This document shows positions 1-64,000 of a stretch of 64,000 nucleotides of DNA, one piece after another. The DNA comes from Desulfovibrio piger (GTDB lineage Bacteria > Desulfobacterota > Desulfovibrionia > Desulfovibrionales > Desulfovibrionaceae). The first letter of the stretch is position 1. Every line of letters begins with the position of its first letter. Location of the stretch: positions 1 through 64,000 of the forward strand of contig NZ_JABAFY010000008.1 in assembly GCF_012843875.1 (NCBI RefSeq), given 5' to 3'. The position numbers and the translations under genes were made by a program. The notes below the pieces were generated by a model. That model had not been told where the DNA came from and searched no databases. It saw nothing but the letters and a program-made list of their open reading frames with translations.

Positions 1-197
1 GAACATCCAGAACGTATGAGATAGCGCAACGCATTGATGATCTCACGCAGGTCTGTTTTGCGCCTCCGACCTTCTCCGGAAGCAGGGGGCAGGAGAGGAC
101 GTACAAGCGCCCATTCTTTGTCCGTCAGATCGCTGGGGTACCGTTTGACAGTCTTCGCGAGTTTTTGCTGCCGCGCACAGTCTTTTTTTGTCCACAT
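1..197 (-). CDS. IS5-family transposase, N-terminal part (runs off the window)
   Basis: Reading leftwards from an ATG at 197 gives 65 residues with no stop before the window edge. They match the start of IS5-family transposases (DUF4096 region): an opening MWTKKD, then YPSDLTDKEWALVRPLLP at about residues 20-37, an arginine/lysine-rich linker (GRRRKTDLR), and NALRYLIRSGC at about 56-65. The DDE catalytic core would lie outside the window. The protein would catalyse cut-and-paste movement of its own element. Identity is clear from these motifs; completeness cannot be judged. Confidence 0.85.
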   Translation of the reverse strand, partial: MWTKKDCARQQKLAKTVKRYPSDLTDKEWALVRPLLPPASGEGRRRKTDLREIINALRYLIRSGC

Positions 198-239
198 GCC
201 TTCTTGTAACTATAAAAGCTGAAGTTTCCAAACACGCTC
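1..239 (-). mobile_element. IS5-family insertion sequence, 5' end only
   Basis: The left edge of the window holds the first ~239 bases of an insertion sequence read on the minus strand. Its transposase starts at 197. Its likely terminal inverted repeat begins at 239 with GAGCGTGTTTGGAAACTTC, a typical start for this family. The neighbouring bases TCA (242-240 on the minus strand) fit a TNA target duplication as used by the IS1031-type subgroup, but the other end is outside the window, so both the exact boundary and the duplication are inference. The element interrupts the gene at 240-756. Confidence 0.82.
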
Positions 240-756
240 TGAGGTCGTATTCATACAGATGACGGCCGCTTTCTTCGCCCACCCAGGAGCACATCCACAC
301 GGTCTTCTTGACCGGGTCCACGGTGATGCCGGAGACTTCTTCCTGGCCGGACTTGGGCTCGAACTTGAACGTGCGCTTGAATTTCAGGGTGTTGGCGTCA
401 TGGATGGCGATCTGGATGTCCTTGCCCACGCCGTCCATGAAGTTTTCGGCGCCCACATAGATCTCGCCGTTGTAGACGTCGATGTCACCGATGTGGTTGG
501 AGGGGATGGAGTAGCCTTCGAAGGGATTTTTGTTCTCGGCCACCAGTTTGCCGTTCATGTCGTACTTGTACAGGGCCTTGCTGCAGCTCACATAGATGAA
601 CTTGCCGTCGCAGGCCACGCCCTGGCGGCCGGCCACGGGCATGACGCTTTTCAGGGTGTAGGTGTACTTGGCACCGGGAAGGGGCTTGGCCTGGGCGGCG
701 GGCAGGGCCACGCACAGAGCGCAAAGCATTGCCAGGGAAGCGAACAAACCTTTCAT
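240..756 (-). pseudogene. secreted protein of unknown function, interrupted by the IS
   Basis: From an ATG at 756 (AAGGAGG ribosome site a few bases upstream) the frame encodes a classic signal peptide ending at about residue 23 (AQA), then about 149 residues of a probable periplasmic beta-rich protein with short blade-like repeats (ALYKYDMNGKL; DIDVYNGEIYVGAEN; GITVDPVKKTVWMCSWVG). This pattern recalls YncE/beta-propeller proteins. At residue 172 the coding sequence runs directly into the terminal repeat of the IS5-family element, and the frame then reads about 65 meaningless residues through IS DNA to a stop at 43. The 3' remainder of the gene should lie beyond the far end of the IS. The function is not recognised; the disruption is seen directly. 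Confidence 0.75.
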
Positions 757-961
757 CTCATCTTCCTCCTTCTTTGGACCGGGTCATTGACGGTCCTTTT
801 TCCCCTAGTAGCGCGCTAAGAGAAAAAGGCAACGGGGGAAGACGGGCTCCGTGAAAATGTCACAGAATGACACAATGGCGTCATGTGGCGGGGGTGAGAA
901 AAACGGCGGGAGCCGAAAACGAAAAAAGGGTCTGCGTTTCCGCAAACCCTGATTTCCTTTT

Positions 962-1037
<76 letters not shown>

Positions 1038-1253
1038 TCGGCAGAAATGCATACTGCCCAAAAAGGCCCTGGCTGTCAACGAAAAAATCAAAAAAAGTGA
1101 TTTTTCTTTTTTATCATTAAAATACAGCTGGTTAAAAAATCGTAACTTGCCTCCTGATAATCCTTGCAATGAGCGGTGCTCTCTTGCCGATAGGGGGAGG
1201 CTTCGCTACGCTGTCTAGTAAGAATCTTTAGTCTGCTACCTTATGGAGGCCAT

Positions 1254-2120
1254 ATGCGCTTTGCTCTGGTGAATGGTCAGAGACGTACAGCGGAAAAGGG
1301 GCTGACAGGTATCTGTCCTGCGTGTGGTGGGCCTGTCTTGGCCAAATGCGGGGAAAAGAAATCCCATCACTGGGCGCATAAACGACAATGCTCTGATACT
1401 TGGGCCACAGGAAAGGAGACGGACTGGCACCTTGGCTGGAAAAACTGTTTTCCAGAAGCATGGCAGGAGCGTATTCTGAAGGATGTACAGAGTGGTGAGA
1501 AGCATATCGCCGATATCCTGACAGAGCACAATCTTGTACTTGAATTCCAGCATTCTCCTATCGACCCTGAAGAGCGGCGGGCGCGAGAATATTTTTATTC
1601 CCAAGATGGCAGGCGGATGGCTTGGGTCGTGGACTGTACACAGCATCAACGGGATCTTAAGCGATGTAAATCATATATTGAGGATTATCATATAAATATA
1701 TCTAGACCAAGCATTGTATCATCTCCTGATGAATTTTTTCCATCAAAATGGATTCCAATTTCATTTGTTCCTATTGTTCTTGATATAGGCTGGTTTCTAG
1801 ATATACATGATAATAATGGGGTTTGTTATTACGTTATGCCGTGTTTATTTGTGTTTAAATTTGAAGAAAAATACTATTGCGGGTGTAAATTATTTTTTAA
1901 GGATGAATTTATTGAACTGGCGAAGGATGGGAAATTACTATGTGAAATTGAGTCTAATATAAAATTTCTCATTGGCACTATCAAGGCGCGTCGTGCTGCA
2001 AGTAGAATGTCATATAGGTTAGGTTATTATTTAGTAGATAGTCGACGCTATCCATATATAAAGAAATCTTATAGAGGAAATGGGCGACGCAAGATAGGTG
2101 GTCGTTCCCGTAGGCGCTGA
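1254..2120 (+). CDS. CoiA-like nuclease family protein
   Basis: A 288-residue protein starting at an ATG preceded by GGAGG. The N-terminal half resembles the competence protein CoiA-like family: a zinc-finger-like pair CPAC (21-24), HHWAH at 38-42, E55-x3-H59, H84, D87 and the E97-x-Q99 pair in LVLEFQHSPI. Together these suggest a restriction-endonuclease-like (PD-(D/E)xK variant) active site. The C-terminal third is not recognised and ends in a strongly basic tail (RKIGGRSRRR). Base composition shifts from moderate GC to clearly AT-rich after about 1650, unlike the surrounding genes, so horizontal transfer is likely. It stands alone between tRNA-Ala and a terminator. CoiA itself acts in transformation; whether this relative serves DNA uptake or defence cannot be told. 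Confidence 0.7.
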   Translation: MRFALVNGQRRTAEKGLTGICPACGGPVLAKCGEKKSHHWAHKRQCSDTWATGKETDWHLGWKNCFPEAWQERILKDVQSGEKHIADILTEHNLVLEFQHSPIDPEERRAREYFYSQDGRRMAWVVDCTQHQRDLKRCKSYIEDYHINISRPSIVSSPDEFFPSKWIPISFVPIVLDIGWFLDIHDNNGVCYYVMPCLFVFKFEEKYYCGCKLFFKDEFIELAKDGKLLCEIESNIKFLIGTIKARRAASRMSYRLGYYLVDSRRYPYIKKSYRGNGRRKIGGRSRRR

Positions 2121-2152
2121 CTCCTCCCATCGCTACTGTGCCATAACAAACA

Positions 2153-2187
2153 AAGCCCCCTGAATATCAGGGGGCTTGAGTTTTTTT
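2153..2187 (+). terminator. rho-independent terminator after the CoiA-like gene
   Basis: The arms AAGCCCCCTGA and TCAGGGGGCTT around a short loop are followed by a run of seven T. The element lies between the convergent ends of the CoiA-like gene and hypF. Confidence 0.85.
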
Positions 2188-2199
2188 GAAGACATTTTC

Positions 2200-4734
2200 T
2201 CACATCTCCGACGCCATTCCGGCTCGCAAACAGGCCTGTGCCCAGGCGGCCTGCCCCAGAGAGATGCCGCCGTCACCGGGCGGCACTTCCTGCTGGCACA
2301 AGGGGGTGAGGCCGTGCGCCGCGAGCAGCAGCGGCAGCAGGCGGGCCAGCAGGGCGTTCTGCATGACGCCGCCGGAAAGGCCCACCACGCGCACGCCCGT
2401 GGCCCCGGCAGCCCTGGCGGCCAGGGCCGTGAAGCCCTGCGCCAGCTGCCAGTGGAAACGGGCGGCCAGATCTTCCACGGGCAGGCGGTCGCGCCGGGCC
2501 AGCACGGCGGCGAACAGGGCCGTGCCGTCCAGTTGCCAAAGGCCGTCCTCTTCCGTCAGGGGCAGGGCGGGCAGCAGCTCGTGCTCCGGCTGCGGGGCCC
2601 GCAGCTCTTCCGCCCCCATGCACCACCATTGTCCCGGCAGGGCGCTGCGGGCGGCGGCGTCTTTCAGACGGATGGCGGCCTGTCCTTCATAGGTGATGTG
2701 CGTACACAGGCCCAGCGCGGCGGATACGGCATCGAACAGGCGCCCGGCGCTGGACGTGGGCGGGCAGTTGAGGCCCCGGCGCCACATCTCGCTGACCGCC
2801 GTGACGGCCATGGCCTGCGGCGCACGGCGGACATCGTCCCCGTCGTCAGCGCAGTCCGCCCAGATCCCGGTCAGGGCTTCGGGGGCCAGACCGCTCTGCA
2901 GGGCCAGGCCCAGGGCGATGCGCCAGGGCTCGCGGATGGCGGCCTCTCCGCCGGGCAGATGGAAGGGCGCCAGACGACCCAGACGCTGCCAGCGGGGCGC
3001 ATCCAGTTCCATGAACAGCAGCTCTCCGCCCCAGATGCTCTTGTCCGTGCCCAGGCCGGTGCCGTCCAGCGTCAGGGCCAGGGCCGGGCCGGTGTGGCCG
3101 TGCTCGGTGAGCACGGAGGCCGCGTGCGCGGCATGGTGCTGCAGATGCCAGAGGGGCAGGCCCTCGCGCCGGGCCAGTTCCGTGGCATGGCGGGTGGAGA
3201 GGAAATCCGGGTGCAGGTCGCAGACCACGGCGGCGGGCCGCACCTCCAGCAGATCCTGCAGGTGGCGGGCCACTTCCTCATAAAAACCGAAGGTGGGGGC
3301 GTTCTCCAGATCGCCCACATGCTGGCTGACGAAGGCCTCGTTGCCGCGCGTCAGGCAGAGCGTGGCCTTGAGCTCGCCGCCCGTGCCCAGCACGCAGGGC
3401 AGATCCGTGCCCCAGGCTTCGGGCAGCATCACCGGGCGGGGCACATAGCCGCGTGCCCGGCGGTAGAAAAAGGGCGCCGCGGCGGGTTTTTCCCCGTCGG
3501 CGGGCAGGGGACGCACACCGGCCACGCTGTCGTCCACGCGCACCAGGATGTCACGGTCGTGCAGCAGCCAGGCATCGGCCAGATGCGCCAGACGGCGCAG
3601 GGCCTCGCGGTTGCCCAGGCAGATGGGCTCGCCGCTGGCATTGGCCGAGGTCATGACCAGCACGGGCGCGGGCTCTCCGGCCGTAGCGGTCAGGCGGACA
3701 AGCTCGTCGAAAAGGACGGCATGCAGGGGCGTGTAAGGCAGCATGAGGCCGATACCGGCGGTATCCGGCGCGATGGCGGGGGGCAGGCAGCCCTTGCGGG
3801 CCGGGCAGAGCACGATGGGCTTTTCCGGGCAAAGCAGCAGGGCCTCGTGTTCCGGGGCAAGGTCGCACAGCTCCCGTGCCGTGGCCAGATCCGGCACCAT
3901 CAGGGCCAGCGGCTTGTGCGGGCGCCGCTTGCGCAGGCGCAGCAGGGCCACGCTGCGGGCGGAGCGGGCGTCACAGGCCAGCTGGAAGCCGCCCAGGCCC
4001 TTGAGGGCCAGCAGGTGGCCCTCCCGCAGCAGGGCGGCCGCCCGTGCCACGGCATCCCGCATGGATGCTTCCGACGGCAGGGTCTCCGGGCCGGGCCAGT
4101 TTGCCGGGGCGCTGTCCGGGGGCAGGGTGCCGCCGGGCGGGAGCAGCGGGTTGTCCACCAGCCACAGGCGCGGCCCGCATTGCGGGCAGGCCACGGGCTG
4201 GGCATGGAAACGGCGGTCCAGAGGGTCGCGGTATTCGGCCTCGCAGCGGGGGCAGAAGGGGAAGCAGGCCATGCTGGTGGTGGCGCGGTCGTAGGGGATG
4301 GACCGGGTGATGGTGTAGCGCGGCCCGCAGTTGGTGCAATTGGTGAAGGCATAGCCGAAGCGCGGATTGCCGGGCGTGTGCATGTCGCGCAGGCAGTCCT
4401 CGCAGATGCCCACATCGGGGCTGACCAGCACGCTGTGGCCGGCATGGCCGTGGCTGGCCACGATGACGAATTCCGTCTCGCCGTCCACGGGGGGCAGCTC
4501 CGTGATTTCCAGCCGGGTGAGCCGGGCCAGGGGCGGCAGCTCCCGGCGCAGACGCACGGCAAAGGTATCCACCTGTTCCGGGGGCCCCTGCACCTCGATG
4601 CGCACCCCGTCCGAAGTGTTGCCCACGCTGCCGGAAAGGCCGCCTTCCACGGCCAGCCTGTAGATGAAGGGGCGGAAGCCCACGCCCTGGACCTGTCCTG
4701 CGGCCAGCAAGGCCGTACGTTTGTGCTGTATCAT
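2200..4734 (-). CDS. hypF: carbamoyltransferase HypF, [NiFe]-hydrogenase maturation
   Basis: An 844-residue protein with the full HypF layout. An N-terminal acylphosphatase domain carries VQGVGFRPF at 15-23. Two zinc-binding stretches follow, with CxxC pairs at 111/114, 133/136, 161/164 and 183/186. Next come a YrdC-like domain at about 200-390 and a Kae1-like C-terminal domain with the HHAAH metal motif. HypF makes carbamoyl-AMP from carbamoyl phosphate and ATP and passes the carbamoyl group to HypE, the first step in making the cyanide ligands of the [NiFe] site in the cytoplasm. The length is normal for the family. No other hyp or hydrogenase gene is present in the window. The start at 4734 has only a weak ribosome site. 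The gene is divergent from the XRE-cupin gene. Confidence 0.96.
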   Translation of the reverse strand: MIQHKRTALLAAGQVQGVGFRPFIYRLAVEGGLSGSVGNTSDGVRIEVQGPPEQVDTFAVRLRRELPPLARLTRLEITELPPVDGETEFVIVASHGHAGHSVLVSPDVGICEDCLRDMHTPGNPRFGYAFTNCTNCGPRYTITRSIPYDRATTSMACFPFCPRCEAEYRDPLDRRFHAQPVACPQCGPRLWLVDNPLLPPGGTLPPDSAPANWPGPETLPSEASMRDAVARAAALLREGHLLALKGLGGFQLACDARSARSVALLRLRKRRPHKPLALMVPDLATARELCDLAPEHEALLLCPEKPIVLCPARKGCLPPAIAPDTAGIGLMLPYTPLHAVLFDELVRLTATAGEPAPVLVMTSANASGEPICLGNREALRRLAHLADAWLLHDRDILVRVDDSVAGVRPLPADGEKPAAAPFFYRRARGYVPRPVMLPEAWGTDLPCVLGTGGELKATLCLTRGNEAFVSQHVGDLENAPTFGFYEEVARHLQDLLEVRPAAVVCDLHPDFLSTRHATELARREGLPLWHLQHHAAHAASVLTEHGHTGPALALTLDGTGLGTDKSIWGGELLFMELDAPRWQRLGRLAPFHLPGGEAAIREPWRIALGLALQSGLAPEALTGIWADCADDGDDVRRAPQAMAVTAVSEMWRRGLNCPPTSSAGRLFDAVSAALGLCTHITYEGQAAIRLKDAAARSALPGQWWCMGAEELRAPQPEHELLPALPLTEEDGLWQLDGTALFAAVLARRDRLPVEDLAARFHWQLAQGFTALAARAAGATGVRVVGLSGGVMQNALLARLLPLLLAAHGLTPLCQQEVPPGDGGISLGQAAWAQACLRAGMASEM

Positions 4735-4867
4735 GGGACGAGCCTAGCGTTTTTTCGACGTTTGCGCTACGCACGGACTGCCGCCTTGCGGGGCCATAAG
4801 ACTTTATGATATTTTTCAGAACACTTTTTACCCTTGGTTTTTCTGCACAGTGTAACAGGAGACAGAC

Positions 4868-5440
4868 ATGGCCGGAAAAAGCAGTGTCGGAAAGCGCATC
4901 CGCACGTTCCGCGAGGAAAGGAACGTGGATCTTGAGACCCTCTCACAGAATACGGGACTGACCGTCAATTTTCTGGAACGCATGGAAAATGACGAGATAT
5001 ATCCCACCATCGGCCCCCTGCAGAAGGTGGCCCGCTCGCTGGGCGTCCGTCTGGGCACCTTCCTGGACGACCAGTTCACCCGCGATCCCATCATTTCCCG
5101 CATGGACCAGCTGGGCAGCGTGGACCCCGCCATGCACACCGGCCGCACCCCCCGTTCCAGCTACATCTATCAGGCGTTGGGCAAGGGCAAGAGCGACCGC
5201 AACATGGAGCCTTTTTTCATCGAGATCTATCCCGACAAGGACGACGAAAGGAAGACCATCTCGCATCAGGGCGAGGAATTCATCCTGGTACTCAAGGGCG
5301 AGCTGATGGTGGTCTACGGCCGCGAGACCTATTACCTGAAGGCCGGCGAGACCATCTATTACAACTCCATCGTGCCCCATTACGTGGGCGCGCACGGCGA
5401 CGACCCGGCCCAGCTGCTGGCTGTGACCTACACGCCGTAG
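4868..5440 (+). CDS. XRE-family regulator with C-terminal cupin domain
   Basis: A 190-residue protein. Residues ~8-62 form an XRE-type helix-turn-helix (KRIRTFREERN, then LSQNTGLTVNFLERMEN), and residues ~118-188 form a cupin barrel (SHQGEEFILVLKGELMV ... YLKAGETIYYNS ... PHYVGAH). Proteins with this layout are usually ligand-sensing transcription regulators. It starts at an ATG behind an ACAGGAG ribosome site. It lies 68 bases ahead of an acyl-CoA ligase gene in the same direction, so it probably controls or senses a product of that ligase. The ligand is unknown. Confidence 0.88.
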   Translation: MAGKSSVGKRIRTFREERNVDLETLSQNTGLTVNFLERMENDEIYPTIGPLQKVARSLGVRLGTFLDDQFTRDPIISRMDQLGSVDPAMHTGRTPRSSYIYQALGKGKSDRNMEPFFIEIYPDKDDERKTISHQGEEFILVLKGELMVVYGRETYYLKAGETIYYNSIVPHYVGAHGDDPAQLLAVTYTP

Positions 5441-5508
5441 TCTCCCGTCGTTCCCCTGCCCTTTTGCGTACACAGCCCGCGCTCCCGCGCGGTATATGAG
5501 GATGATCC

Positions 5509-7209
5509 ATGGACGAGAAAGTGCGCCAGCGCCAAGCGCTGTTCGAACTGCGTGAAAAGACCCTTGGCCAGATCCTGGACGAGACGGTGGCCCGCATCCC
5601 CGACAAGGAAGCCATCGTCTATGCCGACCGCAACTACCGCCAGACCTGGCGCGAGTTTGCCGATACCGTCGATCTGTTCGCCAAAGGACTCATGGCGCTA
5701 GGCGTGCAAAAAGGGGAAAAGGTGGCCGTCTGGGCCAGCAACGTGCCCTACTGGGTGACCTTGCAGTTCGCCACGGCCAAGATCGGGGCCATCCTGATCA
5801 CGGTCAACACCAACTATCGCGAACACGAGCTCGAATACCTGCTCAACCAGTCGGAGTGCGAGAACATCTTCATCATGGACAGCCTGCGCGACCATGATTA
5901 CATCGACACGCTCTACACTCTGGCCCCCGAGCTGCGCTACCAGAGCCGCGACCGGCTCAGCTTCGCGCGCCTGCCGCATCTGCGGCGCGTCTGTTTCCTG
6001 GGCGCGGAGAAGCATCGCGGCATGTATTCCGTGCCCGAGATCCTGTCCATGTCCGTCATGACCGATGATGCCGAGTACCAGGCCCGGCAGGACAGCCTGG
6101 ACCCCTGGGACGCCATCAACATGCAGTATACCTCCGGCACCACGGGCTTCCCCAAGGGCGTCATGCTGACCCATGTGGGCGTGGGCCTCAACGGCTATTG
6201 GATCGGCCGCAACCAGCGCTTCACCGACGAGGACCGCGTCTGCCTGCCCGTGCCGCTCTTCCACTGCTTCGGCTGCGTGCTGGGGGTCTCGGCCTGCGTC
6301 AACCACGGGGCCTGCATGGTCATCCTCGAAGCCTACAACCCCCTGCATGTGCTGGCCGCCGTGGACAGCGAGCGCTGCACGGCCCTGTACGGCGTGCCCA
6401 CCATGTTCCTGGCCGAACTGGAGCACAAGATGTTCAAGCGCTTCGACGTCTCCAGCCTGCGCACGGGCATCATGGCCGGTTCCGTCTGCCCCGAGCCGCT
6501 CATGCGGCGCGTGGTGGAAGACATGTACATGAAGGACATCACCATCTGTTACGGCCTGACCGAGGGCTCGCCGGTGATGACCCAGTCCGACCCCGACGAC
6601 CCCCTGCACCTGCGCTGCGAGACCGTGGGCTGCGCCATGCCCGGCATCGAGGTGCGCATCGGCGACCCCGAGACCTGCGAGGAACTGCCGCGCGGCGAAG
6701 TGGGCGAGATCCTGTGCCGCGGCTACAACGTCATGAAGGGCTACTACAATATGCCCGAAGAGACGGCCCGCACCATCAGCCCTGACGGCTGGCTGCATTC
6801 CGGCGACCTGGGCACCATGGACGAGGACGGCTACGTGCGCGTCACCGGCCGCATCAAGGACATGATCATCCGCGGCGGCGAGAACGTCTACCCGCGCGAG
6901 ATCGAGGAATTCCTCATGGGCATGCCCGGCGTGCTGGACATCCAGGTGGTGGCCGTGCCCAGCCGCAAATATGGCGAGGAAGTGGGCGCCTTCATCATCG
7001 CCCGGCCCGACGTGCCCGTGGCACCCGAAGACGTGCGCGCCTTCTGCCGCGGCAAGATCGCCTGGTACAAGATCCCGCGCTACATCGCCGTGGTGGACGG
7101 CTTCCCCCTGACCGCCAGCGGCAAGATCCAGAAATTCAAGCTGCGCGAGATGGCCGCCGAGCGCTGGCCCGAAGCCATGGCCGAGCCGGACTCCAAGACC
7201 GCCAAATAG
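5509..7209 (+). CDS. AMP-forming acyl-CoA synthetase (fatty-acid-CoA ligase type)
   Basis: A 566-residue ANL-superfamily enzyme that activates a carboxylic acid to an acyl-adenylate and then an acyl-CoA. Visible motifs are the phosphate loop TSGTTGFPKG at 208-217, YGLTEGSPV, the hinge region SGDLGTMDEDGY ... GRIKDMIIRGGENVYP, and the C-terminal catalytic lysine in SGKIQKFKL. It most resembles medium/long-chain fatty-acid-CoA ligases, but the exact acid cannot be read from sequence. The start is supported by GAGG upstream. It follows the XRE-cupin regulator and is probably co-transcribed with it. A strong terminator lies 20 bases after the stop. Confidence 0.9.
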   Translation: MDEKVRQRQALFELREKTLGQILDETVARIPDKEAIVYADRNYRQTWREFADTVDLFAKGLMALGVQKGEKVAVWASNVPYWVTLQFATAKIGAILITVNTNYREHELEYLLNQSECENIFIMDSLRDHDYIDTLYTLAPELRYQSRDRLSFARLPHLRRVCFLGAEKHRGMYSVPEILSMSVMTDDAEYQARQDSLDPWDAINMQYTSGTTGFPKGVMLTHVGVGLNGYWIGRNQRFTDEDRVCLPVPLFHCFGCVLGVSACVNHGACMVILEAYNPLHVLAAVDSERCTALYGVPTMFLAELEHKMFKRFDVSSLRTGIMAGSVCPEPLMRRVVEDMYMKDITICYGLTEGSPVMTQSDPDDPLHLRCETVGCAMPGIEVRIGDPETCEELPRGEVGEILCRGYNVMKGYYNMPEETARTISPDGWLHSGDLGTMDEDGYVRVTGRIKDMIIRGGENVYPREIEEFLMGMPGVLDIQVVAVPSRKYGEEVGAFIIARPDVPVAPEDVRAFCRGKIAWYKIPRYIAVVDGFPLTASGKIQKFKLREMAAERWPEAMAEPDSKTAK

Positions 7210-7228
7210 CGCACATCTGTCTGCCATG

Positions 7229-7264
7229 AAAAAAGCCCCTTTCCCGTCGGGAAAGGGGCTTTTG
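7229..7264. terminator. bidirectional terminator between acyl-CoA ligase and thrC
   Basis: A near-perfect hairpin with arms AAAAGCCCCTTTCCC / GGGAAAGGGGCTTTT and A/T runs on both flanks. It sits between two convergent genes and can serve both. Confidence 0.88.
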
Positions 7265-7287
7265 ACGTTTTGCGGAGGAGCCGGAGG

Positions 7288-8733
7288 CTACTTGCGGCTC
7301 AGGCCCAGGCGGGCCACCACGGCATCGGCGCCCATGCGGGCGAAGGTGGCCACGTCCTTGCCTTCGCGGGCGCTTTCGGGCAGCAGCAGTTCGGGCTTGT
7401 TGGAAAGCTCGGCCTGGGGCTTGACGCCGTAGGCTTCGGGGAAGCTGTCGTTGAAGTACATGTCCTGGAAGCCGGAGAACTTGAGGGCGTGGGCCGTGGC
7501 GTCCAGCACGGCGTGCTCGTCATCGCCCACCAGGCCCAGCGCACGGGCGTTGACCAGACCGGCCAGGCATTCGCCGCCCTGGGTGCAGGCGATGTGGCCG
7601 TGACGGTTGGCCACGATCATGGCGTCCATGATCTGCTGTTCGGTCACCTGCACCACCTGGAAGGCCTTTTCGCCGCCCTTTTCGATGAACTTTTCGGCCA
7701 GGCGCTGCACACGCGGGAAGGAGACCGGGTTGCCGATCATGGCGGCCTGGGCCACGCTGGGGGTGACGGTCACGGGCTGCCACACGCGGGCGTCCTTGGG
7801 CGCGGCATAGTAGCGGTACACGGGGTCGGCGTGTTCGCTCTGCACGCCGAAGACGCGCGGCAGGCTGGTGATGATGCCCAGTTCCAGCATCTTGAGGAAG
7901 CCGGACATGACGGCCGTGATGTTGCCCGCGTTGCCGATGGGCACGAAGATGCACAGGCCGGACAAGTCCCAGCCGTACCACTGGGCCACTTCATAGGCGT
8001 AGGATTCCTGGCCCAGGATGCGCCAGCTGTTCTTGGAGTTGAGCAGGGCCACGCGGTAATTCTCGGCCAGATGCTCCACCACCTTCATGCAGTCGTCGAA
8101 CACGCCGGGCAGTTCCAGCACCGTGGCACCGCTGCCCAGGGGCTGGGAGAGCTGCTGCGGGGTCACCTTGCCGTGGGGCAGCAGCACCACGCTCTTGAGG
8201 GGCGCGCCCACATAGGAGGCGTACAGGGCCGCGGCGGCGGAGGTATCACCGGTGGAGGCGCAGACGGTCAGCACCTCGTCCCACTGGTGGCGGCGGCAGA
8301 GCCATTTCAGATAGCTGAACGCACAGGCCATGCCGCGGTCCTTGAAGGAGGCGCTGGGGTTCTGGCCGTCGTTCTTGTAGGCAAAGGGCACGCCCACACG
8401 GTCGCGCAGGGCCGGAGCGGCTTCCACGATGGGGGTCAGGCCTTCGCCCAGGTAGACGATGTCTTCCTCGTCCAGCAGGGGCGCCAGCAGTTCATAATAA
8501 CGGAAGATGCCGCGCAGGGCCGTGCTGCGGGTGGAGGCACGGCGGTCGAAGATCTCGCGCCATTCCGCGCCGCTGCGCTGTTTCAGTTCGTCGAACTTGG
8601 TGTTTTCCAGCAGGAACACGCCGCCGCAGGACGGGCAGGTGTAGAGCAGGCTGTCACCGGGGTAACGCTGGCCGCAGTGCAGGCACACATATTCCATCTG
8701 ACCGCGATAGGCGGGAAAATCACTCTGGCACAC
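7288..8733 (-). CDS. thrC: threonine synthase
   Basis: A 481-residue PLP enzyme that converts O-phosphohomoserine to threonine. It carries an N-terminal zinc-ribbon-like set CLHC (17, 20) and CPSC (33, 36), the PLP lysine in PSASFKDRG (K131), and the CASTGDTSAAAALYAS and PIGNAGN motifs typical of threonine synthase. Translation appears to start at GTG 8733, with AAGGAG eight bases upstream; no ATG is better placed. It shares orientation with the aminotransferase gene at 9196-10374, but the two are separated by two copies of an intergenic hairpin repeat. Length is at the upper end for the family because of the N-terminal metal-binding extension. Confidence 0.94.
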   Translation of the reverse strand: MCQSDFPAYRGQMEYVCLHCGQRYPGDSLLYTCPSCGGVFLLENTKFDELKQRSGAEWREIFDRRASTRSTALRGIFRYYELLAPLLDEEDIVYLGEGLTPIVEAAPALRDRVGVPFAYKNDGQNPSASFKDRGMACAFSYLKWLCRRHQWDEVLTVCASTGDTSAAAALYASYVGAPLKSVVLLPHGKVTPQQLSQPLGSGATVLELPGVFDDCMKVVEHLAENYRVALLNSKNSWRILGQESYAYEVAQWYGWDLSGLCIFVPIGNAGNITAVMSGFLKMLELGIITSLPRVFGVQSEHADPVYRYYAAPKDARVWQPVTVTPSVAQAAMIGNPVSFPRVQRLAEKFIEKGGEKAFQVVQVTEQQIMDAMIVANRHGHIACTQGGECLAGLVNARALGLVGDDEHAVLDATAHALKFSGFQDMYFNDSFPEAYGVKPQAELSNKPELLLPESAREGKDVATFARMGADAVVARLGLSRK

Positions 8734-8842
8734 GGGATAATCTCCTTGCAGGGACAGGATGAGGAAAGGAGTTTTTTACCATCCTCTCCCGTGACTTGTC
8801 GAGAGGGCAGGCAGGGACGGGGGAGGAGCAGGCGGCGTTTTT

Positions 8843-8930
8843 CCGGGGGAGGGGAGGCCCTTTTGCCCATGCGAAAAGGGCCTCCCCTCCCCCGGGCCCC
8901 CACCCCACCCCAAACGCATTTTATCCGGGT
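8843..8930 (+). repeat. dispersed hairpin repeat, copy 1
   Basis: Long hairpin (left arm from CCGGGGGAGGGGAGG, right arm CCTCCCCTCCCCCGG), then a C-rich stretch and the tail AAACGCATTTTATCC. It shares this architecture with six other copies in the window. It is the only copy not directly downstream of a stop codon. Confidence 0.7.
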
Positions 8931-9128
8931 GGATGGCGGCCGGCGTGGCATGATGGCCGTGCCCCGCTGCCGGTCCCCCGGCAGGAAGGGCAAAAGAGTC
9001 TGGCCGGTATGAAAAATGAAAACGGAGGAGCTCCTGCAGGAGCCCCTCCATTGAGGGATGGCTGCTCCCGCTTGGCGGGTCAGCTGGGCATTCATCGGAG
9101 CGCTTTTTATGGGAAGGAAATTTCCTTT

Positions 9129-9186
9129 CCAATAAAGCGCGCTGGGGAAGGGGAGTTTGAGGGAAGGGGTTCCCCCTCCCCTCAAG
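9129..9186 (-). repeat. dispersed hairpin repeat, copy 2, after the aminotransferase gene
   Basis: Read on the minus strand, it begins ten bases after the aspC stop: hairpin arms TTGAGGGGAGGGGG / CCCCTTCCCTCAA, a C-rich stretch, then the tail CCAGCGCGCTTTATT. The tail is the same as in copies 5 and 7. No proper U-tract follows the hairpin, so it is not a textbook terminator. Confidence 0.75.
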
Positions 9187-9195
9187 AAACATCCT

Positions 9196-10374
9196 CTACC
9201 GCAGCTGGGACAGGGCGTCGCCGATGCGCTGCAGGGCGTCGCGCAGGGTGTCGTCGCTGACGGCGTAGGAGAAGCGGATGCAGTTGTCGTCACCGAAGGC
9301 GGCGCCGGGCACCACGGCCACGCGGGCCTTGTCCAGCAGCCAGGTGCAGAGCTCGGTGGAGTTCTTGACCGTGCCGCCGAAGCACTTGCGCACATCCACG
9401 AACAGGTAGAAGGCGCCGTCCGGACAGGGGCAGGAGGCGAAGTCCCAGCCGTTGATGATGTCCATGGCCAGGTCGCGGCGACGCTGGAAGGCGTTGCGCA
9501 TCTCGCCCAGGAAATCCAGGGGACCGGTAAGGCCGGCCAGGGCGGCCTTTTGCGAGATGGAGCAGATGTTGGACGTGCAGTGGCCCTGCATGCTGGACAT
9601 CTTTTTGATGATCTCGGGATGGGCCACCACATAGCCCACGCGCCAGCCGGTCATGGCAAAGCTCTTGGAAACGCCGTTAAGGATGGCCACCTTTTCGGGA
9701 TTCTTGGCAAAGTGGTGCACGGCGCTGGCCATCTTGGCCGGAGCGAAGACCAGCTGGTCATAGATCTCGTCGGTCAGCACGTAGACGTCGCGGCTGTCGG
9801 CCCAGTCCAGGATGGCGGCCAGTTCTTCGGCATTGTAGACGGCACCAGTGGGGTTGCTGGGCGTGTTGAGCACCAGCAGCTTGGTCTTGTCGGTGCACTT
9901 GGCGTCCAGCATCTCGGGCGTGACCTTGAAGCCCTGTTCCAGCGAGGCCTGCACGATGACGGGCACGCCGCCGGCCAGCTGGATGGTATAGGGATAGCTG
10001 ACCCAGTAGGGGGCGGGCAGCAGCACTTCGTCACCGGGGTTGATGGAGGCCTGCATGAAGTTGTACAGGGCATGCTTGCCGCCGGCGGAAACGATGGTGC
10101 ATTCGGGGGCGATGTCCTCGCCGTAGAATTTTTTGAAGTAACCGCCCACCGCGGCCCGCAGCTCCGGGATGCCGGGCACGGCCGTGTAGCGGCAGAAATT
10201 GGCGTCGATGGCGGCCTTGGCGGCCTCACAGATATGCTTGGGGGTGGGGAAGTCCGGCTCGCCCACGGCCAGGCTGGTGACTTGTATGCCCTGGGCCCGC
10301 AACTCCATGGCGCGGGTGTTGACGCTGAGGGTCAGCGAGGGCTTCATGGTGCGCACACGTTCGGAAATCTGCAT
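9196..10374 (-). CDS. aspC: aspartate-type aminotransferase (class I, PLP)
   Basis: A 392-residue fold-type I aminotransferase close to bacterial aspartate transaminases of the beta/gamma subgroup. Motifs: AVGEPDFPTP near 36-45, YWVSYPY, NTPSNPTGAVY at about 170-180, the PLP lysine K237 in NGVSKSFAMTGWR, and the substrate-binding arginine near the C-terminus (CIRFSYA). It exchanges the amino group between aspartate (or a related acid) and 2-oxoglutarate. Start ATG 10374 follows AAGGAG. Substrate range within the family cannot be told from sequence, so the symbol is tentative. It lies upstream of thrC in the same direction; both belong to aspartate-family amino acid metabolism. Confidence 0.9.
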   Translation of the reverse strand: MQISERVRTMKPSLTLSVNTRAMELRAQGIQVTSLAVGEPDFPTPKHICEAAKAAIDANFCRYTAVPGIPELRAAVGGYFKKFYGEDIAPECTIVSAGGKHALYNFMQASINPGDEVLLPAPYWVSYPYTIQLAGGVPVIVQASLEQGFKVTPEMLDAKCTDKTKLLVLNTPSNPTGAVYNAEELAAILDWADSRDVYVLTDEIYDQLVFAPAKMASAVHHFAKNPEKVAILNGVSKSFAMTGWRVGYVVAHPEIIKKMSSMQGHCTSNICSISQKAALAGLTGPLDFLGEMRNAFQRRRDLAMDIINGWDFASCPCPDGAFYLFVDVRKCFGGTVKNSTELCTWLLDKARVAVVPGAAFGDDNCIRFSYAVSDDTLRDALQRIGDALSQLR

Positions 10375-10514
10375 AGGGTGCTCCTTGCCTGGAATAGGAG
10401 TGGCCGGACTGCGGCGCGCCCGCTCCGGTCACGGCGCAATAGCGTATCAGGTTCATATCTGACTGTAAACGAGGGCCCCTCCCCGCGGCCCTGTGTCCCT
10501 TTTAAGGATGATCC

Positions 10515-11303
10515 ATGGAAAAAACACCGTTGCTGCCCCTTCCCCAAGGCTGTGTGGTGGGGCGTTTCATCAGGCGTTACAAGCGCTTCAGTGTGGAGAT
10601 GCTGCTGGACGGGCAGAACGTCTGGGTCCATAGCAACAATTCCGGCAGCATGCTGGGCCTGACCCTGGCCGGAGCCCCGCTGCTGGCCTCGCCCGCGGCC
10701 AATCCGGCGCGCAAGCTGCCCTACACGCAGGAGGCCGTCTGGCTGGCCGAGCGGGCCGTACCGCCCCTGTCCGGCGGGGAGGAAGGCGCGGATGGCTCCG
10801 CCCTGGGCCGTGGCTTTTGGGTGGGCGTCAACACCAGCGTGCCCAACCGCATGATAGAGGTTGCCTTCCATGCCGGGCGGCTGGCCTTTGCCGCCGGATA
10901 CACGCAATGCCGCCGGGAGGCCAAACGCGGCGAGAGCCGCCTGGATGCCTGCCTCACCGGGCCGGATCTGCCGCCGCTGTGGGTGGAATGCAAGAACGTG
11001 ACCATGGTGGAAGACGGCGTGGCCTGCTTTCCCGATGCGGCCACGGAGCGCGGTCAGAAGCATCTGCGCGAGCTCATGGACATCGTGCGCTGCGGCGAAC
11101 GCGCGGCCATGTTCTATCTGGTACAGCGCCCGGACGGCCATTGCTTCGGCCCGGCGGACGTGGTGGACCCCGCCTATGCGGCCCTGTTCTATAAGGCGAT
11201 GGATGCCGGGGTGGAGATCTATCCCTACCGCGCCTCGGTGAGCCCTGCCGGTATCGAGCTGGAAGGCCTGCTGCCCGTGGCGCCCCGTCCCGCCGGACTG
11301 TGA
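10515..11303 (+). CDS. sfsA: SfsA-family DNA/RNA nuclease
   Basis: A 262-residue member of the SfsA family. Typical stretches are [17 protein letters not shown] at the N-terminus, HSNNSGSM (39-46), [10 protein letters not shown], and [13 protein letters not shown], followed by [13 protein letters not shown]. The E-x-K pair in VECKN fits the nuclease-like fold assigned to this family. It was first described as a sugar-fermentation stimulation protein; later work describes nucleic-acid binding or nuclease activity. The start at 10515 sits behind AAGGATGATCC. It is divergent from the aminotransferase gene. Confidence 0.93.
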
Positions 11304-11597
11304 TGTCCTCCTGTTGGGGGGAATGTGATGCGGAGGGGCGCGGGGCCATTTTCATAGGGCACCCCACAGCGCGTGAGCGCCTCTTCCCCACGCCTGTTCT
11401 CTCCCTGTTGCCCATTGGGACAAAAACGCGCACAATGACGGGCGGCAAACTGTGGCGGGCGCATCGGCCGTTCCCGGCCGGAAAGGGATTCGCCGTTTGC
11501 CGCTCCGGCACAGGCGGATACCGCCTTGCGGCGATGTGTCCCGGCGGCCCCCTGTGGCCCCTGTTGCCACGGTCCATGCTCTCAAGGAGACAGTTCC

Positions 11598-12878
11598 ATG
11601 ACTCACCGTTTCATCCCCCGGCTTTCTCCCGAAGAGATCGCCCGCCAGCAGCTGGAAGGCCTGCGCTTCACCGTGCGCCAGGCTTTCAAGTCCCCCCAGT
11701 ACCGCAAACGTCTGGAAGCCTGTGGCGTCACGCCTGACGACATCACCTCGCTGGACGATCTGCGCCGTCTGCCCACCGTGGACGTGGAAGACCTGCGCGA
11801 AGGCTATCCCCTGCCCCTGCTCTGCGTGCCCGAAGAGGAAGTGGTGCGCATCCATGCCTCCAGCGGCACCACGGGCAAGCGCAAGATCCTGGCCTACACG
11901 GCCAATGACGTGAATAATTTTACCTTGCAGATGGCCCGTTGCTACGAGATGGCTGGCCTGACCCCCATGGACCGCATGCAGGTGGCCGTGGGCTATGGCC
12001 TGTGGACGGCCGGTGCGGGCTTCCAGCTGGGCAGCGAGCGCTTCGGCATGCTCACCATCCCCGTGGGCCCCGGCAACCTGGAGATGCATCTGCAGCTCCT
12101 GCGCGACATGGGCTCCACCTGTTTCGGCGCCACGGCCTCCATGGCCCTGCTGCTGGCCGAAGAAGTGGAGCGCGCCGGTATCCGCAACAAGCTCAAGCTG
12201 CGCAAGGTCATCTGCGGCTCGGAGATCCGCAGCGAAAAGATGCGTCTGGCCATCGAGAGCAAGCTGGGGCTGGAAAGCAGCTATGACATCGCGGGCATGA
12301 CCGAGATGTACGGCCCCGGTACGGCCATCGACTGCGACGAGCACAACGGCCTGCACTACTGGGCCGACATGTTCATCATCGAGATCCTCGATCCCGAGAC
12401 CCTGCAGCCCGTGCCCGAAGGCGAAGTGGGCGAGATGGTGGTCACCAGCCTGCGCAAGGAGGCCGTGCCCCTGCTGCGCTACCGCACCCACGACCTGTCC
12501 CGCCTGCTGCCCGGCGACTGCCCCTGCGGCCTCAGCATGCCCCGCCATGACCGCATCCTCGGCCGCTCCGACGACATGATCATCTACCGCGGCGTCAACA
12601 TCTACCCCGGCCAGATCATGGACGTTATCGGCGCCTTCCCCGAACTGGGCGGCGAATATCATGTGGAACTGACCCGCGACGACCGCTCGCTGGACCACAT
12701 GACCCTGACCGTGGAACGCGCCCAGGGCGCCACCTCCGGCGGCGATGCCCAGCTGGTGGCCGCGCTGGAACAGCGTCTGCACAAGTCCCTGCTGGCCCGC
12801 GTGGCCGTGAAGCTCGCCGACCACGCCAGCCTGCCCCGTACCTTCAGCAAGTCCAAGCGCGTCACCGACCTGCGCTAG
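11598..12878 (+). CDS. phenylacetate-CoA ligase family protein
   Basis: A 426-residue AMP-forming ligase of the PaaK family. The start is set at ATG 11598 because AAGGAGA lies just upstream; a frame open further upstream has no ribosome site. Motifs: SSGTTGKRKI (phosphate loop, about 90-100), AGMTEMYGPG, and the C-terminal PaaK-specific region ILGRSDDMIIYRGVNIYP. It activates an aryl or acyl acid such as phenylacetate or indoleacetate to its CoA ester. In sulfate reducers such genes often accompany indolepyruvate oxidoreductases, but none is seen here. It is followed directly by a dispersed hairpin repeat. Confidence 0.9.
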   Translation: MTHRFIPRLSPEEIARQQLEGLRFTVRQAFKSPQYRKRLEACGVTPDDITSLDDLRRLPTVDVEDLREGYPLPLLCVPEEEVVRIHASSGTTGKRKILAYTANDVNNFTLQMARCYEMAGLTPMDRMQVAVGYGLWTAGAGFQLGSERFGMLTIPVGPGNLEMHLQLLRDMGSTCFGATASMALLLAEEVERAGIRNKLKLRKVICGSEIRSEKMRLAIESKLGLESSYDIAGMTEMYGPGTAIDCDEHNGLHYWADMFIIEILDPETLQPVPEGEVGEMVVTSLRKEAVPLLRYRTHDLSRLLPGDCPCGLSMPRHDRILGRSDDMIIYRGVNIYPGQIMDVIGAFPELGGEYHVELTRDDRSLDHMTLTVERAQGATSGGDAQLVAALEQRLHKSLLARVAVKLADHASLPRTFSKSKRVTDLR

Positions 12879-12893
12879 GGCGGTGGTTGTTTT

Positions 12894-12978
12894 TTGAGGG
12901 GGGAAGGGGGCCCTTTTTGAAAAAAGGTCGCCCCTTCCCCCCTCAAGCTCCCCCCATCCCTCCCAAAAACTTTTGTCC
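12894..12978 (+). repeat. dispersed hairpin repeat, copy 3, after the PaaK-like gene
   Basis: It begins 16 bases after the stop codon: arms TTGAGGGGGGAAGGGG / CCCCTTCCCCCCTCAA, then a C-rich stretch and the tail AAAAACTTTTGTCC. Orientation is the same as the gene. Confidence 0.78.
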
Positions 12979-13148
12979 TGATCAGTGACGGTCCGCCTGA
13001 CCACGGCGGGCTTTCTTCGTGCGTCCGTCCCCAGGGCGCGCGGAAGAAGGGGACAGTAAGCGGGCCGGGGAGATATGATTGTTTTTTCATGGGAAGGGAA
13101 CGGCCAGGAACTTCGATACACGGTCGCCCAGTGTGGGGCACCTAAAAA

Positions 13149-13194
13149 AGCCAATAGAAAAGGACGCCATGCGTGGCGTCCTTTTCTATTGGCT
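13149..13194. terminator. perfect 21-bp inverted repeat with 4-base loop
   Basis: The arms AGCCAATAGAAAAGGACGCC... and its exact complement enclose TGCG. There is an A-run on the left flank but no long T-run on the right, so it would work better as a terminator for the minus strand (cbiK side). The unusually perfect, long arms could instead mark a small mobile or regulatory element. Confidence 0.55.
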
Positions 13195-13306
13195 GAATCT
13201 ATGATCCTCGCGTCTGCGACCGTCTGGCTGGCGGGGCTGCGGGCTGCCTGTCCTGTGCCGGATGCCTTGCCCTCTCAGACAGCGACGGGGACCATCCGAC
13301 CGGACC

Positions 13307-13390
13307 GGAGAAAAAGTTTTAGGGGGGAAGAGGGGTTCCAAGGGGAGAAGGGGGACCCTTTTCCAAAAGAGGCCCCGTCTCCCCTTGGCA
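13307..13390 (-). repeat. dispersed hairpin repeat, copy 4, after cbiK
   Basis: On the minus strand it starts about ten bases after the cbiK stop: arms CCAAGGGGAGACGGGG / CCCCCTTCTCCCCTTGG, then a pyrimidine-rich stretch and the tail AAAACTTTTTCTCC. The tail belongs to the same subtype as copy 3. Confidence 0.72.
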
Positions 13391-13400
13391 GCATCTTGTC

Positions 13401-14288
13401 TTACTGCTTCAGCAGATCGTCCTGGCTGTCGCGGGCATGGCGCACGAAGACGGCGCGCACGCCGGGCAGCTCGCCCAGACCGGTGAGTACGGGGCGGGGG
13501 GTGAGGCCCAGGGCGCGGATCTGCGAGGCCCAGGAATCGGACTCGTCACCGGCCAGGTCGTTGCGGGCATGGTCCCCGGCCACCACCATGAAGGGCTGGA
13601 GCCAGATGACGGACGCGCGGCTGGTCTTGATGGCGGCAAGCACCTGGTCGAAACCGCGCGAGCCTTCCACCGTGGCCAGCACGGCCAGGTTGTCGGCATC
13701 GGCCAGGGTGGCGCGCATGCCTTCGATGATCATGTCGCCCCGGCCGTGGCTCTGGCCATGGCCCATGAGGGCCAGCAACTCGCCGGACTTGCGCTTGCCT
13801 TCGGTGGCGCCGAGGACGGCGCGGCAGACATCTTCGGCATCCTGCCGGGATTCCAGCAGCGGGCGGCCCAGATAGACGGCCTTGAATCTGTCGGGATGGC
13901 GGACCAGCCAGCTGACGAGCAGGCGCTCCATCTCGCTGAATTCCTCCCCGGCCACCACATGCAGGGACTGGACGCGCACCACGTCCACCTTTTGCCGGGC
14001 CAGCTCTTCCAGACCGGCGGCCACGTCACCGATGTGCACGCCCTTCTTTTCCAGCTTGGCCCGGATGATGCTGGAGGTATAGGCCCAGATCACGGGGCTG
14101 TGGGGGAAGGCGGCCTTGAATTCCTTGTCGATGGCGGTCAGGGCGGGCTGGGCCTCGGGCACGCTGGTGCCGAAGGCCACCAGCAGCAGCCCTTCCTTCT
14201 GGGCCGCCAGGGCAGGCAGGGCCAGGCAGAGGGTGAGCAGCAGGGCCAGCAGCGTGGAGCGCAGGGATGTTGTGGGGATGCGACGCAT
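13401..14288 (-). CDS. cbiK: sirohydrochlorin cobaltochelatase, periplasmic type (CbiK)
   Basis: A 295-residue protein with a cleavable signal peptide (hydrophobic 10-26, LPALAA) followed by the CbiK fold: LLLVAFGTSVPEAQPALTAI at 34-53, SLHVVAGEEF (H110), ALMGHGQSHGRGD (H177, H181) and FMVVAGDHARNDLAG. The paired histidines are as expected for metal insertion. CbiK inserts Co(II) into sirohydrochlorin in the anaerobic cobalamin route. An exported form is known from Desulfovibrio, where its periplasmic role is debated (heme or iron handling has been suggested). A cobalamin riboswitch lies upstream of the start, so expression should fall when B12 is plentiful. The start at 14288 has GAGGTTCC upstream. 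Confidence 0.93.
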   Translation of the reverse strand: MRRIPTTSLRSTLLALLLTLCLALPALAAQKEGLLLVAFGTSVPEAQPALTAIDKEFKAAFPHSPVIWAYTSSIIRAKLEKKGVHIGDVAAGLEELARQKVDVVRVQSLHVVAGEEFSEMERLLVSWLVRHPDRFKAVYLGRPLLESRQDAEDVCRAVLGATEGKRKSGELLALMGHGQSHGRGDMIIEGMRATLADADNLAVLATVEGSRGFDQVLAAIKTSRASVIWLQPFMVVAGDHARNDLAGDESDSWASQIRALGLTPRPVLTGLGELPGVRAVFVRHARDSQDDLLKQ

Positions 14289-14321
14289 GGAACCTCCTCA
14301 ATGACGCGTTGAAAGGTTAGG

Positions 14322-14512
14322 GATGGAGCGGGTATTCGGACTTGAGGGAATGGGGAGGCATGCCTCCGGGCCTTTGCTTCGCCTTCACCGTGACGGCTGG
14401 CTGTCGTGGCGTGTCGCCAAAGAAGCTCCGTACCCTCTTACCGCAGCGCGACTGTTTCCGATTTGCACGGAATTCCCCGCATGGATGCGCCATCAGAAAC
14501 GGTTTGGAGCAC
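14322..14512 (-). promoter_or_regulatory. cobalamin riboswitch upstream of cbiK
   Basis: On the minus strand the leader contains the conserved blocks of the B12 riboswitch in order: GGGGAATTCCGTGCAAATCGG, the CGCTGCGGTAAGAG segment, GCCACGACAGCCAGCC, GGTGAAGGCGAAGCAAAGG, and the 3' block AAGTCCGAATACCCGCTCC. It ends about 35 bases before the cbiK start. The boundaries are approximate. Confidence 0.88.
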
Positions 14513-14720
14513 AAAAGTCAAGCCGGGCGGAAAAGTAAAAGCCTGCGCTGTCCGGGAGATGCGGGGGGAAGGCTCCTTTTGTCCGGCCGTTGCGTCACGG
14601 GCGGCGCTGGTCCGCGAGGGGAGGACGGCCCTGCTTTTTTTCGCCGCTCGGGCCATCCCCGTCGCCGAAGGAGGCTGGCGGACGCTTGGCCTTGTCCGGG
14701 CTTTGGGCTATGCTGATCAC

Positions 14721-16022
14721 ATGAGTACGCACAGTCGATCATTTCCCGCGCCCCGTCGTGGCGCCCTCCATGAGGAGCAGGCCCCGCAGGAAGCCGACAG
14801 GGAAGAGAAAAAACGTTCAGCGCCCCGCCGTCGCAGCGGGGGCAAGGCCAGCCCGGAGCAGGGCGCGGACAGGCAAGGCCCGTCCCGCCGTTCCGGGCGT
14901 CGTGTTTCCGGGGAGCCGGCAGCGCAGGCTCCCGCCCGGGCCAAAACGGGCCGGGGCAAGAAGGCGGAACAGCCGGAACATGCCGCCGGGGAGGCCCATG
15001 CCCTGCCCCGCTGGCGGCAGGAGCGCCGGGAACAGCGGCGCGAGGCCCGGCAGCAGGAGCAGGTGCTCCTGGCCCGTCGCTGGCCCGACCTGCCCCGTTC
15101 GGCCCTGCCCAAAGAAGATTTCAGCGTGCAGGTGGCGGCGCGTGACTACATGCAGCCCCTGCTGGAAGAGCTGGGGGACCGCGTCATCACCGTGCGTGGC
15201 CGTCTGGTGCTGGCCAGAGGCACGGAGCCCGCGGCCTGGGCCCAGAACGTCTGGACGGAACCGCGCTGGATCCCCATCACCTCCATCGGCAGCGGGGCAC
15301 GGCAGCTCTCGACCCTGCAGCGCAACTGGCGGGCGCACATCCCCACCCTTGGCGGACATGTGCGGCGTCTGCGCCTTATGCAGGAGCAGCTGCCCTACGT
15401 GGCGGCACGGCCCCTGCACTTCGGCACGCCCACCCCGTCCGCACCGCTGGGGGCCTTCACCCTGTGGGAAAAAGACCTGATGCTGGCCTCGCCGTGCACC
15501 ACCTCGCCCTTTGCCGACGGGGAAGTGCAGTTCGTGGAGAACCGCGAGGACCCGCCGGGCCGCGCCTACCTCAAGCTGTGGGAAGTCTTCACCCTGACCG
15601 GGCGCACGCCCGCGCCGGGGGAACTGTGCATCGACCTGGGCGCCGCACCGGGCGGCTGGACCTGGGTGCTGGGGCGGCTGGGCTGCCGCGTGTTCAGCGT
15701 GGACAAGGCCGAGCTGGCGCCCCAGGTGGCGGCCATGCCCGGCGTCAACCACTGCCTGGGCAGCGGCTTCGGCCTTGAGCCGCGCCATGTGGGCCAGGTG
15801 GACTGGCTGTTCTCGGACATGATCTGCTACCCCGACCGCCTGCTGGAGACCGTGCAGGAATGGCTGGCGGCCGATGCCTGCCGCAACGTGGTCTGCACGC
15901 TCAAGTTCCAGGCCCAGACCGACCACGAGACGGCGCGGGCCTTCGCGGCCATCCCGGGCGGCCGTCTGCTGCATCTTTCCTGCAACAAGCACGAGCTGAC
16001 CTTCGTGAAGCTGGCCGACTAG
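14721..16022 (+). CDS. FtsJ/RlmM-like SAM-dependent methyltransferase with basic N-terminal extension
   Basis: A protein of 433 residues if it starts at ATG 14721; the frame is open upstream, but an earlier start would lie in or next to the cobalamin riboswitch on the other strand. Residues 1 to ~115 are very rich in Arg, Lys, Ala and Pro and look disordered. The C-terminal domain holds the SAM site DLGAAPGGWTW (about 302-312), SDMICYPDR, TLKFQ and a final HELTFVKL, giving a K/D/K/E-type set like RlmM (2'-O-methylation of a 23S rRNA cytidine). rRNA ribose methylation is therefore the most likely role, but the long basic extension is unlike the E. coli enzyme. No clear ribosome site was seen. 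Confidence 0.8.
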   Translation: MSTHSRSFPAPRRGALHEEQAPQEADREEKKRSAPRRRSGGKASPEQGADRQGPSRRSGRRVSGEPAAQAPARAKTGRGKKAEQPEHAAGEAHALPRWRQERREQRREARQQEQVLLARRWPDLPRSALPKEDFSVQVAARDYMQPLLEELGDRVITVRGRLVLARGTEPAAWAQNVWTEPRWIPITSIGSGARQLSTLQRNWRAHIPTLGGHVRRLRLMQEQLPYVAARPLHFGTPTPSAPLGAFTLWEKDLMLASPCTTSPFADGEVQFVENREDPPGRAYLKLWEVFTLTGRTPAPGELCIDLGAAPGGWTWVLGRLGCRVFSVDKAELAPQVAAMPGVNHCLGSGFGLEPRHVGQVDWLFSDMICYPDRLLETVQEWLAADACRNVVCTLKFQAQTDHETARAFAAIPGGRLLHLSCNKHELTFVKLAD

Positions 16023-16377
16023 ACCATCCTTTCCATCGCCATGATGCGGGCATGCCGTCGCCGGACGGTGTGCCCGCTTTGCGTTTTTCCGGTCATCGCA
16101 AGGGCGGGAGGCGGAGCCCTTGCCGTCCAGGCTCTGCAGGACGGCAGCCTTGCGGTGCCGCGCCTTCCTTTTTCTTTTCAGGAACCATTGTCAGGAATGG
16201 GGAGCTCTTTTCCCTGTCCTTTCACGACGTTCCGTTCGCCGCCCATGGCGTGGAAAGGGCCGTTCCGCGTGCCCTGACACGTGTCCGGGCCATTTTCGCC
16301 TTGTGCTTTGCCTTTCCTTTTGCTATTTTCTTTCACCCCCGTACAGGGGACAAATTATGTTTGGAGGCATGTCAAGC
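16023..16377. other. 355-base leader region of rpsA
   Basis: No gene or strong hairpin is recognised. The last ~80 bases before rpsA are T-rich. The region must hold the rpsA promoter, and it may carry an S1 autoregulatory leader; the sequence alone does not show this. Confidence 0.4.
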
Positions 16378-18081
16378 ATGGCAGACAAGGAAACCGGGCA
16401 CGAAAACGAAATGAGTTTCGAAAGCGCCCTTGAAAACTATCTCAATCCCGACTTCGGCGACCTCGAAGAAGGCTCTATCACCAAGGGCGAGATCGTTCGC
16501 GTGGATGACGACAATGTTCTGGTGGACGTGAACTTCAAGTCCGAAGGCCAGATCCCGGCCAGCGAGTTCCGTGACGCCGCCGGCAACATGACCGTCAGCG
16601 TGGGCGACCGTGTGGATGTCTACGTCGTTCGCAAGAACGAAATGGAAGGCACCATCACGCTGTCCTTTGAGAAGGCCAAGCGCATGCAGGTCTTTGACCA
16701 GCTCGAAGACGTGCAGGAAAACAACCGGGTCATCAAGGGCCACATCGTGCGTCGCATCAAGGGCGGCTACACCGTGGACATCGGCGGGGTTGAAGCTTTT
16801 CTGCCTGGCTCGCATGTGGACCTGCGTCCCGTGCCCGACATGGACGCTCTGGTCAACCAGGAATTCGAATTCCGCGTGCTGAAGATCAACCGCCGCCGCA
16901 GCAACGTGATCGTTTCCCGCCGCGTGCTGCTGGAAGAAGAGCGTGATTCCAAGCGTCAGGATCTGCTGCGCACCCTGGAAGAAGGCCAGATCGTGCACGG
17001 CAAGGCCAAGAACATCACCGAATACGGCGTGTTCGTGGACCTGGGCGGTCTGGACGGCCTGCTGCACATCACCGACATGAGCTGGAAGCGCATCCGCCAT
17101 CCCAAGGAAATGATCACCATGGGTCAGGACCTGACCCTGAAGGTGCTCTCCTTCGACCGCGAGAACAACAAGGTCTCCCTGGGCCTCAAGCAGCTGGTGC
17201 CCGATCCGTGGCAGGACATCTCCGCCCGCTTCCCCGAAGGTGCCAAGTGCACCGGCAAGGTCACCAACCTGGTGGACTACGGTGCGTTCGTGGAACTGGA
17301 ACCCGGCGTGGAAGGCCTGGTGCACATCTCCGAAATGTCCTGGACCCGCAAGCTGCGTCATCCTTCCCAGATGGTGCACACCGGTGACGAAGTCGAAGTC
17401 GTCATCCTGGGTGTGGACGGCGAGAAGAAGCGCATCAGCCTGGGCATGAAGCAGGTCCGTCCCAATCCCTGGGAACTGGTGGCCGAAAAGTATCCTGAAG
17501 GCACCATCCTCGAAGGCGTCATCAAGAACATCACCGAATTCGGTATGTTCATCGGTATCGAAGACGGCATCGACGGCCTCATCCACGTGTCCGACATCAG
17601 CTGGACCAAGAAGGTGCGTCATCCCAACGAGATCTACAAGGTGGGCGACACCGTGCAGGCCAAGGTGCTGACCGTTGACCAGGAAAACGAAAAGTTCACC
17701 CTGGGCATCAAGCAGCTGGTCGATGATCCGTGGGGCCACGTGCCCAGCACCTACCCCGTGGGCTGCACCGTGAAGGGCGTGGTGACCAACATCACCGACT
17801 TCGGTCTGTTCGTGGAAGTGGAAGAAGGCATCGAAGGTCTGGTGCACGTTTCCGAACTTTCCAGCAAGAAGATCAAGAGCCCTGCCGAGCTCTACAAGGA
17901 AGGTCAGGAAATCCAGGCCAAGGTCATCCACGTGAGCGCCGAAGAACGCCGCCTGGGTCTGTCCATCAAGCAGATCAAGGACGACGAAGACCGCCGCAAG
18001 CCCAAAGAATTCCACGCTGGTCCCCAGGAAGCCGGTCAGAGCCTCGGCGACCTGCTGAAGGCCGCTCAGGAAAACAACTAG
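16378..18081 (+). CDS. rpsA: 30S ribosomal protein S1
   Basis: A 567-residue protein built of six S1 (OB-fold) repeats, the usual number for ribosomal protein S1. The repeats have recurring cores such as ITEYGVFVDLGGLDGLLHITDMSW, each followed by a variant of GLKQL. The chosen start is ATG 16378, which has GGAGG eleven bases upstream; in-frame ATGs at 16357 and 16369 are possible but have worse spacing. S1 helps the 30S subunit bind mRNA, especially with weak ribosome sites. A strong terminator follows. The gene stands alone in its transcription unit. Confidence 0.96.
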   Translation: MADKETGHENEMSFESALENYLNPDFGDLEEGSITKGEIVRVDDDNVLVDVNFKSEGQIPASEFRDAAGNMTVSVGDRVDVYVVRKNEMEGTITLSFEKAKRMQVFDQLEDVQENNRVIKGHIVRRIKGGYTVDIGGVEAFLPGSHVDLRPVPDMDALVNQEFEFRVLKINRRRSNVIVSRRVLLEEERDSKRQDLLRTLEEGQIVHGKAKNITEYGVFVDLGGLDGLLHITDMSWKRIRHPKEMITMGQDLTLKVLSFDRENNKVSLGLKQLVPDPWQDISARFPEGAKCTGKVTNLVDYGAFVELEPGVEGLVHISEMSWTRKLRHPSQMVHTGDEVEVVILGVDGEKKRISLGMKQVRPNPWELVAEKYPEGTILEGVIKNITEFGMFIGIEDGIDGLIHVSDISWTKKVRHPNEIYKVGDTVQAKVLTVDQENEKFTLGIKQLVDDPWGHVPSTYPVGCTVKGVVTNITDFGLFVEVEEGIEGLVHVSELSSKKIKSPAELYKEGQEIQAKVIHVSAEERRLGLSIKQIKDDEDRRKPKEFHAGPQEAGQSLGDLLKAAQENN

Positions 18082-18107
18082 TCCTCACGGACCGGTTTGC
18101 GAATATG

Positions 18108-18137
18108 AAGGGGGAGCCGCAAGGCTCCCCCTTTTTG
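18108..18137 (+). terminator. rpsA terminator
   Basis: The arms AGGGGGAGCC / GGCTCCCCCT around GCAA are followed by TTTT, 27 bases after the rpsA stop. Confidence 0.9.
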
Positions 18138-18302
18138 CGTCCGCAAGGCAGGGCGGAGGAACGGCAGGCCATCCTTGGGGCCCATCCTTTTTCCCGGGCA
18201 GGGAGCCCGCGGCAGCGGCGGCCCGGCTTGCCTCGGGACTGGCGATGCCCTACACTTGTCCTGTAGCCCGACCACAGGACAGACAGGCCATCGGAGGCGG
18301 AT

Positions 18303-20303
18303 ATGAAGCGCGTACTTTGCTGGATCGGAGGTATCGTTCTGGTACTGGCGGCGGTACTGGCCATAGTGATCAGTCAGCTGGATACCGAATTCATCAGCGG
18401 CCAGATCTCGGCCGCGGTGGAAAAAGCCACGGGCACGCCCGTGCGCTTCGCCAGCCCGCCCGAGCTTTCCCTGCTGCCCCCCGGGGCCAAATTCACCGCC
18501 GTCAGCTGGGACGGCGTGCAGGACGGGCAGGGCATGCGCTTCACGGCCAAGGGCGGCGAGGCCCATCTGGAGCTGGAACCGCTGCTGCACGGGGAGCTGG
18601 TCATCGGCGAAGTCCGTCTGGACAGCCCCTCGCTGAGTCTGCTGCTGCCGGAAGGCAAGGCCGCCGCGCCTGCGGATGCGGCCTCCGGCAATGCCGCCGG
18701 CAACAAGCCCGGCAGCGAAGTGCTCCTGCCGCTGGAGCTGGGCCGCCTGACCCTGAGCAAGGGCAGCCTGCATGTGGAGAAGGGCAGCGAGCGCTACGAC
18801 CTGCGCGACATCAACCTTTCTGTAGAGAACCTGCGCAACGGTCAGGACGCCGTCCTGCGCTGCGATTTCACCTATGATCTGCTCACCGCCGGGCGCACGC
18901 TGGCCGGGACCCTGGCCCTGGATGCCCAGGCCGGGCTCTTCGGCATGGCCCCGCGTGTGCAGAACCTTTCCCTGACCATCACACCTTCCCGCCGGGGCCT
19001 CCTGCCCGCGGGCCTCGGGCCCGTGCAATTGCAGGGCGATGCCTCGCTGGATACGGCGGCCCGGCAGCTGCATCTGTCCCGCCTGAGCCTTTCCGTGCCG
19101 CACGGCCGCGTGGGCCTCACCGGTACGCTGGGGCTGGACGGCCCGGCCTTCACGGGCTCCGTCCTGCTGGAAGGCGCACTGCGCAAGCTGGCCTCGGCCC
19201 TGGGCGTGCAGCTCAAGCCCCATGCGCAGGACGCCCTGCTGTTCAAGGGCTCCGTGACCTGGGAAGGCGACACGCTGGCGCTTTCCCAGTGTAAGGGCAA
19301 GCTGGACGCCACGCCCCTGCGGGCGGAACTGCGCCTGCACTTCCGGGACGTGCTCGCCATGGAAGGTTCCCTGAGCCTGGGCAAGCTGCAACTGGACGAA
19401 TATCTGCCCCTGCCCGAAAGCGGCAAGGACGCGGGAACGGCCAAGGGCAAGGAAGGCAAGGCCGTGGCGGCCGCGGACAAGGAAAGCGCCACCAGCTGGC
19501 CCACCATCAACATGCGCCTGGCCATGTCGTCCCTGGGCTGGAAGAAGATGCATCTGCGTGACATCTCCCTGGCTCTGAGCGGCAGCAAGGGCGATTACCG
19601 CCTGACCTCCTTCCAGGGCGTGCTGGAAAGCGGCGGCCGCCTGTCCGCCGGCGGCCGTGCCGACCTCCGGAACCGCAAGTATGCGCTGGATCTGGATGCG
19701 GCCGAAGTGGCCCTGGGCCCCCTGCAGGAATCCCTGGAAAAGCCCCGCTCCGTGGAAGGTCTGGCGGCCCTCAAGGCCTCCTGCACCACGAGCGGCACAG
19801 GCGCCGACGCCATGATGGCCGCCCTTTCCGGTTCGGGAGACCTGCGGCTGCGCAACATGCATATCCCGGCCCTGACCTCCCTGCTGCATTCGGTGCCCGG
19901 CCCCAAGGGCGCTGTTTCCGATACCTTCGAGCAGGTGCATGTGCCCTTCGTGCTGCGCAAGGGCGAAGCCGACCTGGCGCCCATGACGGCCACCTCGCCC
20001 AAGCTCCAGGCCAGGGGCCAGGCCCACGCCAGCCTGCCGCGCCAGCACCTCAAGGGCACGGCCACCATCACCACGCTGGGCCTGAACATCCCCGTGAACT
20101 ACGAAGGGCCCTTCGATAACCTTTCGTTCTCGCTGGATTCCAAGTTCGCGCTGGACGCGGTCAAGGGCCTCGGCAGCAATCTGCTGGAAGGCGGCAAGAA
20201 GGCGGGCAGCGCGGCCGGTGATACGGCCCGCGGCGCGGGCAACAGCATCGGCGGTGCCGTGCGTGACGCCGGCGGCGCCATCCGGGGGCTGTTGGGCCGT
20301 TAG
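18303..20303 (+). CDS. AsmA-family protein
   Basis: A 666-residue protein with one N-terminal membrane segment (about 5-25) followed by a long AsmA-like region, with the typical opening ...VRFASPPELSLLPPGAKFTA... and many amphipathic beta-strand stretches. AsmA-like proteins bridge inner and outer membrane and are linked to phospholipid transfer or outer-membrane assembly. The middle (about 118-140) has an Ala/Gly-rich linker, and the C-terminus is a Gly/Ala/Lys-rich tail. The start at ATG 18303 has GGAGG nine bases upstream. It stands alone and is followed by copy 5 of the hairpin repeat. Confidence 0.85.
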   Translation: MKRVLCWIGGIVLVLAAVLAIVISQLDTEFISGQISAAVEKATGTPVRFASPPELSLLPPGAKFTAVSWDGVQDGQGMRFTAKGGEAHLELEPLLHGELVIGEVRLDSPSLSLLLPEGKAAAPADAASGNAAGNKPGSEVLLPLELGRLTLSKGSLHVEKGSERYDLRDINLSVENLRNGQDAVLRCDFTYDLLTAGRTLAGTLALDAQAGLFGMAPRVQNLSLTITPSRRGLLPAGLGPVQLQGDASLDTAARQLHLSRLSLSVPHGRVGLTGTLGLDGPAFTGSVLLEGALRKLASALGVQLKPHAQDALLFKGSVTWEGDTLALSQCKGKLDATPLRAELRLHFRDVLAMEGSLSLGKLQLDEYLPLPESGKDAGTAKGKEGKAVAAADKESATSWPTINMRLAMSSLGWKKMHLRDISLALSGSKGDYRLTSFQGVLESGGRLSAGGRADLRNRKYALDLDAAEVALGPLQESLEKPRSVEGLAALKASCTTSGTGADAMMAALSGSGDLRLRNMHIPALTSLLHSVPGPKGAVSDTFEQVHVPFVLRKGEADLAPMTATSPKLQARGQAHASLPRQHLKGTATITTLGLNIPVNYEGPFDNLSFSLDSKFALDAVKGLGSNLLEGGKKAGSAAGDTARGAGNSIGGAVRDAGGAIRGLLGR

Positions 20304-20624
20304 GAAGGAAAGCGTTTTGCGGGAAGGGCTCCTTGCGTTGCTGTTGATCCCGCAAGTTTTTTATTGTTGAGGGGGGACCCCCTCATCTCTGCTGTCGATG
20401 CCCGTAGCTTCCTGCGTCGCAACGGGCACGGCCCTGCGGGCCGCCATCCGGTCGCTACTCGCGCGAGAGGGGTTCCCCCCTCAAACTCCCCCTCCCCAGC
20501 GCGCTTTATTTTGGAGGATAAAGAAATTATAGCCCGTTAGATTGTAATTGTTTATTTATTATTATGTATAAAGTTGTGTTCATATACTGAAAAATAAAAA
20601 ACAAGCCTACTAAAGAGAGTAAGA
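20304..20624. other. 320-base gap: hairpin repeat, then AT-rich promoter region
   Basis: The first part holds copy 5 of the hairpin repeat. From about 20515 the sequence turns AT-rich, marking the start of the probably acquired restriction-modification gene and its promoter. Confidence 0.6.
20367..20512 (+). repeat. dispersed hairpin repeat, copy 5, with an insertion in the loop
   Basis: Arms TTGAGGGGGGACCCCC / GAGGGGTTCCCCCCTCAA, C-rich stretch, tail CCAGCGCGCTTTATT. Compared with copy 7, the loop carries about 66 extra bases (from TCGATGCCCGTAGC to GTCGCTACTC), related to the tandem repeat at 58049-58171. Confidence 0.75.
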
Positions 20625-23318
20625 ATGTATTTATCATGGGAATCTATACAAGCAAACGCAATTTCATTTGCCAAGCGCTGGGAAGATGCTACTAGTGAGG
20701 AAGCTCAAGCACAATCTTTTACTATAGATTTTCTTAGGGTTTTTGGTGTTGATGATCCTGAAAAAATTGGTAATTTTGAGTATAAAGTTCCCCTTGATGA
20801 TGGTCATGTTGGATATATTGATTATTTTTGGAAAAAGAAAATAGCTATTGAAATGAAGTCGTTTGGTAAAGACTTACGCAAAGCATACAGGCAACTTAAA
20901 GAGTATGTTGTTCATCTTCCTGATAATGAAATTCCTGATTTGCTAATGGTGTGTGATTTTGCAACTATTATTTTATACAGACGCACGACAGGAGAGCGAT
21001 TTTCTTTTAAAACAAAGGAATTACGCAAGCATATCAAGAGATTTTCCGATATTGCAGGTTATGAAACAACACGAATTTATAAAAATCAGATTGCAGTAAA
21101 TGTAAAAGCTGCGGAAAAAATGGCGAAACTTCATGATGCTCTGAAAGAATATGGTTACGAAGGGCATGCTCTTGAAGTCTATCTTGTTCGCCTTCTCTTC
21201 TGCTTATTTGCAGATGATACGGGGATTTTTCCTGAAAATAGCTTTACAAACTATATTGAAAATTCAAAAGATGATGGTTCAGACCTGTCTTTACGTTTAG
21301 AACAACTTTTTGAAATTTTAAATTGTCCTGATGAAATTCGTAAAAAACGTAAGCTTCTTCCAAAAAATCTTTTGCAGTTTCGTTATATAAATGGAGGGTT
21401 GTTTAAAGAAACATTACCTTTGGCAGATTTTAATGGGAAAATGCGTCAGATTCTCTTGGATTGCTGTAACTTTGACTGGAATAAAATTTCACCAGCTATT
21501 TTTGGGGCTATGTTCCAGGGGGTAATGGATAAAAAGACACGTCGAAAGTTTGGCGCGCACTATACCAGTGAAGAAAATATCCTGAAGCTTATCAAACCAT
21601 TATTCATGGATGAATTATGGAATGAATTTGAGCAGGTAAAAGCTATCCCCGCACAGCTGGACGCCTTTCATGACAAAATAGCTTCATTAAAATTTCTAGA
21701 TCCTGCCTGCGGTTGCGGAAACTTTCTTATCATAACTTACAGGGAACTGCGTCTATTGGAGTTGGAAGTTCTGAGGATGAAAATCAATACTGCTCAGAGG
21801 CTCTTAGATGTTTCCTCCATGCTTAAGGTCAATGTAAGCCAGTTCTATGGCATTGAGTATGAAGATTTCCCTTGTCAGATTGCCCAAGTTGGCATGTGGC
21901 TTATGGATCATCAAATGAATCTGCTCGTTGCGGATCAATTCGGAACGTACTATGTCCGGCTACCGTTAAAGCAGAGTGCCACTATTGTTCACGATAATGC
22001 CCTGCGTATAGATTGGAATAAGGTAGTGCTCACAGAGGAGCTTTCCTATATTCTTGGAAATCCTCCTTTTGTCGGAGCACGTATTATGAGCACTGAACAA
22101 AAGGCAGATTTGCGTCATGTCTTTGGAAGTGTGAAGAATGTGGGAAATCTTGACTATGTATGTTGCTGGTATAAGAAAGCTGTAGGTGTTATGCAGAAAA
22201 ATAGAAATATTGCTACAGCTTTTGTGTCAACTAATTCAATTTCTCAAGGGGAACAGGTCTCAATTTTATGGAAGCCTTTTTTTGAAAAAGGTGTATTTAT
22301 TAATTTTGCATATAGAACTTTTAAGTGGAATAATGAGGCAAAGGGAAAAGCTGCTGTTCATTGTGTGATTATTGGATTTGGAATGATAGCAAACAATGAT
22401 AAATTTATTGTAGATGGAGATATATGTTCGCATGTAGAAAATATTAACGGTTATCTTGTTGGTGCTCAAAATATTTGTATAGGAAGCCGTAGAAAACCGC
22501 TATGTGATGTTCCCAAAATAGGTATAGGGAATAAGCCAATTGATGGTGGCTATTATCTTTTTACAGAGGATGAAAAAAATAGTTTTATTGCTAAAGAGCC
22601 TGCATCTAAAGAATATTTTAAAAAATGGGTAGGTTCTGATGAATTTATTAATGGTAAAATCCGTTACTGTTTATGGCTTGGAGATTGTGAACCAGCTGAT
22701 TTGAAAAATATGCCTGAATGTCTCAAACGGGTTGAAGCTGTACGGAAATATCGCCTTGCAAGTAAGAGTAGGCCAACACGAAAACTTGCGGACAAGCCGC
22801 GACGTTTTCATGTAGAAAATATGCCAAAAGAAGACTATATTGTTATTCCTAAGGTCTCATCTGAGAGTAGATACTATATCCCAATTGGACTTCTTTCGGC
22901 GAATACAATATCAAGTGATTTGTTATTTATTATTCAAAGTAAATCACTATATGACTTCGGTATTTTAACGTCTGCCGTGCATAATTGTTGGATGCGAAGC
23001 ATCGCTGGTCGCTTGAAAAGCGACTATCGTTATTCTAAAGAGATTGTATACAATAATTTCCCCTGGCCGGAAGCGAATAAGAAACAGCAGGAAAAAATAG
23101 CCAAACTGGCCCAGGCTGTACTTGATGCCCGTAAGCAATTCCCCGGTAGTTCCCTCGCAGATCTTTATGATCCACGAACTATGCCTCCCGTGCTACTCGA
23201 AGCCCATCAGAATTTGGATAGAGGGGTCATGCGACTGTATGGATTCTCTGCCCGTATGACTGACTCTGCTATTGTAGCGAAACTTTTTGAACTATATCAA
23301 AATATTGTAATGAAATAA
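20625..23318 (+). CDS. MmeI-like type IIL restriction-modification enzyme
   Basis: An 897-residue single-chain enzyme combining nuclease, N6-adenine methyltransferase and target recognition. N-terminal nuclease site: D66-x9-E76-x-K78 in GYIDYFWKKKIAIEMKS. A helical spacer follows, then a methyltransferase with motif I FLDPACGCGNFL (357-368) and motif IV NPPF (479-482), preceded by the family-typical YGIEYEDFPCQIAQVGMWLMDHQMN-like segment. The C-terminal third should carry the recognition domain. Enzymes of this layout cut at a fixed distance from an asymmetric site and methylate one strand. The gene is AT-rich, unlike both neighbours, which supports recent acquisition. No separate methylase or controller gene is present, as usual for type IIL. 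No frameshift is seen. Confidence 0.92.
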   Translation: MYLSWESIQANAISFAKRWEDATSEEAQAQSFTIDFLRVFGVDDPEKIGNFEYKVPLDDGHVGYIDYFWKKKIAIEMKSFGKDLRKAYRQLKEYVVHLPDNEIPDLLMVCDFATIILYRRTTGERFSFKTKELRKHIKRFSDIAGYETTRIYKNQIAVNVKAAEKMAKLHDALKEYGYEGHALEVYLVRLLFCLFADDTGIFPENSFTNYIENSKDDGSDLSLRLEQLFEILNCPDEIRKKRKLLPKNLLQFRYINGGLFKETLPLADFNGKMRQILLDCCNFDWNKISPAIFGAMFQGVMDKKTRRKFGAHYTSEENILKLIKPLFMDELWNEFEQVKAIPAQLDAFHDKIASLKFLDPACGCGNFLIITYRELRLLELEVLRMKINTAQRLLDVSSMLKVNVSQFYGIEYEDFPCQIAQVGMWLMDHQMNLLVADQFGTYYVRLPLKQSATIVHDNALRIDWNKVVLTEELSYILGNPPFVGARIMSTEQKADLRHVFGSVKNVGNLDYVCCWYKKAVGVMQKNRNIATAFVSTNSISQGEQVSILWKPFFEKGVFINFAYRTFKWNNEAKGKAAVHCVIIGFGMIANNDKFIVDGDICSHVENINGYLVGAQNICIGSRRKPLCDVPKIGIGNKPIDGGYYLFTEDEKNSFIAKEPASKEYFKKWVGSDEFINGKIRYCLWLGDCEPADLKNMPECLKRVEAVRKYRLASKSRPTRKLADKPRRFHVENMPKEDYIVIPKVSSESRYYIPIGLLSANTISSDLLFIIQSKSLYDFGILTSAVHNCWMRSIAGRLKSDYRYSKEIVYNNFPWPEANKKQQEKIAKLAQAVLDARKQFPGSSLADLYDPRTMPPVLLEAHQNLDRGVMRLYGFSARMTDSAIVAKLFELYQNIVMK

Positions 23319-23326
23319 CATAATGT

Positions 23327-23362
23327 AAAAGGCCTCTTTCCCGCAGGGGAAAGAGGCCTTTT
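23327..23362. terminator. bidirectional terminator between the RM gene and plsY
   Basis: The arms AAAAGGCCTCTTTCCC / GGGGAAAGAGGCCTTTT lie directly between the convergent stops. Confidence 0.9.
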
Positions 23363-23381
23363 GCTGTCGTGTTGCGCCGTC

Positions 23382-23975
23382 TTACTTCTGGCGGCTCTTG
23401 AGCCAGCTCTTTTCGGTACCGGCGCGCAGGCGGGCGATGTTCTCCTTGTGCTTCCAGACCACCAGGGCCCAGATGCACAGCGACAGGGGCACCCAGGCGT
23501 ACTTGGTGGCGGCCAGCAGGGCAAAGGGCAGCACCGTGACCAGGGTCAGGGAACCCAGCGAGACGAAGCCGCTGCGCCAGATGACCAGCACGCAGGCCGC
23601 GCAGGAGAAGAGCAGGGGGAAGAAGGCCAGCGGCAGGAACACGCCGATGCTGGTGGCCACGGCCTTGCCGCCGCGGAAGCCCATGAAGCAGGAGAACACA
23701 TGGCCCAGTACGCAGGCCAGGGCCACGCAGGTCACCAGCAGGGGCGAAAGGCCCAGCCACAGGGCCAGGGCCACGGGCAGGGCGCCCTTGCCCAGGTCAC
23801 AGGCCAGGGTCAGCACGCCCCAGCGGAAACCGCACAGGCGGGCCACGTTGGTGGCGCCGGTGTTGCGGCTGCCGTCGTTACGGGGATCGATGCCGCAGAA
23901 GGTGCGGGCGATGACCAGCCCCCACGGGGCGGAACCCAGCACATAACCCAGAACGATACACAAAAAGGCCGTCAT
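23382..23975 (-). CDS. plsY: glycerol-3-phosphate acyltransferase PlsY
   Basis: A 197-residue inner-membrane protein with about five hydrophobic segments and the three PlsY cytoplasmic motifs: GSAPWGLVIAR (14-24), GSRNTGATNVAR (35-46), and FMGFRGGKAVATSIGV (about 97-112). It transfers the acyl group from acyl-phosphate to glycerol-3-phosphate, the first step of phospholipid synthesis. The start follows AAGGAGGAGG. It runs in the same direction as, and downstream of, the RNB-family nuclease gene. Confidence 0.96.
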   Translation of the reverse strand: MTAFLCIVLGYVLGSAPWGLVIARTFCGIDPRNDGSRNTGATNVARLCGFRWGVLTLACDLGKGALPVALALWLGLSPLLVTCVALACVLGHVFSCFMGFRGGKAVATSIGVFLPLAFFPLLFSCAACVLVIWRSGFVSLGSLTLVTVLPFALLAATKYAWVPLSLCIWALVVWKHKENIARLRAGTEKSWLKSRQK

Positions 23976-24078
23976 ATTCCTCCTCCTTGAACCGGGGCTG
24001 TCCTTGCCCCGCCACAGCGGCTGCCATGGCGTTGTTTATCCCTGTAGTGTCCCGTTCCCGTACGGCCCGTTTCCCCTG

Positions 24079-24160
24079 ATGAAGCGCATTTGGGGGAGGA
24101 TGGGGGGCCTGGGGGGAAGGGACCCCCTTTGGGCGCTGGTTAAGGGGGTCCCTTCCCCCC
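24079..24160 (-). repeat. dispersed hairpin repeat, copy 6, after the RNB gene
   Basis: On the minus strand, about 25 bases after the stop: arms GGGGGGAAGGGACCCCC / GGGGGTCCCTTCCCCCC, then GGCCCCCCATCC and the tail AAATGCGCTTCATC. The tail is closest to that of copy 1. Confidence 0.75.
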
Positions 24161-24185
24161 GGAAACATATCCTCAGGATCCCGCA

Positions 24186-26315
24186 TCAGCCGTCCATGCT
24201 GACGGCTTCGAGGATCTGGATCTCGTTGTACAGCGGGTGCACGCGGCCGATGCGCACCTGCACGGCCATGCCGGGGCAGGTACGTTCGTCGAACATGCGG
24301 CGTTTGCCGCGCACGTACATGCCCTGTGCGGGCAGGCTCACGTTGACGAACATGTCGTTTTCTTCGGTGACCACGCCGTCCCACCAGACCTTGTCGCCCT
24401 GCTGGCGGAAGTAGAGCAGCTTCCAGTAGCGCGGGCGGAAGCGCTGCACCTGCCCGGCGGCATCCAGCACGGCATTGAGGCTGACCAGCAGGGTGGACAG
24501 GGCCTCGCCATCCCAGCGGGGCGTGCCGTGGGTGAGCCAGTGCAGCAGCTGGGCCTCGTTGATGAGGTCGGGATAGCGGCGCAGGGGCGAGGTCATGGGC
24601 GTGTAGCGCGCCAGGCCCAGGGCGGCGTGCGGCCGGGCCTGCACTTCGAGGCTGGAGGGGATCAGGGCGCGCATGATGCGCGTCATGTCCTGGGGCTCCT
24701 TCCAGACGCCGGCGTATTCCCTGGGCAGGGCCACGTCCTGGGTGCGGTGCAGCATGGGGATCTCGCGTTCCGCGGCCCACTGGGCCACGGCGGCACTGGC
24801 CAGGATCATCATCTCGGCCACCAGCGGCTGGGAGTCCGGGGTCTCGTGGCCGGGCTCGATGGACACGCGCGTCTGCGCGCCTTCGCCTTCCAGCACGATG
24901 GACGGTTCGGGCCGGTCCATGATGACGGCCCCGCGCGCGATGCGGGCCTTTTGCCAGACGCGGGCGAAGTCGTTGCCGCAGGCCAGCATGGTGGCCCAGG
25001 GCGCGGCGGGGTTGTCCGCCTGCGGGGCCTCACCGGCGGCCAGGGCGTCGAGGACGGCCTGGGTGTCGTCATAGGTCAGGTTGGCGGCCAGGCGCACCCG
25101 TGCGGCCCAGGGCTCGCAGGAAAGGATCTCGCCCGCGGCCGAGATGCGCGTCCGCACACAGAAGGCCGGGCGATCCTGACCGGCCAGCAGGGAAAAGGCG
25201 TCCGTGCCCAGGGCTTCGGGCATCATGTGGCTGTCGCCCTCGGGCAGGTAGATGCTGGTGCCGCGACGGAACACGGCCTTGTCCAGGGCCTCGCCGAAAG
25301 GCCAGCAGGCGGCCGGGCAGGCCAGGGCCAGGGTCAGGTCGAAGCCGCCGTCGTCCGTGGGCAGGATGTGGAACGCGTCGTCCACGTCGCGGGTGGTGGC
25401 GCTGTCGATACTGATGAAGGGCAGGTCGCAGACGGGCAGCTCCACCTCGCGGGCGGCCCGCTGCAGGGCCTCCACGGCCGGGGCCAGAGGCTGCCACCAG
25501 TCGTCGCCGGGGGCGTAGCCCGCGCGGTCATACCAGAAATTGTAATGGGCGGGCACCTGTTCCCAGGCCATGAGCAGCTGTACGGGCAGGTGCGGCACGT
25601 CGGGCAGGCCCTTGGAGAGCATGCGCCACAGTTCGTCGTATTCCTGGCTCTCGGGGTCGGCCATGCGGGCGAACAGGATCTGCTTCAGACGTTCGGCCAC
25701 TTCGGGGGCCGGCCATTCGGAGATGCCCCGGGTGTCCTCGCCGGGCTGGGGCGGCAGCGCGCGTTTTTTGCAGGCCACGTCCCAGAGCAGGCGGAAAAAG
25801 CTGTTGCCGCCCAGCACCAGGGCCTCGCGGGCGGCGCGTTCCTGCTGTTCCTTGAGGCGCTTTTCCACCATCTCGGCGGAAAAGATCTGGAAGACGGGAG
25901 GCTGGAAGCGAAAGTGGCTCTTGCAGGCCAGCAGGGCCCGCCCGCAGGCGGCGACGCTGTCGGCGTCCCCGGCCTGACCGGCCAGTTCGGCGAACCACTG
26001 GGCCGAGGCTTCCGGCACCTCTCCCTGGCTCATTTCCCACAGTTCCAGCACGGGCAGGGCCGCGGCCAGTTCTTCGCGGCGGGCGCGGTGCTGCTCCAGC
26101 ACGCGGGCGGACTCGTCCTTGCCGGGCACGGAGCCCAGCGCGGGCCCGGCCCAGGGCAGCAGGCGCGACGTGGTGAGACGCGTCTCGCGCCGGTTGGGCA
26201 GCAAAAGACGCAGTTTGCCGCCAGATTCTTCGGTGACCAGCGCGATCTGGATGGCATTGCCTTCAAGATATTCCACAATGCAGCCCGCCGAGGGGTACTG
26301 CACACAAACCGACAT
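24186..26315 (-). CDS. RNB-domain ribonuclease (RNase II/R family)
   Basis: A 709-residue protein with a central RNB catalytic domain. The Mg-binding aspartates are seen in SIDSATTRDVDDAF (D304, D310, D312, D313), which replaces the more usual D-x-D-x-x-D-I-D-D spacing but keeps the final acidic pair. Later parts such as PMTSPLRRYPDLINEAQLLHW match the conserved R-R-x-x-D region of RNB enzymes. Flanking domains are shorter and less conserved than in RNase II or RNase R, and a final S1-like segment is likely (about 640-700). It should degrade RNA from the 3' end. The start follows AAGGAG. Confidence 0.87.
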   Translation of the reverse strand: MSVCVQYPSAGCIVEYLEGNAIQIALVTEESGGKLRLLLPNRRETRLTTSRLLPWAGPALGSVPGKDESARVLEQHRARREELAAALPVLELWEMSQGEVPEASAQWFAELAGQAGDADSVAACGRALLACKSHFRFQPPVFQIFSAEMVEKRLKEQQERAAREALVLGGNSFFRLLWDVACKKRALPPQPGEDTRGISEWPAPEVAERLKQILFARMADPESQEYDELWRMLSKGLPDVPHLPVQLLMAWEQVPAHYNFWYDRAGYAPGDDWWQPLAPAVEALQRAAREVELPVCDLPFISIDSATTRDVDDAFHILPTDDGGFDLTLALACPAACWPFGEALDKAVFRRGTSIYLPEGDSHMMPEALGTDAFSLLAGQDRPAFCVRTRISAAGEILSCEPWAARVRLAANLTYDDTQAVLDALAAGEAPQADNPAAPWATMLACGNDFARVWQKARIARGAVIMDRPEPSIVLEGEGAQTRVSIEPGHETPDSQPLVAEMMILASAAVAQWAAEREIPMLHRTQDVALPREYAGVWKEPQDMTRIMRALIPSSLEVQARPHAALGLARYTPMTSPLRRYPDLINEAQLLHWLTHGTPRWDGEALSTLLVSLNAVLDAAGQVQRFRPRYWKLLYFRQQGDKVWWDGVVTEENDMFVNVSLPAQGMYVRGKRRMFDERTCPGMAVQVRIGRVHPLYNEIQILEAVSMDG

Positions 26316-26511
26316 AAAAGCTCCTTCAACCGGAGGATGGGCTCCGATAGGCGGTACAATCCGTCATTTTGCCTGTTCTGGCAAGTCCCGGCGGCGCATC
26401 CTTCGACACGTCCGAAGGCCGGAGCGCCGTCCCGCCAGCCCTTTGACGCGCCGTCGCTAACAGGATATGTTCCTTACCTTGTACGTCACTTTTCAGGCCG
26501 GACGGAGTTCC

Positions 26512-28338
26512 ATGAGCAGCATCATCCATCAGACGGGCAGCGTTCGCCCGCTTTCGCTTCAGGAACGGGAACAGCCCCAGCTGTACCGCGAGCTTTTTCC
26601 TTACACCAGCATCTGTCGCACGACTTTCGACGAGGTGCTCCTTGCCCCGCGTCCTGCCGAACAGATGCGCATCACGGACACCACCTTCCGTGACGGCCAG
26701 CAGGCCCGGCCGCCGTATACGGTCAAGCAGGTGGCCAAGATGTTCGACTTCCTGCACCGCATGGGCGGCAAGACGGGCCTCATCACGGCGTCGGAGTTCT
26801 TCCTGTACTCGGCCAAGGACCGCAAGTGCATCGACGTCTGCCGGGCGCGCGGCTACCGCTTCCCGCGCGTGACCTCCTGGATCCGCGCCAACAAGGAAGA
26901 CCTCAAGCTGGCCCGGGACATGGAGTTCGACGAGACCGGCATGCTGACCAGCGTGTCGGACTACCATATCTATCTCAAGCTGGGGAAGACCCGCCAGCAG
27001 GCCATGGACATGTATCTTGACCTGGCCCGGCAGGCCCTGGAGTGGGGCATCATCCCGCGCTGCCATTTCGAGGACGTGACCCGCGCCGACATCTACGGCT
27101 TCTGCCTGCCCTTTGCCCAGAAACTCATGGAGCTGAGCCAGCAGAGCGGCATGCCGGTCAAGATCCGCCTGTGCGACACCATGGGCTACGGCGTGCCCTA
27201 TCCCGGCGCGGCCCTGCCCCGCTCGGTGCAGCGCATCGTGCGTGCCTTCACCGACGAGGCCGGTGTGCCCGGCGAATGGCTGGAATGGCACGGCCACAAC
27301 GACTTCCACAAGGTGCTGGTCAACGGCGTCACGGCCTGGCTCAACGGCTGCGGCGCGGTCAACAGCACGCTGTTCGGCTTTGGCGAGCGCACGGGCAACA
27401 CGCCGCTGGAAGCCCTGATCATCGAGTACATCTCGCTCACCGGTGACGATGCCGCCGCCGACACCACCATCCTGAGCGAGGTGGCCGAGTTCTTCGAAAA
27501 AGAACTGCACTACAACATCCCCTACAACTATCCCTTCGTGGGCCGCGACTTCAACGCCACCAGCGCCGGTGTGCATGCCGACGGCCTGGCCAAGAACGAA
27601 GAGATCTACAACATCTTCGACACCAAGCATCTGCTGGGCCGTCCCGTGCCCATCATCATCACCGACAAGACCGGCCGTGCCGGGGTGGCCTACTGGATCA
27701 ACGTCAACCTCAAGCTGCCCGAAGGCAAGCAGATCTCCAAGAAGCACCCCGCCGTGGGCCAGATCTACGAGGCCATCGTGGCCATCTACGACACCGGCCG
27801 CACCACGCACCTTTCGCACGACGAGATGGCGGCCCTGGTGCAGCGCTACATGCCGGAACTGTTCGAGACCGAGTTCGACCACATGAAGGAACTGGCCGAC
27901 GAGCTGGCCGCCCACCTCATCGCCCGTCTGGCGCAGAACGAGGACCTGCGGGACTTCGGCAAGCATGCCTGCGCCCGTCTGGACAGCTTCTCGCGCGAGT
28001 ACCCCTTCATCCAGTACCTCTACCTCACGGATACCCAGGGCAGCCTCAAGTGCGCGGCCATCACCGACCCAGCTTACCGTGAAAAGTACGAGGCCCTGCC
28101 CATCGGCTTCGACTTCTCGCAGCGCGAATGGTTCAAGATGCCCATGCAGACCGGCGACATGCACATCATGGACGTGTACCAGTCCCAGTTCACGGGCAAG
28201 CTGGTCATCACCGTGTCCTGCCCGGTGACGGACGATGACGACAATATCGTGGGCGTCATCGGTGTGGACATCCAGCTTGAGCAGCTGCTCAAGCGCTCGC
28301 AGGCCCTGCAGCAGGAAGCCCGCGCAGCCGAAGACTAG
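26512..28338 (+). CDS. LeuA/HMGL-family synthase, Re-citrate synthase candidate, with C-terminal Cache-like domain
   Basis: A 608-residue protein; the start at ATG 26512 has GGAG upstream. Residues ~50-440 form an HMGL-like TIM barrel of the isopropylmalate/homocitrate synthase family: ITDTTFRDGQQ (54-64), RLCDTMGYGVPYPG, WHGHNDFHKVLVN (metal HxH) and GFGERTGNTPLEAL. Residues ~475-595 look like a Cache/PDC sensor fold (REYPFIQYLYLTDTQGS ... REWFKMPMQTGDMHIMDVY ... VTVSCPVTDDDDNIVGVIGVDI). Known Re-citrate synthases of clostridia and sulfate reducers belong to this family, and isocitrate dehydrogenase follows directly, so citrate synthesis from oxaloacetate and acetyl-CoA is the best guess. 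Homocitrate or citramalate synthase are the alternatives. Confidence 0.78.
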   Translation: MSSIIHQTGSVRPLSLQEREQPQLYRELFPYTSICRTTFDEVLLAPRPAEQMRITDTTFRDGQQARPPYTVKQVAKMFDFLHRMGGKTGLITASEFFLYSAKDRKCIDVCRARGYRFPRVTSWIRANKEDLKLARDMEFDETGMLTSVSDYHIYLKLGKTRQQAMDMYLDLARQALEWGIIPRCHFEDVTRADIYGFCLPFAQKLMELSQQSGMPVKIRLCDTMGYGVPYPGAALPRSVQRIVRAFTDEAGVPGEWLEWHGHNDFHKVLVNGVTAWLNGCGAVNSTLFGFGERTGNTPLEALIIEYISLTGDDAAADTTILSEVAEFFEKELHYNIPYNYPFVGRDFNATSAGVHADGLAKNEEIYNIFDTKHLLGRPVPIIITDKTGRAGVAYWINVNLKLPEGKQISKKHPAVGQIYEAIVAIYDTGRTTHLSHDEMAALVQRYMPELFETEFDHMKELADELAAHLIARLAQNEDLRDFGKHACARLDSFSREYPFIQYLYLTDTQGSLKCAAITDPAYREKYEALPIGFDFSQREWFKMPMQTGDMHIMDVYQSQFTGKLVITVSCPVTDDDDNIVGVIGVDIQLEQLLKRSQALQQEARAAED

Positions 28339-28434
28339 ACGCATGGCGGCGCGCCGGTTCCCCGGTGCGCCGTTTTTTGCCTACAGGCCCGCCCCCGGCG
28401 GCCGCAATCAGGAATACAGAAAAGGATGCAGACA

Positions 28435-29577
<1,143 letters not shown>

Positions 29578-29609
29578 GCAGCCGCGTCACTGCACTATCT
29601 TCGTATGTC

Positions 29610-29655
29610 CGGGAGGAAGGGCGCATCCCTGCGGGAAGGGCCCTTCCTCCCTTTG
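29610..29655 (+). terminator. icd terminator
   Basis: The arms GGGAGGAAGGGC / GCCCTTCCTCCC enclose a ten-base loop and are followed by TTTG, about 33 bases after the icd stop. Confidence 0.82.
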
Positions 29656-29696
29656 TTTCCCGTCCCGTGATCGTGGGCGACCTACAGGAACGACGC

Positions 29697-30347
29697 ATGG
29701 TTTCATTGGAAAACCTGCTCCTCTACATCCCGCTGGCGGCCCTGCTGGTCATGCTGCCCGGCCCGGATTTTGCCCTCATCGTCCGCACGTCCCTGACGGA
29801 GGGGCGCAGCTCCGGTCAGGCCGCGGCCTGCGGCGTGGCGCTGGGCATCATGGTCCACACCTCGGCCGCCATGCTGGGCATCAGTGCGGTCATCGCCCAG
29901 TCCGTCACCCTGTTCACGCTTTTGCGCTATGCGGGGGCCGCCTATCTGTTCTGGATGGGCATCCATGCCCTGCGGGCCGGGCGTGAGGTCACGGCCGCCG
30001 TGGTGCGTCACGGAGGGCAGGAAGAGGAAGTGCAGCCTGTCCGCGGCCTGCGTCGCCGGGCCTTCCGGCAGGGATTTTTGACCAATGCCCTCAACCCCAA
30101 GGCCGTGGTCTTTTTCCTGACCATGCTGCCGCAGTTTTTGGACCCGCATGCCGCCCTCTGGCCGCAATTCCTGGAGCTGGGCGGCATCATGGCCTTTTTC
30201 TGCCTGGGCTGGTTCGTGCTGCTGGCCAGCCTGCTGCACCGCATCCGCCGCCTGTTCGCCCGGCCGTCCTTCCAGGCCTGGCTGCACCGGCTCACGGGCC
30301 TCATCTTCATCTGTTTCGCCTTCCGGCTGGCGCTGGAGAAGATTTAG
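29697..30347 (+). CDS. LysE/RhtB-family amino-acid exporter
   Basis: A 216-residue inner-membrane protein with about six hydrophobic segments and the family signature near the N-terminus (LPGPDFALIVRTSL, ~20-33), then FRQGFLTNALNPKAVVFFLTMLPQFL in the middle. LysE/RhtB proteins export amino acids or related compounds by proton antiport; the substrate is unknown here. The start at ATG 29697 follows AGGA. The frame is open well upstream through the end of icd, but that part is antisense noise. The loop between the third and fourth segments (~95-120) is charged, as is usual. Confidence 0.88.
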   Translation: MVSLENLLLYIPLAALLVMLPGPDFALIVRTSLTEGRSSGQAAACGVALGIMVHTSAAMLGISAVIAQSVTLFTLLRYAGAAYLFWMGIHALRAGREVTAAVVRHGGQEEEVQPVRGLRRRAFRQGFLTNALNPKAVVFFLTMLPQFLDPHAALWPQFLELGGIMAFFCLGWFVLLASLLHRIRRLFARPSFQAWLHRLTGLIFICFAFRLALEKI

Positions 30348-30755
30348 GCGCCGGCCGCACGCCCGCCGTCATACCGGAAGAAAGGAGGGGCAGCCGTCTC
30401 TTGCCGATGCCCGTAACGCACTCCGGTATGGCGGGCATGGCTCCACTGCCGCCATCCAGCAGGGCCTTCCCCGCTCCCAAACCATCCCTGTCTTGATGCC
30501 TTTTGTGACCATTGCCCTCGCGGTCACTGCCGGTGGTGTGTTCCGTCCTCTTTCCAGTGCCGGGCCGGGCGGCTGGAACACAGACGAAAAATCTGTGCCG
30601 GATGCTGGGGAAAGTGGTAACACATTGTAGAATAAGGCTATTTATTTTTTATTAAAACTGGGTGGTTACAGGTGTTGCCTGCTGTCCGGCTTGCAAGACG
30701 GCCCCTCCGGTGGCAGAGTTTGACTTCCTGTCCTCCCCTTCCCGCTGAGGTACCC
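30348..30755. other. 400-base gap with one large imperfect stem-loop
   Basis: No gene seen. Bases 30361-30379 (GCCCGCCGTCATACCGGA region) pair with 30421-30436 (TCCGGTATGGCGGGC), enclosing about 42 bases that include a GCCGATGCCCGTAA segment resembling the repeat unit at 58049. The last 110 bases are AT-rich (30625-30665) and probably hold the promoter of the downstream kinase gene. Confidence 0.45.
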
Positions 30756-31628
30756 ATGCACGAGATCCCCCTGCAACGTGTGGCCGCCATCCATGACCTT
30801 TCCGGTTTCGGACGTGCCTCGCTGACCGTGGTCATCCCCATCCTTGCCAGCATGGGCGTCCAGACCTGCCCCCTGCCCACGGCGGTCCTGTCTTCCCAGA
30901 CCTCCGGCGTGGAGGGCTTCACCTTTCATGACCTGACCGCCGAGATGGGGCCCATGCTGGATCACTGGCAGCGGATGGGCCTGAGCTTCGACGCCGTCTA
31001 TTCCGGCTTTCTGGGCAATCCGCTCCAGCTGGAGATAGCGGCCCGGTGCATCGGCCATTTCCTCAAGCCCGGCGGCTTTGCGCTGGTGGACCCCGTGCTG
31101 GGCGACAACGGCACCCTGGACCCCACCCAGACGCCGGAGATGGTGGAGGCCATGCGCCAGCTCATCGGCCACGCCCACGTCATCACGCCCAACCTCACCG
31201 AAGCGGCCTTTTTGCTGGACGAACCCTACCGGCCGGACATCTCGCCCGACGGCCTCAAGGAGCAGCTGCGACGCCTGGCGGCCATGGGGCCGGACAGGGT
31301 GGTCATCACCAGCGCCCCGGCGGCCCGGCCCGGCCATTGCGCGGCCGTGGCCTATGACCGCGAGCAGGGGCGCTTCTGGAAGATGGAGTCGCCCTACATC
31401 CCGGCCTTCTATCCCGGCACGGGCGATACCTTCTCCAGCGTGCTGGTGGGGGCGTTCCTTCAGGGGGACAGCCTGCCCGTGGCCCTGGAGCGCGCGGTGC
31501 GCTTCGTGACCCTGGGCATCCGCGTCACCTACGGCTACGACACCCGCCACAGCGACGGCGTGCTGCTGGAGCGCACCCTGCCCGCGTTGCAGGACCGTTG
31601 CGCCATCGGGGAGTACGAGGCGTTTTAG
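30756..31628 (+). CDS. pdxY: pyridoxal/pyridoxamine kinase (PfkB family)
   Basis: A 290-residue ribokinase-like enzyme. The start is ATG 30756 behind GAGG; the frame continues upstream without a ribosome site. Motifs: an opening AAIHDLSGFGRASLTV typical of pyridoxal kinases, PLPTAVLSSQTSG, YSGFLGN, LVDPVLGDNG, ITPNLTEAAFLL, and the catalytic GTGDTFSSV. It phosphorylates pyridoxal or related vitamers to refill the PLP pool. Whether it is closer to PdxY or to a PdxK-like kinase cannot be settled by eye. It stands alone. Confidence 0.88.
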   Translation: MHEIPLQRVAAIHDLSGFGRASLTVVIPILASMGVQTCPLPTAVLSSQTSGVEGFTFHDLTAEMGPMLDHWQRMGLSFDAVYSGFLGNPLQLEIAARCIGHFLKPGGFALVDPVLGDNGTLDPTQTPEMVEAMRQLIGHAHVITPNLTEAAFLLDEPYRPDISPDGLKEQLRRLAAMGPDRVVITSAPAARPGHCAAVAYDREQGRFWKMESPYIPAFYPGTGDTFSSVLVGAFLQGDSLPVALERAVRFVTLGIRVTYGYDTRHSDGVLLERTLPALQDRCAIGEYEAF

Positions 31629-31771
31629 CAGGCAGGCCCCATATGGATACGCCGCGAACACAAAATGCCCTCTCCTCTTTCTTTATTCTTTTCTCAAATT
31701 TGACTACCCTGCTCAGTATGATTCCCCTGTCCGTTCCGGCAGGCTAACGACAACAACATTCAGGAGAGCCC

Positions 31772-33298
31772 ATGATTACGGGGGCCGTAAAAAATAAAGT
31801 TGATAAGATTTGGCTCGACATCTTTTCCGCGGGTCTGGCCAACCCGCTCACCGTTATTGAACAGCTTACCTACCTCATGTTCGTCCGCGCGCTGGATGTC
31901 AAAGAGCTGGAAAACGAAAGATACGAAGCCCTCGGCATGAAGGTGGAAAAAATTTTTCCGCAGACGCCCGCCGGCCAGTCCATGCGCTGGAGCAAATTCA
32001 AGAACAAAGACGCCCAATATATGTTCGACGTCATGTCCCAGCGCGTTTTTCCGGCCATCAAGGGCATGAGGGGCGGCAGGCTGCCGGACTTCGACGAGGA
32101 AAAAGGCACGTTCGTCCCGCTGCCGGATGTCGATGACGGCACGGCACAGGCGGCCTTTGCCCATTTCATGAAGGACGCCGTATTTCTCATGCCCACGCCG
32201 CAGGTGCTGGAAAAGGTCGTCACCGGGCTGGAAGAACTGTATGAGCATGATATTGCCGACCTCGATATGCAGGGCGACCTGTACGAATACATGCTTGGCA
32301 AGCTCTCCACGGCGGGCCGCAACGGGCAGTTCCGCACCCCCAAGCATATCCGCGACATGATGGTCGCCCTTCTGCGCCCCACGCCCGACGACGTCATCTG
32401 CGACCCGGCCTGCGGCACGGCGGGATTTCTTATTTCCGCCGCCGAATACATCCGCGCGCACTACGAAAGCGGCATGACCACGGAGCAGTGGGAACATTTC
32501 GCCGGGCCGGCCTTTACCGGTTACGATACCGATCCCACCATGCTGCGCATTTCGGCCATGAACCTTATGCTGCACTTCATACATCACCCGGATGTCCGCT
32601 ACCGGGACAGCGTGTCCAAGGAAAACGACGTGAACGCCGCGTTCACCATGTGCCTGGCGAATCCGCCGTTCAAGGGCAGCATCGACGCCGAAAGCATCAG
32701 CGATTCTCTGAAAGCCGTGACCAGCACCAAAAAAACGGAGCTCCTGTTTCTCGCGCTTTTTTTGCGTCTGCTGAAAAAGGGCGGCCAATGCGCCTGCATC
32801 GTGCCCGACGGCGTGCTCTTCGGCAGCAGCAAGGCGCATCAGTCCATCCGCAGGGAGCTGGTGGAACAGCATCAGCTGCGGGCCGTCATCTCCATGCCCT
32901 CCGGCGTGTTCAAGCCGTACGCGGGCGTCTCCACCGCCGTGCTCATCTTCACCAAAACCGCGGCGGGCGGCACGGGCAAGGTCTGGTTCTACGACATGCA
33001 GGCCGACGGCTTTTCTTTGGACGACAAGCGCACGCCCGTGGCGCAGAACGACATCCCCGACATCATCGCCCGTTTTGCCGCTCTGGAAAAGGAGAAGGAC
33101 CGCGCCCGCACGGAACAGTCCTTCTTTGTGCAAAAGGAAGAGATCGTCGCCAACGGCTATGACCTTTCCCTCAACAAATACAAGCAGGTGGAATATACGC
33201 CTGTGGAATATCCCCCTACGCAGCAACTCATGGCCGAACTGCACGAGCTGGAAATGCAGATTTCCGCAGGGCTGGCCGAACTGGAGGAGATGCTGTGA
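31772..33298 (+). CDS. hsdM: type I restriction-modification methyltransferase subunit HsdM
   Basis: A 508-residue N6-adenine methyltransferase subunit. It has an N-terminal helical HsdM_N domain (~8-140), then motif I DPACGTAGFL (211-220) and motif IV NPPF (297-300). The conserved QFRTPKHI stretch (186-193) precedes the catalytic domain. The protein pairs with HsdS to bind and methylate the target and with HsdR to restrict foreign DNA. Ribosome site AGGAGAG lies upstream. It overlaps hsdS by one base (TGATG). It is GC-rich, close to the chromosome, unlike the next gene. Confidence 0.96.
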   Translation: MITGAVKNKVDKIWLDIFSAGLANPLTVIEQLTYLMFVRALDVKELENERYEALGMKVEKIFPQTPAGQSMRWSKFKNKDAQYMFDVMSQRVFPAIKGMRGGRLPDFDEEKGTFVPLPDVDDGTAQAAFAHFMKDAVFLMPTPQVLEKVVTGLEELYEHDIADLDMQGDLYEYMLGKLSTAGRNGQFRTPKHIRDMMVALLRPTPDDVICDPACGTAGFLISAAEYIRAHYESGMTTEQWEHFAGPAFTGYDTDPTMLRISAMNLMLHFIHHPDVRYRDSVSKENDVNAAFTMCLANPPFKGSIDAESISDSLKAVTSTKKTELLFLALFLRLLKKGGQCACIVPDGVLFGSSKAHQSIRRELVEQHQLRAVISMPSGVFKPYAGVSTAVLIFTKTAAGGTGKVWFYDMQADGFSLDDKRTPVAQNDIPDIIARFAALEKEKDRARTEQSFFVQKEEIVANGYDLSLNKYKQVEYTPVEYPPTQQLMAELHELEMQISAGLAELEEML

Positions 33299-34476
33299 TG
33301 GCGAAACTTGGATTAGTAATTACACAGGTTAGAGGAGTTTCTTATTCTCCTAAAGATTTACACGACTCTTTGAACGATGAAAGCATCATCCTGCTTAGAG
33401 CTAATAATATTAAAGATGGAAAAATAAATTTTGACGATGTAGTTTATATTGATAAGAAAAAAGTCAACAAAAATCAATATTTGTGTCGAGGAGATGTTCT
33501 TATCTGTACTTCTAGCGGAAGTAAAGAATTGGTAGGTAAAGCTGCATTTTTTTCAGAGAATACAATAGCTACATTTGGTGCTTTTTGCAAAGTTATAAGA
33601 CCATCTATCCCATGTAAAGAATTTATAGGACACTTTTTTAACAGTCCATTCTATAGAAGGGAAATATCTTCTCTTTCTAGTGGAGCTAATATCAATAATA
33701 TACGCAATGAACATATTGATAATCTGGAAATGAACCTGCCAACTGAAAATATCCAGGAAGCCATTACTCGTAGACTCAATTTTGTCAACTCCCTCATCGA
33801 ATCGCGTCAAAAACAGCTTTCCAAACTCGACCAGCTCGTCAAATCCCGATTTATTGAGATGTTTGGAGATGTTTACTTAAACACAATGTCATGGGATGAA
33901 AAAGATCTAGAATCAATAGCTGACATAGTTTCAGGTATCACAAAAGGTAGAAAGGTAAAAAATAAAAAATTAAAAGAAGTTCCTTACATGGCTGTATCTA
34001 ATGTAAAAGATGGATATATTGATTGGAGTACGGTTAAAAAAATTGATGTAACAGATGAAGAGATTAGTAGATATAGACTACTGAAAGATGATGTACTCAT
34101 AACAGAAGGTGGAGATCCTGACAAAGTTGGTAGAGGAGCAATTATCAAAAATCCCCTGGAAAATTGTATTCACCAAAATCATATCTTCCGTGTTCGCTTA
34201 AATAAATTAATTGTTCTTCCAGTATTTTTTGCAGAATATCTGCAACATCAAAAATCAAAGAGGTATTTTCTTAGTTGTGCAAAACAAACAACTGGTATTG
34301 CAAGCATTAATATGAAACAATTAAAATCATTACCTGTATTACTCCCTCCAATAAAGTTACAGCGACAATTCTCTGACTTTATTCAACAGGTCGAAAAAGC
34401 AAAATTGTCCGTGAAGCAGAGCCTTGACAAACTGGAAACGCTGAAAAAATCCTTGATGCAGGAGTATTTCGGATAA
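33298..34476 (+). CDS. hsdS: type I restriction-modification specificity subunit HsdS
   Basis: A 392-residue protein with two target-recognition domains (~1-150 and ~195-345) separated by a central conserved coiled coil (FVNSLIESRQKQLSKLDQL, ~161-179; ...KSRFIEMFGD) and a second one at the C-terminus (VEKAKLSVKQSLDKLETLKKS-like). It sets the recognition sequence of the whole complex. The start ATG 33298 overlaps the hsdM stop; a GTG lies one codon earlier. Both recognition domains are strongly AT-rich while the coiled coils and flanking genes are GC-rich, pointing to exchange of recognition cassettes. Confidence 0.94.
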   Translation: MAKLGLVITQVRGVSYSPKDLHDSLNDESIILLRANNIKDGKINFDDVVYIDKKKVNKNQYLCRGDVLICTSSGSKELVGKAAFFSENTIATFGAFCKVIRPSIPCKEFIGHFFNSPFYRREISSLSSGANINNIRNEHIDNLEMNLPTENIQEAITRRLNFVNSLIESRQKQLSKLDQLVKSRFIEMFGDVYLNTMSWDEKDLESIADIVSGITKGRKVKNKKLKEVPYMAVSNVKDGYIDWSTVKKIDVTDEEISRYRLLKDDVLITEGGDPDKVGRGAIIKNPLENCIHQNHIFRVRLNKLIVLPVFFAEYLQHQKSKRYFLSCAKQTTGIASINMKQLKSLPVLLPPIKLQRQFSDFIQQVEKAKLSVKQSLDKLETLKKSLMQEYFG

Positions 34477-34488
34477 AGGAGTCCCTGT

Positions 34489-37400
34489 ATGCCCAACTTC
34501 GACTTTCTGAACGGCCGCCAAGAGTTTTCCCTGTTCGCCGCTTCCGCCGTGGAGGCGGAAAAGGTCTTTGCCACGTCGTCCGCCATGTGCGTCATCGGCT
34601 GCCGCAAGGCTCTGGAGCTGGCCGTGAAGTGGGTCTATACCGTCGATAACGGCATACAGGCTCCCTATAAGGACAATCTCTCCGCGCTCATCCATGAATA
34701 CACCTTCAAAAAGCAGCTCCCTCCCCTCTTGTTCGGCAAAATCAAGGGGATCGTCGCGTTCGGGAACATGGCCGTTCATACCGGCAAGACCGTCCCTCCC
34801 GCTTTTGCCGTCCAGTCGCTGAAAAGTCTTTTTGAGTTCATTCAATGGGTCGATTATTCCTATGGCAGCGACTATCAGGTCCGTACGTTCGATGCACAAC
34901 GGATTCCCAAAACGCACGTCTCCCTCGACATGCAGAAGATCCGGGCACAGGAAAGTCTGCTGGGAGAAAAAGACGCGGAGATTGAACGACTCCGGCAGCA
35001 GCTTGCCGAACTTGCGGACAAGTACACCGGCGCGAAGGAACGCAACCGCCAGAGCCGTACCATCACCATGGAAGACCTTTCCGAGTTCAGCACCCGGAAA
35101 ATCTACATCGACGCCATGCTCCTGGGCATGGACTGGGAACTGGAAGGGCCGGACAGCGACGTTTCCCAGGAATACGAAGTGGAAGGCATGGCCGGAGTTC
35201 CCGGCCAGAAGGGATATGCGGACTACGTGCTCTGGGGCAGGGACGGCAAACCCCTTGCCGTGGTGGAAGCCAAAAAAGCCTGCAAGGACCCCAATACCGG
35301 AAGAACGCAGGCCAAACTCTATGCCGACTGTCTTGAGCTCCGTTTCGGGCAACGCCCCGTCATGTTCACGACCAACGGCTTCGATACCTTTTTCTGGGAT
35401 GACAAAGGCGGTCCCCAGCGCAAGGTGAGCCGCATATTCAGCAAGACCGATCTGGAAAGGATCATCGAGCGGCGGACATCCAGGCTCCCACTTGAGAGCA
35501 TCACCATCAGTAACGCCATCACCGACCGCTATTATCAGCAGGCGGCCATCCGCTCCGTGTGCGAGGAGATCAGCCGCGGCGTGCGAAAGCATCTGCTCGT
35601 CATGGCCACAGGCACGGGGAAGACCAGAACCGCCGCCAGCCTGGTCGATGTGCTGAGCCGTGGGCACCACATAACCAACGTCCTCTTTCTTGCCGACAGA
35701 ACGGCGCTTGTCTCACAGGCCAAAGACGACTTCAAAACATACCTGCCGAACATGTCGCTCTGTAATCTGTGCGCCAACAAGGACGACGCGTCCGCACGCA
35801 TCGTCTTCTCCACCTACCCCACGATCATGAACGCCATCGACCGCGAAAAAAGCAAAGACGGCGGTATGCTGTTCTCCCCCGCGCATTTCGACCTCATCAT
35901 CATCGACGAAAGCCACCGGAGCATCTTCAAAAAATATCGCGCCATCTTTGAATACTTCGATGCCATCCTTCTTGGCCTGACCGCCACGCCGAAAACCGAA
36001 GTGGCCAGAAACACCTATGAATTCTTCGAGCTGGAAAACGGCGTCCCCACCTATGCTTACGACTACGATACCGCCGTGCATCAGGATCACGTTCTGGTTC
36101 CGTACTACAATTATGAGGTCACGACAAAATTCCTTTCGGAAGGCATCACCTACGAGGAGCTTTCCGACGAAGACAAGGAACGCTACGAAGATGACTTTAC
36201 TGAGGATGGCGTCATGCCGGATTCCATCCCTTCGCAGGCGCTGAACGACTTCGTCTTCAACCAGAAAACCGTGGACCTTGTGCTTCAGGACCTTATGGAG
36301 CGCGGCATCATGGTGAACGGCGGCGAACGCATCGGCAAGACCATCATCTTTGCCCAGAACAAAAGGCACGCCGAGTTTATTCTGGAACGCTTCAACAAAC
36401 TTTATCCGCAGTATCACGGCACATGGGCAAGCCGCGTCGTCTGCGACGACAGCTATGCCCAGACCGTCATCGACAATTTTAAGGAAGCCGAAAAAACTCC
36501 GTATATCGTGGTTTCGGTGGACATGATGGACACCGGCATCGACGTGCCCGCATGTGTGAATCTGGTGTTCTTCAAGAAAGTCCGGTCCAAAACAAAATTC
36601 TGGCAGATGATCGGACGTGGAACACGTCTTTGCCCGGAACTGACCTGTACCGACCTTATAGAACGCGAGGAATACACAGGTAAAAAGCGCTTCCTCATCT
36701 TCGACTACTGCGGCAACTTCGAGTACTTCCGGCAGGTCAAACATACCACGGAAGGCGAAGTCCCCATCTCGCTCTCGGAAAATATCTTCCGAAAATGCGT
36801 CCGGCTGGTCGCGGCGTTTCAGGACGCTTCAAAATTCGATGGCGCTTATCAGCCATGGCGCAGGGAGCTGACGGAACTATGCCAAGGCCGGATTGCTGGC
36901 CTTAATACGGATCTCTTTCATGTGCGGCTTGCTCTGAAGCATGTGGAAAAGTTCAAAAAGCCGGAAGCCTTCATCTGTCTTTCCGAGCTGGATCAGCAGG
37001 AGCTTACGGAACACATCGCCCCTCTGGTTCATTTCGATGAAGCTGATGCCATGGCTTTGCGCTTTGATAACTTCATCTACGGCTTTATCTTGAATGTGCT
37101 GGACGAAAGTCCGCTGGTCAAGCGCGACATGGCCCGTCTGGTCACGACGGCCAGACTCCTCGAAAAAAAATCCTCCATTCCGCAGGTGGCGGCAAAGCTC
37201 CCGCTGCTCCGCCAGATAAGTGCCCCGGAGCTCTGGAAGGATATCGACATCTGCAAGCTGGAAGACATTCGACGGGAACTGCGCGCGCTGATCCGCTTTC
37301 TGGATGAAGGCAGTAAAAGAAAGGACATCATCACCATCCTTACCGACCCGATACTGGACTCGACCGCGGGAATTCCTCTGCCTGAGGAAGACCCCTTTGA

Positions 37401-37854
37401 AAGCTATAAAATGAAGGTCAACCGCTACATTGAGGAACACAAAAACTCTCTGGCCATCTATAACCTAACGCACAATATTTCTCTGACCAGAAAGGACTAC
37501 GAGGAACTCGAACGAGTCTTTACACAGGAACTCGGCAGTAAGGAAGATTATGTGAAGACGTTCGGCGACACTCCCTTCGGCCTGCTGATACGCAAAATCG
37601 CAAAATTGGATCACGAGGCCGTTCTTGCCGCCTTTTCGGAGTTCATCAACGACCAGTCGCTGAATTCCCGACAGATAGCATTCGTTCAAAAGGTCATCAC
37701 ACACATCGAGCAGAACGGCTATATCGAAGATATTTCCGTATTGACGAAGGCTCCGTTCGACAAACCGGCAAAGCTGCTGGACTTCGACGAAATACGCCAG
37801 AGAAGACTGCTTGCCGTCATCAAGTCGGTACGAGATAATGCGCTGGTGATATAG
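34489..37854 (+). CDS. hsdR: type I restriction endonuclease subunit HsdR
   Basis: A 1121-residue motor and nuclease subunit. In order: a DUF4145-like N-terminal domain (~10-130), a short coiled coil (~150-195), the HsdR nuclease domain with D245, E260 and K262 (YADYV ... VVEAKK), the SF2 helicase with Walker A ATGTGKT (373-379) and DESH (473-476), a second RecA domain (VDMMDTGIDVP; QMIGRGTR), and a helical C-terminal part. It translocates DNA using ATP and cuts unmodified DNA. AAAGGAG lies ahead of the ATG, 12 bases after hsdS. Domain order resembles the EcoEI (type IB-like) group. No defect is seen, so the whole system appears intact. Confidence 0.95.
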   Translation: MPNFDFLNGRQEFSLFAASAVEAEKVFATSSAMCVIGCRKALELAVKWVYTVDNGIQAPYKDNLSALIHEYTFKKQLPPLLFGKIKGIVAFGNMAVHTGKTVPPAFAVQSLKSLFEFIQWVDYSYGSDYQVRTFDAQRIPKTHVSLDMQKIRAQESLLGEKDAEIERLRQQLAELADKYTGAKERNRQSRTITMEDLSEFSTRKIYIDAMLLGMDWELEGPDSDVSQEYEVEGMAGVPGQKGYADYVLWGRDGKPLAVVEAKKACKDPNTGRTQAKLYADCLELRFGQRPVMFTTNGFDTFFWDDKGGPQRKVSRIFSKTDLERIIERRTSRLPLESITISNAITDRYYQQAAIRSVCEEISRGVRKHLLVMATGTGKTRTAASLVDVLSRGHHITNVLFLADRTALVSQAKDDFKTYLPNMSLCNLCANKDDASARIVFSTYPTIMNAIDREKSKDGGMLFSPAHFDLIIIDESHRSIFKKYRAIFEYFDAILLGLTATPKTEVARNTYEFFELENGVPTYAYDYDTAVHQDHVLVPYYNYEVTTKFLSEGITYEELSDEDKERYEDDFTEDGVMPDSIPSQALNDFVFNQKTVDLVLQDLMERGIMVNGGERIGKTIIFAQNKRHAEFILERFNKLYPQYHGTWASRVVCDDSYAQTVIDNFKEAEKTPYIVVSVDMMDTGIDVPACVNLVFFKKVRSKTKFWQMIGRGTRLCPELTCTDLIEREEYTGKKRFLIFDYCGNFEYFRQVKHTTEGEVPISLSENIFRKCVRLVAAFQDASKFDGAYQPWRRELTELCQGRIAGLNTDLFHVRLALKHVEKFKKPEAFICLSELDQQELTEHIAPLVHFDEADAMALRFDNFIYGFILNVLDESPLVKRDMARLVTTARLLEKKSSIPQVAAKLPLLRQISAPELWKDIDICKLEDIRRELRALIRFLDEGSKRKDIITILTDPILDSTAGIPLPEEDPFESYKMKVNRYIEEHKNSLAIYNLTHNISLTRKDYEELERVFTQELGSKEDYVKTFGDTPFGLLIRKIAKLDHEAVLAAFSEFINDQSLNSRQIAFVQKVITHIEQNGYIEDISVLTKAPFDKPAKLLDFDEIRQRRLLAVIKSVRDNALVI

Positions 37855-37906
37855 GCCACGCGTGCGGGCAGAACGGAAGCCGTCTTGCTAGTGAAAGGAG
37901 GGAGCC

Positions 37907-38858
37907 ATGCATATCTATTATGCCACCAGGGGGCTGCGCGGCAGGCCCTATCACAGTGGCATGATAAACACAGATCTGTTCGCATTTTTTCAGGGAAAAA
38001 GAATGCGCACCATCCCCTCCGCAGAAACGTTGCGCGCTGTCAACGCCTTTCCCAAATGCGATATTGATGGGGGAAGACACGGATTCTGAATATGTGTGTG
38101 AGAAAGGGACGTTCTACATCCCCAAAAGCATCTGCATGGGGGAAGTCGTCAACGCCGGCTGGGCCGTTGATTATTACTTCGTGGTGCTTTGCGGTGATGC
38201 CGTGGAGTTGCGCTATGTGCGCTGGGACTGTCCCTGGTATGAGACGGTGGGACGGGATACCGAAGTCACTGATCCCGCCGTCATAGCCAAAATGGAGCGC
38301 ACGCTGGCAATGCTCCTGGATGCGAATAAGCCCAGGATACCGACGCCTGTGCCCATATTGCACCCGGCCTTGCTCACGTTCCTTACCCTGCTCGGCGTTG
38401 CCGATGCCGAAGCGCTGGCGGGCAAGATCCACGCCGCCGCCACGACGCCGGAACAGTGCGCCGCGCTCTGTGAAGAATTCGATATGGAAGAAGCCTACAC
38501 CGGCTGGCATGTTACGTTGATGCGATTGGCCCTGCGGGACCGGAAACGCCTGGATTGGGTAGACTGGAAGGAAGCGCCGGAAGAAGTTTTCGCCTCCCTG
38601 TGCTGCCTCTTGCCGCCGGGGGCAAAGGAACACCTGCCCCCCTGCGATGATGAAGACGCGTACCCCGAGGAGGTGCTCCGCGCTTGCAGCCCCGTCTTGC
38701 ATGACCGCTATGGCCTGACGATCCTGCTGTGGGATACGGGCGGCGATGAATATGTCTTCATGGTCGTACCGAGCGACAAGGTATCGGAAGCGTTCGCGGC
38801 GGCCTCCGAGCTGGGCATTACCCTGCAACGTGTCGAGGACCTGTTCGACCAGGAGTAG
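37907..38858 (+). pseudogene. unrecognised gene, apparently split by one extra G
   Basis: A frame starts at ATG 37907 behind a strong AAAGGAGG site (MHIYYATRGLRGRPYHSG...) and stops at 38089. A second, long frame opens at 38064/38067 (MGEDTDSEYVCEKG...) without a ribosome site and runs to 38858. The overlap contains GGGGG at 38069-38073. Removing one G joins the frames into one reading (...FPKCDIDGEDTDSEYV...) of about 316 residues. So this is probably one gene with a frameshift, a sequencing error, or programmed slippage. The C-terminal part (RKRLDWVDWKEAPEEV) faintly recalls DUF6630 proteins. No function is assigned. It follows hsdR by 52 bases and could be cargo of the same defence locus. 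Confidence 0.5.
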
Positions 38859-39173
38859 AAGGCGGCAAAAGAGAAGGAGCGGCACGCCATGCGGGACGAT
38901 CGTCCGGCGGTTTCGTCTTTTGCCGCTAGGGCAATCTCGACAACGCTGCCATTCGTGACGAGACCGTCCGGTCGTCCGGGCCGGTATCTTCCTGCGGTAA
39001 CAAGGCTTGCCGGAGCGCGCCACCGGCAAAAAGGGTGGGACAGCGGCGCAGGGCGGGTGCCCCGCAGAGAGCGTACGGGGACCTCTGCGCAGCCTTGTAG
39101 AGGCGCGGAGTCCTGACAGGCAATGAGGATTGGGGACAGGAACAGTGGTGGGAAAAAGATCCCGCTAACGAAA
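38859..39173. other. 315-base stretch without a recognised gene
   Basis: A short frame at 38889-39116 has Arg/Pro/Ala-rich composition typical of antisense or random GC-rich DNA and is not called. Nothing else is recognised up to the terminator at 39174. Confidence 0.5.
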
Positions 39174-39203
39174 AAAGGCTTCCGATTTTCGTCGGAAGCC
39201 TTT
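39174..39203 (-). terminator. original terminator of the initiator tRNA gene, now stranded
   Basis: On the minus strand the hairpin GGCTTCCGA/TCGGAAGCC is followed by TTTTTTCG. It lies just downstream of the partial tRNA copy at 39212-39259, so before island insertion it would have ended the tRNA-fMet transcript. Confidence 0.75.
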
Positions 39204-39211
39204 GATCTTTC

Positions 39212-39259
<48 letters not shown>

Positions 39260-39383
39260 TTTTTGACAGAATTTGAAAGAGTTAGACGCAGATGGATAGA
39301 CTTTGATTTATTTTTATTTTCAATAAGTTATCAAAAAATAAGACTTTGCCGCGCATTGACCTGAATGGTTGAAATTGACGGCG

Positions 39384-39407
39384 TGGTTAGAAATAGGTTA
39401 GAAAAAT
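39384..39407 (+). promoter_or_regulatory. probable recombinase arm-type sites, left end
   Basis: TGGTTAGAAATAGGTTAGAA plus AAAT contains two GGTTAGAAA-type units in tandem. The same 24 bases recur at 53662-53685 near the other island end, in the same orientation. Their position near both attachment sites suggests binding sites for the integrase or an accessory factor. Confidence 0.55.
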
Positions 39408-39458
39408 TTTGCCGGTTAAAACCTGCTCCCGCGTATGAACCACAACCCAAGGCAGTTC

Positions 39459-40598
39459 ATGGCTACCCAAAAACGGCGATACCACCCCAAGAAGTGGGCT
39501 GGCGTTTATGTATACGAAACGTCAGAAATGTATAATGGCGCGCCTGACCTGTGTTTCTACATCACGTTTAAATCCGGCCGCCGCCTCATTTGGGAAAAGG
39601 TAGGCAAAATTTCCGAAGGATACGGGCCGGACGTGGCGGCGGAAATTCGCGCTGATCGAATAAAGGCCATCAGACATGGCGAAGAAGTCAAAACCGCCAA
39701 AGAACTCCGCCGCGAACAGGCGGAGAAAGACAAGCCCTTTGCCGAAATTGCGGATGCATATTTTGACATCAAGGGGCCGACCCTCAAAGGGCTGACCACG
39801 GATCGCAACCGTTACCTCAAACACCTCAAACCGCTGTTCGGCAAGCGAAGCGTCTCGAAAATCACGCCCCAGATGGTGGAGGAGCTGCGCAAATCCCTGA
39901 GCGAACGCAAACCGGCCACTCTCTGGAATACTCTTGAGCTTCTGCGGCGCATCATCAATTTTGGCGTCAAGACCAACCGCTGCCCCAATCTTGCCTTTCA
40001 AATCGAAATGCCCGTCAAGGACAATGAGGTTATTGAGCATCTGACGCCGGAAGAAACTCGCCGCTTTCTGGATTGCGCCCGCACATGGCCAGCCCGCGAT
40101 GTGGGCAATATGCTCTTGCTGGCCTTTTTTACCGGTATGCGGCGCGGGGAGATGTTCAAGCTGCAAGATGAGGACGTGGCCTTTGACCTCAAGCTCATTC
40201 GTTTGCGCGATCCCAAGGGCAGAAAAACCCTCTCCATCGGTATGAGTTCTCTGGTGGAAGAACTGTTACAAGAACAAATGGCATGGCGTGACGAACATTT
40301 TCCCGGCAGCCCCTATGTTTTCCCCGGCAAAAACGGCGAGATGCGCAAAGACTGCACAGCGGTTGACCGCTTCCGCAAGGCGGCGGGCCTGCCGCCCAAG
40401 TTCCGGCCCTTCCACGGGCTGCGGCATCACTTTGCCGTAAGCCTCGCCAACAGCGGCAAATTCAGCATGGACATGATCTCGGAAATGCTGACACACAAGA
40501 ATGTAGATTTCACCAAAAAGAAGTATGCCCAATTCCTGCCGGAGACCTTGGCCGCTGCCAGCAACGCGGCGGCGGACATCCTCTCCGGCCAACGGTAA
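39459..40598 (+). CDS. int: tyrosine recombinase (island integrase)
   Basis: A 379-residue site-specific recombinase if started at ATG 39459 (AAGG upstream); an ATG at 39435 gives 387 residues but has no ribosome site. Counted from 39435, it has an arm/core-binding SAM-like domain (~100-180) and the catalytic domain with R236 (TGMRRGEM), K261, H327-x-x-R330 (HGLRHHF), H354 (LTHKN) and nucleophile Y364. All catalytic residues are present. It lies 200 bases inside the left attachment site and should catalyse integration into and excision from the tRNA-fMet gene. Confidence 0.94.
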   Translation: MATQKRRYHPKKWAGVYVYETSEMYNGAPDLCFYITFKSGRRLIWEKVGKISEGYGPDVAAEIRADRIKAIRHGEEVKTAKELRREQAEKDKPFAEIADAYFDIKGPTLKGLTTDRNRYLKHLKPLFGKRSVSKITPQMVEELRKSLSERKPATLWNTLELLRRIINFGVKTNRCPNLAFQIEMPVKDNEVIEHLTPEETRRFLDCARTWPARDVGNMLLLAFFTGMRRGEMFKLQDEDVAFDLKLIRLRDPKGRKTLSIGMSSLVEELLQEQMAWRDEHFPGSPYVFPGKNGEMRKDCTAVDRFRKAAGLPPKFRPFHGLRHHFAVSLANSGKFSMDMISEMLTHKNVDFTKKKYAQFLPETLAAASNAAADILSGQR

Positions 40599-40665
40599 CT
40601 TTTGCGGCTGTTCCGATTATCGTGTACACATAGTGAGGAAAAAGATAGTATTGTAAGGAGCAGGC

Positions 40666-42126
40666 ATGGCATTCACACTTCAAACGCTCAGGGAACAGGC
40701 CGCCGCAGGCGAGGACAGCACACGCCAGTTCAAGTCCCGAATCGACAATGCGGATTCTCTGGCTGCGGAAATGGCCGCCTTCGCCAATGCCAACGGCGGC
40801 GTAATTTTTATCGGCGTGCAGGATGATGGAACACTGTCCGGCATAACATCCCGAGAATTGCATGATGCGAACCAGTTGATCGGCAACGCCGCCAGCCAGC
40901 ATGTCCGCAGCCCGCTTGTGGTGCAGACGCAGAACATTCTTCTCGAAAATGGAAATGTGGTTATCGCCCTGACCGTTCCTGCAGGAATGGACAAGCCCTA
41001 CTTTGACAGGAAAGGCGTCATCTGGCTGAAAGCCGGGGCGGACAAGCGACGTATCAATTCTAAAGAGGAACTGCGCCGTCTTTTTCAATATACCAGCCAA
41101 TTCCATGCCGATGAATTGCCCACAAAGGCGGGCATTAACAAACTGGACAAGCTGCTGTTCCGGGATTTTTTGAAAAAGCGGTATGACAGTGACTTCCCGG
41201 ATACCCACGCAGAACAACTGCGCCTGCTGCAAAATCTGAACCTCGCCGCTGGCGATGGCAATCTCAATCTGGCCGGAGTGCTGCTTTTTGCCGAACAGCC
41301 GGAGCTGATTTTTCCGCAGTTCGTGGCAAAAGGCGTCCGCTTTCCGGGAATTGCCGTTCATGCTGACAGCTACGATGACACCGAAGATTTTGAAGGTCCG
41401 TTGAGCAGACTTTTCAAGGACGCCCTGGCTTTTGTCATGCGCAACCTGCACAAGGTACAGGGCAAGAATGGCGTCAACTCACCGGGTACGCCGGAAATAC
41501 CGGAACAGGTTTTTGAGGAACTGCTGGTCAACGCCCTTGTACACAGGGATTATCTTGTCAGCGCGCCCATCCGCATTTTCATTTTTGATGACCGCGTGGA
41601 AATCATCAGCCCCGGCACGTTGCCGAACAATCTGACCATAGCCAATATCAAAGCCGGCAATTCCAATATCCGCAACCCCATCCTGATTTCTTACGCCGCC
41701 AAGGGGCTTTTGCCCTACCACGGCATCGGCTCCGGCATTCTGCGCGCTCTTAAGGCATGGCCGGATATTGATTTTGAAGACGATCGGGAGAGTTCGCTGT
41801 TCAAGGCCATTGTACGCAGAACCCACCGGCCTGCGGAAAACACTGGGGTACTTGCACCAGAACTTGCATCAAAAACACAAAATTTGCACCAGAAACAAGG
41901 GCTTTCTGATGCAACTCTGCGCGATATTGCACCGGAAATTGCACCAGAACTTTTTGCGCTCCTTGAGCATATCTCCGCCAATCCGCGCATAACCACAACC
42001 GAACTCGCTACTGTTCTAAACGTGAGCCGACGCACGATTCTTTACAGAACAACCATGCTCAAGAAAAAGGGCATCTTGCGCCGCATCGGTCCCAGCAAGG
42101 GCGGACAATGGGAGATTCTCCCATGA
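40666..42126 (+). CDS. AlbA_2/Schlafen-type ATP-binding protein with helix-turn-helix
   Basis: A 486-residue protein. The N-terminal AlbA_2 domain shows the typical E-x-K start (GEDSTRQFKS) and FANANGGVIFIGVQDDG (39-55). A central GHKL-like ATPase region contains ELLVNALVHRDY followed by VEIISPGTLP. A C-terminal winged helix is at ~435-470 (TELATVLNVSRRTILYRT). Such proteins are often called transcriptional regulators; some relatives act in phage defence. The insert at ~390-425 (APELASKTQNLHQKQG...APEIAPEL) is low-complexity. AAGGAG precedes the ATG. The stop overlaps the start of the next gene (ATGA), so the two are translated together. Confidence 0.83.
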   Translation: MAFTLQTLREQAAAGEDSTRQFKSRIDNADSLAAEMAAFANANGGVIFIGVQDDGTLSGITSRELHDANQLIGNAASQHVRSPLVVQTQNILLENGNVVIALTVPAGMDKPYFDRKGVIWLKAGADKRRINSKEELRRLFQYTSQFHADELPTKAGINKLDKLLFRDFLKKRYDSDFPDTHAEQLRLLQNLNLAAGDGNLNLAGVLLFAEQPELIFPQFVAKGVRFPGIAVHADSYDDTEDFEGPLSRLFKDALAFVMRNLHKVQGKNGVNSPGTPEIPEQVFEELLVNALVHRDYLVSAPIRIFIFDDRVEIISPGTLPNNLTIANIKAGNSNIRNPILISYAAKGLLPYHGIGSGILRALKAWPDIDFEDDRESSLFKAIVRRTHRPAENTGVLAPELASKTQNLHQKQGLSDATLRDIAPEIAPELFALLEHISANPRITTTELATVLNVSRRTILYRTTMLKKKGILRRIGPSKGGQWEILP

Positions 42127-43004
42127 AGTTTGTTCCCAACGGTTCGATTATCAAATTTCTGCTGATTGCTGTTCTGGGCTGTGGCCTTGCCTTTCTCATG
42201 GCATGGCTGACAACCATGTTTACCGTTATTAAAATTACGCAAGGCGTTTCACTTGCAGGAGTAGCGCTGATACTGCTCTGGTGCGTCGTGATCGGCGGGG
42301 CCGCTGTTTGGAGCATCTGCGCCTTTTGTGCGCTTTATGTGGGAACATGGCGCAAACATCACGTTGATCACGCAATCCGTCTGAGTGAAGCCATGCTCAT
42401 GCTGCATGCTTCCACGAACCATGAACAGTTGGAAGCGCTTCGCCATTATCGTATCCGGGTGTTCAAAAGTCATGAAGCAATCCCGGCGGGAGGAAAACTC
42501 GGCGTGGATTGCCGTGAAGTTTCCAACTTTCTTTCTCCCATGCTCTTTGGGTTCAATAAGTTTTTTGCTCTCGGATCGCCCGAATATTGTTGCGATGCCA
42601 CACAACTTTCCGCAATTGTGGAGGAAAATCAGACGCGCTGGTGTGGCGAAAGCAGTGTAGCTCCAAGCTGTGATGCCGCAAAACTCAACAGGGAGATTGA
42701 AGAGCTGAAAAAGAAATACAAGGAAATGACGGAGAAATATACCAGCGCAGCGGGACGAGAAGGCAAATTAAAAAGCGAAATCGAACAAATGGAAGCACAT
42801 ATACACATTCTTGTCATATTAGCGAATAAGGTTACCAGAGAATTCACCCACCCACTCGCCAAACACGAAATTATGCGCCAATACAAGGAAATCGGCAAGA
42901 CGTTGGGGGTTGAAAACGCTCCGGGCAATTACATAGAAATTTTTCGCAAGGCAATGCCGAAAGAGTATATCAACCACGGCGGAGCGCCTATTCAAAATCC
43001 CTGA
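42123..43004 (+). CDS. membrane protein with cytoplasmic coiled coil, coupled to the AlbA_2 gene
   Basis: A 293-residue protein with two hydrophobic segments (about 9-33 and 42-72) and then a soluble domain. That domain includes a strong coiled coil at about 180-225 (LNREIEELKKKYKEMTEKY, then EGKLKSEIEQMEAHI). It is not recognised as a known family. The start codon overlaps the preceding stop by ATGA, so its production is tied to the AlbA_2 protein, and a two-component effector/sensor arrangement is plausible. A perfect-palindrome terminator lies downstream. Confidence 0.72.
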   Translation: MKFVPNGSIIKFLLIAVLGCGLAFLMAWLTTMFTVIKITQGVSLAGVALILLWCVVIGGAAVWSICAFCALYVGTWRKHHVDHAIRLSEAMLMLHASTNHEQLEALRHYRIRVFKSHEAIPAGGKLGVDCREVSNFLSPMLFGFNKFFALGSPEYCCDATQLSAIVEENQTRWCGESSVAPSCDAAKLNREIEELKKKYKEMTEKYTSAAGREGKLKSEIEQMEAHIHILVILANKVTREFTHPLAKHEIMRQYKEIGKTLGVENAPGNYIEIFRKAMPKEYINHGGAPIQNP

Positions 43005-43086
43005 AAGGCAAGAAACCTGACCTGCTCAGGTTCGCAGCCCTCAACTTGTCCCCGTTATAACATAGTAAAATAACATAAAAATTATC

Positions 43087-43124
43087 AACCTCCCTTTCTT
43101 AGGCCTAAGAAAGGGAGGTTTTGT
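43087..43124 (+). terminator. terminator, perfect 34-bp palindrome
   Basis: AACCTCCCTTTCTTAGG is followed directly by its exact complement and then TTGTTT. It ends the AlbA_2/membrane-protein operon. Confidence 0.85.
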
Positions 43125-43239
43125 TTCGCCTTTGCTAACACCCCGTCTGTTCAGCGTTTTCCTCTGGGCATAGGGTGTGTTCTCTCCAGATGCTTCTGGA
43201 TGGATTCATACACTTCAGCCTGAATACAGGGAGATGCTG

Positions 43240-43449
43240 ATGGCGACCAAAAAATTATCACCGCAAGAAGTTGCCGACATGTACGGCGTGAAGACATGCA
43301 CACTGGCCCGCTGGCGCTGTAAAAAAGTTGGCCCGCGCTACGCCAAGCTCGGCAGCCGTGTCATGTACGACATAGAAGACCTTGAAGACTGGTTTGCGTC
43401 ACGCTGCGTCCATACCAGAGATTCCGCCCCTCAATTGAGGAAGCGATAA
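43240..43449 (+). CDS. AlpA/excisionase-like helix-turn-helix protein
   Basis: A 69-residue protein with a MerR-like helix-turn-helix of the HTH_17/AlpA type ([20 protein letters not shown], then [22 protein letters not shown]). Small proteins of this type either control integrase and replication genes or bend DNA for excision. ATG 43240 is preferred because AGGGAG lies six bases upstream; ATG 43234 is the alternative. The stop overlaps the next start (TAATG), so it is translationally coupled to the replication protein gene. Confidence 0.8.
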
Positions 43450-46079
43450 TGAGCGCCGACATTCTGCACAGTTTTGGCGAGTGTCTGCGTGCAGCGGGGC
43501 TGGAGATCGAGGCCGTGCAGGCCGACGGCCTCCTGCACCGCTGTGGCACAGCGGACAGGCCCCATCGCAGGGACGGAGCGTACAAGGCGTTTCTGGATAC
43601 TCCGGCCTCCATCTGGTGGAAAAACTGGCGCACCGGCGATGAAGGTACATGGACATACAAGCCAGAAAAAGAACTGACCGCAGCCGAACGGGATGCCCTG
43701 CGTGAACGCATTCGGGCCATCAAAGCGCACAAGGAAACCGAGCAGAACCGCCGCTGGCAGGCCGCCGCCAAACTGGCCGCGAGCATCTGGAACTGTTCCC
43801 GAAACGCCGGGGACGACCATCCCTACCTGCAACGGAAGGGAGTCCCGGCCATCGGATTGCGCCGAACAAAAGATGGGCGTCTGATTGTGCCTGTCCTGAA
43901 CCAGTCCGGCAGAATACAAAGTCTGCAATTCATCCTGCCGGAAAAACCTGCCGAAGGGACGGACAAGTTCTTTCTCAGGGGAGGACGCACGGGGGGAGGC
44001 TTCTTTTCCCTTTCCGCCGGAGACGGAAAGAAAGACGGCCCCCTCTTGATTGCCGAAGGATATGCCACGGCGACCAGTCTTCATCTGGCGACCGGTTATG
44101 CCTGTCTTGTGGCCTTCAACGCCGGGAATCTGAAAGCCGTGGCCGTCATGGCCAGAGAGAGGTATGCAAAGCGTGAAATCATCCTCTGTGCCGATAACGA
44201 CACGGAGACACAAGGGAATCCCGGCAAGGAAGCGGCTTCCCGAGCTGCGCAGGCCGTGGGCGGCAAGCTGGCCGTCTGTCCGGCTCATGAAGGCAGGGCA
44301 GCGGATTTCAACGATCTGCACCGGCTGCGTTCCATTGAGACCGTCCGGGCCGTTGTGGAAGAAGCGCGAAAGCGGGATGACGCCTGCCCCATGCCGGAAG
44401 GCTTTTTTCTGGTGAAGGAAGGCGGACGCGCCGGACTGTACAAGCTGGAGACCAGATCGGACGGAGACAGTCAGGAAATCCGGCTTGGTCCTCCGCTTCT
44501 GGTCAAAGGCATGACACGGGGAGCGGATGGCAACGAATGGGGCCTGATGCTGGAATGGATTGACCCGGACGGCAACAGGCACGCATGGGCCATGCCCGTG
44601 GAAATGCTGTTCCGGCAGGGAAACGACTGGTACAGCATACTGGCCTCCGGCGGCTGGTTCGGCAATCCGTCCACCCGGTCGAAGCTGGCGGTATTTCTGT
44701 CCACGGTCCGGCCCCTTCGACGGATACGCTGTGTTTTGCGCACGGGCTGGCATGAATCCGTCTACGTGCTTCCCGATACCGTTTACGGCGTGACGGAGGA
44801 AGACACCGTGCTGCAATCCTCGCAGCATGGCGGATTGTACCGTACGTCTGGAACAATGGAAGGCTGGCGGGAGATAGCGGAATTGTGCGTCGGCAACTCC
44901 CGCCTCGGTTTCGCGTTGTGCGCGGCCTTCGCCGGGCCTTTGCTTCGCCCGGCCGGTCTGGAAGGCGGCGGCTTCAGTTTTGAGGGCGGCTCATCCTCCG
45001 GCAAGACCACGGCCCTTCAGATCGCCGCCTCCGTCTGGGGCGGCCCTGAACATGTCCGAAGCTGGAGGGCTACAGACAACGGTCTTGAAGGCATCGCCGC
45101 CCTGCACAACGACAATGTGCTGATTCTGGATGAAATGGGGCAGGTCAACGGGCGTGTTCTTGCCGAATGCGCCTACATGCTGGCCAACGGACAGGGCAAG
45201 GGCCGCTCGAATCGTGAAGGCGGGGTTCGTCGTTCCCAGAACTGGCGTCTGCTCTTTCTCTCCAGCGGCGAACTTGGGCTTTCCGACAAGCTGGCCGAGA
45301 ACGGTCTGAAATCCAGAGGCGGGCAGGAAGTGCGTTTCGTGGGGCTGCCTGTGGACTCGTCCATGCTCACCAGCCTGCATGGTCTTCCCGATGCCGGAGC
45401 CGTGGCCAATCGCATCAAACAACTTGCTTCCGAACATTACGGCCATGCGGGGCATGATTTCCTGCAAAAGCTGACGCAGACCGAAACACTGAATACTGTC
45501 CGGTCGGAAATAGGCACGGCAATGGCCGATGCCGTCAGGCATCTTGTTCCCGAAGGCGCTGACGGACAGGTACGACGTGTGGCCATGCGTTTTGCCCTGT
45601 GCGGCATGGCCGGAACGCTGGCCATACGACTGGGCATCCTTCCCGCCACTCTGGACGTGCTGAACTGCATCGAAACCTGCTTCCGGGACTGGCTCACGGC
45701 AAGAGGAGGTACCGGAGCCTCTGAAGATGCCGCCATCCTTTCCACGGTACGGCTGTTCATCGAACAGCACGGCGCAAGTCGCTTTCAGGACATGGATACG
45801 CAAATGTCCACCTGCATCAACCGGGTGGGATTTCAGCGCACTCGCAACGGCACGACCGAGTATCTGATACTTCCGGAGAGTTTTCGGGCCGAAGTCGTCA
45901 GGGGATACGCAGAGGCAAGAGCTGTGCGTGTTCTGCGTGAAGCTGGATGGTTACGCACTCCTTCTAAAAACAGACTGAAACATCAGGAAAGGCTTCCTGG
46001 TCTAGGGCGCGTGCGTGTCTACATTGTTTGTTTGCCTGATGACCCGGATGAAGAAACTGCTCCTGCCTTGCCTGATTGA
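43449..46079 (+). CDS. Toprim and DUF927-type ATPase protein (island replication primase/helicase)
   Basis: An 876-residue protein. An N-terminal primase-like zinc/accessory region is followed by a Toprim fold ([10 protein letters not shown] with E203; ILCADND with D249, D251). After about 315, a DUF927 domain leads into a RecA-like ATPase with Walker A GGSSSGKT (513-520) and a Walker B-like [10 protein letters not shown]. The layout matches proteins of integrative elements and prophages thought to prime and unwind DNA for autonomous replication. Codons are GC-rich like the host. The nine-heptamer repeat block starts three bases after its stop, and that block may be its binding site. Confidence 0.87.
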
Positions 46080-46081
46080 GC

Positions 46082-46221
46082 GGTGACAGTGGTGACAATG
46101 GTGACAAACCTACAGCCGCAAGGGGTTACGCCTGTCACCACTGTCACCATTGCATATTTGAGTGGTGACAGCCGAAAAGCATTGCCATTGCTCGATTGTC
46201 ACCACTGTCACCGTTGTCACC
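46082..46221. repeat. nine GGTGACA heptamers at 9-bp spacing, candidate origin
   Basis: GGTGACA at 46082, 46091, 46100 and 46164; its complement TGTCACC at 46133, 46142, 46197, 46206 and 46215. Within each group the step is exactly 9 bp. The block fills the whole gap between the Toprim-DUF927 gene and the relaxase gene. Iteron-like origin, transfer origin or relaxase operator are the possible roles. Confidence 0.7.
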
Positions 46222-46248
46222 ACTGAAAATGAGTAAAGGGAAAAAACC

Positions 46249-47436
46249 ATGTCCTACCTCGTACTCCACATGGACAAATTCAAGAAGGAGGCCATACGCG
46301 GCATCCAGAGTCACAACCGGCGGGAACGGGAGAGTCACAGCAATCCCGATATTGACTACGACAGAAGCGCGGCGAACTACGAGCTGCACGAAACCGCAGC
46401 ATCGAACTATGCCGAAGTCATTCAGAACCGTATTGACGACCTCCTGCTGGTCAAGGCCGTGAGAAAGGACGCCGTGCGCATGTGCGGGCTTATCGTCACC
46501 TCGGACAAGGCGTTTTTTGATGCTCTCACGCCGGAGGAAACAAGGCGTTTCTTTGAGGAGAGCAAAGCCTTTCTCACGGAATTTGTGGGCGCGGAGAATG
46601 TCGTTTCCGCCATGGTTCACATGGATGAAAAGACGCCGCACATGCACTTCCTTCATGTGCCGGTGACGCCGGACGGAAGGCTCAACGCCAACAAAATCTA
46701 TACCCGTCAGAGTCTGCGGAAACTGCAAGCCGAGCTTCCCGCTCATCTGCAAAGCCGGGACTTCGTCATTGAACGCGGCGTGGAACAGACTCCCGATTCC
46801 GCGAAAAGGCATCTGGATACCCGCGAGTTCAAGCAGCAACAGGAAGCATTGGAGAAACTGATTCAGGAATCCGAAGAGACTTCCCGAAATTCACGGCAGC
46901 TTATCAGCGCATTGGAACAGCGTGAGGAAGAGTTGAGAAAGTGCCTTGAAGAGTATGAGCGACAGGCTGAGGAGGCGGAAAAGGTTCTTCGGGAAGATTC
47001 CTCTCTGCCGAAAGCCTCTCTTTTTAATTATCCGTCTGTGCTTGAGAAAGCCTCTTCTCTTATTGAAGAGCTGAAAAAAGCGCTTGCCGTCAAACACCTT
47101 GTCCAGCAGCGGGAAGAAACACTGCAACGGGAAGTGGATACCCTTCGCGGAAAACTGACGCGGCTTGAAGCGGGATACACGGCCCACAGAAAACAAAGCC
47201 ATGAGGAAAAAAAGGAGCTGGAGAATCAGTTGAAGAAAATGAAGAGAATCATGGCGGGCTATCGGGAGTTTTTGCTTCTGCCGGAAATCCGGCCGCTGCA
47301 TATCGAGTTCGTGGAGCGCAGGCGCGCCGAACAGCTCCAACGTCAGCAGGAAGAGGAACGGCAGCGGCAGGAGCAGGAAGCGCGGGACAGGGAGCGTCGG
47401 CAGGCGCACTCCACCCGTGGCATGAGAATGAGGTAA
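46249..47436 (+). CDS. MobV-family relaxase (plasmid mobilization/recombination protein)
   Basis: A 395-residue protein of the Pre/Mob (MobV) family. H22-N23 in GIQSHNRRE matches the catalytic-histidine motif known from MobM of pMV158. The metal-binding motif HMDEKTPHMHF (124-134) is complete. The C-terminal half (200-390) is a long Glu/Gln/Arg-rich coiled coil that ends basic. It nicks the transfer origin and pilots the strand into a recipient using another element's conjugation machinery. The upstream heptamer block and the downstream hairpin at 47475 are both candidates for its target. The ATG follows a weak purine-rich site. Confidence 0.9.
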   Translation: MSYLVLHMDKFKKEAIRGIQSHNRRERESHSNPDIDYDRSAANYELHETAASNYAEVIQNRIDDLLLVKAVRKDAVRMCGLIVTSDKAFFDALTPEETRRFFEESKAFLTEFVGAENVVSAMVHMDEKTPHMHFLHVPVTPDGRLNANKIYTRQSLRKLQAELPAHLQSRDFVIERGVEQTPDSAKRHLDTREFKQQQEALEKLIQESEETSRNSRQLISALEQREEELRKCLEEYERQAEEAEKVLREDSSLPKASLFNYPSVLEKASSLIEELKKALAVKHLVQQREETLQREVDTLRGKLTRLEAGYTAHRKQSHEEKKELENQLKKMKRIMAGYREFLLLPEIRPLHIEFVERRRAEQLQRQQEEERQRQEQEARDRERRQAHSTRGMRMR

Positions 47437-47474
47437 GGCGTCGGGGGGAAATCTTCGCACAGGCCGAAGATATA

Positions 47475-47507
47475 GCCCACTATGCTTCACTTGCGTGAAG
47501 CGTGGGC
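47475..47507. repeat. inverted repeat after the relaxase gene, possible oriT or attenuator
   Basis: GCCCAC-TAT-GCTTCAC-TTGC-GTGAAGC-GTGGGC: a two-part stem with a small bulge and a four-base loop, 39 bases after the relaxase stop and with no T-run after it. A smaller hairpin (CTTCG..CGAAG) lies just ahead of it. Confidence 0.5.
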
Positions 47508-47581
47508 GACCGTCCCGCTCGACCGGAAAGACAAATCATCAATCCGGGGCATGGCCCCGGCGAAACACTGGAGGAAGCTTC

Positions 47582-47935
47582 ATGACCATCACCGTCACGC
47601 AGCTGAAGGAAATCAGACAGGAGTTTGCGACACTCAAACCCGCTTCTGTCACGCTGGACGGGAATCGAACCATGTCCATGAAGGAAGCCGTCTTCGCTCT
47701 GGCCCCGACGCTGGAGCGAATGAAGAAGCGCGGCTTCGACACACAGGAGATTGTCGAGCGCTTGCACGAAAAGGGTATTGAGGTGAAACCCCAAACCCTG
47801 ACCAAGTATCTGACCGAAGCCAGACGGCAACGGGAAGGACGAAAGGCAAAGAGGCAAGACACACCCCCGCCGCCTCCGAAACGCGAACAACGCTCCAGCT
47901 TCATTACTCCTGATATACCCGATGATGAACTGTGA
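47582..47935 (+). CDS. small helical protein of the mobilization region, unknown function
   Basis: A 117-residue protein starting at ATG 47582 (GGAAG upstream). The middle looks like a helix-turn-helix (FDTQEIVERLHEKGIEVKPQ, then TLTKYLTEARRQ). The C-terminal part is basic and proline-rich (TPPPPPKREQRS). Its place between relaxase and resolvase genes suggests a DNA-binding accessory or regulatory role, as with plasmid KfrA- or MobC-like proteins, but no family is recognised with confidence. Confidence 0.6.
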   Translation: MTITVTQLKEIRQEFATLKPASVTLDGNRTMSMKEAVFALAPTLERMKKRGFDTQEIVERLHEKGIEVKPQTLTKYLTEARRQREGRKAKRQDTPPPPPKREQRSSFITPDIPDDEL

Positions 47936-47964
47936 ACAAGAATCCATTGAGAGGAGAAACCATT

Positions 47965-48579
47965 ATGGCAGGAGCTTACGGATATATTCGCGTATCCAGT
48001 ACGGATCAGAACGAAAGCCGTCAGCGCATCGCCCTTGAGCGGCAGGCCATCCGGTCAGACCGCATTTTCATGGACAAACTGTCGGGCAAGGATTTTCAGC
48101 GCCCGCAGTATCAGGCCATGCTCAAAAAGCTCAGAGCCGGGGATCTGCTCTGCATTACGAGCATTGACCGGCTGGGCAGAAACTATGAGGAAATTCTGGA
48201 ACAGTGGCGGATAATTACCAAAGAGAAGCGCGTGGATATCCTCGTTCTGGACATGCCTCTGCTTGACACCCGGCGCGACAAAAACCTGCTCGGTACCTTT
48301 ATTGCCGATCTTGTTTTGCAGGTGCTTTCCTTTGTGGCTCAGAACGAACGGGAGAATATCCGTAGCAGGCAGGCCGAAGGTATCGCTGCAGCCAAAGGGC
48401 GCGGTGTGCGTTTTGGACGCAAAATCAAACCCCTGCCGGACAACTTTCTGGAAAATTGCGACCTCTGGCGCAATGGCCAAATCTCAGGGCTGGAAGCGGC
48501 CAGAAGATGCCGAATGCCTCAAAGCACCTTTTACCGGAAAGCTGGACGGCTTCGGGAAAATGACGCTAATAGTGTCTAA
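47965..48579 (+). CDS. serine recombinase (resolvase/invertase family)
   Basis: A 204-residue protein. The start is ATG 47965 with GAGGAG upstream (a GTG at 47932 has none). The catalytic domain has GYIRVSSTDQNESRQ with the nucleophile serine at about 10-11, the arginine cluster IDRLGRN, and the E-helix region ERENIRSRQAEGI. The C-terminal helix-turn-helix (SGLEAARRCRMPQSTFYRK) is typical. It probably resolves element multimers or inverts a local segment. No res site was identified. The gene is close behind the small helical protein. Confidence 0.92.
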   Translation: MAGAYGYIRVSSTDQNESRQRIALERQAIRSDRIFMDKLSGKDFQRPQYQAMLKKLRAGDLLCITSIDRLGRNYEEILEQWRIITKEKRVDILVLDMPLLDTRRDKNLLGTFIADLVLQVLSFVAQNERENIRSRQAEGIAAAKGRGVRFGRKIKPLPDNFLENCDLWRNGQISGLEAARRCRMPQSTFYRKAGRLRENDANSV

Positions 48580-48704
48580 CAAGGTGTACTTTTTGGGAAA
48601 ATCAATTTTTCTTCCTTTAGGTAAAAAAATAGTCGCTGTCAAACCTCGCTGGATAATAAAATTCTCCTTCGCCCCTCGTCCTCTCAAAGTACAGTTTTTG
48701 GGGA

Positions 48705-49391
48705 ATGGGTGTGGGGCCAATGGCAACATCTCTCCAAGTTAAATCAAAACAGCGCGTGGCCGCGCATGGCGAAGTCTTCACCGCCGAACGGGAAGTCAAA
48801 GCCATGTGCGATCTCGTTGCTGATGAATGTTCCCGTATAGACAGTCGTTTCCTTGAGCCCGCCTGCGGCAATGGTAACTTTCTTGCCGAAGTGCTTCGAC
48901 GCAAGCTGGAAGTCGTAAAAAGACGTTACGGAAAAAGCAGGCACGAGTATGAGCGCTACGCTGTTTTGGCACTGTCCAGCCTCTATGGCGTAGATATTCT
49001 GGGTGACAACGCGGAAGATTGCCGTATTCGACTCCTGAAACTTTGGTGTGAAGAATACGCCACGGCACTTGCCTCACCCGTTGGTGGAGATTTGCTTGCT
49101 TCTGTAAGGTACATTCTGGAGCGCAATATTCTGTGCGGCGATGCCCTCACGCTGCTTCGCTCCGATGGGACTCCCATCATTTTTTCCGAGTGGTCGTTCA
49201 TTTCCGGTGACCTGATAAAACGTCGAGACTTTCGTCTTGATCAGCTCATGAAAGGCGAGGCGGAAAAGCAGAAGCGGCAGAATGTGCTTTTTATGCCCGG
49301 CTGGGAATACGACGCCGATCTCGACACGCTGATTCCATCCCCCATTCAGGAATTCGAGCCCATCGAATACTGGAGACTGTGCCATGCATGA
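48705..49391 (+). CDS. methyltransferase-like subunit without a normal motif IV
   Basis: A 228-residue protein with an N-6 DNA methylase start (HGEVFTAEREVKAMCDLV), motif I FLEPACGNGNFL (49-60) and GVDILGDNAEDCRIRLL. Where NPPY or DPPY should follow (after CGDALTL), it has PIIFSEWSFI (158-166) and then RRDFRLDQL. It therefore binds SAM or a related ligand perhaps, but probably does not methylate alone. The stop overlaps the Eco57I-like gene by eight bases, so the two likely form a complex. I recall similar proteins annotated as restriction subunit M, which fits; this recollection was not checked. An internal ATG at 48720 is the alternative start. Confidence 0.72.
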   Translation: MGVGPMATSLQVKSKQRVAAHGEVFTAEREVKAMCDLVADECSRIDSRFLEPACGNGNFLAEVLRRKLEVVKRRYGKSRHEYERYAVLALSSLYGVDILGDNAEDCRIRLLKLWCEEYATALASPVGGDLLASVRYILERNILCGDALTLLRSDGTPIIFSEWSFISGDLIKRRDFRLDQLMKGEAEKQKRQNVLFMPGWEYDADLDTLIPSPIQEFEPIEYWRLCHA

Positions 49392-50913
49392 TCTTCAGCA
49401 TAACCCCGATGTTTTAAGCTGTCTGGCTAATCTTTCGAGTGATGAAGTCTTCACTCCTCCAGAAGTCGCCAATGCCATGCTTGATATGCTCCCGCAAGAA
49501 TTGTGGCAGGACTCAAAAGCGACATTCCTTGACCCTGCCTGTAAGTCTGGCGTGTTTCTGCGCGAGATTGCCAAACGCCTCATCGAAGGGTTGAAGGACG
49601 AAATTCCCGACTTACAGACTCGTCTCGACCATATCTTCCAAAAGCAGCTCTACGGTATCGCCATTACGGATCTTACGGCCCTTCTTTCGAGACGCTCTCT
49701 CTACGGAAGTAAACGGGCCAATAGTAAATATTCTTTTTCGCGCTTTGATACGGCAGAAGGACTTATTCGGCTGAACCCAACATTACATCACACATGGAAG
49801 AATGGCCGTTGTGAATTCTGCGGAGCATCGCAAAGCGAATATGACCGTAGTAGCACACTGGAATCTCATGCCTATGAATTTATCCATACTCATAGTCCAG
49901 AGGCAATATTTAATATGAAATTTGATGTTATTATAGGTAATCCTCCGTATCAATTGAGTGATGGTGGTGGAAATGGTGCAAGTGCCAAGCCAATTTATCA
50001 TATTTTTGTCCAACAAGCAAAAAAAATGAATCCAAGATTTATTATTATGATCACACCTTCTCGATGGTTTTCAGGAGGAAAAGGATTGGATGATTTTAGA
50101 CAAAGTATGCTCTCAGATAAAAGAATTCGCATTATTCACGATTATTTGGAAGCTTCTGAATGTTTCAGTGGTGTTCAGATAAAAGGTGGTGTTTCATTTT
50201 TTTTATGGGATAGGTTATATAAAGGTAAGTGTGATGTTTATTCACATATTAATAACACTGTTTCTAAAATGACACGAAATCTTCTTGAAAAAGGTTGCAA
50301 TACCTTCATTCGATTCAACAAGGCTATTAATATTTTACATAAGATTCATTCCGGTGGAGAGGTTTCATTTTCTGAACTCGTAAGTTCGAGAATGCCATTT
50401 GGTCTTCCGAACACTTTCAAAGGTAATCGTAAAAAAACATTAGATACCGATGTATTAGTTTTTGTAAGCGGAAATGAAAGTAATGTTAAAGGAAGTGTAT
50501 CTTTTATTCCACGCGATCAGATTCCAAAGGGAGATGAAATAATAGACTGTCACAAAGTATTTATTGCTAAGGCAGGAAGTGGAAGCGACACTTTTCCTCA
50601 TCTTATTTTGGGAAAACCTTTTTATGGAAGTCCAAATACAGCATGTAATGAAAGCTATCTTGTTATCGGACCTTTTTTAAATAAAAAAGAATGCTTAAAT
50701 GTAATTTCATATATTGCTTCAAAATTTTTTCGTTTTCTTGTTCTTCTAAAAAAAGGTACTCAAAACGCTGCAAAGGGAGTTTATCAACTTGTTCCTATTC
50801 AAGACTTCTCCAAGCCTTGGACGGATGCTGAACTCTACACCAAATACGGCTTAGATGAAGAAGAAATAGCCTTCATTGAGTCCATGATAAAACCTATGGA
50901 TGTAGAGGCGTAG
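49384..50913 (+). CDS. Eco57I-like N6-adenine DNA methyltransferase
   Basis: A 509-residue protein with DEVFTPPEVANAMLDML, motif I FLDPACKSGVF (48-58) and motif IV NPPY (186-189). A CxxC pair at 143/146 in RCEFCGAS suggests a small metal knuckle before motif IV. Residues ~260-480 should hold the target-recognition domain, and there the DNA is clearly AT-rich while the two ends are GC-rich, again like an exchanged recognition cassette. It overlaps the gene before by eight bases and ends three bases before the helicase gene. Most likely the modification subunit of the cassette. Confidence 0.88.
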   Translation: MHDLQHNPDVLSCLANLSSDEVFTPPEVANAMLDMLPQELWQDSKATFLDPACKSGVFLREIAKRLIEGLKDEIPDLQTRLDHIFQKQLYGIAITDLTALLSRRSLYGSKRANSKYSFSRFDTAEGLIRLNPTLHHTWKNGRCEFCGASQSEYDRSSTLESHAYEFIHTHSPEAIFNMKFDVIIGNPPYQLSDGGGNGASAKPIYHIFVQQAKKMNPRFIIMITPSRWFSGGKGLDDFRQSMLSDKRIRIIHDYLEASECFSGVQIKGGVSFFLWDRLYKGKCDVYSHINNTVSKMTRNLLEKGCNTFIRFNKAINILHKIHSGGEVSFSELVSSRMPFGLPNTFKGNRKKTLDTDVLVFVSGNESNVKGSVSFIPRDQIPKGDEIIDCHKVFIAKAGSGSDTFPHLILGKPFYGSPNTACNESYLVIGPFLNKKECLNVISYIASKFFRFLVLLKKGTQNAAKGVYQLVPIQDFSKPWTDAELYTKYGLDEEEIAFIESMIKPMDVEA

Positions 50914-50916
50914 CTC

Positions 50917-53406
50917 ATGGCGCAATATTTTCCCCCTCGCCCTCACCTTACGCCTTGGATTTATGCCTACAGTAATCCTGCTCCGGCATATAAGGGACTG
51001 CTTAAGGTCGGCTATACCACTCGCTCTGTAGAAGATCGAATCAAGGAGCAGTTCAACGTCGAACAGCCTGAAGGCTTGAAGCCCTACCGCATCGAATTCA
51101 AAGAGTCTGCAATGCGGAGCGATGGTTCGGCTTTTACGGATAAGGATATTCATCGCCTCCTTGAAAAATCTGGATATACTCGTGTGGGCGGAGAATGGTT
51201 TCGGTGTCGCGTGGAAGATATCAAAGACGCTGTGCTGTCTGTTCGGCATCGTATGGGGAGTATGACTGGCAGGACGCTGGATTTTGGCATGCGTCCAGAG
51301 CAGCAAGCCGCCGTGGATAAGACCTCCGTCTATTTTCAAAGCGTATCCGCAGAGGGGCGGACTCCCAAATTTCTCTGGAACTGCAAGATGCGCTTCGGCA
51401 AAACCTTTGCTGCGTATCAGCTTGCCCGAAAAATGGGCATGAAGCGTGTCCTTGTGCTGACATTCAAGCCGGCAGTTCTCAGTGCATGGGAGGAGGACCT
51501 TGCTACGCACCTCGATTTCGAAGGCTGGCAGTTCATTGCCCGCAATACTGAGCTTACTTTTGAAAAAGCCGATAAATCTCAACCTATTGTTTGCTTCGGC
51601 TCTTTTCAGGATTTTCTTGGAGTCAACCGGGCCACTGGAGGCATCAAGTCGCGCAATGAATGGGTGCATACTTCCAACTGGGATTTGGTCATCTTTGACG
51701 AATATCACTTCGGTGCCTGGCGTGAAAACGCCAAGAAGCTTTTTGAGCAGGAGGATGACGACACCTACGACAGCTTTGACGTGGAACATTACGACCGGGG
51801 CAATGCCTGCGACGAACAGGATTTGCCCATTACAACGAAATATTATCTTTTTTTGTCCGGCACTCCGTTCCGAGCGCTGAATTCCGGTGAGTTTATCGAA
51901 GAGCAGATATTCAACTGGACATATTCTGATGAACAGAAGGCTAAAGCCAGCTGGCAGGGCGACAAAAATCCGTATGCTTCCTTGCCCGGCATGGTTATGA
52001 TGACATACCAGCTACCCGAAAATATTCGCCGCATCGCCATGCAGGGAGAGTTCAATGAGTTTGATCTCAACGAGTTTTTTGCTGCACAAGGTACTGGATC
52101 GGGTGCAGAGTTTGTCCATAAGGATCAAGTGCAGAAATGGCTGTCGCTTATTCGTGGAGCCTATGAGGAAACACTGGTCGGGGATTTGAAGCTCAGAAAG
52201 TCGAAACCCGTGATGCCTTTTGCAGATGTACGCCTTCTGAATGTACTTCAGCACACCTTGTGGTTTCTACCGAATGTGGCATCCTGTTATGCCATGAAAA
52301 ATCTTTTGAAAGGTAAGCAGAATGTCTTTTACCATGACTACGCGGTGAACGTTTGTGCAGGGGCTGAGGCAGGGCAGGGGGCGGAAGCGTTAAAGCCAGT
52401 TTTGGCCTCCATGAAGGGAGATCCGTTCCACAGCAAGACCATTACGCTTTCCTGCGGTAAGCTGACAACCGGCGTAACGGTGAAGCCGTGGACCGGTATA
52501 TTCATGCTTCGAAATTTGAGCAGTCCTGAGACCTATTTTCAGGCGGCGTTCCGCGTGCAGAGCCCGTGGGAAATATCAACGGATGGAGGACAGAAGGAAA
52601 TCGTCAAGAAAGAGTGCTATGTTTTCGACTTCGCTCTTGATCGCGCCCTTCGCCAGATAGCCGATTACAGTTGCCGTCTCGATGTACAGGGGCGTGACCC
52701 GGAAAGCAAGGTCGGTGAGTTCATCAGCTTCCTGCCGGTCATAGCTTATGACGGCATGGCCATGAAGCAGATAAGCGCACGCGAGATTCTTGATATGGCT
52801 ATGGCAGGTACATCTGCTACTCTGCTGGCCAAACGCTGGGAAAGCGCGTTGCTCGTCAATGTGGATAACGACACGTTGGCGCGCCTGATGGCAAATAAGG
52901 AGGCCATGGATGCACTCATGAAAATTGAAGGCTTCCGCAGTTTGAACGAAGATATCAAGACCATTATTGCGAAGTCTGAGGCCGTAAAAAAGACAAAGAA
53001 AAAGGGTGAGGATCTGCCGCCGGAAAAGAAGCGTCAACTGACGCAGGAAGAGAAAGAGTATAAAAGTAAGCGTAAGCAGATCCAAGAAAAACTCATTAAA
53101 TTCGCCACGCGTATCCCAGTGTTCATGTATCTTACTGATTACCGTGAGCAGTGCTTGAAGGATGTCATCACCCAGCTGGAACCTGAATTATTCCAGCGTG
53201 TGACGGGGCTGGCGGTAAAAGATTTTGATCTGCTCGTTTCCCTTGGTGTTTTCAACGATGCCCTTATGAACGATGCCGTTTACAAGTTCAAGCGGTATGA
53301 AGACGCCAGTCTCTGCTATACCGGCATAGACCTGCACGAAGGTGAAAAGCGTGGGGGTTGGGACACGGTCATCACGAGGGAGGAGTTCAAGAACGTGTTT
53401 GGGTAA
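50917..53406 (+). CDS. GIY-YIG nuclease fused to SF2 helicase (putative restriction protein)
   Basis: An 829-residue protein. Residues 1-105 match a T5orf172/MUG113-type GIY-YIG domain: WIYAYSN (Y16, Y18), LLKVGYTTR (30-36), R41, H79 and E93 in GGEWFRC, so the nuclease residues are present. Residues ~125-640 are an SF2 helicase: Walker A MRFGKTF (G161-K162-T163), DEYH (261-264), SGTPFRAL, and QAAFRVQSPW as motif VI. A Lys/Glu-rich helical stretch (~688-720) and an unrecognised C-terminus follow. It would translocate on and cut unmethylated DNA using the two upstream proteins for recognition and protection. This is inferred from context; a role in replication restart is less likely. Confidence 0.85.
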   Translation: MAQYFPPRPHLTPWIYAYSNPAPAYKGLLKVGYTTRSVEDRIKEQFNVEQPEGLKPYRIEFKESAMRSDGSAFTDKDIHRLLEKSGYTRVGGEWFRCRVEDIKDAVLSVRHRMGSMTGRTLDFGMRPEQQAAVDKTSVYFQSVSAEGRTPKFLWNCKMRFGKTFAAYQLARKMGMKRVLVLTFKPAVLSAWEEDLATHLDFEGWQFIARNTELTFEKADKSQPIVCFGSFQDFLGVNRATGGIKSRNEWVHTSNWDLVIFDEYHFGAWRENAKKLFEQEDDDTYDSFDVEHYDRGNACDEQDLPITTKYYLFLSGTPFRALNSGEFIEEQIFNWTYSDEQKAKASWQGDKNPYASLPGMVMMTYQLPENIRRIAMQGEFNEFDLNEFFAAQGTGSGAEFVHKDQVQKWLSLIRGAYEETLVGDLKLRKSKPVMPFADVRLLNVLQHTLWFLPNVASCYAMKNLLKGKQNVFYHDYAVNVCAGAEAGQGAEALKPVLASMKGDPFHSKTITLSCGKLTTGVTVKPWTGIFMLRNLSSPETYFQAAFRVQSPWEISTDGGQKEIVKKECYVFDFALDRALRQIADYSCRLDVQGRDPESKVGEFISFLPVIAYDGMAMKQISAREILDMAMAGTSATLLAKRWESALLVNVDNDTLARLMANKEAMDALMKIEGFRSLNEDIKTIIAKSEAVKKTKKKGEDLPPEKKRQLTQEEKEYKSKRKQIQEKLIKFATRIPVFMYLTDYREQCLKDVITQLEPELFQRVTGLAVKDFDLLVSLGVFNDALMNDAVYKFKRYEDASLCYTGIDLHEGEKRGGWDTVITREEFKNVFG

Positions 53407-53453
53407 CACAGGTACTTCTCTCCTTAACAACTTGTAGCCTTCTCGTATAAAAG

Positions 53454-53497
53454 AGTGGGCTGTCCTAGCTCTTTTTTTCTAGCTAGGACAACCCACT
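53454..53497 (+). terminator. terminator-like inverted repeat after the helicase gene
   Basis: AGTGGGCTGTCCTAGCT pairs with AGCTAGGACAACCCACT (one mismatch) around a T-rich loop, followed by TCTATTCTTGTT. Confidence 0.65.
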
Positions 53498-53661
53498 TCT
53501 ATTCTTGTTGAACTCAGATAATTGTTAGGAAATGGTTAGGAATGGGGTAAGACGCGCCCTCAAGTGAGTTACTGTCTCAGCGAGAAGAGCACAGCCCGGA
53601 ATACCCCTCCGGTATGTTTCCATTGGACGCAGCGCAAGCGTCAGCACTTATCTTCCCCTTC

Positions 53662-53685
53662 TGGTTAGAAATAGGTTAGAAAAAT
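53662..53685 (+). promoter_or_regulatory. probable recombinase arm-type sites, right end
   Basis: Same 24 bases as 39384-39407, same orientation, 44 bases from the right attachment site. A degenerate relative lies at 53525-53544. Confidence 0.55.
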
Positions 53686-53689
53686 GAAA

Positions 53690-53721
53690 AGGCACTTACG
53701 GTTAGAAAACTGTAAGTGCCT
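53690..53721 (-). terminator. tRNA-fMet terminator supplied by the island
   Basis: On the minus strand AGGCACTTAC / GTAAGTGCCT with a 12-base loop, followed by TTTTCATTTTTC, starting nine bases after the tRNA 3' end. It replaces the original terminator now at 39174. Confidence 0.78.
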
Positions 53722-53729
53722 GATTTTCT

Positions 53730-53806
<77 letters not shown>

Positions 53807-53968
53807 ACGCGGTAGCATTCGCACGTCATCCGTGCGAGAATTTCTTTCTAGCTAAAAGCCCCCTGCCTGTCAATAAAAAAATCATTTTTGGGCAAATTTT
53901 TTTATTGCCGTTCTCCGGGACCTTGTTTGCAAAAAGCTACATCTGTCTGAAATCGCTTGTGTTTCTGT

Positions 53969-55210
53969 TCAGGATCGGGCCTGTGCCGCTTCCCTGCGCA
54001 TCCAGAGCGGCAGCAGGCAGAGCAACAGGGCCGCTGCCGCGAGGTAGGCAGCATCCATGCCCCAGAGGTCCTGCACGCTGTAGGCCAGTACCGGGCCCGC
54101 AGCCGCGCCGCAATCCACGATGAAGGCATAGGAGGCCAGCGTATGCGTGGGATGGCCGTGCCGTTCGGCCGTATCCGAGGCGGCGGCATCGGAGAGGGTG
54201 GCCAGGCCCGTGGCGCAGAGCTGCGAGCAGAGCAGCAGCGGCAGCCACAAGGGCGCGGGCAGGTACAGGGCCACCAGGGCCAGCGCACAGGCGCCGCCGC
54301 CAAGGCAGGCGCACAGCACCGGGCCCCGGCCGCGCGGGCCGTCGGAAAGGCGGCCGAACCACGGCGCCAGCCACGGTTCCCAGAGCCAGCGCAGGGCCTG
54401 CAACGTGCCGGCCAGGGTGGCGCAACCGATGACGAGGCCGCCGGCAAGGGCCAGCTCGCCCACGTGCAGGGCCACCATGCGGCTGAGGGTGGCGGCGTAG
54501 ATGCCCTGGAAGACCAGGGCCACCAGCAGCCCGGTGATGAAGGCACGCCGCATGTCGGGGTGGCGCAGGTGCAGGCCCGAAAGCAGGGACGTGGCGGCCT
54601 GGCTTGCCGCTCCGGTGGCGCGGCCGCTGCGGGGGATGCGGGTCAGGGCCAGCGGCAGGCCCGTCAGCGTCAGGGCGCCGAAGAGCAGGGCCACGGTGGA
54701 GAAGCCCAGCAGATCGGCCAGGAGGCCGCCGCCGATCATGCCCAGCAGGCTGCCCAGGCGCACGAGGCCGTTGTAGCTGCCCATGAGATAGCCGCGATTG
54801 TCCTTGCGGGAGGCCGCCATCAGGGCGAACAGGGAGCCGAGGCGCAGGAGCGTCCAGGCCAGGCCCCAGAGGCAGCGCAGCAGCAGCCAGAGCGCAAAGG
54901 ACTGGGCCACGCCGTACAGCAGGGTGGTCGAGGCGGCCAGCACCACGGCCAGGGCCATGCCGGTGCGCTGGTCGATGCGGGTATAGAGCAGGCGCACCAG
55001 CGGGTTGAGCGGCAGACGCACCAGCCGGTTGACGGCCAGCAGCACGCCCACCTGCCAGAGCGCGGTCAGGCCGCATTCCTGCCAGAACAGGGGCAGGGCG
55101 ATGTAGAGCATGGTGTCGCCGGTCAGGCAAAAGGCCGAGACCACGGCCATGCTGCGGGCCAGACGCCGGGCTGCGGCGTCATCGGGGCAGGATGGGGAAG
55201 GAGCGCTCAT
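53969..55210 (-). CDS. MFS transporter
   Basis: A 413-residue inner-membrane protein with about twelve hydrophobic segments and MFS-like loops (RIDQRTGM after segment 2-3; SRKDNRGYLMGSYNG). The start is ATG 55210 with AGGA upstream; it lies 22 bases after the stop of the amidohydrolase gene, so the two are an operon. The substrate is unknown. Given its partner it may import or export an amino-acid conjugate. The frame extends upstream through the amidohydrolase but that part is not coding. Confidence 0.87.
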   Translation of the reverse strand: MSAPSPSCPDDAAARRLARSMAVVSAFCLTGDTMLYIALPLFWQECGLTALWQVGVLLAVNRLVRLPLNPLVRLLYTRIDQRTGMALAVVLAASTTLLYGVAQSFALWLLLRCLWGLAWTLLRLGSLFALMAASRKDNRGYLMGSYNGLVRLGSLLGMIGGGLLADLLGFSTVALLFGALTLTGLPLALTRIPRSGRATGAASQAATSLLSGLHLRHPDMRRAFITGLLVALVFQGIYAATLSRMVALHVGELALAGGLVIGCATLAGTLQALRWLWEPWLAPWFGRLSDGPRGRGPVLCACLGGGACALALVALYLPAPLWLPLLLCSQLCATGLATLSDAAASDTAERHGHPTHTLASYAFIVDCGAAAGPVLAYSVQDLWGMDAAYLAAAALLLCLLPLWMRREAAQARS

Positions 55211-55232
55211 GGGCCTGTCCTGTGGCACGGGC

Positions 55233-56591
55233 TCAGTCCGGACGTCGGGCCAGTGCGGCCACGGCCAGCCGGGCCAGCAGTTCCAGGCCCCGGGGCAGGA
55301 CGCTCTCGTCAAAGGTGAAATGGCTGGTGTGATGCCCGTCGGGTCTGTCGGCACCCAGCTGCAGATAGGCCGCCAGACCGCCGTCTTCCTGCACCTTGTT
55401 CATGAACCAGCCAAAGTCCTCCGATGCCCAGAAGTCGGCCTTGCGGCGCACTTCGCGGAAGCTGCCCATGTCCCGGGCCGTGCGTTCCACCAGATCCACC
55501 AGCTCGGGGCTGGACATGGCGCCCGGGCAGTGGCTCTGGCAAAGGAAGCGGCTGCGGCAGCCGTGCATGCGCGCCGCGCCGTCCACCACGCGCCGGGCCT
55601 CGGCCAGCATGTAGCCGTTGATGTCCCCGTTCTCGCCGCGGGTCTCGCCGCGCAGCCAGGCCTTGGCCGGGATGATGTTGGGGGTCTCGTTGACGTGCAT
55701 CTCGCCCACGTTGATACGTGAGGCGCCCTGACCGTGGCGGGCGATGGCCAGCAGGTTGGTCACGGCCGTACAGGCGGCCAGCAGGGCGTTGCGGCCTTCG
55801 TGCGGGGCCAGCCCGGCATGGGCGCTCTGGCCGGTGAAGAAGACTTCGAAATTGGTGGTGGCCAGGAATTTGTCCGTACCGCAGACCAGATCGCCGCTGC
55901 GGCTGGCCTGCATGCTCAGGTGCAGGCCGAACAGGGCCCGGACGCCGTCCACGGCCCCGGCGGCCACCATGCCGGGCGCGCCTTCGCCCTCTTCCTCGGC
56001 AGGCTGGAAGATCAGGCGGATGCGGCCGCTCAGGTGGCGTGACAGTTCGTCCCGCAGGCCGCCCAGCAACCGGGCCAGTTCCACGCCCAGGGCCACATGA
56101 CCGTCATGCCCGCAGGCATGCATGCAGCCCGCATGGCAGGAGGCGAAGCCTTGCGCCGCAGGGAAGTGATCCTTGTCCGTGGCTTCGGTGATGCCGGCGT
56201 TGGCGTCCATGTCGAACCGGAAGGCCACCAGCGGGCCGCGCTCGTCTTCAGGGGTGCCGGGGGAGTCCAGATCAAGGTCGCCCCACAAGCCCGTGAGGCC
56301 GCCGGCCATGCAGGCTACCAGGGTGGGGTCGGCACCCTCGTTGAGGGCCCGGCCGCTCTGGGCCGTACAGAAAGCCGCCTCGGGCTGGCGGGGACGGGCC
56401 GAAGGCCGCAGGGCATTGGCCCCCAGGGTGAGCCGGAAACCGGCATCCTGCAGGGCACGGGCCACCAGCGAAGCGGTCAGGTATTCGCCCCAGGCCGGTT
56501 CCGGGTGGCGGTGCAGATGACGGCGCAGGGCCGTCAGTCGCGGGCCGGCCTCCCCGGCCCTTCGTCGGATCTCCTCCGCAAGACGTTCCAT
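55233..56591 (-). CDS. M20-family amidohydrolase/peptidase
   Basis: A 452-residue metal-dependent hydrolase of the M20 aminoacylase/AbgA-like group. The start is ATG 56591 with AAAGGAG upstream. The metal site HACGHDGH lies at about 160, followed by FQPAEEEGEGA (catalytic glutamate), a dimerisation domain with TGQSAHAGLAPHEGRNAL, and a C-terminal HHTSHF. A ~45-residue insert between the first strands (~85-130, Ala/Gly-rich) is longer than in usual members. Such enzymes split N-acyl amino acids or p-aminobenzoyl-glutamate. It is followed by the MFS gene and divergent from the CNNM gene. Confidence 0.87.
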   Translation of the reverse strand: MERLAEEIRRRAGEAGPRLTALRRHLHRHPEPAWGEYLTASLVARALQDAGFRLTLGANALRPSARPRQPEAAFCTAQSGRALNEGADPTLVACMAGGLTGLWGDLDLDSPGTPEDERGPLVAFRFDMDANAGITEATDKDHFPAAQGFASCHAGCMHACGHDGHVALGVELARLLGGLRDELSRHLSGRIRLIFQPAEEEGEGAPGMVAAGAVDGVRALFGLHLSMQASRSGDLVCGTDKFLATTNFEVFFTGQSAHAGLAPHEGRNALLAACTAVTNLLAIARHGQGASRINVGEMHVNETPNIIPAKAWLRGETRGENGDINGYMLAEARRVVDGAARMHGCRSRFLCQSHCPGAMSSPELVDLVERTARDMGSFREVRRKADFWASEDFGWFMNKVQEDGGLAAYLQLGADRPDGHHTSHFTFDESVLPRGLELLARLAVAALARRPD

Positions 56592-56712
56592 ATGGGCATC
56601 TCCTTTGACGCGGCACATTGCCAAGGCCGCCTGCACAGGATATATGCCGGAGACACGTTCATGCAAGTCGCCGGATACCTTGCGGCGGCTTTCCATTTTT
56701 CACGAGGGACCT

Positions 56713-57792
56713 ATGCTCACCCTGATTCTCGCTGTCAGTGTCGCGGTCGTCATCTCCTTTACCTGTTCCCTGACGGAGGCGGCCCTGTACGCCGTGCCCT
56801 GGTCAGCCATCGAGAAGATCCGCAACGACGGCAGGCCCGTGGGGGAAGTGCTCTTCCGCCTGCGCAGCAATGTGGAAAAACCTATCGCCGCCATCCTCAC
56901 CCTGAACACCGTGGCCAATACCGCGGGCTCCGCCGTGGCGGGCGCGGCCTTCATGGCGGCTTTCGGCGCCGAATACATGGCCCTGTTCGCCGCCGGTTTC
57001 ACGGTGCTCATCCTGGCCTTCGGCGAGATCGTACCCAAGACCCTGGGCGTGGCCTATGCCACTTCCATCGCCGTGGTGCTGGCCCGGCCGCTGGAAGTGG
57101 CGGTCAAGCTGCTGACCCCGGTCATCTGGCTGACGGGCCTGCTGACCCGTTTGCTGACGCCGCCGTCCAACGGCCCGGACATCTCCGAGGACGACATCCG
57201 CGCCGTGACCAGCCTGTCGCGTCAGGCCGGGCAGATCAAGGCCTATGAGGAGGCCTACATCCGCAACATCCTGGCCCTGGACCAGAAGCGGGTCTATGAC
57301 ATCATGACCCCGCGCACCGTGGTCTTCTCCCTGCCCGAAGACATGACCGCCGCCGAGGCCTACAAGAACCCGCGCCTGTGGCATGTGAGCCGCATCCCCG
57401 TCTACGGCGAGGACAACGAGGATCTGGTGGGCCTGGTGGACCGCCGCACCATCCTCCACTGCCTGCTGGAAGAAAAGGGCGAGACGCCGCTCTCCGAGAT
57501 CATGAAGCCCCTGCACTTCGTGCTGGAGAGCCAGACCCTGGACAAGCTGCTCAAGGAGCTGCTGCACTCGCGTTCACATTTGTTCGCCGTGCTCGACGAA
57601 TACGGCGGCCTTGCCGGTGTGGTGACGCTGGAGGACGTGTTCGAGGAGATGCTCGGCAGCGAGATCATGGACGAGAGCGACAGCGTGGCCGACCTGCGCC
57701 AGATGGCCCGGCAGCGGCGCCAGGCCCTGCGGGCGGCCGGTCTGCTGGAACAGCAGAAAAAGGAAGAACAGGCGGAACAGTCCCGGTCATGA
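56713..57792 (+). CDS. CNNM/CBS-domain membrane protein (CorC/HlyC-type)
   Basis: A 359-residue protein. Residues 1-150 form the CNNM (DUF21) membrane domain with four hydrophobic segments and the EAALYAVPWSAIEKI and GEIVPKTLGVAYA motifs. Residues ~205-325 hold a CBS pair (MTPRTVVFSLPED...; RSHLFAVLDEYGGLAGVVTLEDVFEEMLG). The C-terminal transporter-associated domain of longer relatives is missing. Members are linked to Mg2+/Co2+ handling. The start is ATG 56713 behind GAGGGA. A terminator follows. Confidence 0.9.
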   Translation: MLTLILAVSVAVVISFTCSLTEAALYAVPWSAIEKIRNDGRPVGEVLFRLRSNVEKPIAAILTLNTVANTAGSAVAGAAFMAAFGAEYMALFAAGFTVLILAFGEIVPKTLGVAYATSIAVVLARPLEVAVKLLTPVIWLTGLLTRLLTPPSNGPDISEDDIRAVTSLSRQAGQIKAYEEAYIRNILALDQKRVYDIMTPRTVVFSLPEDMTAAEAYKNPRLWHVSRIPVYGEDNEDLVGLVDRRTILHCLLEEKGETPLSEIMKPLHFVLESQTLDKLLKELLHSRSHLFAVLDEYGGLAGVVTLEDVFEEMLGSEIMDESDSVADLRQMARQRRQALRAAGLLEQQKKEEQAEQSRS

Positions 57793-57831
57793 CCGGGCGG
57801 CAGATGCCCTGATATGGACTGATATAATGAC

Positions 57832-57860
57832 GAAGCCCCGGCGGAACTGCCGGGGCTTCT
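57832..57860 (+). terminator. terminator after the CNNM gene
   Basis: The arms GAAGCCCCGGC / GCCGGGGCTTC around GGAACT, followed by TGCGTTTT. Confidence 0.85.
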
Positions 57861-57881
57861 GCGTTTTGGAGGCAAAAAGGC

Positions 57882-57970
57882 TTGAGGGGAGGAAGGACCC
57901 CTCTGCTGGCGCGAGAGCGGTCCTCCCTCCCCTCAAACGCCCCTCCCTCTCCCCAGCGCGCTTTGTCAGG
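57882..57970 (+). repeat. dispersed hairpin repeat, copy 7, after the CNNM gene
   Basis: Arms TTGAGGGGAGGAAGGACC / GGTCCTCCCTCCCCTCAA, loop with CTCTGCTGGCGCGAGAG, C-rich stretch and tail CCCCAGCGCGCTTTGT. It lies behind an ordinary terminator, so it is not needed for termination here. Confidence 0.75.
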
Positions 57971-58048
57971 GGATGAAGACGCTCGTTGCATGAGGAAAGG
58001 GGGATGTCCCGCGTGACCGTGCGGGATGGAAACAGGAAACGCATGTCG

Positions 58049-58171
58049 TTACGGGCATCGACAGCAACGCGCGACCGAAAGGCGGCCGAAGGCCGTGCCC
58101 GTTGGCGACGGATGGAGCCTTACGGGCATCGACAGCAACGCGCGACCGAAAGGCGGCCGAAGGCCGTGCCC
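58049..58171. repeat. two 52-bp direct repeats, 71-bp period
   Basis: The units 58049-58100 and 58120-58171 are identical (TTACGGGCATCGACAGCAAC ... GGCCGTGCCC). They contain a small hairpin (GGCGGCC GAA GGCC). A related sequence lies in the loop of hairpin-repeat copy 5 (20395-20460, opposite strand). Confidence 0.8.
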
Positions 58172-58177
58172 CGTTTT

Positions 58178-59602
58178 TTACAGATAGGGCGAGAACAGCC
58201 AGCAGGCGGCGTCACGCAGTTTGAGGATCAAAAGGCGTTCCTGCAGGTCTTTCAGGGTCACTTCGCGGCTGCGGGCGATGGTCATGTCCATGTGCAGGGC
58301 CATGGCGGTATGGAACTCGGGATCGAAGATCTCCATGTTCAGCTCAAAGTTCAGGCGCATGCTGCGGGCGTCCAGGTTGGCGGAACCGATCTGGCAGTAA
58401 TAGCCGTCCACGGCCAGCAGTTTGGTGTGGGCAAAGGGCGGCGGCTGGAACCACACGCGCACGCCCGCTTCCAGCAGGACGGGCAGCAGGCGGAAGCTGG
58501 CCCAGTGGACGAAGGGCAGGTTGTTCTTGCCGGGCAGCACCACACGCACGCTGACCCCGCGCTGGGCGGCGCTGCGCAGCGCGGCGATGAGCTCGTGCGA
58601 CGGCAGGAAATAGGGCGTCATGATGCGCACCGTATGCTGGGCGCTGCCGATGACCCCGCAATACAGGTCATTGAGCGGATCGGCCTCGGTGCCGGGGCCG
58701 TCCAGGACCATGCGGCACAGGCTGTCCCCGGACATGATGTTGCTGCTGGGCAGCAGGCTGCGCTGGTCGAATTTGCCGGTGGCAAAACCCCAGTCCAGCA
58801 AAAAGGCCCGGCGCAGCTGGTCCACGATGGGACCTTCGCAGCGGAAGTGCAGGTCCTGCACACAGCCGGGATGCTTGCTGAGGATGTGGTTGTCCGCGAT
58901 GTTCATGCCGCCGGTAAAGGCCGTATCATCGCAGATGAGCAGCTTGCGGTGGTTGCGCAGGTTCAGGCTGAGGCTGGGCGGGAAAAGGCGGGGCGGCAAA
59001 AAGCTGGCCAGCTGGCCGCCGGCCTGGGGGATGCGCTTCCAGGGTTTGCGCAGGGAATAGACGGCGCCGCCGAAGCCGTCCACCAGCAGGCGCACGTCCA
59101 CGCCGCGCCGGGCGGCATGGCACAGGGCCTCGGTGAAGCTCTCGCCCACGCTGCCGCCGCGGAAGATGTAGGTGGAGAGGAAGACCTGCTTGCTGGCCCG
59201 GTTGATGGCGTGCAGCATGGCCGGGTAGGCTTCGTTGCCGTTGCGCAGGGGCAGGATGCCGTTGCCGCTGCACAGGGTCTGGCCCGTCAGGCGGCGCCCC
59301 AGGATCTCTAGGGGCCATTCCTGCGGCGGCGCGATGGCCGTCCGGTGGCAGACGACTTCGGGATGGTGGGCGTAATCAGGTTCGATGGCGGCCATCTTGC
59401 GCATAAGGCGGGCCGCCAGGCTTTCGGCACGGCTGATGCCGAACAGGCAGTACAGCACGATGCCGACGCCGGGCAAAAAAAGGACCGTCACGATCCAGCC
59501 CAGCGCCGAGCGCGGATCGCGCTTGTGGAGCAGGGCATGGCAGACGGCCCCCCAGGACAGAAGGTGCGCTGCCACAAGGCCTAAAGTTCCCAGTGTCAGC
59601 AC
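58178..59602 (-). CDS. cls: cardiolipin synthase (phospholipase D family)
   Basis: A 474-residue protein with two N-terminal membrane segments (~5-25, 33-55) and two HKD motifs: H218-x-K220-x4-D225 (HRKLLICDD) followed by GGMNIAD, and H392-x-K394-x4-D399 (HTKLLAVDG) followed by GSANLD. It joins two phosphatidylglycerol molecules to make cardiolipin at the inner membrane. Translation appears to start at GTG 59602, ten bases after the stop of the upstream UspA gene, without a clear ribosome site, so coupling to that gene is likely. The length is normal for the family. Confidence 0.93.
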   Translation of the reverse strand: MLTLGTLGLVAAHLLSWGAVCHALLHKRDPRSALGWIVTVLFLPGVGIVLYCLFGISRAESLAARLMRKMAAIEPDYAHHPEVVCHRTAIAPPQEWPLEILGRRLTGQTLCSGNGILPLRNGNEAYPAMLHAINRASKQVFLSTYIFRGGSVGESFTEALCHAARRGVDVRLLVDGFGGAVYSLRKPWKRIPQAGGQLASFLPPRLFPPSLSLNLRNHRKLLICDDTAFTGGMNIADNHILSKHPGCVQDLHFRCEGPIVDQLRRAFLLDWGFATGKFDQRSLLPSSNIMSGDSLCRMVLDGPGTEADPLNDLYCGVIGSAQHTVRIMTPYFLPSHELIAALRSAAQRGVSVRVVLPGKNNLPFVHWASFRLLPVLLEAGVRVWFQPPPFAHTKLLAVDGYYCQIGSANLDARSMRLNFELNMEIFDPEFHTAMALHMDMTIARSREVTLKDLQERLLILKLRDAACWLFSPYL

Positions 59603-59611
59603 GGCGGATCG

Positions 59612-60037
59612 CTAGCGGCGGACAGCCAGCAGCGGAATGTCGGTATTGCGCAGCACGCGCTCGGTGATGGAACCGATGAGCATGTCGGCCAGGCCGTCAC
59701 GGCCGTCGGTGTACATGACGATCATGTCCACGCCTTCTTCATGGCCCACGGTGACGATGGTGTCGGCGGCCAGGCCTTCACGCACGATATAGCGGCAGGC
59801 CACGCCTTCCTTTTTCAGGGCATCGGCCAGCGGCGCCAGCAGGGTCTCGGCCTTGGCGGTATTGGAACGTTCCAGTTCGGTATGGGCAGCGCCGCCCACC
59901 AGGTTGGGCAGGGCTTCGGTCACATGCAGCAGGATGATCTCGCCGGAGCACAGGGTCTTGGCATGGCGCAGAGCCTTGGCAGCGCGTTCGCCGGAATTTT
60001 TGCCGCTCACGGGCACGAGGACACGTTGGTAGATCAT
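59612..60037 (-). CDS. universal stress protein (UspA family), paralog 1
   Basis: A 141-residue single-domain UspA protein: RVLVPVSGKNSGERAAKAL at the start and the C-terminal GSITERVLRNTDIPLLAVRR. The G-x2-G-x9-G(S/T) ATP-binding pattern is altered in the last part (MYTDGRDGLADMLIGSIT), so ATP binding is unsure. Start behind GGAGCC. It is closely related to the protein at 60200-60622 and directly upstream of the cardiolipin synthase gene. The exact role is unknown; family members support survival under stress. Confidence 0.9.
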   Translation of the reverse strand: MIYQRVLVPVSGKNSGERAAKALRHAKTLCSGEIILLHVTEALPNLVGGAAHTELERSNTAKAETLLAPLADALKKEGVACRYIVREGLAADTIVTVGHEEGVDMIVMYTDGRDGLADMLIGSITERVLRNTDIPLLAVRR

Positions 60038-60144
60038 GTGGGCTCCTTGGATTGGGATGGCATTGCCCCAGAGGGCATTTCAACTAGGCATTGTCGCACG
60101 ACAGGCCGATTTGTGCAAGCCTGCCGGGGCCGGGACGCCGTCAT

Positions 60145-60178
60145 CAAAAAAAGCCCGTTCCGGGGAACAGGCTTTTTG
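60145..60178 (-). terminator. terminator between the two UspA genes
   Basis: AAAAGCCTGTTCC / GGAACGGGCTTTTTTT on the minus strand, 20 bases after the stop of the upstream UspA gene. Confidence 0.85.
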
Positions 60179-60199
60179 ATGACGATAGCGCGGCAAGGC

Positions 60200-60622
60200 C
60201 TACTGACGGACGACCAGCACGGGCAGCGGGGTGTTGCGCAGCACATGCTCGGTGATGGAACCGAACAGTCTGTCGGTCAGGTCGTCACGACCGTCCGAGA
60301 ACATGACGATGGCTTCGGCGTCCATTTCCTTGGCGGCCTTGACGATGGTCTCCACGGGCAGACCGTGGCGGATGACGGTCTGATAGGGGATGCCGGCATT
60401 GTCCAGTTCGGCGGCGAGAGGAGCCAGGAGGGCTTCGGCCTTGACGGCGATGTCCTGCTGGTCGCGCATGATGTTGGGCATGGGGGATCCCACGCTGGGC
60501 GCCACGGCGTGCAGCAGGATGATCTCCTTGGGATCAAGCTTCCTGGCCTGGCTCAGGGCCTTGAGGGCGCGTTCTCCGGAATGCTTGCCGCTCACGGGCA
60601 GAAGGACACGTTCGTAACTCAT
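60200..60622 (-). CDS. universal stress protein (UspA family), paralog 2
   Basis: A 140-residue UspA protein: RVLLPVSGKHSGERALKALS, IILLHAVAPSVGSPMPN, and the end FGSITEHVLRNTPLPVLVVRQ. The start is ATG 60622 behind AAGGAG; an upstream in-frame ATG lacks spacing. It shares about the same layout and an identical VLxPVSGK(N/H)SGERA start with paralog 1, so the pair arose by duplication. It has its own terminator, so the two genes may be controlled separately. Confidence 0.9.
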   Translation of the reverse strand: MSYERVLLPVSGKHSGERALKALSQARKLDPKEIILLHAVAPSVGSPMPNIMRDQQDIAVKAEALLAPLAAELDNAGIPYQTVIRHGLPVETIVKAAKEMDAEAIVMFSDGRDDLTDRLFGSITEHVLRNTPLPVLVVRQ

Positions 60623-60779
60623 GTGGACTCCTTGCATAAAATAAGAGATGGCCCTTGTGGGCGTTGAAGATTTAGTCTGGCACGACTTGCTCCTTTGTGC
60701 AAGAGGGCCTGTCGCGGCCTCCGCGCCGGGGCCGGGAACGAAAAAGGGCCGGTCAGCAGGACCGGCCCCGGTATGCGTA

Positions 60780-63700
60780 TCAGGAGCCCATGGAGATGCG
60801 GTGGCGTTCCACCGCCGTGGCCAGCTCGGGCAGCAGGTCGGTCACGGCCTGCAGATCCTTGGCGCGTCCGGCGCTCTCCACACAGCGGGCCATGCGGCCC
60901 AGTACCCGGAAACCGTAGCTCTCGGCCTCGGCGGCCAGGCGTCCGGCGGCGTCGGCCACCAGATGCAGACGGCGCTGTTCCAGGGCATAACCGGCCTCCG
61001 CCAGATATTTGTCCATGCGCCACATGAGAGCGGGCAACGGATCCTCGGGGTCATCCGGCGGCTGGGGCCGCTGAGGCATGGGCGGCACGGGCATGCGCGG
61101 CGTGGGGGCCACGGGCCGGGACGCCGCGCGGCGTTCGATCCAGGGATTGGTCGTGGCGGGGATGTCCGCCGTGGTTCCCGGCGTCTCTTCCCGCGGAGCA
61201 TCCTTCCTGGGCATGGGGCGCGGTGTGCCCTGCCGTTCCTGCGCGGTCGCTGCCGGAGCCTGCGGGCTCCTGGCTTCTTCCTTATCTTGGGGCTGGCCGT
61301 TGCCCGTGTGGAAACGGGAAAGGAAGCGCATCAGGGTGTTGGCCGCAGCCCTGGTCCGGCTGGTCTCTTCCCGGCCGCTGGCAAGAAGGGTGGTGCTGTC
61401 CGGCGTCATGTCCGGCAGGCTGGAAACGTCCTTGCTGCCGGGCACGGCCTGGGGCGCCTCTTCCACAGGCGCGCCGGGGAAGGCAGGCTGCGTCCCGGCG
61501 CCCGGGCCGGTACTGCTGCTCTTGCGGGGCTGCGGCGTGATGAGGGCCGATTTGTCCGTGGGCACCAGACTGGGCTTGCCCAGCTTGCGGGCGATCTCGT
61601 TCGGGCTGACGTCCCGGCGCAGGGGGCGGACCGTGACGACGGTCTCCACCGGAGCGGATACCGTTTCCTCCTGCCGGGGGGCAGGACGGTCGACCGGAGT
61701 GCCGATGGGCATGGGCTCGCCGACCCATTCACCGGCATGGCGCAGGCTGGGGCTCACATAGCCACCGGCAAGGGGACTGGCGGCCGCCTCGACAGACGGG
61801 AAGGCAGGAGCCCTCGTGGCAGAGGCGGCCTGTGCATCGGCGACCGGAGCTTCCGTGCGCTCCTTTTCGTCGACCGTGGCTCCCGTCGCGTCATCGGCCG
61901 GGGCCGCAGCGGCAGCATCCGCCGTCTCCTGCTGGGGCAGGGGCTCTTCCCGCGTCATATCGGCCACCGGTGCGACGGGTCCTGCTTCCTTCACCGGGGC
62001 TTCCGGCATGGCAGCCTCGTTCGTTTCCGCCATTTCCGCCACCGGCACGGACGGGAAGTCCGGCGCCGCAGGTGCGGGGGCCGGGGCGACGTCTTCGGCC
62101 GCCTCGGGAGCGTTTTCGCTCTCCTGCACAGGGCTGTCCGCAGACGCGGCTTCCTCCGGCTGTACGGCATCGGACATCGGCGCTTCGGCAGCATCCGTAG
62201 GCGCGTCGCCGGTCTGTACGTCATCAGCGGGCAGGGCCTGTTCGGCCGCAGCCTCCCGGGCCGGAGCCGGGAACGCCGGAGCGCTCGGGGGCACCGCGGC
62301 GGCTTCGTCCTGTGCGGAGGGCGTCACGTCAGTGTCGGCCACCGTTTCCGCACCAGCTTCATCCGTGCTGTCCATTTCATCGGACAGGGTTTCAGCAGCG
62401 TCATCGGCCGGGGCCGCAGCGGCAGCATCCGCCGTCTCCTGCTGGGGCAGGGGCTCTTCCTGCGTCATATCGGCCGCCGGTGCGGCGGGTCCTTCTTCCT
62501 TCACCGGGGCTTCCGGCATGGCAGCCTCATTCGTTTCCGCCGTTTCCGGCATCGGTACGGACGGGAAGTCCGGCGCCGCAGGCGCGGGGGCCGGGGCGAC
62601 GTCTTCCGCCGCCTCGGGAGCGTTTTCGCTCTCCTGCACAGGGCTGTCCGCAGACGCGGCTTCCTCCGGCTGTACGGCATCGGACACCGGCGCTTCGGCA
62701 GCATCCGTAGACGCGTCGCCGGTCTGTACGTCATCAGCGGGCAGGGTCTGCTCGGCCGCAGCCTCCCGGGCCGGAGCCGGGAACGCCGGAGCGCTCGGGG
62801 GCACCGCGGCGGCTTCGTCCTGTGCGGAGGGCGTCACGTCAGTGTCGGCCACCGTTTCCGCACCCGCTTCATCCGTGCTGTCCATTTCATCGGACAGGGT
62901 TTCAGCAGCGTCATCGGCCGGGGCCGCAGCGGCAGCATCCGCCGTCTCCTGCTGGGGCAGGGGCTCTTCCTGCGTCATATCGGCCGCCGGTGCGGCGGGT
63001 CCTTCTTCCTTCACCGGGGCTTCCGGCATGGCAGCCTCATTCGTTTCCGCCGTTTCCGGCATCGGTACGGACGGGAAGTCCGGCGCCGCAGGCGCGGGGG
63101 CCGGGGCGACGTCTTCGACCGCCTCGGGAGCGTTTTCATTTTCCTGCACCGGGCTGTCCGTGGACGCGGCTTCCTCCGGCTGCACGGCATCGACCACAGG
63201 CCGGGCGGTCTGTGCTGCGGGCGTATCGAGGCGCATGTCGTCCGTCAGGGGAAGGGGCTCCGTCTGGGCCGTATCCGCTGCAGCGGCCGCCGGAGCGGCG
63301 AACAGGTCCGGCAGATCCGCGCTTGCCGCGGCAGGAGCGGCCGGGGCCGTCTGCTGCGGGATATCATCGGTGGACAGGAGCAGATCGGGCATGCCCTGGT
63401 CTGCCTGGGGGGCCGCGGCGGGGCCGAACAGGTCGGGCAGGGGGGCATCGGCCTGTCTGGTCTCGGGCAGGGGCGCACCCAGGTCGGCCACATCGTCATG
63501 GCTGCCCAGGATCTCGAGCACGGTCTCGCGCAGGGCGTCTTCCGAGACGGGCAGGGTCAGGGCATGGCTGAAACCGGCATGGGCCAGCGCATCCCACTGA
63601 CTCTGGTCGGGCGTCAGGGCCACGGCGCCGAAGGGGCCGGTCCTTTCGGCAAGGCTGTGGTAGCGGCGCAGCAGCGGCGCGGCGTCCACGGAAGCCTCGG

Positions 63701-64000
63701 GGCCGCAGACCAGCAGCACGGCAGCCGGTGTCCGGCCCTTGCGGGCCCCGGCTGCCAGACCGTGGGCCAGGGTGCCTGTCTCGTGGCAGGTGCAGGGCAG
63801 GTCGCGCAGCATGGCGCCCAGCTCGCGACGGGTGGCGGCATCGGGAGCGCAGACCAGGACCGTGGGCAGGTCCTCGCCGTCAGAAGCTTCCGGGAGATGC
63901 AGCTGCAGGGTGAAGATGACGGACGTGCCGCGGGGGCCGCTCTCCACGCCCAGAAAACCGCCGTGGGACGAAGAGAGTTCCCAGATACGGGCCAGGAGCG
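60780..64000 (-). CDS. hybrid sensor histidine kinase, C-terminal part (N-terminus beyond the window)
   Basis: The frame is open to the right edge; a GTG at 63947 is internal, because the preceding codons read as the end of a kinase ATPase domain (ARIWELSSSHGGFLGVESG, then PRGTSVIFTLQL). Next (63880-63500) is a receiver-like domain (TVLVCAPDAATRRELGAML) whose phospho-acceptor position reads LLVCGPEA and whose conserved lysine is replaced (LTLPVSED), so it is probably inactive. An Ala/Pro/Glu-rich region of ~600 residues follows, including 170-residue tandem repeats (61891-63180). The last ~85 residues look like an Hpt helical bundle with Asp/Ala where the phospho-histidine should be. Signalling role likely; output unknown. 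Confidence 0.75.
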   Translation of the reverse strand, partial: LLARIWELSSSHGGFLGVESGPRGTSVIFTLQLHLPEASDGEDLPTVLVCAPDAATRRELGAMLRDLPCTCHETGTLAHGLAAGARKGRTPAAVLLVCGPEASVDAAPLLRRYHSLAERTGPFGAVALTPDQSQWDALAHAGFSHALTLPVSEDALRETVLEILGSHDDVADLGAPLPETRQADAPLPDLFGPAAAPQADQGMPDLLLSTDDIPQQTAPAAPAAASADLPDLFAAPAAAAADTAQTEPLPLTDDMRLDTPAAQTARPVVDAVQPEEAASTDSPVQENENAPEAVEDVAPAPAPAAPDFPSVPMPETAETNEAAMPEAPVKEEGPAAPAADMTQEEPLPQQETADAAAAAPADDAAETLSDEMDSTDEAGAETVADTDVTPSAQDEAAAVPPSAPAFPAPAREAAAEQTLPADDVQTGDASTDAAEAPVSDAVQPEEAASADSPVQESENAPEAAEDVAPAPAPAAPDFPSVPMPETAETNEAAMPEAPVKEEGPAAPAADMTQEEPLPQQETADAAAAAPADDAAETLSDEMDSTDEAGAETVADTDVTPSAQDEAAAVPPSAPAFPAPAREAAAEQALPADDVQTGDAPTDAAEAPMSDAVQPEEAASADSPVQESENAPEAAEDVAPAPAPAAPDFPSVPVAEMAETNEAAMPEAPVKEAGPVAPVADMTREEPLPQQETADAAAAAPADDATGATVDEKERTEAPVADAQAASATRAPAFPSVEAAASPLAGGYVSPSLRHAGEWVGEPMPIGTPVDRPAPRQEETVSAPVETVVTVRPLRRDVSPNEIARKLGKPSLVPTDKSALITPQPRKSSSTGPGAGTQPAFPGAPVEEAPQAVPGSKDVSSLPDMTPDSTTLLASGREETSRTRAAANTLMRFLSRFHTGNGQPQDKEEARSPQAPAATAQERQGTPRPMPRKDAPREETPGTTADIPATTNPWIERRAASRPVAPTPRMPVPPMPQRPQPPDDPEDPLPALMWRMDKYLAEAGYALEQRRLHLVADAAGRLAAEAESYGFRVLGRMARCVESAGRAKDLQAVTDLLPELATAVERHRISMGS
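61891..63180. repeat. 510-bp tandem repeats inside the kinase gene
   Basis: The same sequence (TCATCGGCCGGGGCCGCAGC...) begins at 61891, 62401 and 62911, exactly 510 bp apart; the third copy is partial. Each full copy encodes 170 residues rich in Ala, Pro, Glu and Asp. Copies two and three are nearly identical; the first shows more differences. Confidence 0.88.

Follow-up and report, generated by a model that had tools for sequence, protein, structure and literature searches.

A 7TMR-DISM hybrid kinase homolog of Desulfovibrio without phosphotransfer residues: a possible phosphate-free sensor and scaffold

At the end of the analysed stretch of Desulfovibrio piger DNA (64,000 nucleotides, hereafter the window), a reading frame on the minus strand fills positions 60780-64000 and extends to contig position 65915. 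The complete gene (contig 60780-65915, minus strand) encodes 1711 aa and is cut by the window end (Table 1). The product is a 7TMR-DISM hybrid histidine kinase by domain layout. The window protein matches the Pfam family 7TMR-DISM_7TM with 30.7 bits (cut-off 29) and DISMED2 with 18.1 bits, below the cut-off of 22; DISMED2 was matched in 50 of 57 orthologs at E values of up to 1, the best being 4.4e-12. The AF2 pTM of the protein is 0.50, which does not fix the arrangement of the domains. One 1118-bp stretch of the gene had no match to plasmids.

Table 1. Features of the locus (positions in the window)
Feature	Position	Strand	Basis or remark
C-terminal part (aa about 639-1711) of hybrid pseudokinase gene	60780..64000	-	frame runs past the window to contig 65915
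End of HATPase_c-like (CA) domain	63888..64000	-	Pfam HATPase_c E 3.9e-6; profile vs PDB; fold Z 18-20
Pseudo-receiver (aa 681-806)	63498..63875	-	receiver fold, Z about 16; profile match to PDB at E 0.0011 (best)
PLPDLFGP conserved short motif, just C-terminal of receiver	63420..63443	-	[VILPD]PD[LI]FG in 42/67 genus linkers
Low-complexity linker, 820 aa	61038..63497	-	linker analysis
Repeat copy 1 (170 aa)	62682..63191	-	repeat analysis
Repeat copy 2 (170 aa)	62172..62681	-	97.3% identity with copy 1
Repeat copy 3, partial (about 94 aa)	61890..62171	-	repeat analysis
EWVGEP short linear motif (aa 1396-1401)	61713..61730	-	WVG[ED]P in genus linkers
Pseudo-Hpt four-helix bundle (aa 1627-1711)	60783..61037	-	AF2; HptB 7c1i fold match; Pfam Hpt in relatives
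Downstream gene, 145 aa	60200..60637	-	presumably USP-like
Second USP-like gene, 141 aa	59612..60037	-	in tandem with 60200..60637 gene
Phospholipase D/cardiolipin-synthase-like gene (presumed)	58178..59602	-	downstream, same strand in 50 loci

Downstream of the gene lie a tandem of two small genes, the first of which we take to encode a universal stress protein, and a gene that we assume to be of the phospholipase D/cardiolipin synthase type. Immediately upstream, most loci carry a gene for a membrane-anchored TPR protein with one TM helix. The N-side of this helix is more positively charged in 52 of 69 proteins, with equal or reversed charge in the other 17; in the window's own TPR protein, both sides are equal. 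From the sequences, the TPR part is probably periplasmic and the linker of the kinase homolog cytoplasmic. Binding of the EWVGEP motif to the neighboring TPR domain was considered and set aside, since the membrane probably separates the two.

The initial annotation had seen only the part of the protein encoded in the window and had called for the full gene sequence. With the gene recovered beyond the window, it became clear that the kinase core is dead as well, which could not have been noticed before because it lies outside the window: the entire DHp-CA region spans contig positions 63888-64529, and the codons of Gln472 and Asp594, which take the places of the DHp phospho-His and the N-box Asn, are both beyond the window end. 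Together with Cys737 and Leu788 at the positions of the receiver Asp and Lys, these substitutions remove the residues expected of a functional hybrid histidine kinase. The fold of the CA domain is nevertheless retained in structure comparisons. A profile of the DHp-CA region matched RetS (E 1.6e-16) and DivL (E 1.8e-10) in the PDB. The DHp His was found in none of 70 aligned genus rows. The structure alignment comprises 57 rows, drawn from the 74 genus proteins with a length of at least 700 aa after leaving out 16 incomplete, domain-lacking or badly aligned proteins and the near-identical L077; 46 of the 57 rows were used for the receiver and kinase alignments (A3 and A4).

The receiver-like domain was correctly described by the initial annotation as lacking both the phospho-acceptor Asp and the conserved Lys. 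The respective positions are occupied by Cys737 (63705-63707) and Leu788 (63552-63554), and the acidic pair is also gone, having been replaced by Ala690 and Pro691. Alignment did not place an intact Asp in any of 73 genus rows (one of which has an X), and the Lys is present in a single one. A retained receiver fold and a phospho-Asp absent across the genus rows make this domain a pseudo-receiver (PsR).

The C-terminal domain is predicted with high confidence as a four-helix bundle (AF2 pLDDT 93.9). Its closest fold is HptB (7c1i), with a Z score of 14.0 and an rmsd of 1.1 over 85 residues; the VIA alignment covers all 85 bundle residues (26..110). The bundle thus has the fold of an Hpt domain, but not the exposed His on helix 2 with a Lys at +3 of a phosphotransfer domain. 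The active-site His57 of HptB (PMC7467158) aligns with bundle residue 32, which is Gly1658 (codon 60942-60944), and Lys60 with Ala1661. The phospho-His is indeed absent, as had been proposed, and in all of 68 genus rows, but the Asp-Ala that was thought to replace it is wrong by one helical turn and was rejected on the basis of the structural alignment. Of 66 members, 35 were matched by Pfam Hpt when E values of up to 10 were admitted; the best value was 2.2e-5, and the window member, at 0.013, missed the cut-off. A PDB search with the Hpt profile of the bundle returned no Hpt protein among its matches, and hhalign of this profile against one intact Hpt from the same genome gave no signal. That intact Hpt produced weak CheA matches in its own PDB search. 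Positions that dock the receiver in the Hpt fold are variable (mean entropy 2.21 versus 1.54 overall), whereas helices 3-4 carry the near-invariant residues R44, R48, D61, D67, E77 and R78.

Receiver and bundle are connected by a linker that had been estimated at about 600 residues and turned out to be considerably longer. Linkers were taken from the 99 of 117 proteins that had both a receiver match and an Hpt match; those of the genus, when pooled, consist of 19% Ala, 14% Pro and 16% Asp+Glu. The repeats within the linker keep an exact 510-bp register, as reported in the initial annotation, but their sequences are not exact: copies 1 and 2 share 97.3% identity over 510 nt, and copy 3 is 91-93% identical across its first 300 nt and divergent thereafter (TRF: 2.6 copies, period 510, 96% match). 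The count was checked in a second genome of the species, the complete, single-contig G081, which has 2.5 copies with a period of 501. Arrays of 2.6x510, 2.5x501 and 3.0x492 were found, with other units in other lineages. The suggestion that repeat number could vary by recombination is supported by the different counts and units between species, but the two genomes of the same species are practically equal.

The linker also carries short motifs. WVG[ED]P occurs 101 times in 54 of 67 genus linkers, while none would be expected in shuffled linkers. At the DNA level, the sole match to the EWVGEP pattern in the window genome lies in this gene, and among the genus genomes searched the motif was found practically only here. 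It is absent from the reduced symbiont genomes and from several clades, and is thus not essential to the core function. In one Desulfovibrio (L114), most of the six EWVGEP copies sit in a 41-aa unit that is present 5.3 times in tandem, so that repeat and motif numbers rise together. The motif table kept 107 of 117 proteins, after truncated ones and those with X had been dropped. Motif presence and kinase-domain presence could be compared on the tree in 5 independent pairs only, too few for a test.

Orthologs were detected in 76 of 79 Desulfovibrio genomes and in all 55 good ones, almost always as a single copy. Purifying selection acts on the dead domains: omega ranged from 0.00 to 0.29 in 15 close pairs, apart from one receiver value of 0.65 at a dS of 0.05. 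The frame is intact even in symbionts that shed most signalling genes. Outside the genus, a single other genus (g34) has an intact DHp His, and 25 of 39 homologs have kept the receiver Asp, from which we conclude that the relay was dismantled stepwise. Neighboring genera show intermediate stages, namely a living kinase with a dead Hpt, a dead kinase with a living receiver, and all parts dead. The root of the tree rests on the single, long-branched homolog L198 and carries long-branch warnings.

On balance, we lean towards the view that this is a 7TMR-DISM hybrid kinase that lost its whole phosphorelay and was kept as a single-copy core gene, with an output through binding or recruitment rather than phosphate. 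The conversion of the relay into a scaffold or tether, already proposed in the initial annotation, agrees with the genus-wide loss of all phosphotransfer residues, the purifying selection, the private linker motif and the retention of the gene alongside hardly any living relay partners; the scaffold role itself is what we infer, because neither the motif nor the bundle nor the sensor yielded a partner. In such a mechanism, the periplasmic DISMED2-like domain, perhaps together with the TPR protein, would sense an envelope cue. This would pass through the 7TM bundle and change the shape of the block formed by pseudo-DHp, CA and receiver. The long flexible linker could then make the peptides EWVGEP and PDLFG, as well as the pseudo-Hpt bundle, accessible to cytoplasmic clients, whose contacts would lie outside the former receiver-docking face, and the output would be binding and recruitment without phosphate. 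More tentatively, a complete phosphorelay protein may have become a phosphate-free membrane scaffold one domain after another, with the former kinase, receiver and Hpt serving as binding modules and with EWVGEP, on a tether that repeats can lengthen, determining the valency for a putative cytoplasmic receptor.

A role closer to two-component signalling, in which the dead core binds another histidine kinase or response regulator and indirectly alters the phosphorylation of that pathway, seems rather unlikely to us, but has precedents. Among solved structures, those of RetS, GacS, ShkA and DivL are closest to the kinase core; PMC4211667 describes DivL as devoid of kinase and phosphatase activity and as binding DivK~P, and RetS attenuates GacS signalling according to PMC5992135. 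The window genome has 10 HisKA kinases and 15 receivers. However, three reduced symbiont genomes keep the protein with one HisKA each, 1, 1 and 0 receivers and no Hpt, one of the three, G050, retains it minus the CA and receiver-like domains, and the genome yielded no second 7TMR-DISM protein as a pairing partner. It is less probable still that the CA domain binds nucleotide and switches the scaffold as an ATP/ADP gauge. HATPase_c is still over the Pfam cut-off and 63 of 70 genus rows retain the DxGxG Asp, so that ATP binding may have stayed possible; yet just 1 of 70 rows has the N-box Asn, no clear G2 box was seen by eye in the alignment to RetS, and one clade of the genus (6 proteins) is entirely without the domain.

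We give almost no credence to a decaying, functionless relic. Every catalytic residue is lost, but selection, presence in all good genomes and the intact frames in stripped-down symbionts speak against it. That the repeats are an assembly artefact is hardly more plausible: the window genome is a draft of 133 contigs, but a collapse altering the repeat count, envisaged in the initial annotation, is unlikely because the single-contig genome of the same species shows 2.5 copies.

Compared with known systems, the phosphate-free sensor and scaffold that we favor is reminiscent of RetS from Pseudomonas aeruginosa (DHp-CA profile E 1.6e-16), which likewise combines a 7TMR-DISM input with a hybrid kinase. 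RetS differs in having retained the DHp His (SHEIRTP in the alignment), whereas the protein described here has lost every phosphotransfer residue. To our knowledge, RetS has neither a long linker nor a C-terminal bundle, and DivL of Caulobacter has no receiver, long linker or Hpt. DivL (profile E 1.8e-10) resembles our protein in being kinase-dead and kept for protein-protein signalling, but differs in its PAS input, both as described in PMC4211667, and in having a known partner, DivK. RcsD of enterobacteria is also a membrane protein of hybrid kinase type with HATPase and Hpt parts and is the best NCBIfam match (E 2.7e-9), but our protein scores 35.5 bits where the cut-off is 634 and is not an RcsD equivalog, and the Hpt His, which is the active site of RcsD (His842; PMC7418988), has been lost here, with Gly1658 in its place. 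The C-terminal bundle is closest to P. aeruginosa HptB, but has Gly in place of His57 and Ala in place of both Lys60 and Gly61, and the receiver-docking face is not conserved. Bacterial PsRs share the receiver fold without Asp and Lys; a review of PsRs puts the frequency of loss at 0.9% for the HisKA His, 0.9% for the Hpt His and 2.0% for the receiver Asp (PMC12632262), while here all three were lost in one chain and throughout a genus. A literature search, with little coverage of subscription journals, found no description of this protein. Single dead two-component parts are known but rare, and in this protein all are dead in one chain encoded by a core gene of the genus. Since neighboring genera also preserve intermediate stages, it can now be asked what hybrid kinases do besides transferring phosphate, and the order in which a relay is dismantled becomes open to study through the intermediate homologs.

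The hybrid pseudokinase gene at the end of the window is a core gene of Desulfovibrio rather than a relic. Orthologs were present in 76 of 79 genomes of the genus, including all 55 good ones, and 77 proteins were taken from them; the N-terminal part of the protein from genome G053 is 95% identical to that of the window protein. Over 15 close pairs, dN/dS of the dead domains was 0.00–0.29, bar one receiver value (0.65, at a dS of only 0.05), and that of the linker 0.22–0.58; a few values were not computable because dS was saturated. The contig is 79,768 bases long, and the window holds the C-terminal two thirds of the gene, the rest being cut off by its end. The long antisense frame covering nearly the whole gene probably results from high GC content.

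Coordinates at the pseudokinase locus and in reduced genomes, and residues at the phosphotransfer positions of the window protein
Feature	Location	Strand	Remarks
Hybrid pseudokinase gene	contig C112, 60780-65915	minus	open frame, 1711 residues
Antisense frame	window 60648-63998 (contig to 65339)	plus	1563 aa
TPR protein	contig 66076-66789, outside window	minus	237 aa, one TM; upstream neighbour
Two tandem USP-like genes	window 59612-60037, 60200-60637	minus	directly downstream
Exact 52-bp direct repeat	window 58049-58100, 58120-58171		downstream of PLD-like gene; 71 bp start to start
Sole HisKA kinase found, locus L200	4151-5656	minus	reduced genome
Sole HisKA kinase found, locus L201	3236-4744	plus	reduced genome
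DHp His position	Gln472
N-box Asn position	Asp594
Receiver acidic pair	Ala690/Pro691
Receiver phospho-Asp position	Cys737
Receiver Lys position	Leu788
Hpt His position	Gly1658
Hpt Lys position	Ala1661

In the whole window protein, Pfam recognized 7TMR-DISM_7TM (30.7 bits, cut-off 29) and HATPase_c (27.7 bits, cut-off 26.4), with 7TMR-DISMED2 under its cut-off. HisKA, Response_reg and Hpt gave no match up to E 10, and likeness to them was detectable only by way of relatives. Response_reg matched 4 of 57 members (E up to 1), and a receiver profile matched receivers weakly (best E 0.0011). Of the 66 C-terminal domains, 35 gave a match to Pfam Hpt, the best at E 2.2e-5 and the window's own only at E 0.013. 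An AlphaFold2 model of residues 60–806, made from a 57-ortholog alignment, had a mean pLDDT of 81.8 and a pTM of 0.50; its CA domain scored Z 20.3 against ETR1 and Z 18–19 against RetS and GacS, and its receiver-like domain matched response regulators at Z about 16. The C-terminal 85 residues were modelled as a four-helix bundle (pLDDT 93.9). Its closest fold is Pseudomonas aeruginosa HptB (Z 14.0, rmsd 1.1, 85/85 residues), a Z that helical bundles can reach by chance according to the tool's warning, unrelated bundles standing at Z 12–13 in the same list. Hpt proteins also head the Foldseek list for this bundle.

Every phosphotransfer position is lost in the window protein; the HptB reference residues, as named in PMC7467158, are His57, Lys60 and Gly61. 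Across the genus, none of 70 aligned rows shows the DHp His (6 have a gap there) and 1 of 70 shows the N-box Asn; the receiver Asp was found in 0 of 73 (one row being a masked X), the receiver Lys in 1 of 73 and the Hpt His in 0 of 68. The CA domain may still bind nucleotide, since 63 of 70 rows retain the DxGxG Asp.

Within the family, a profile of the sensor part detected homologs in 156 of the 288 genomes, representing 22 of 44 genera, and most of the 40 loci retrieved from outside the genus share the whole architecture. In genus g34, 6 of 7 homologs retain the DHp His and N-box Asn, three of these with an intact receiver too; L198, from another family, also retains the DHp His. The receiver Asp occurs in 25 of 39 rows from outside the genus, including the dead-kinase genera g23, g31, g54 and g22. 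The Hpt His is missing even in g34, and a His at this position was seen in 1 of 33 such rows (L165, which lacks the Lys). The tree required 17 changes for 18 groups, the minimum possible, so that genera act as vertically inherited groups; g34 is the first split, and the root hangs on one long branch. The simplest order of loss towards Desulfovibrio is Hpt first, kinase second and receiver last. Three g34 homologs (L177, L178, L179) have intact kinase and receiver residues and a bundle without His, and by these residues would be living relays with a dead end domain. The homolog L174 (genome G106) lies in a frame of 2962 aa with kinase and receiver-like parts and no Hpt match.

The linker measures 820 residues in the window protein and 48–906 (median 495) in the genus, and has a high content of Ala, Pro and acidic residues. 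Of 67 genus linkers, 54 contain WVG[ED]P, 101 times in all, where shuffles predict none, and 42 have a PDLFG-type motif after the receiver; outside the genus, WVG[ED]P occurs in 10 of 32 linkers. When the motif's DNA pattern was searched in 25 genomes, 18 of 20 matches in genus genomes fell inside the pseudokinase gene by coordinate comparison, the other two being on another contig of a genome whose gene is cut; one match lay in a genome of another family. Among 107 complete proteins, all 65 motif bearers lack the DHp His and all 7 bearers of this His lack the motif, which is a pattern and not a test, because the trait tracks few branches. Tandem repeat units differ by lineage and arose in several lineages: in L114, a 41-aa unit present 5.3 times contains most of the six EWVGEP copies, and the window linker has a single EWVGEP, outside its 170-aa units.

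In 69 of 77 loci, a gene for a one-TM TPR protein precedes the pseudokinase gene in the same orientation at no more than 400 bp; a limit of 3 kb brings the number to 71 (73 loci offer at least 1.5 kb of upstream sequence). Of the 40 loci outside the genus, 26 also have it immediately upstream, no more than 250 bp away, and these include all seven of g34. The TPR protein encoded upstream of the window's gene resembles NrfG, PilW and MamA weakly in NCBIfam, each score being far below cut-off. Downstream, 50 of 77 loci have a PLD-like gene and many have a USP-like gene; the two USP-like genes here are 70–79% identical over parts, at a spacing of 585–588 bp.

For termite-gut symbionts Rs-N31 and ZnDsv-02, PMC7608387 describes many response regulator genes as absent or pseudogenized. 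Our Pfam-level census of HisKA-class kinases, receivers and Hpt domains gave 1, 1 and 0 for G094 (1.41 Mb) and G050 (1.6 Mb), 1, 0 and 0 for G009 (1.4 Mb), and 10, 15 and 1 for the window genome. All three reduced genomes retain the pseudokinase gene (1179, 734 and 1131 aa, respectively); the G050 copy has lost its CA and receiver parts, leaving the sensor, a portion of the DHp and the bundle. In two of the reduced genomes (loci L200 and L201), the sole HisKA kinase found has the motif IASIAHEIRNPLG and adjoins a sugar-phosphate-isomerase-like gene, with an enolase-like gene nearby.

We favour a phosphate-free role, given that the protein is retained where possible kinase, receiver and Hpt partners are nearly absent. 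Sensing would proceed via the DISM domain, perhaps together with the TPR protein, and the output would be binding. The former receiver-docking positions of the Hpt-like bundle vary (mean entropy 2.21 vs 1.54 overall) and R44, R48, D61, D67, E77 and R78 in helices 3–4 are near-invariant, which suggests that another contact face is used. The main rival to a phosphate-free role is that the protein acts, in free-living species, as a modulator like DivL or RetS. A kinase-region profile built from 46 orthologs and searched against solved structures matched a hybrid kinase named ShkA (2.1e-17), RetS (1.6e-16) and DivL (1.8e-10).
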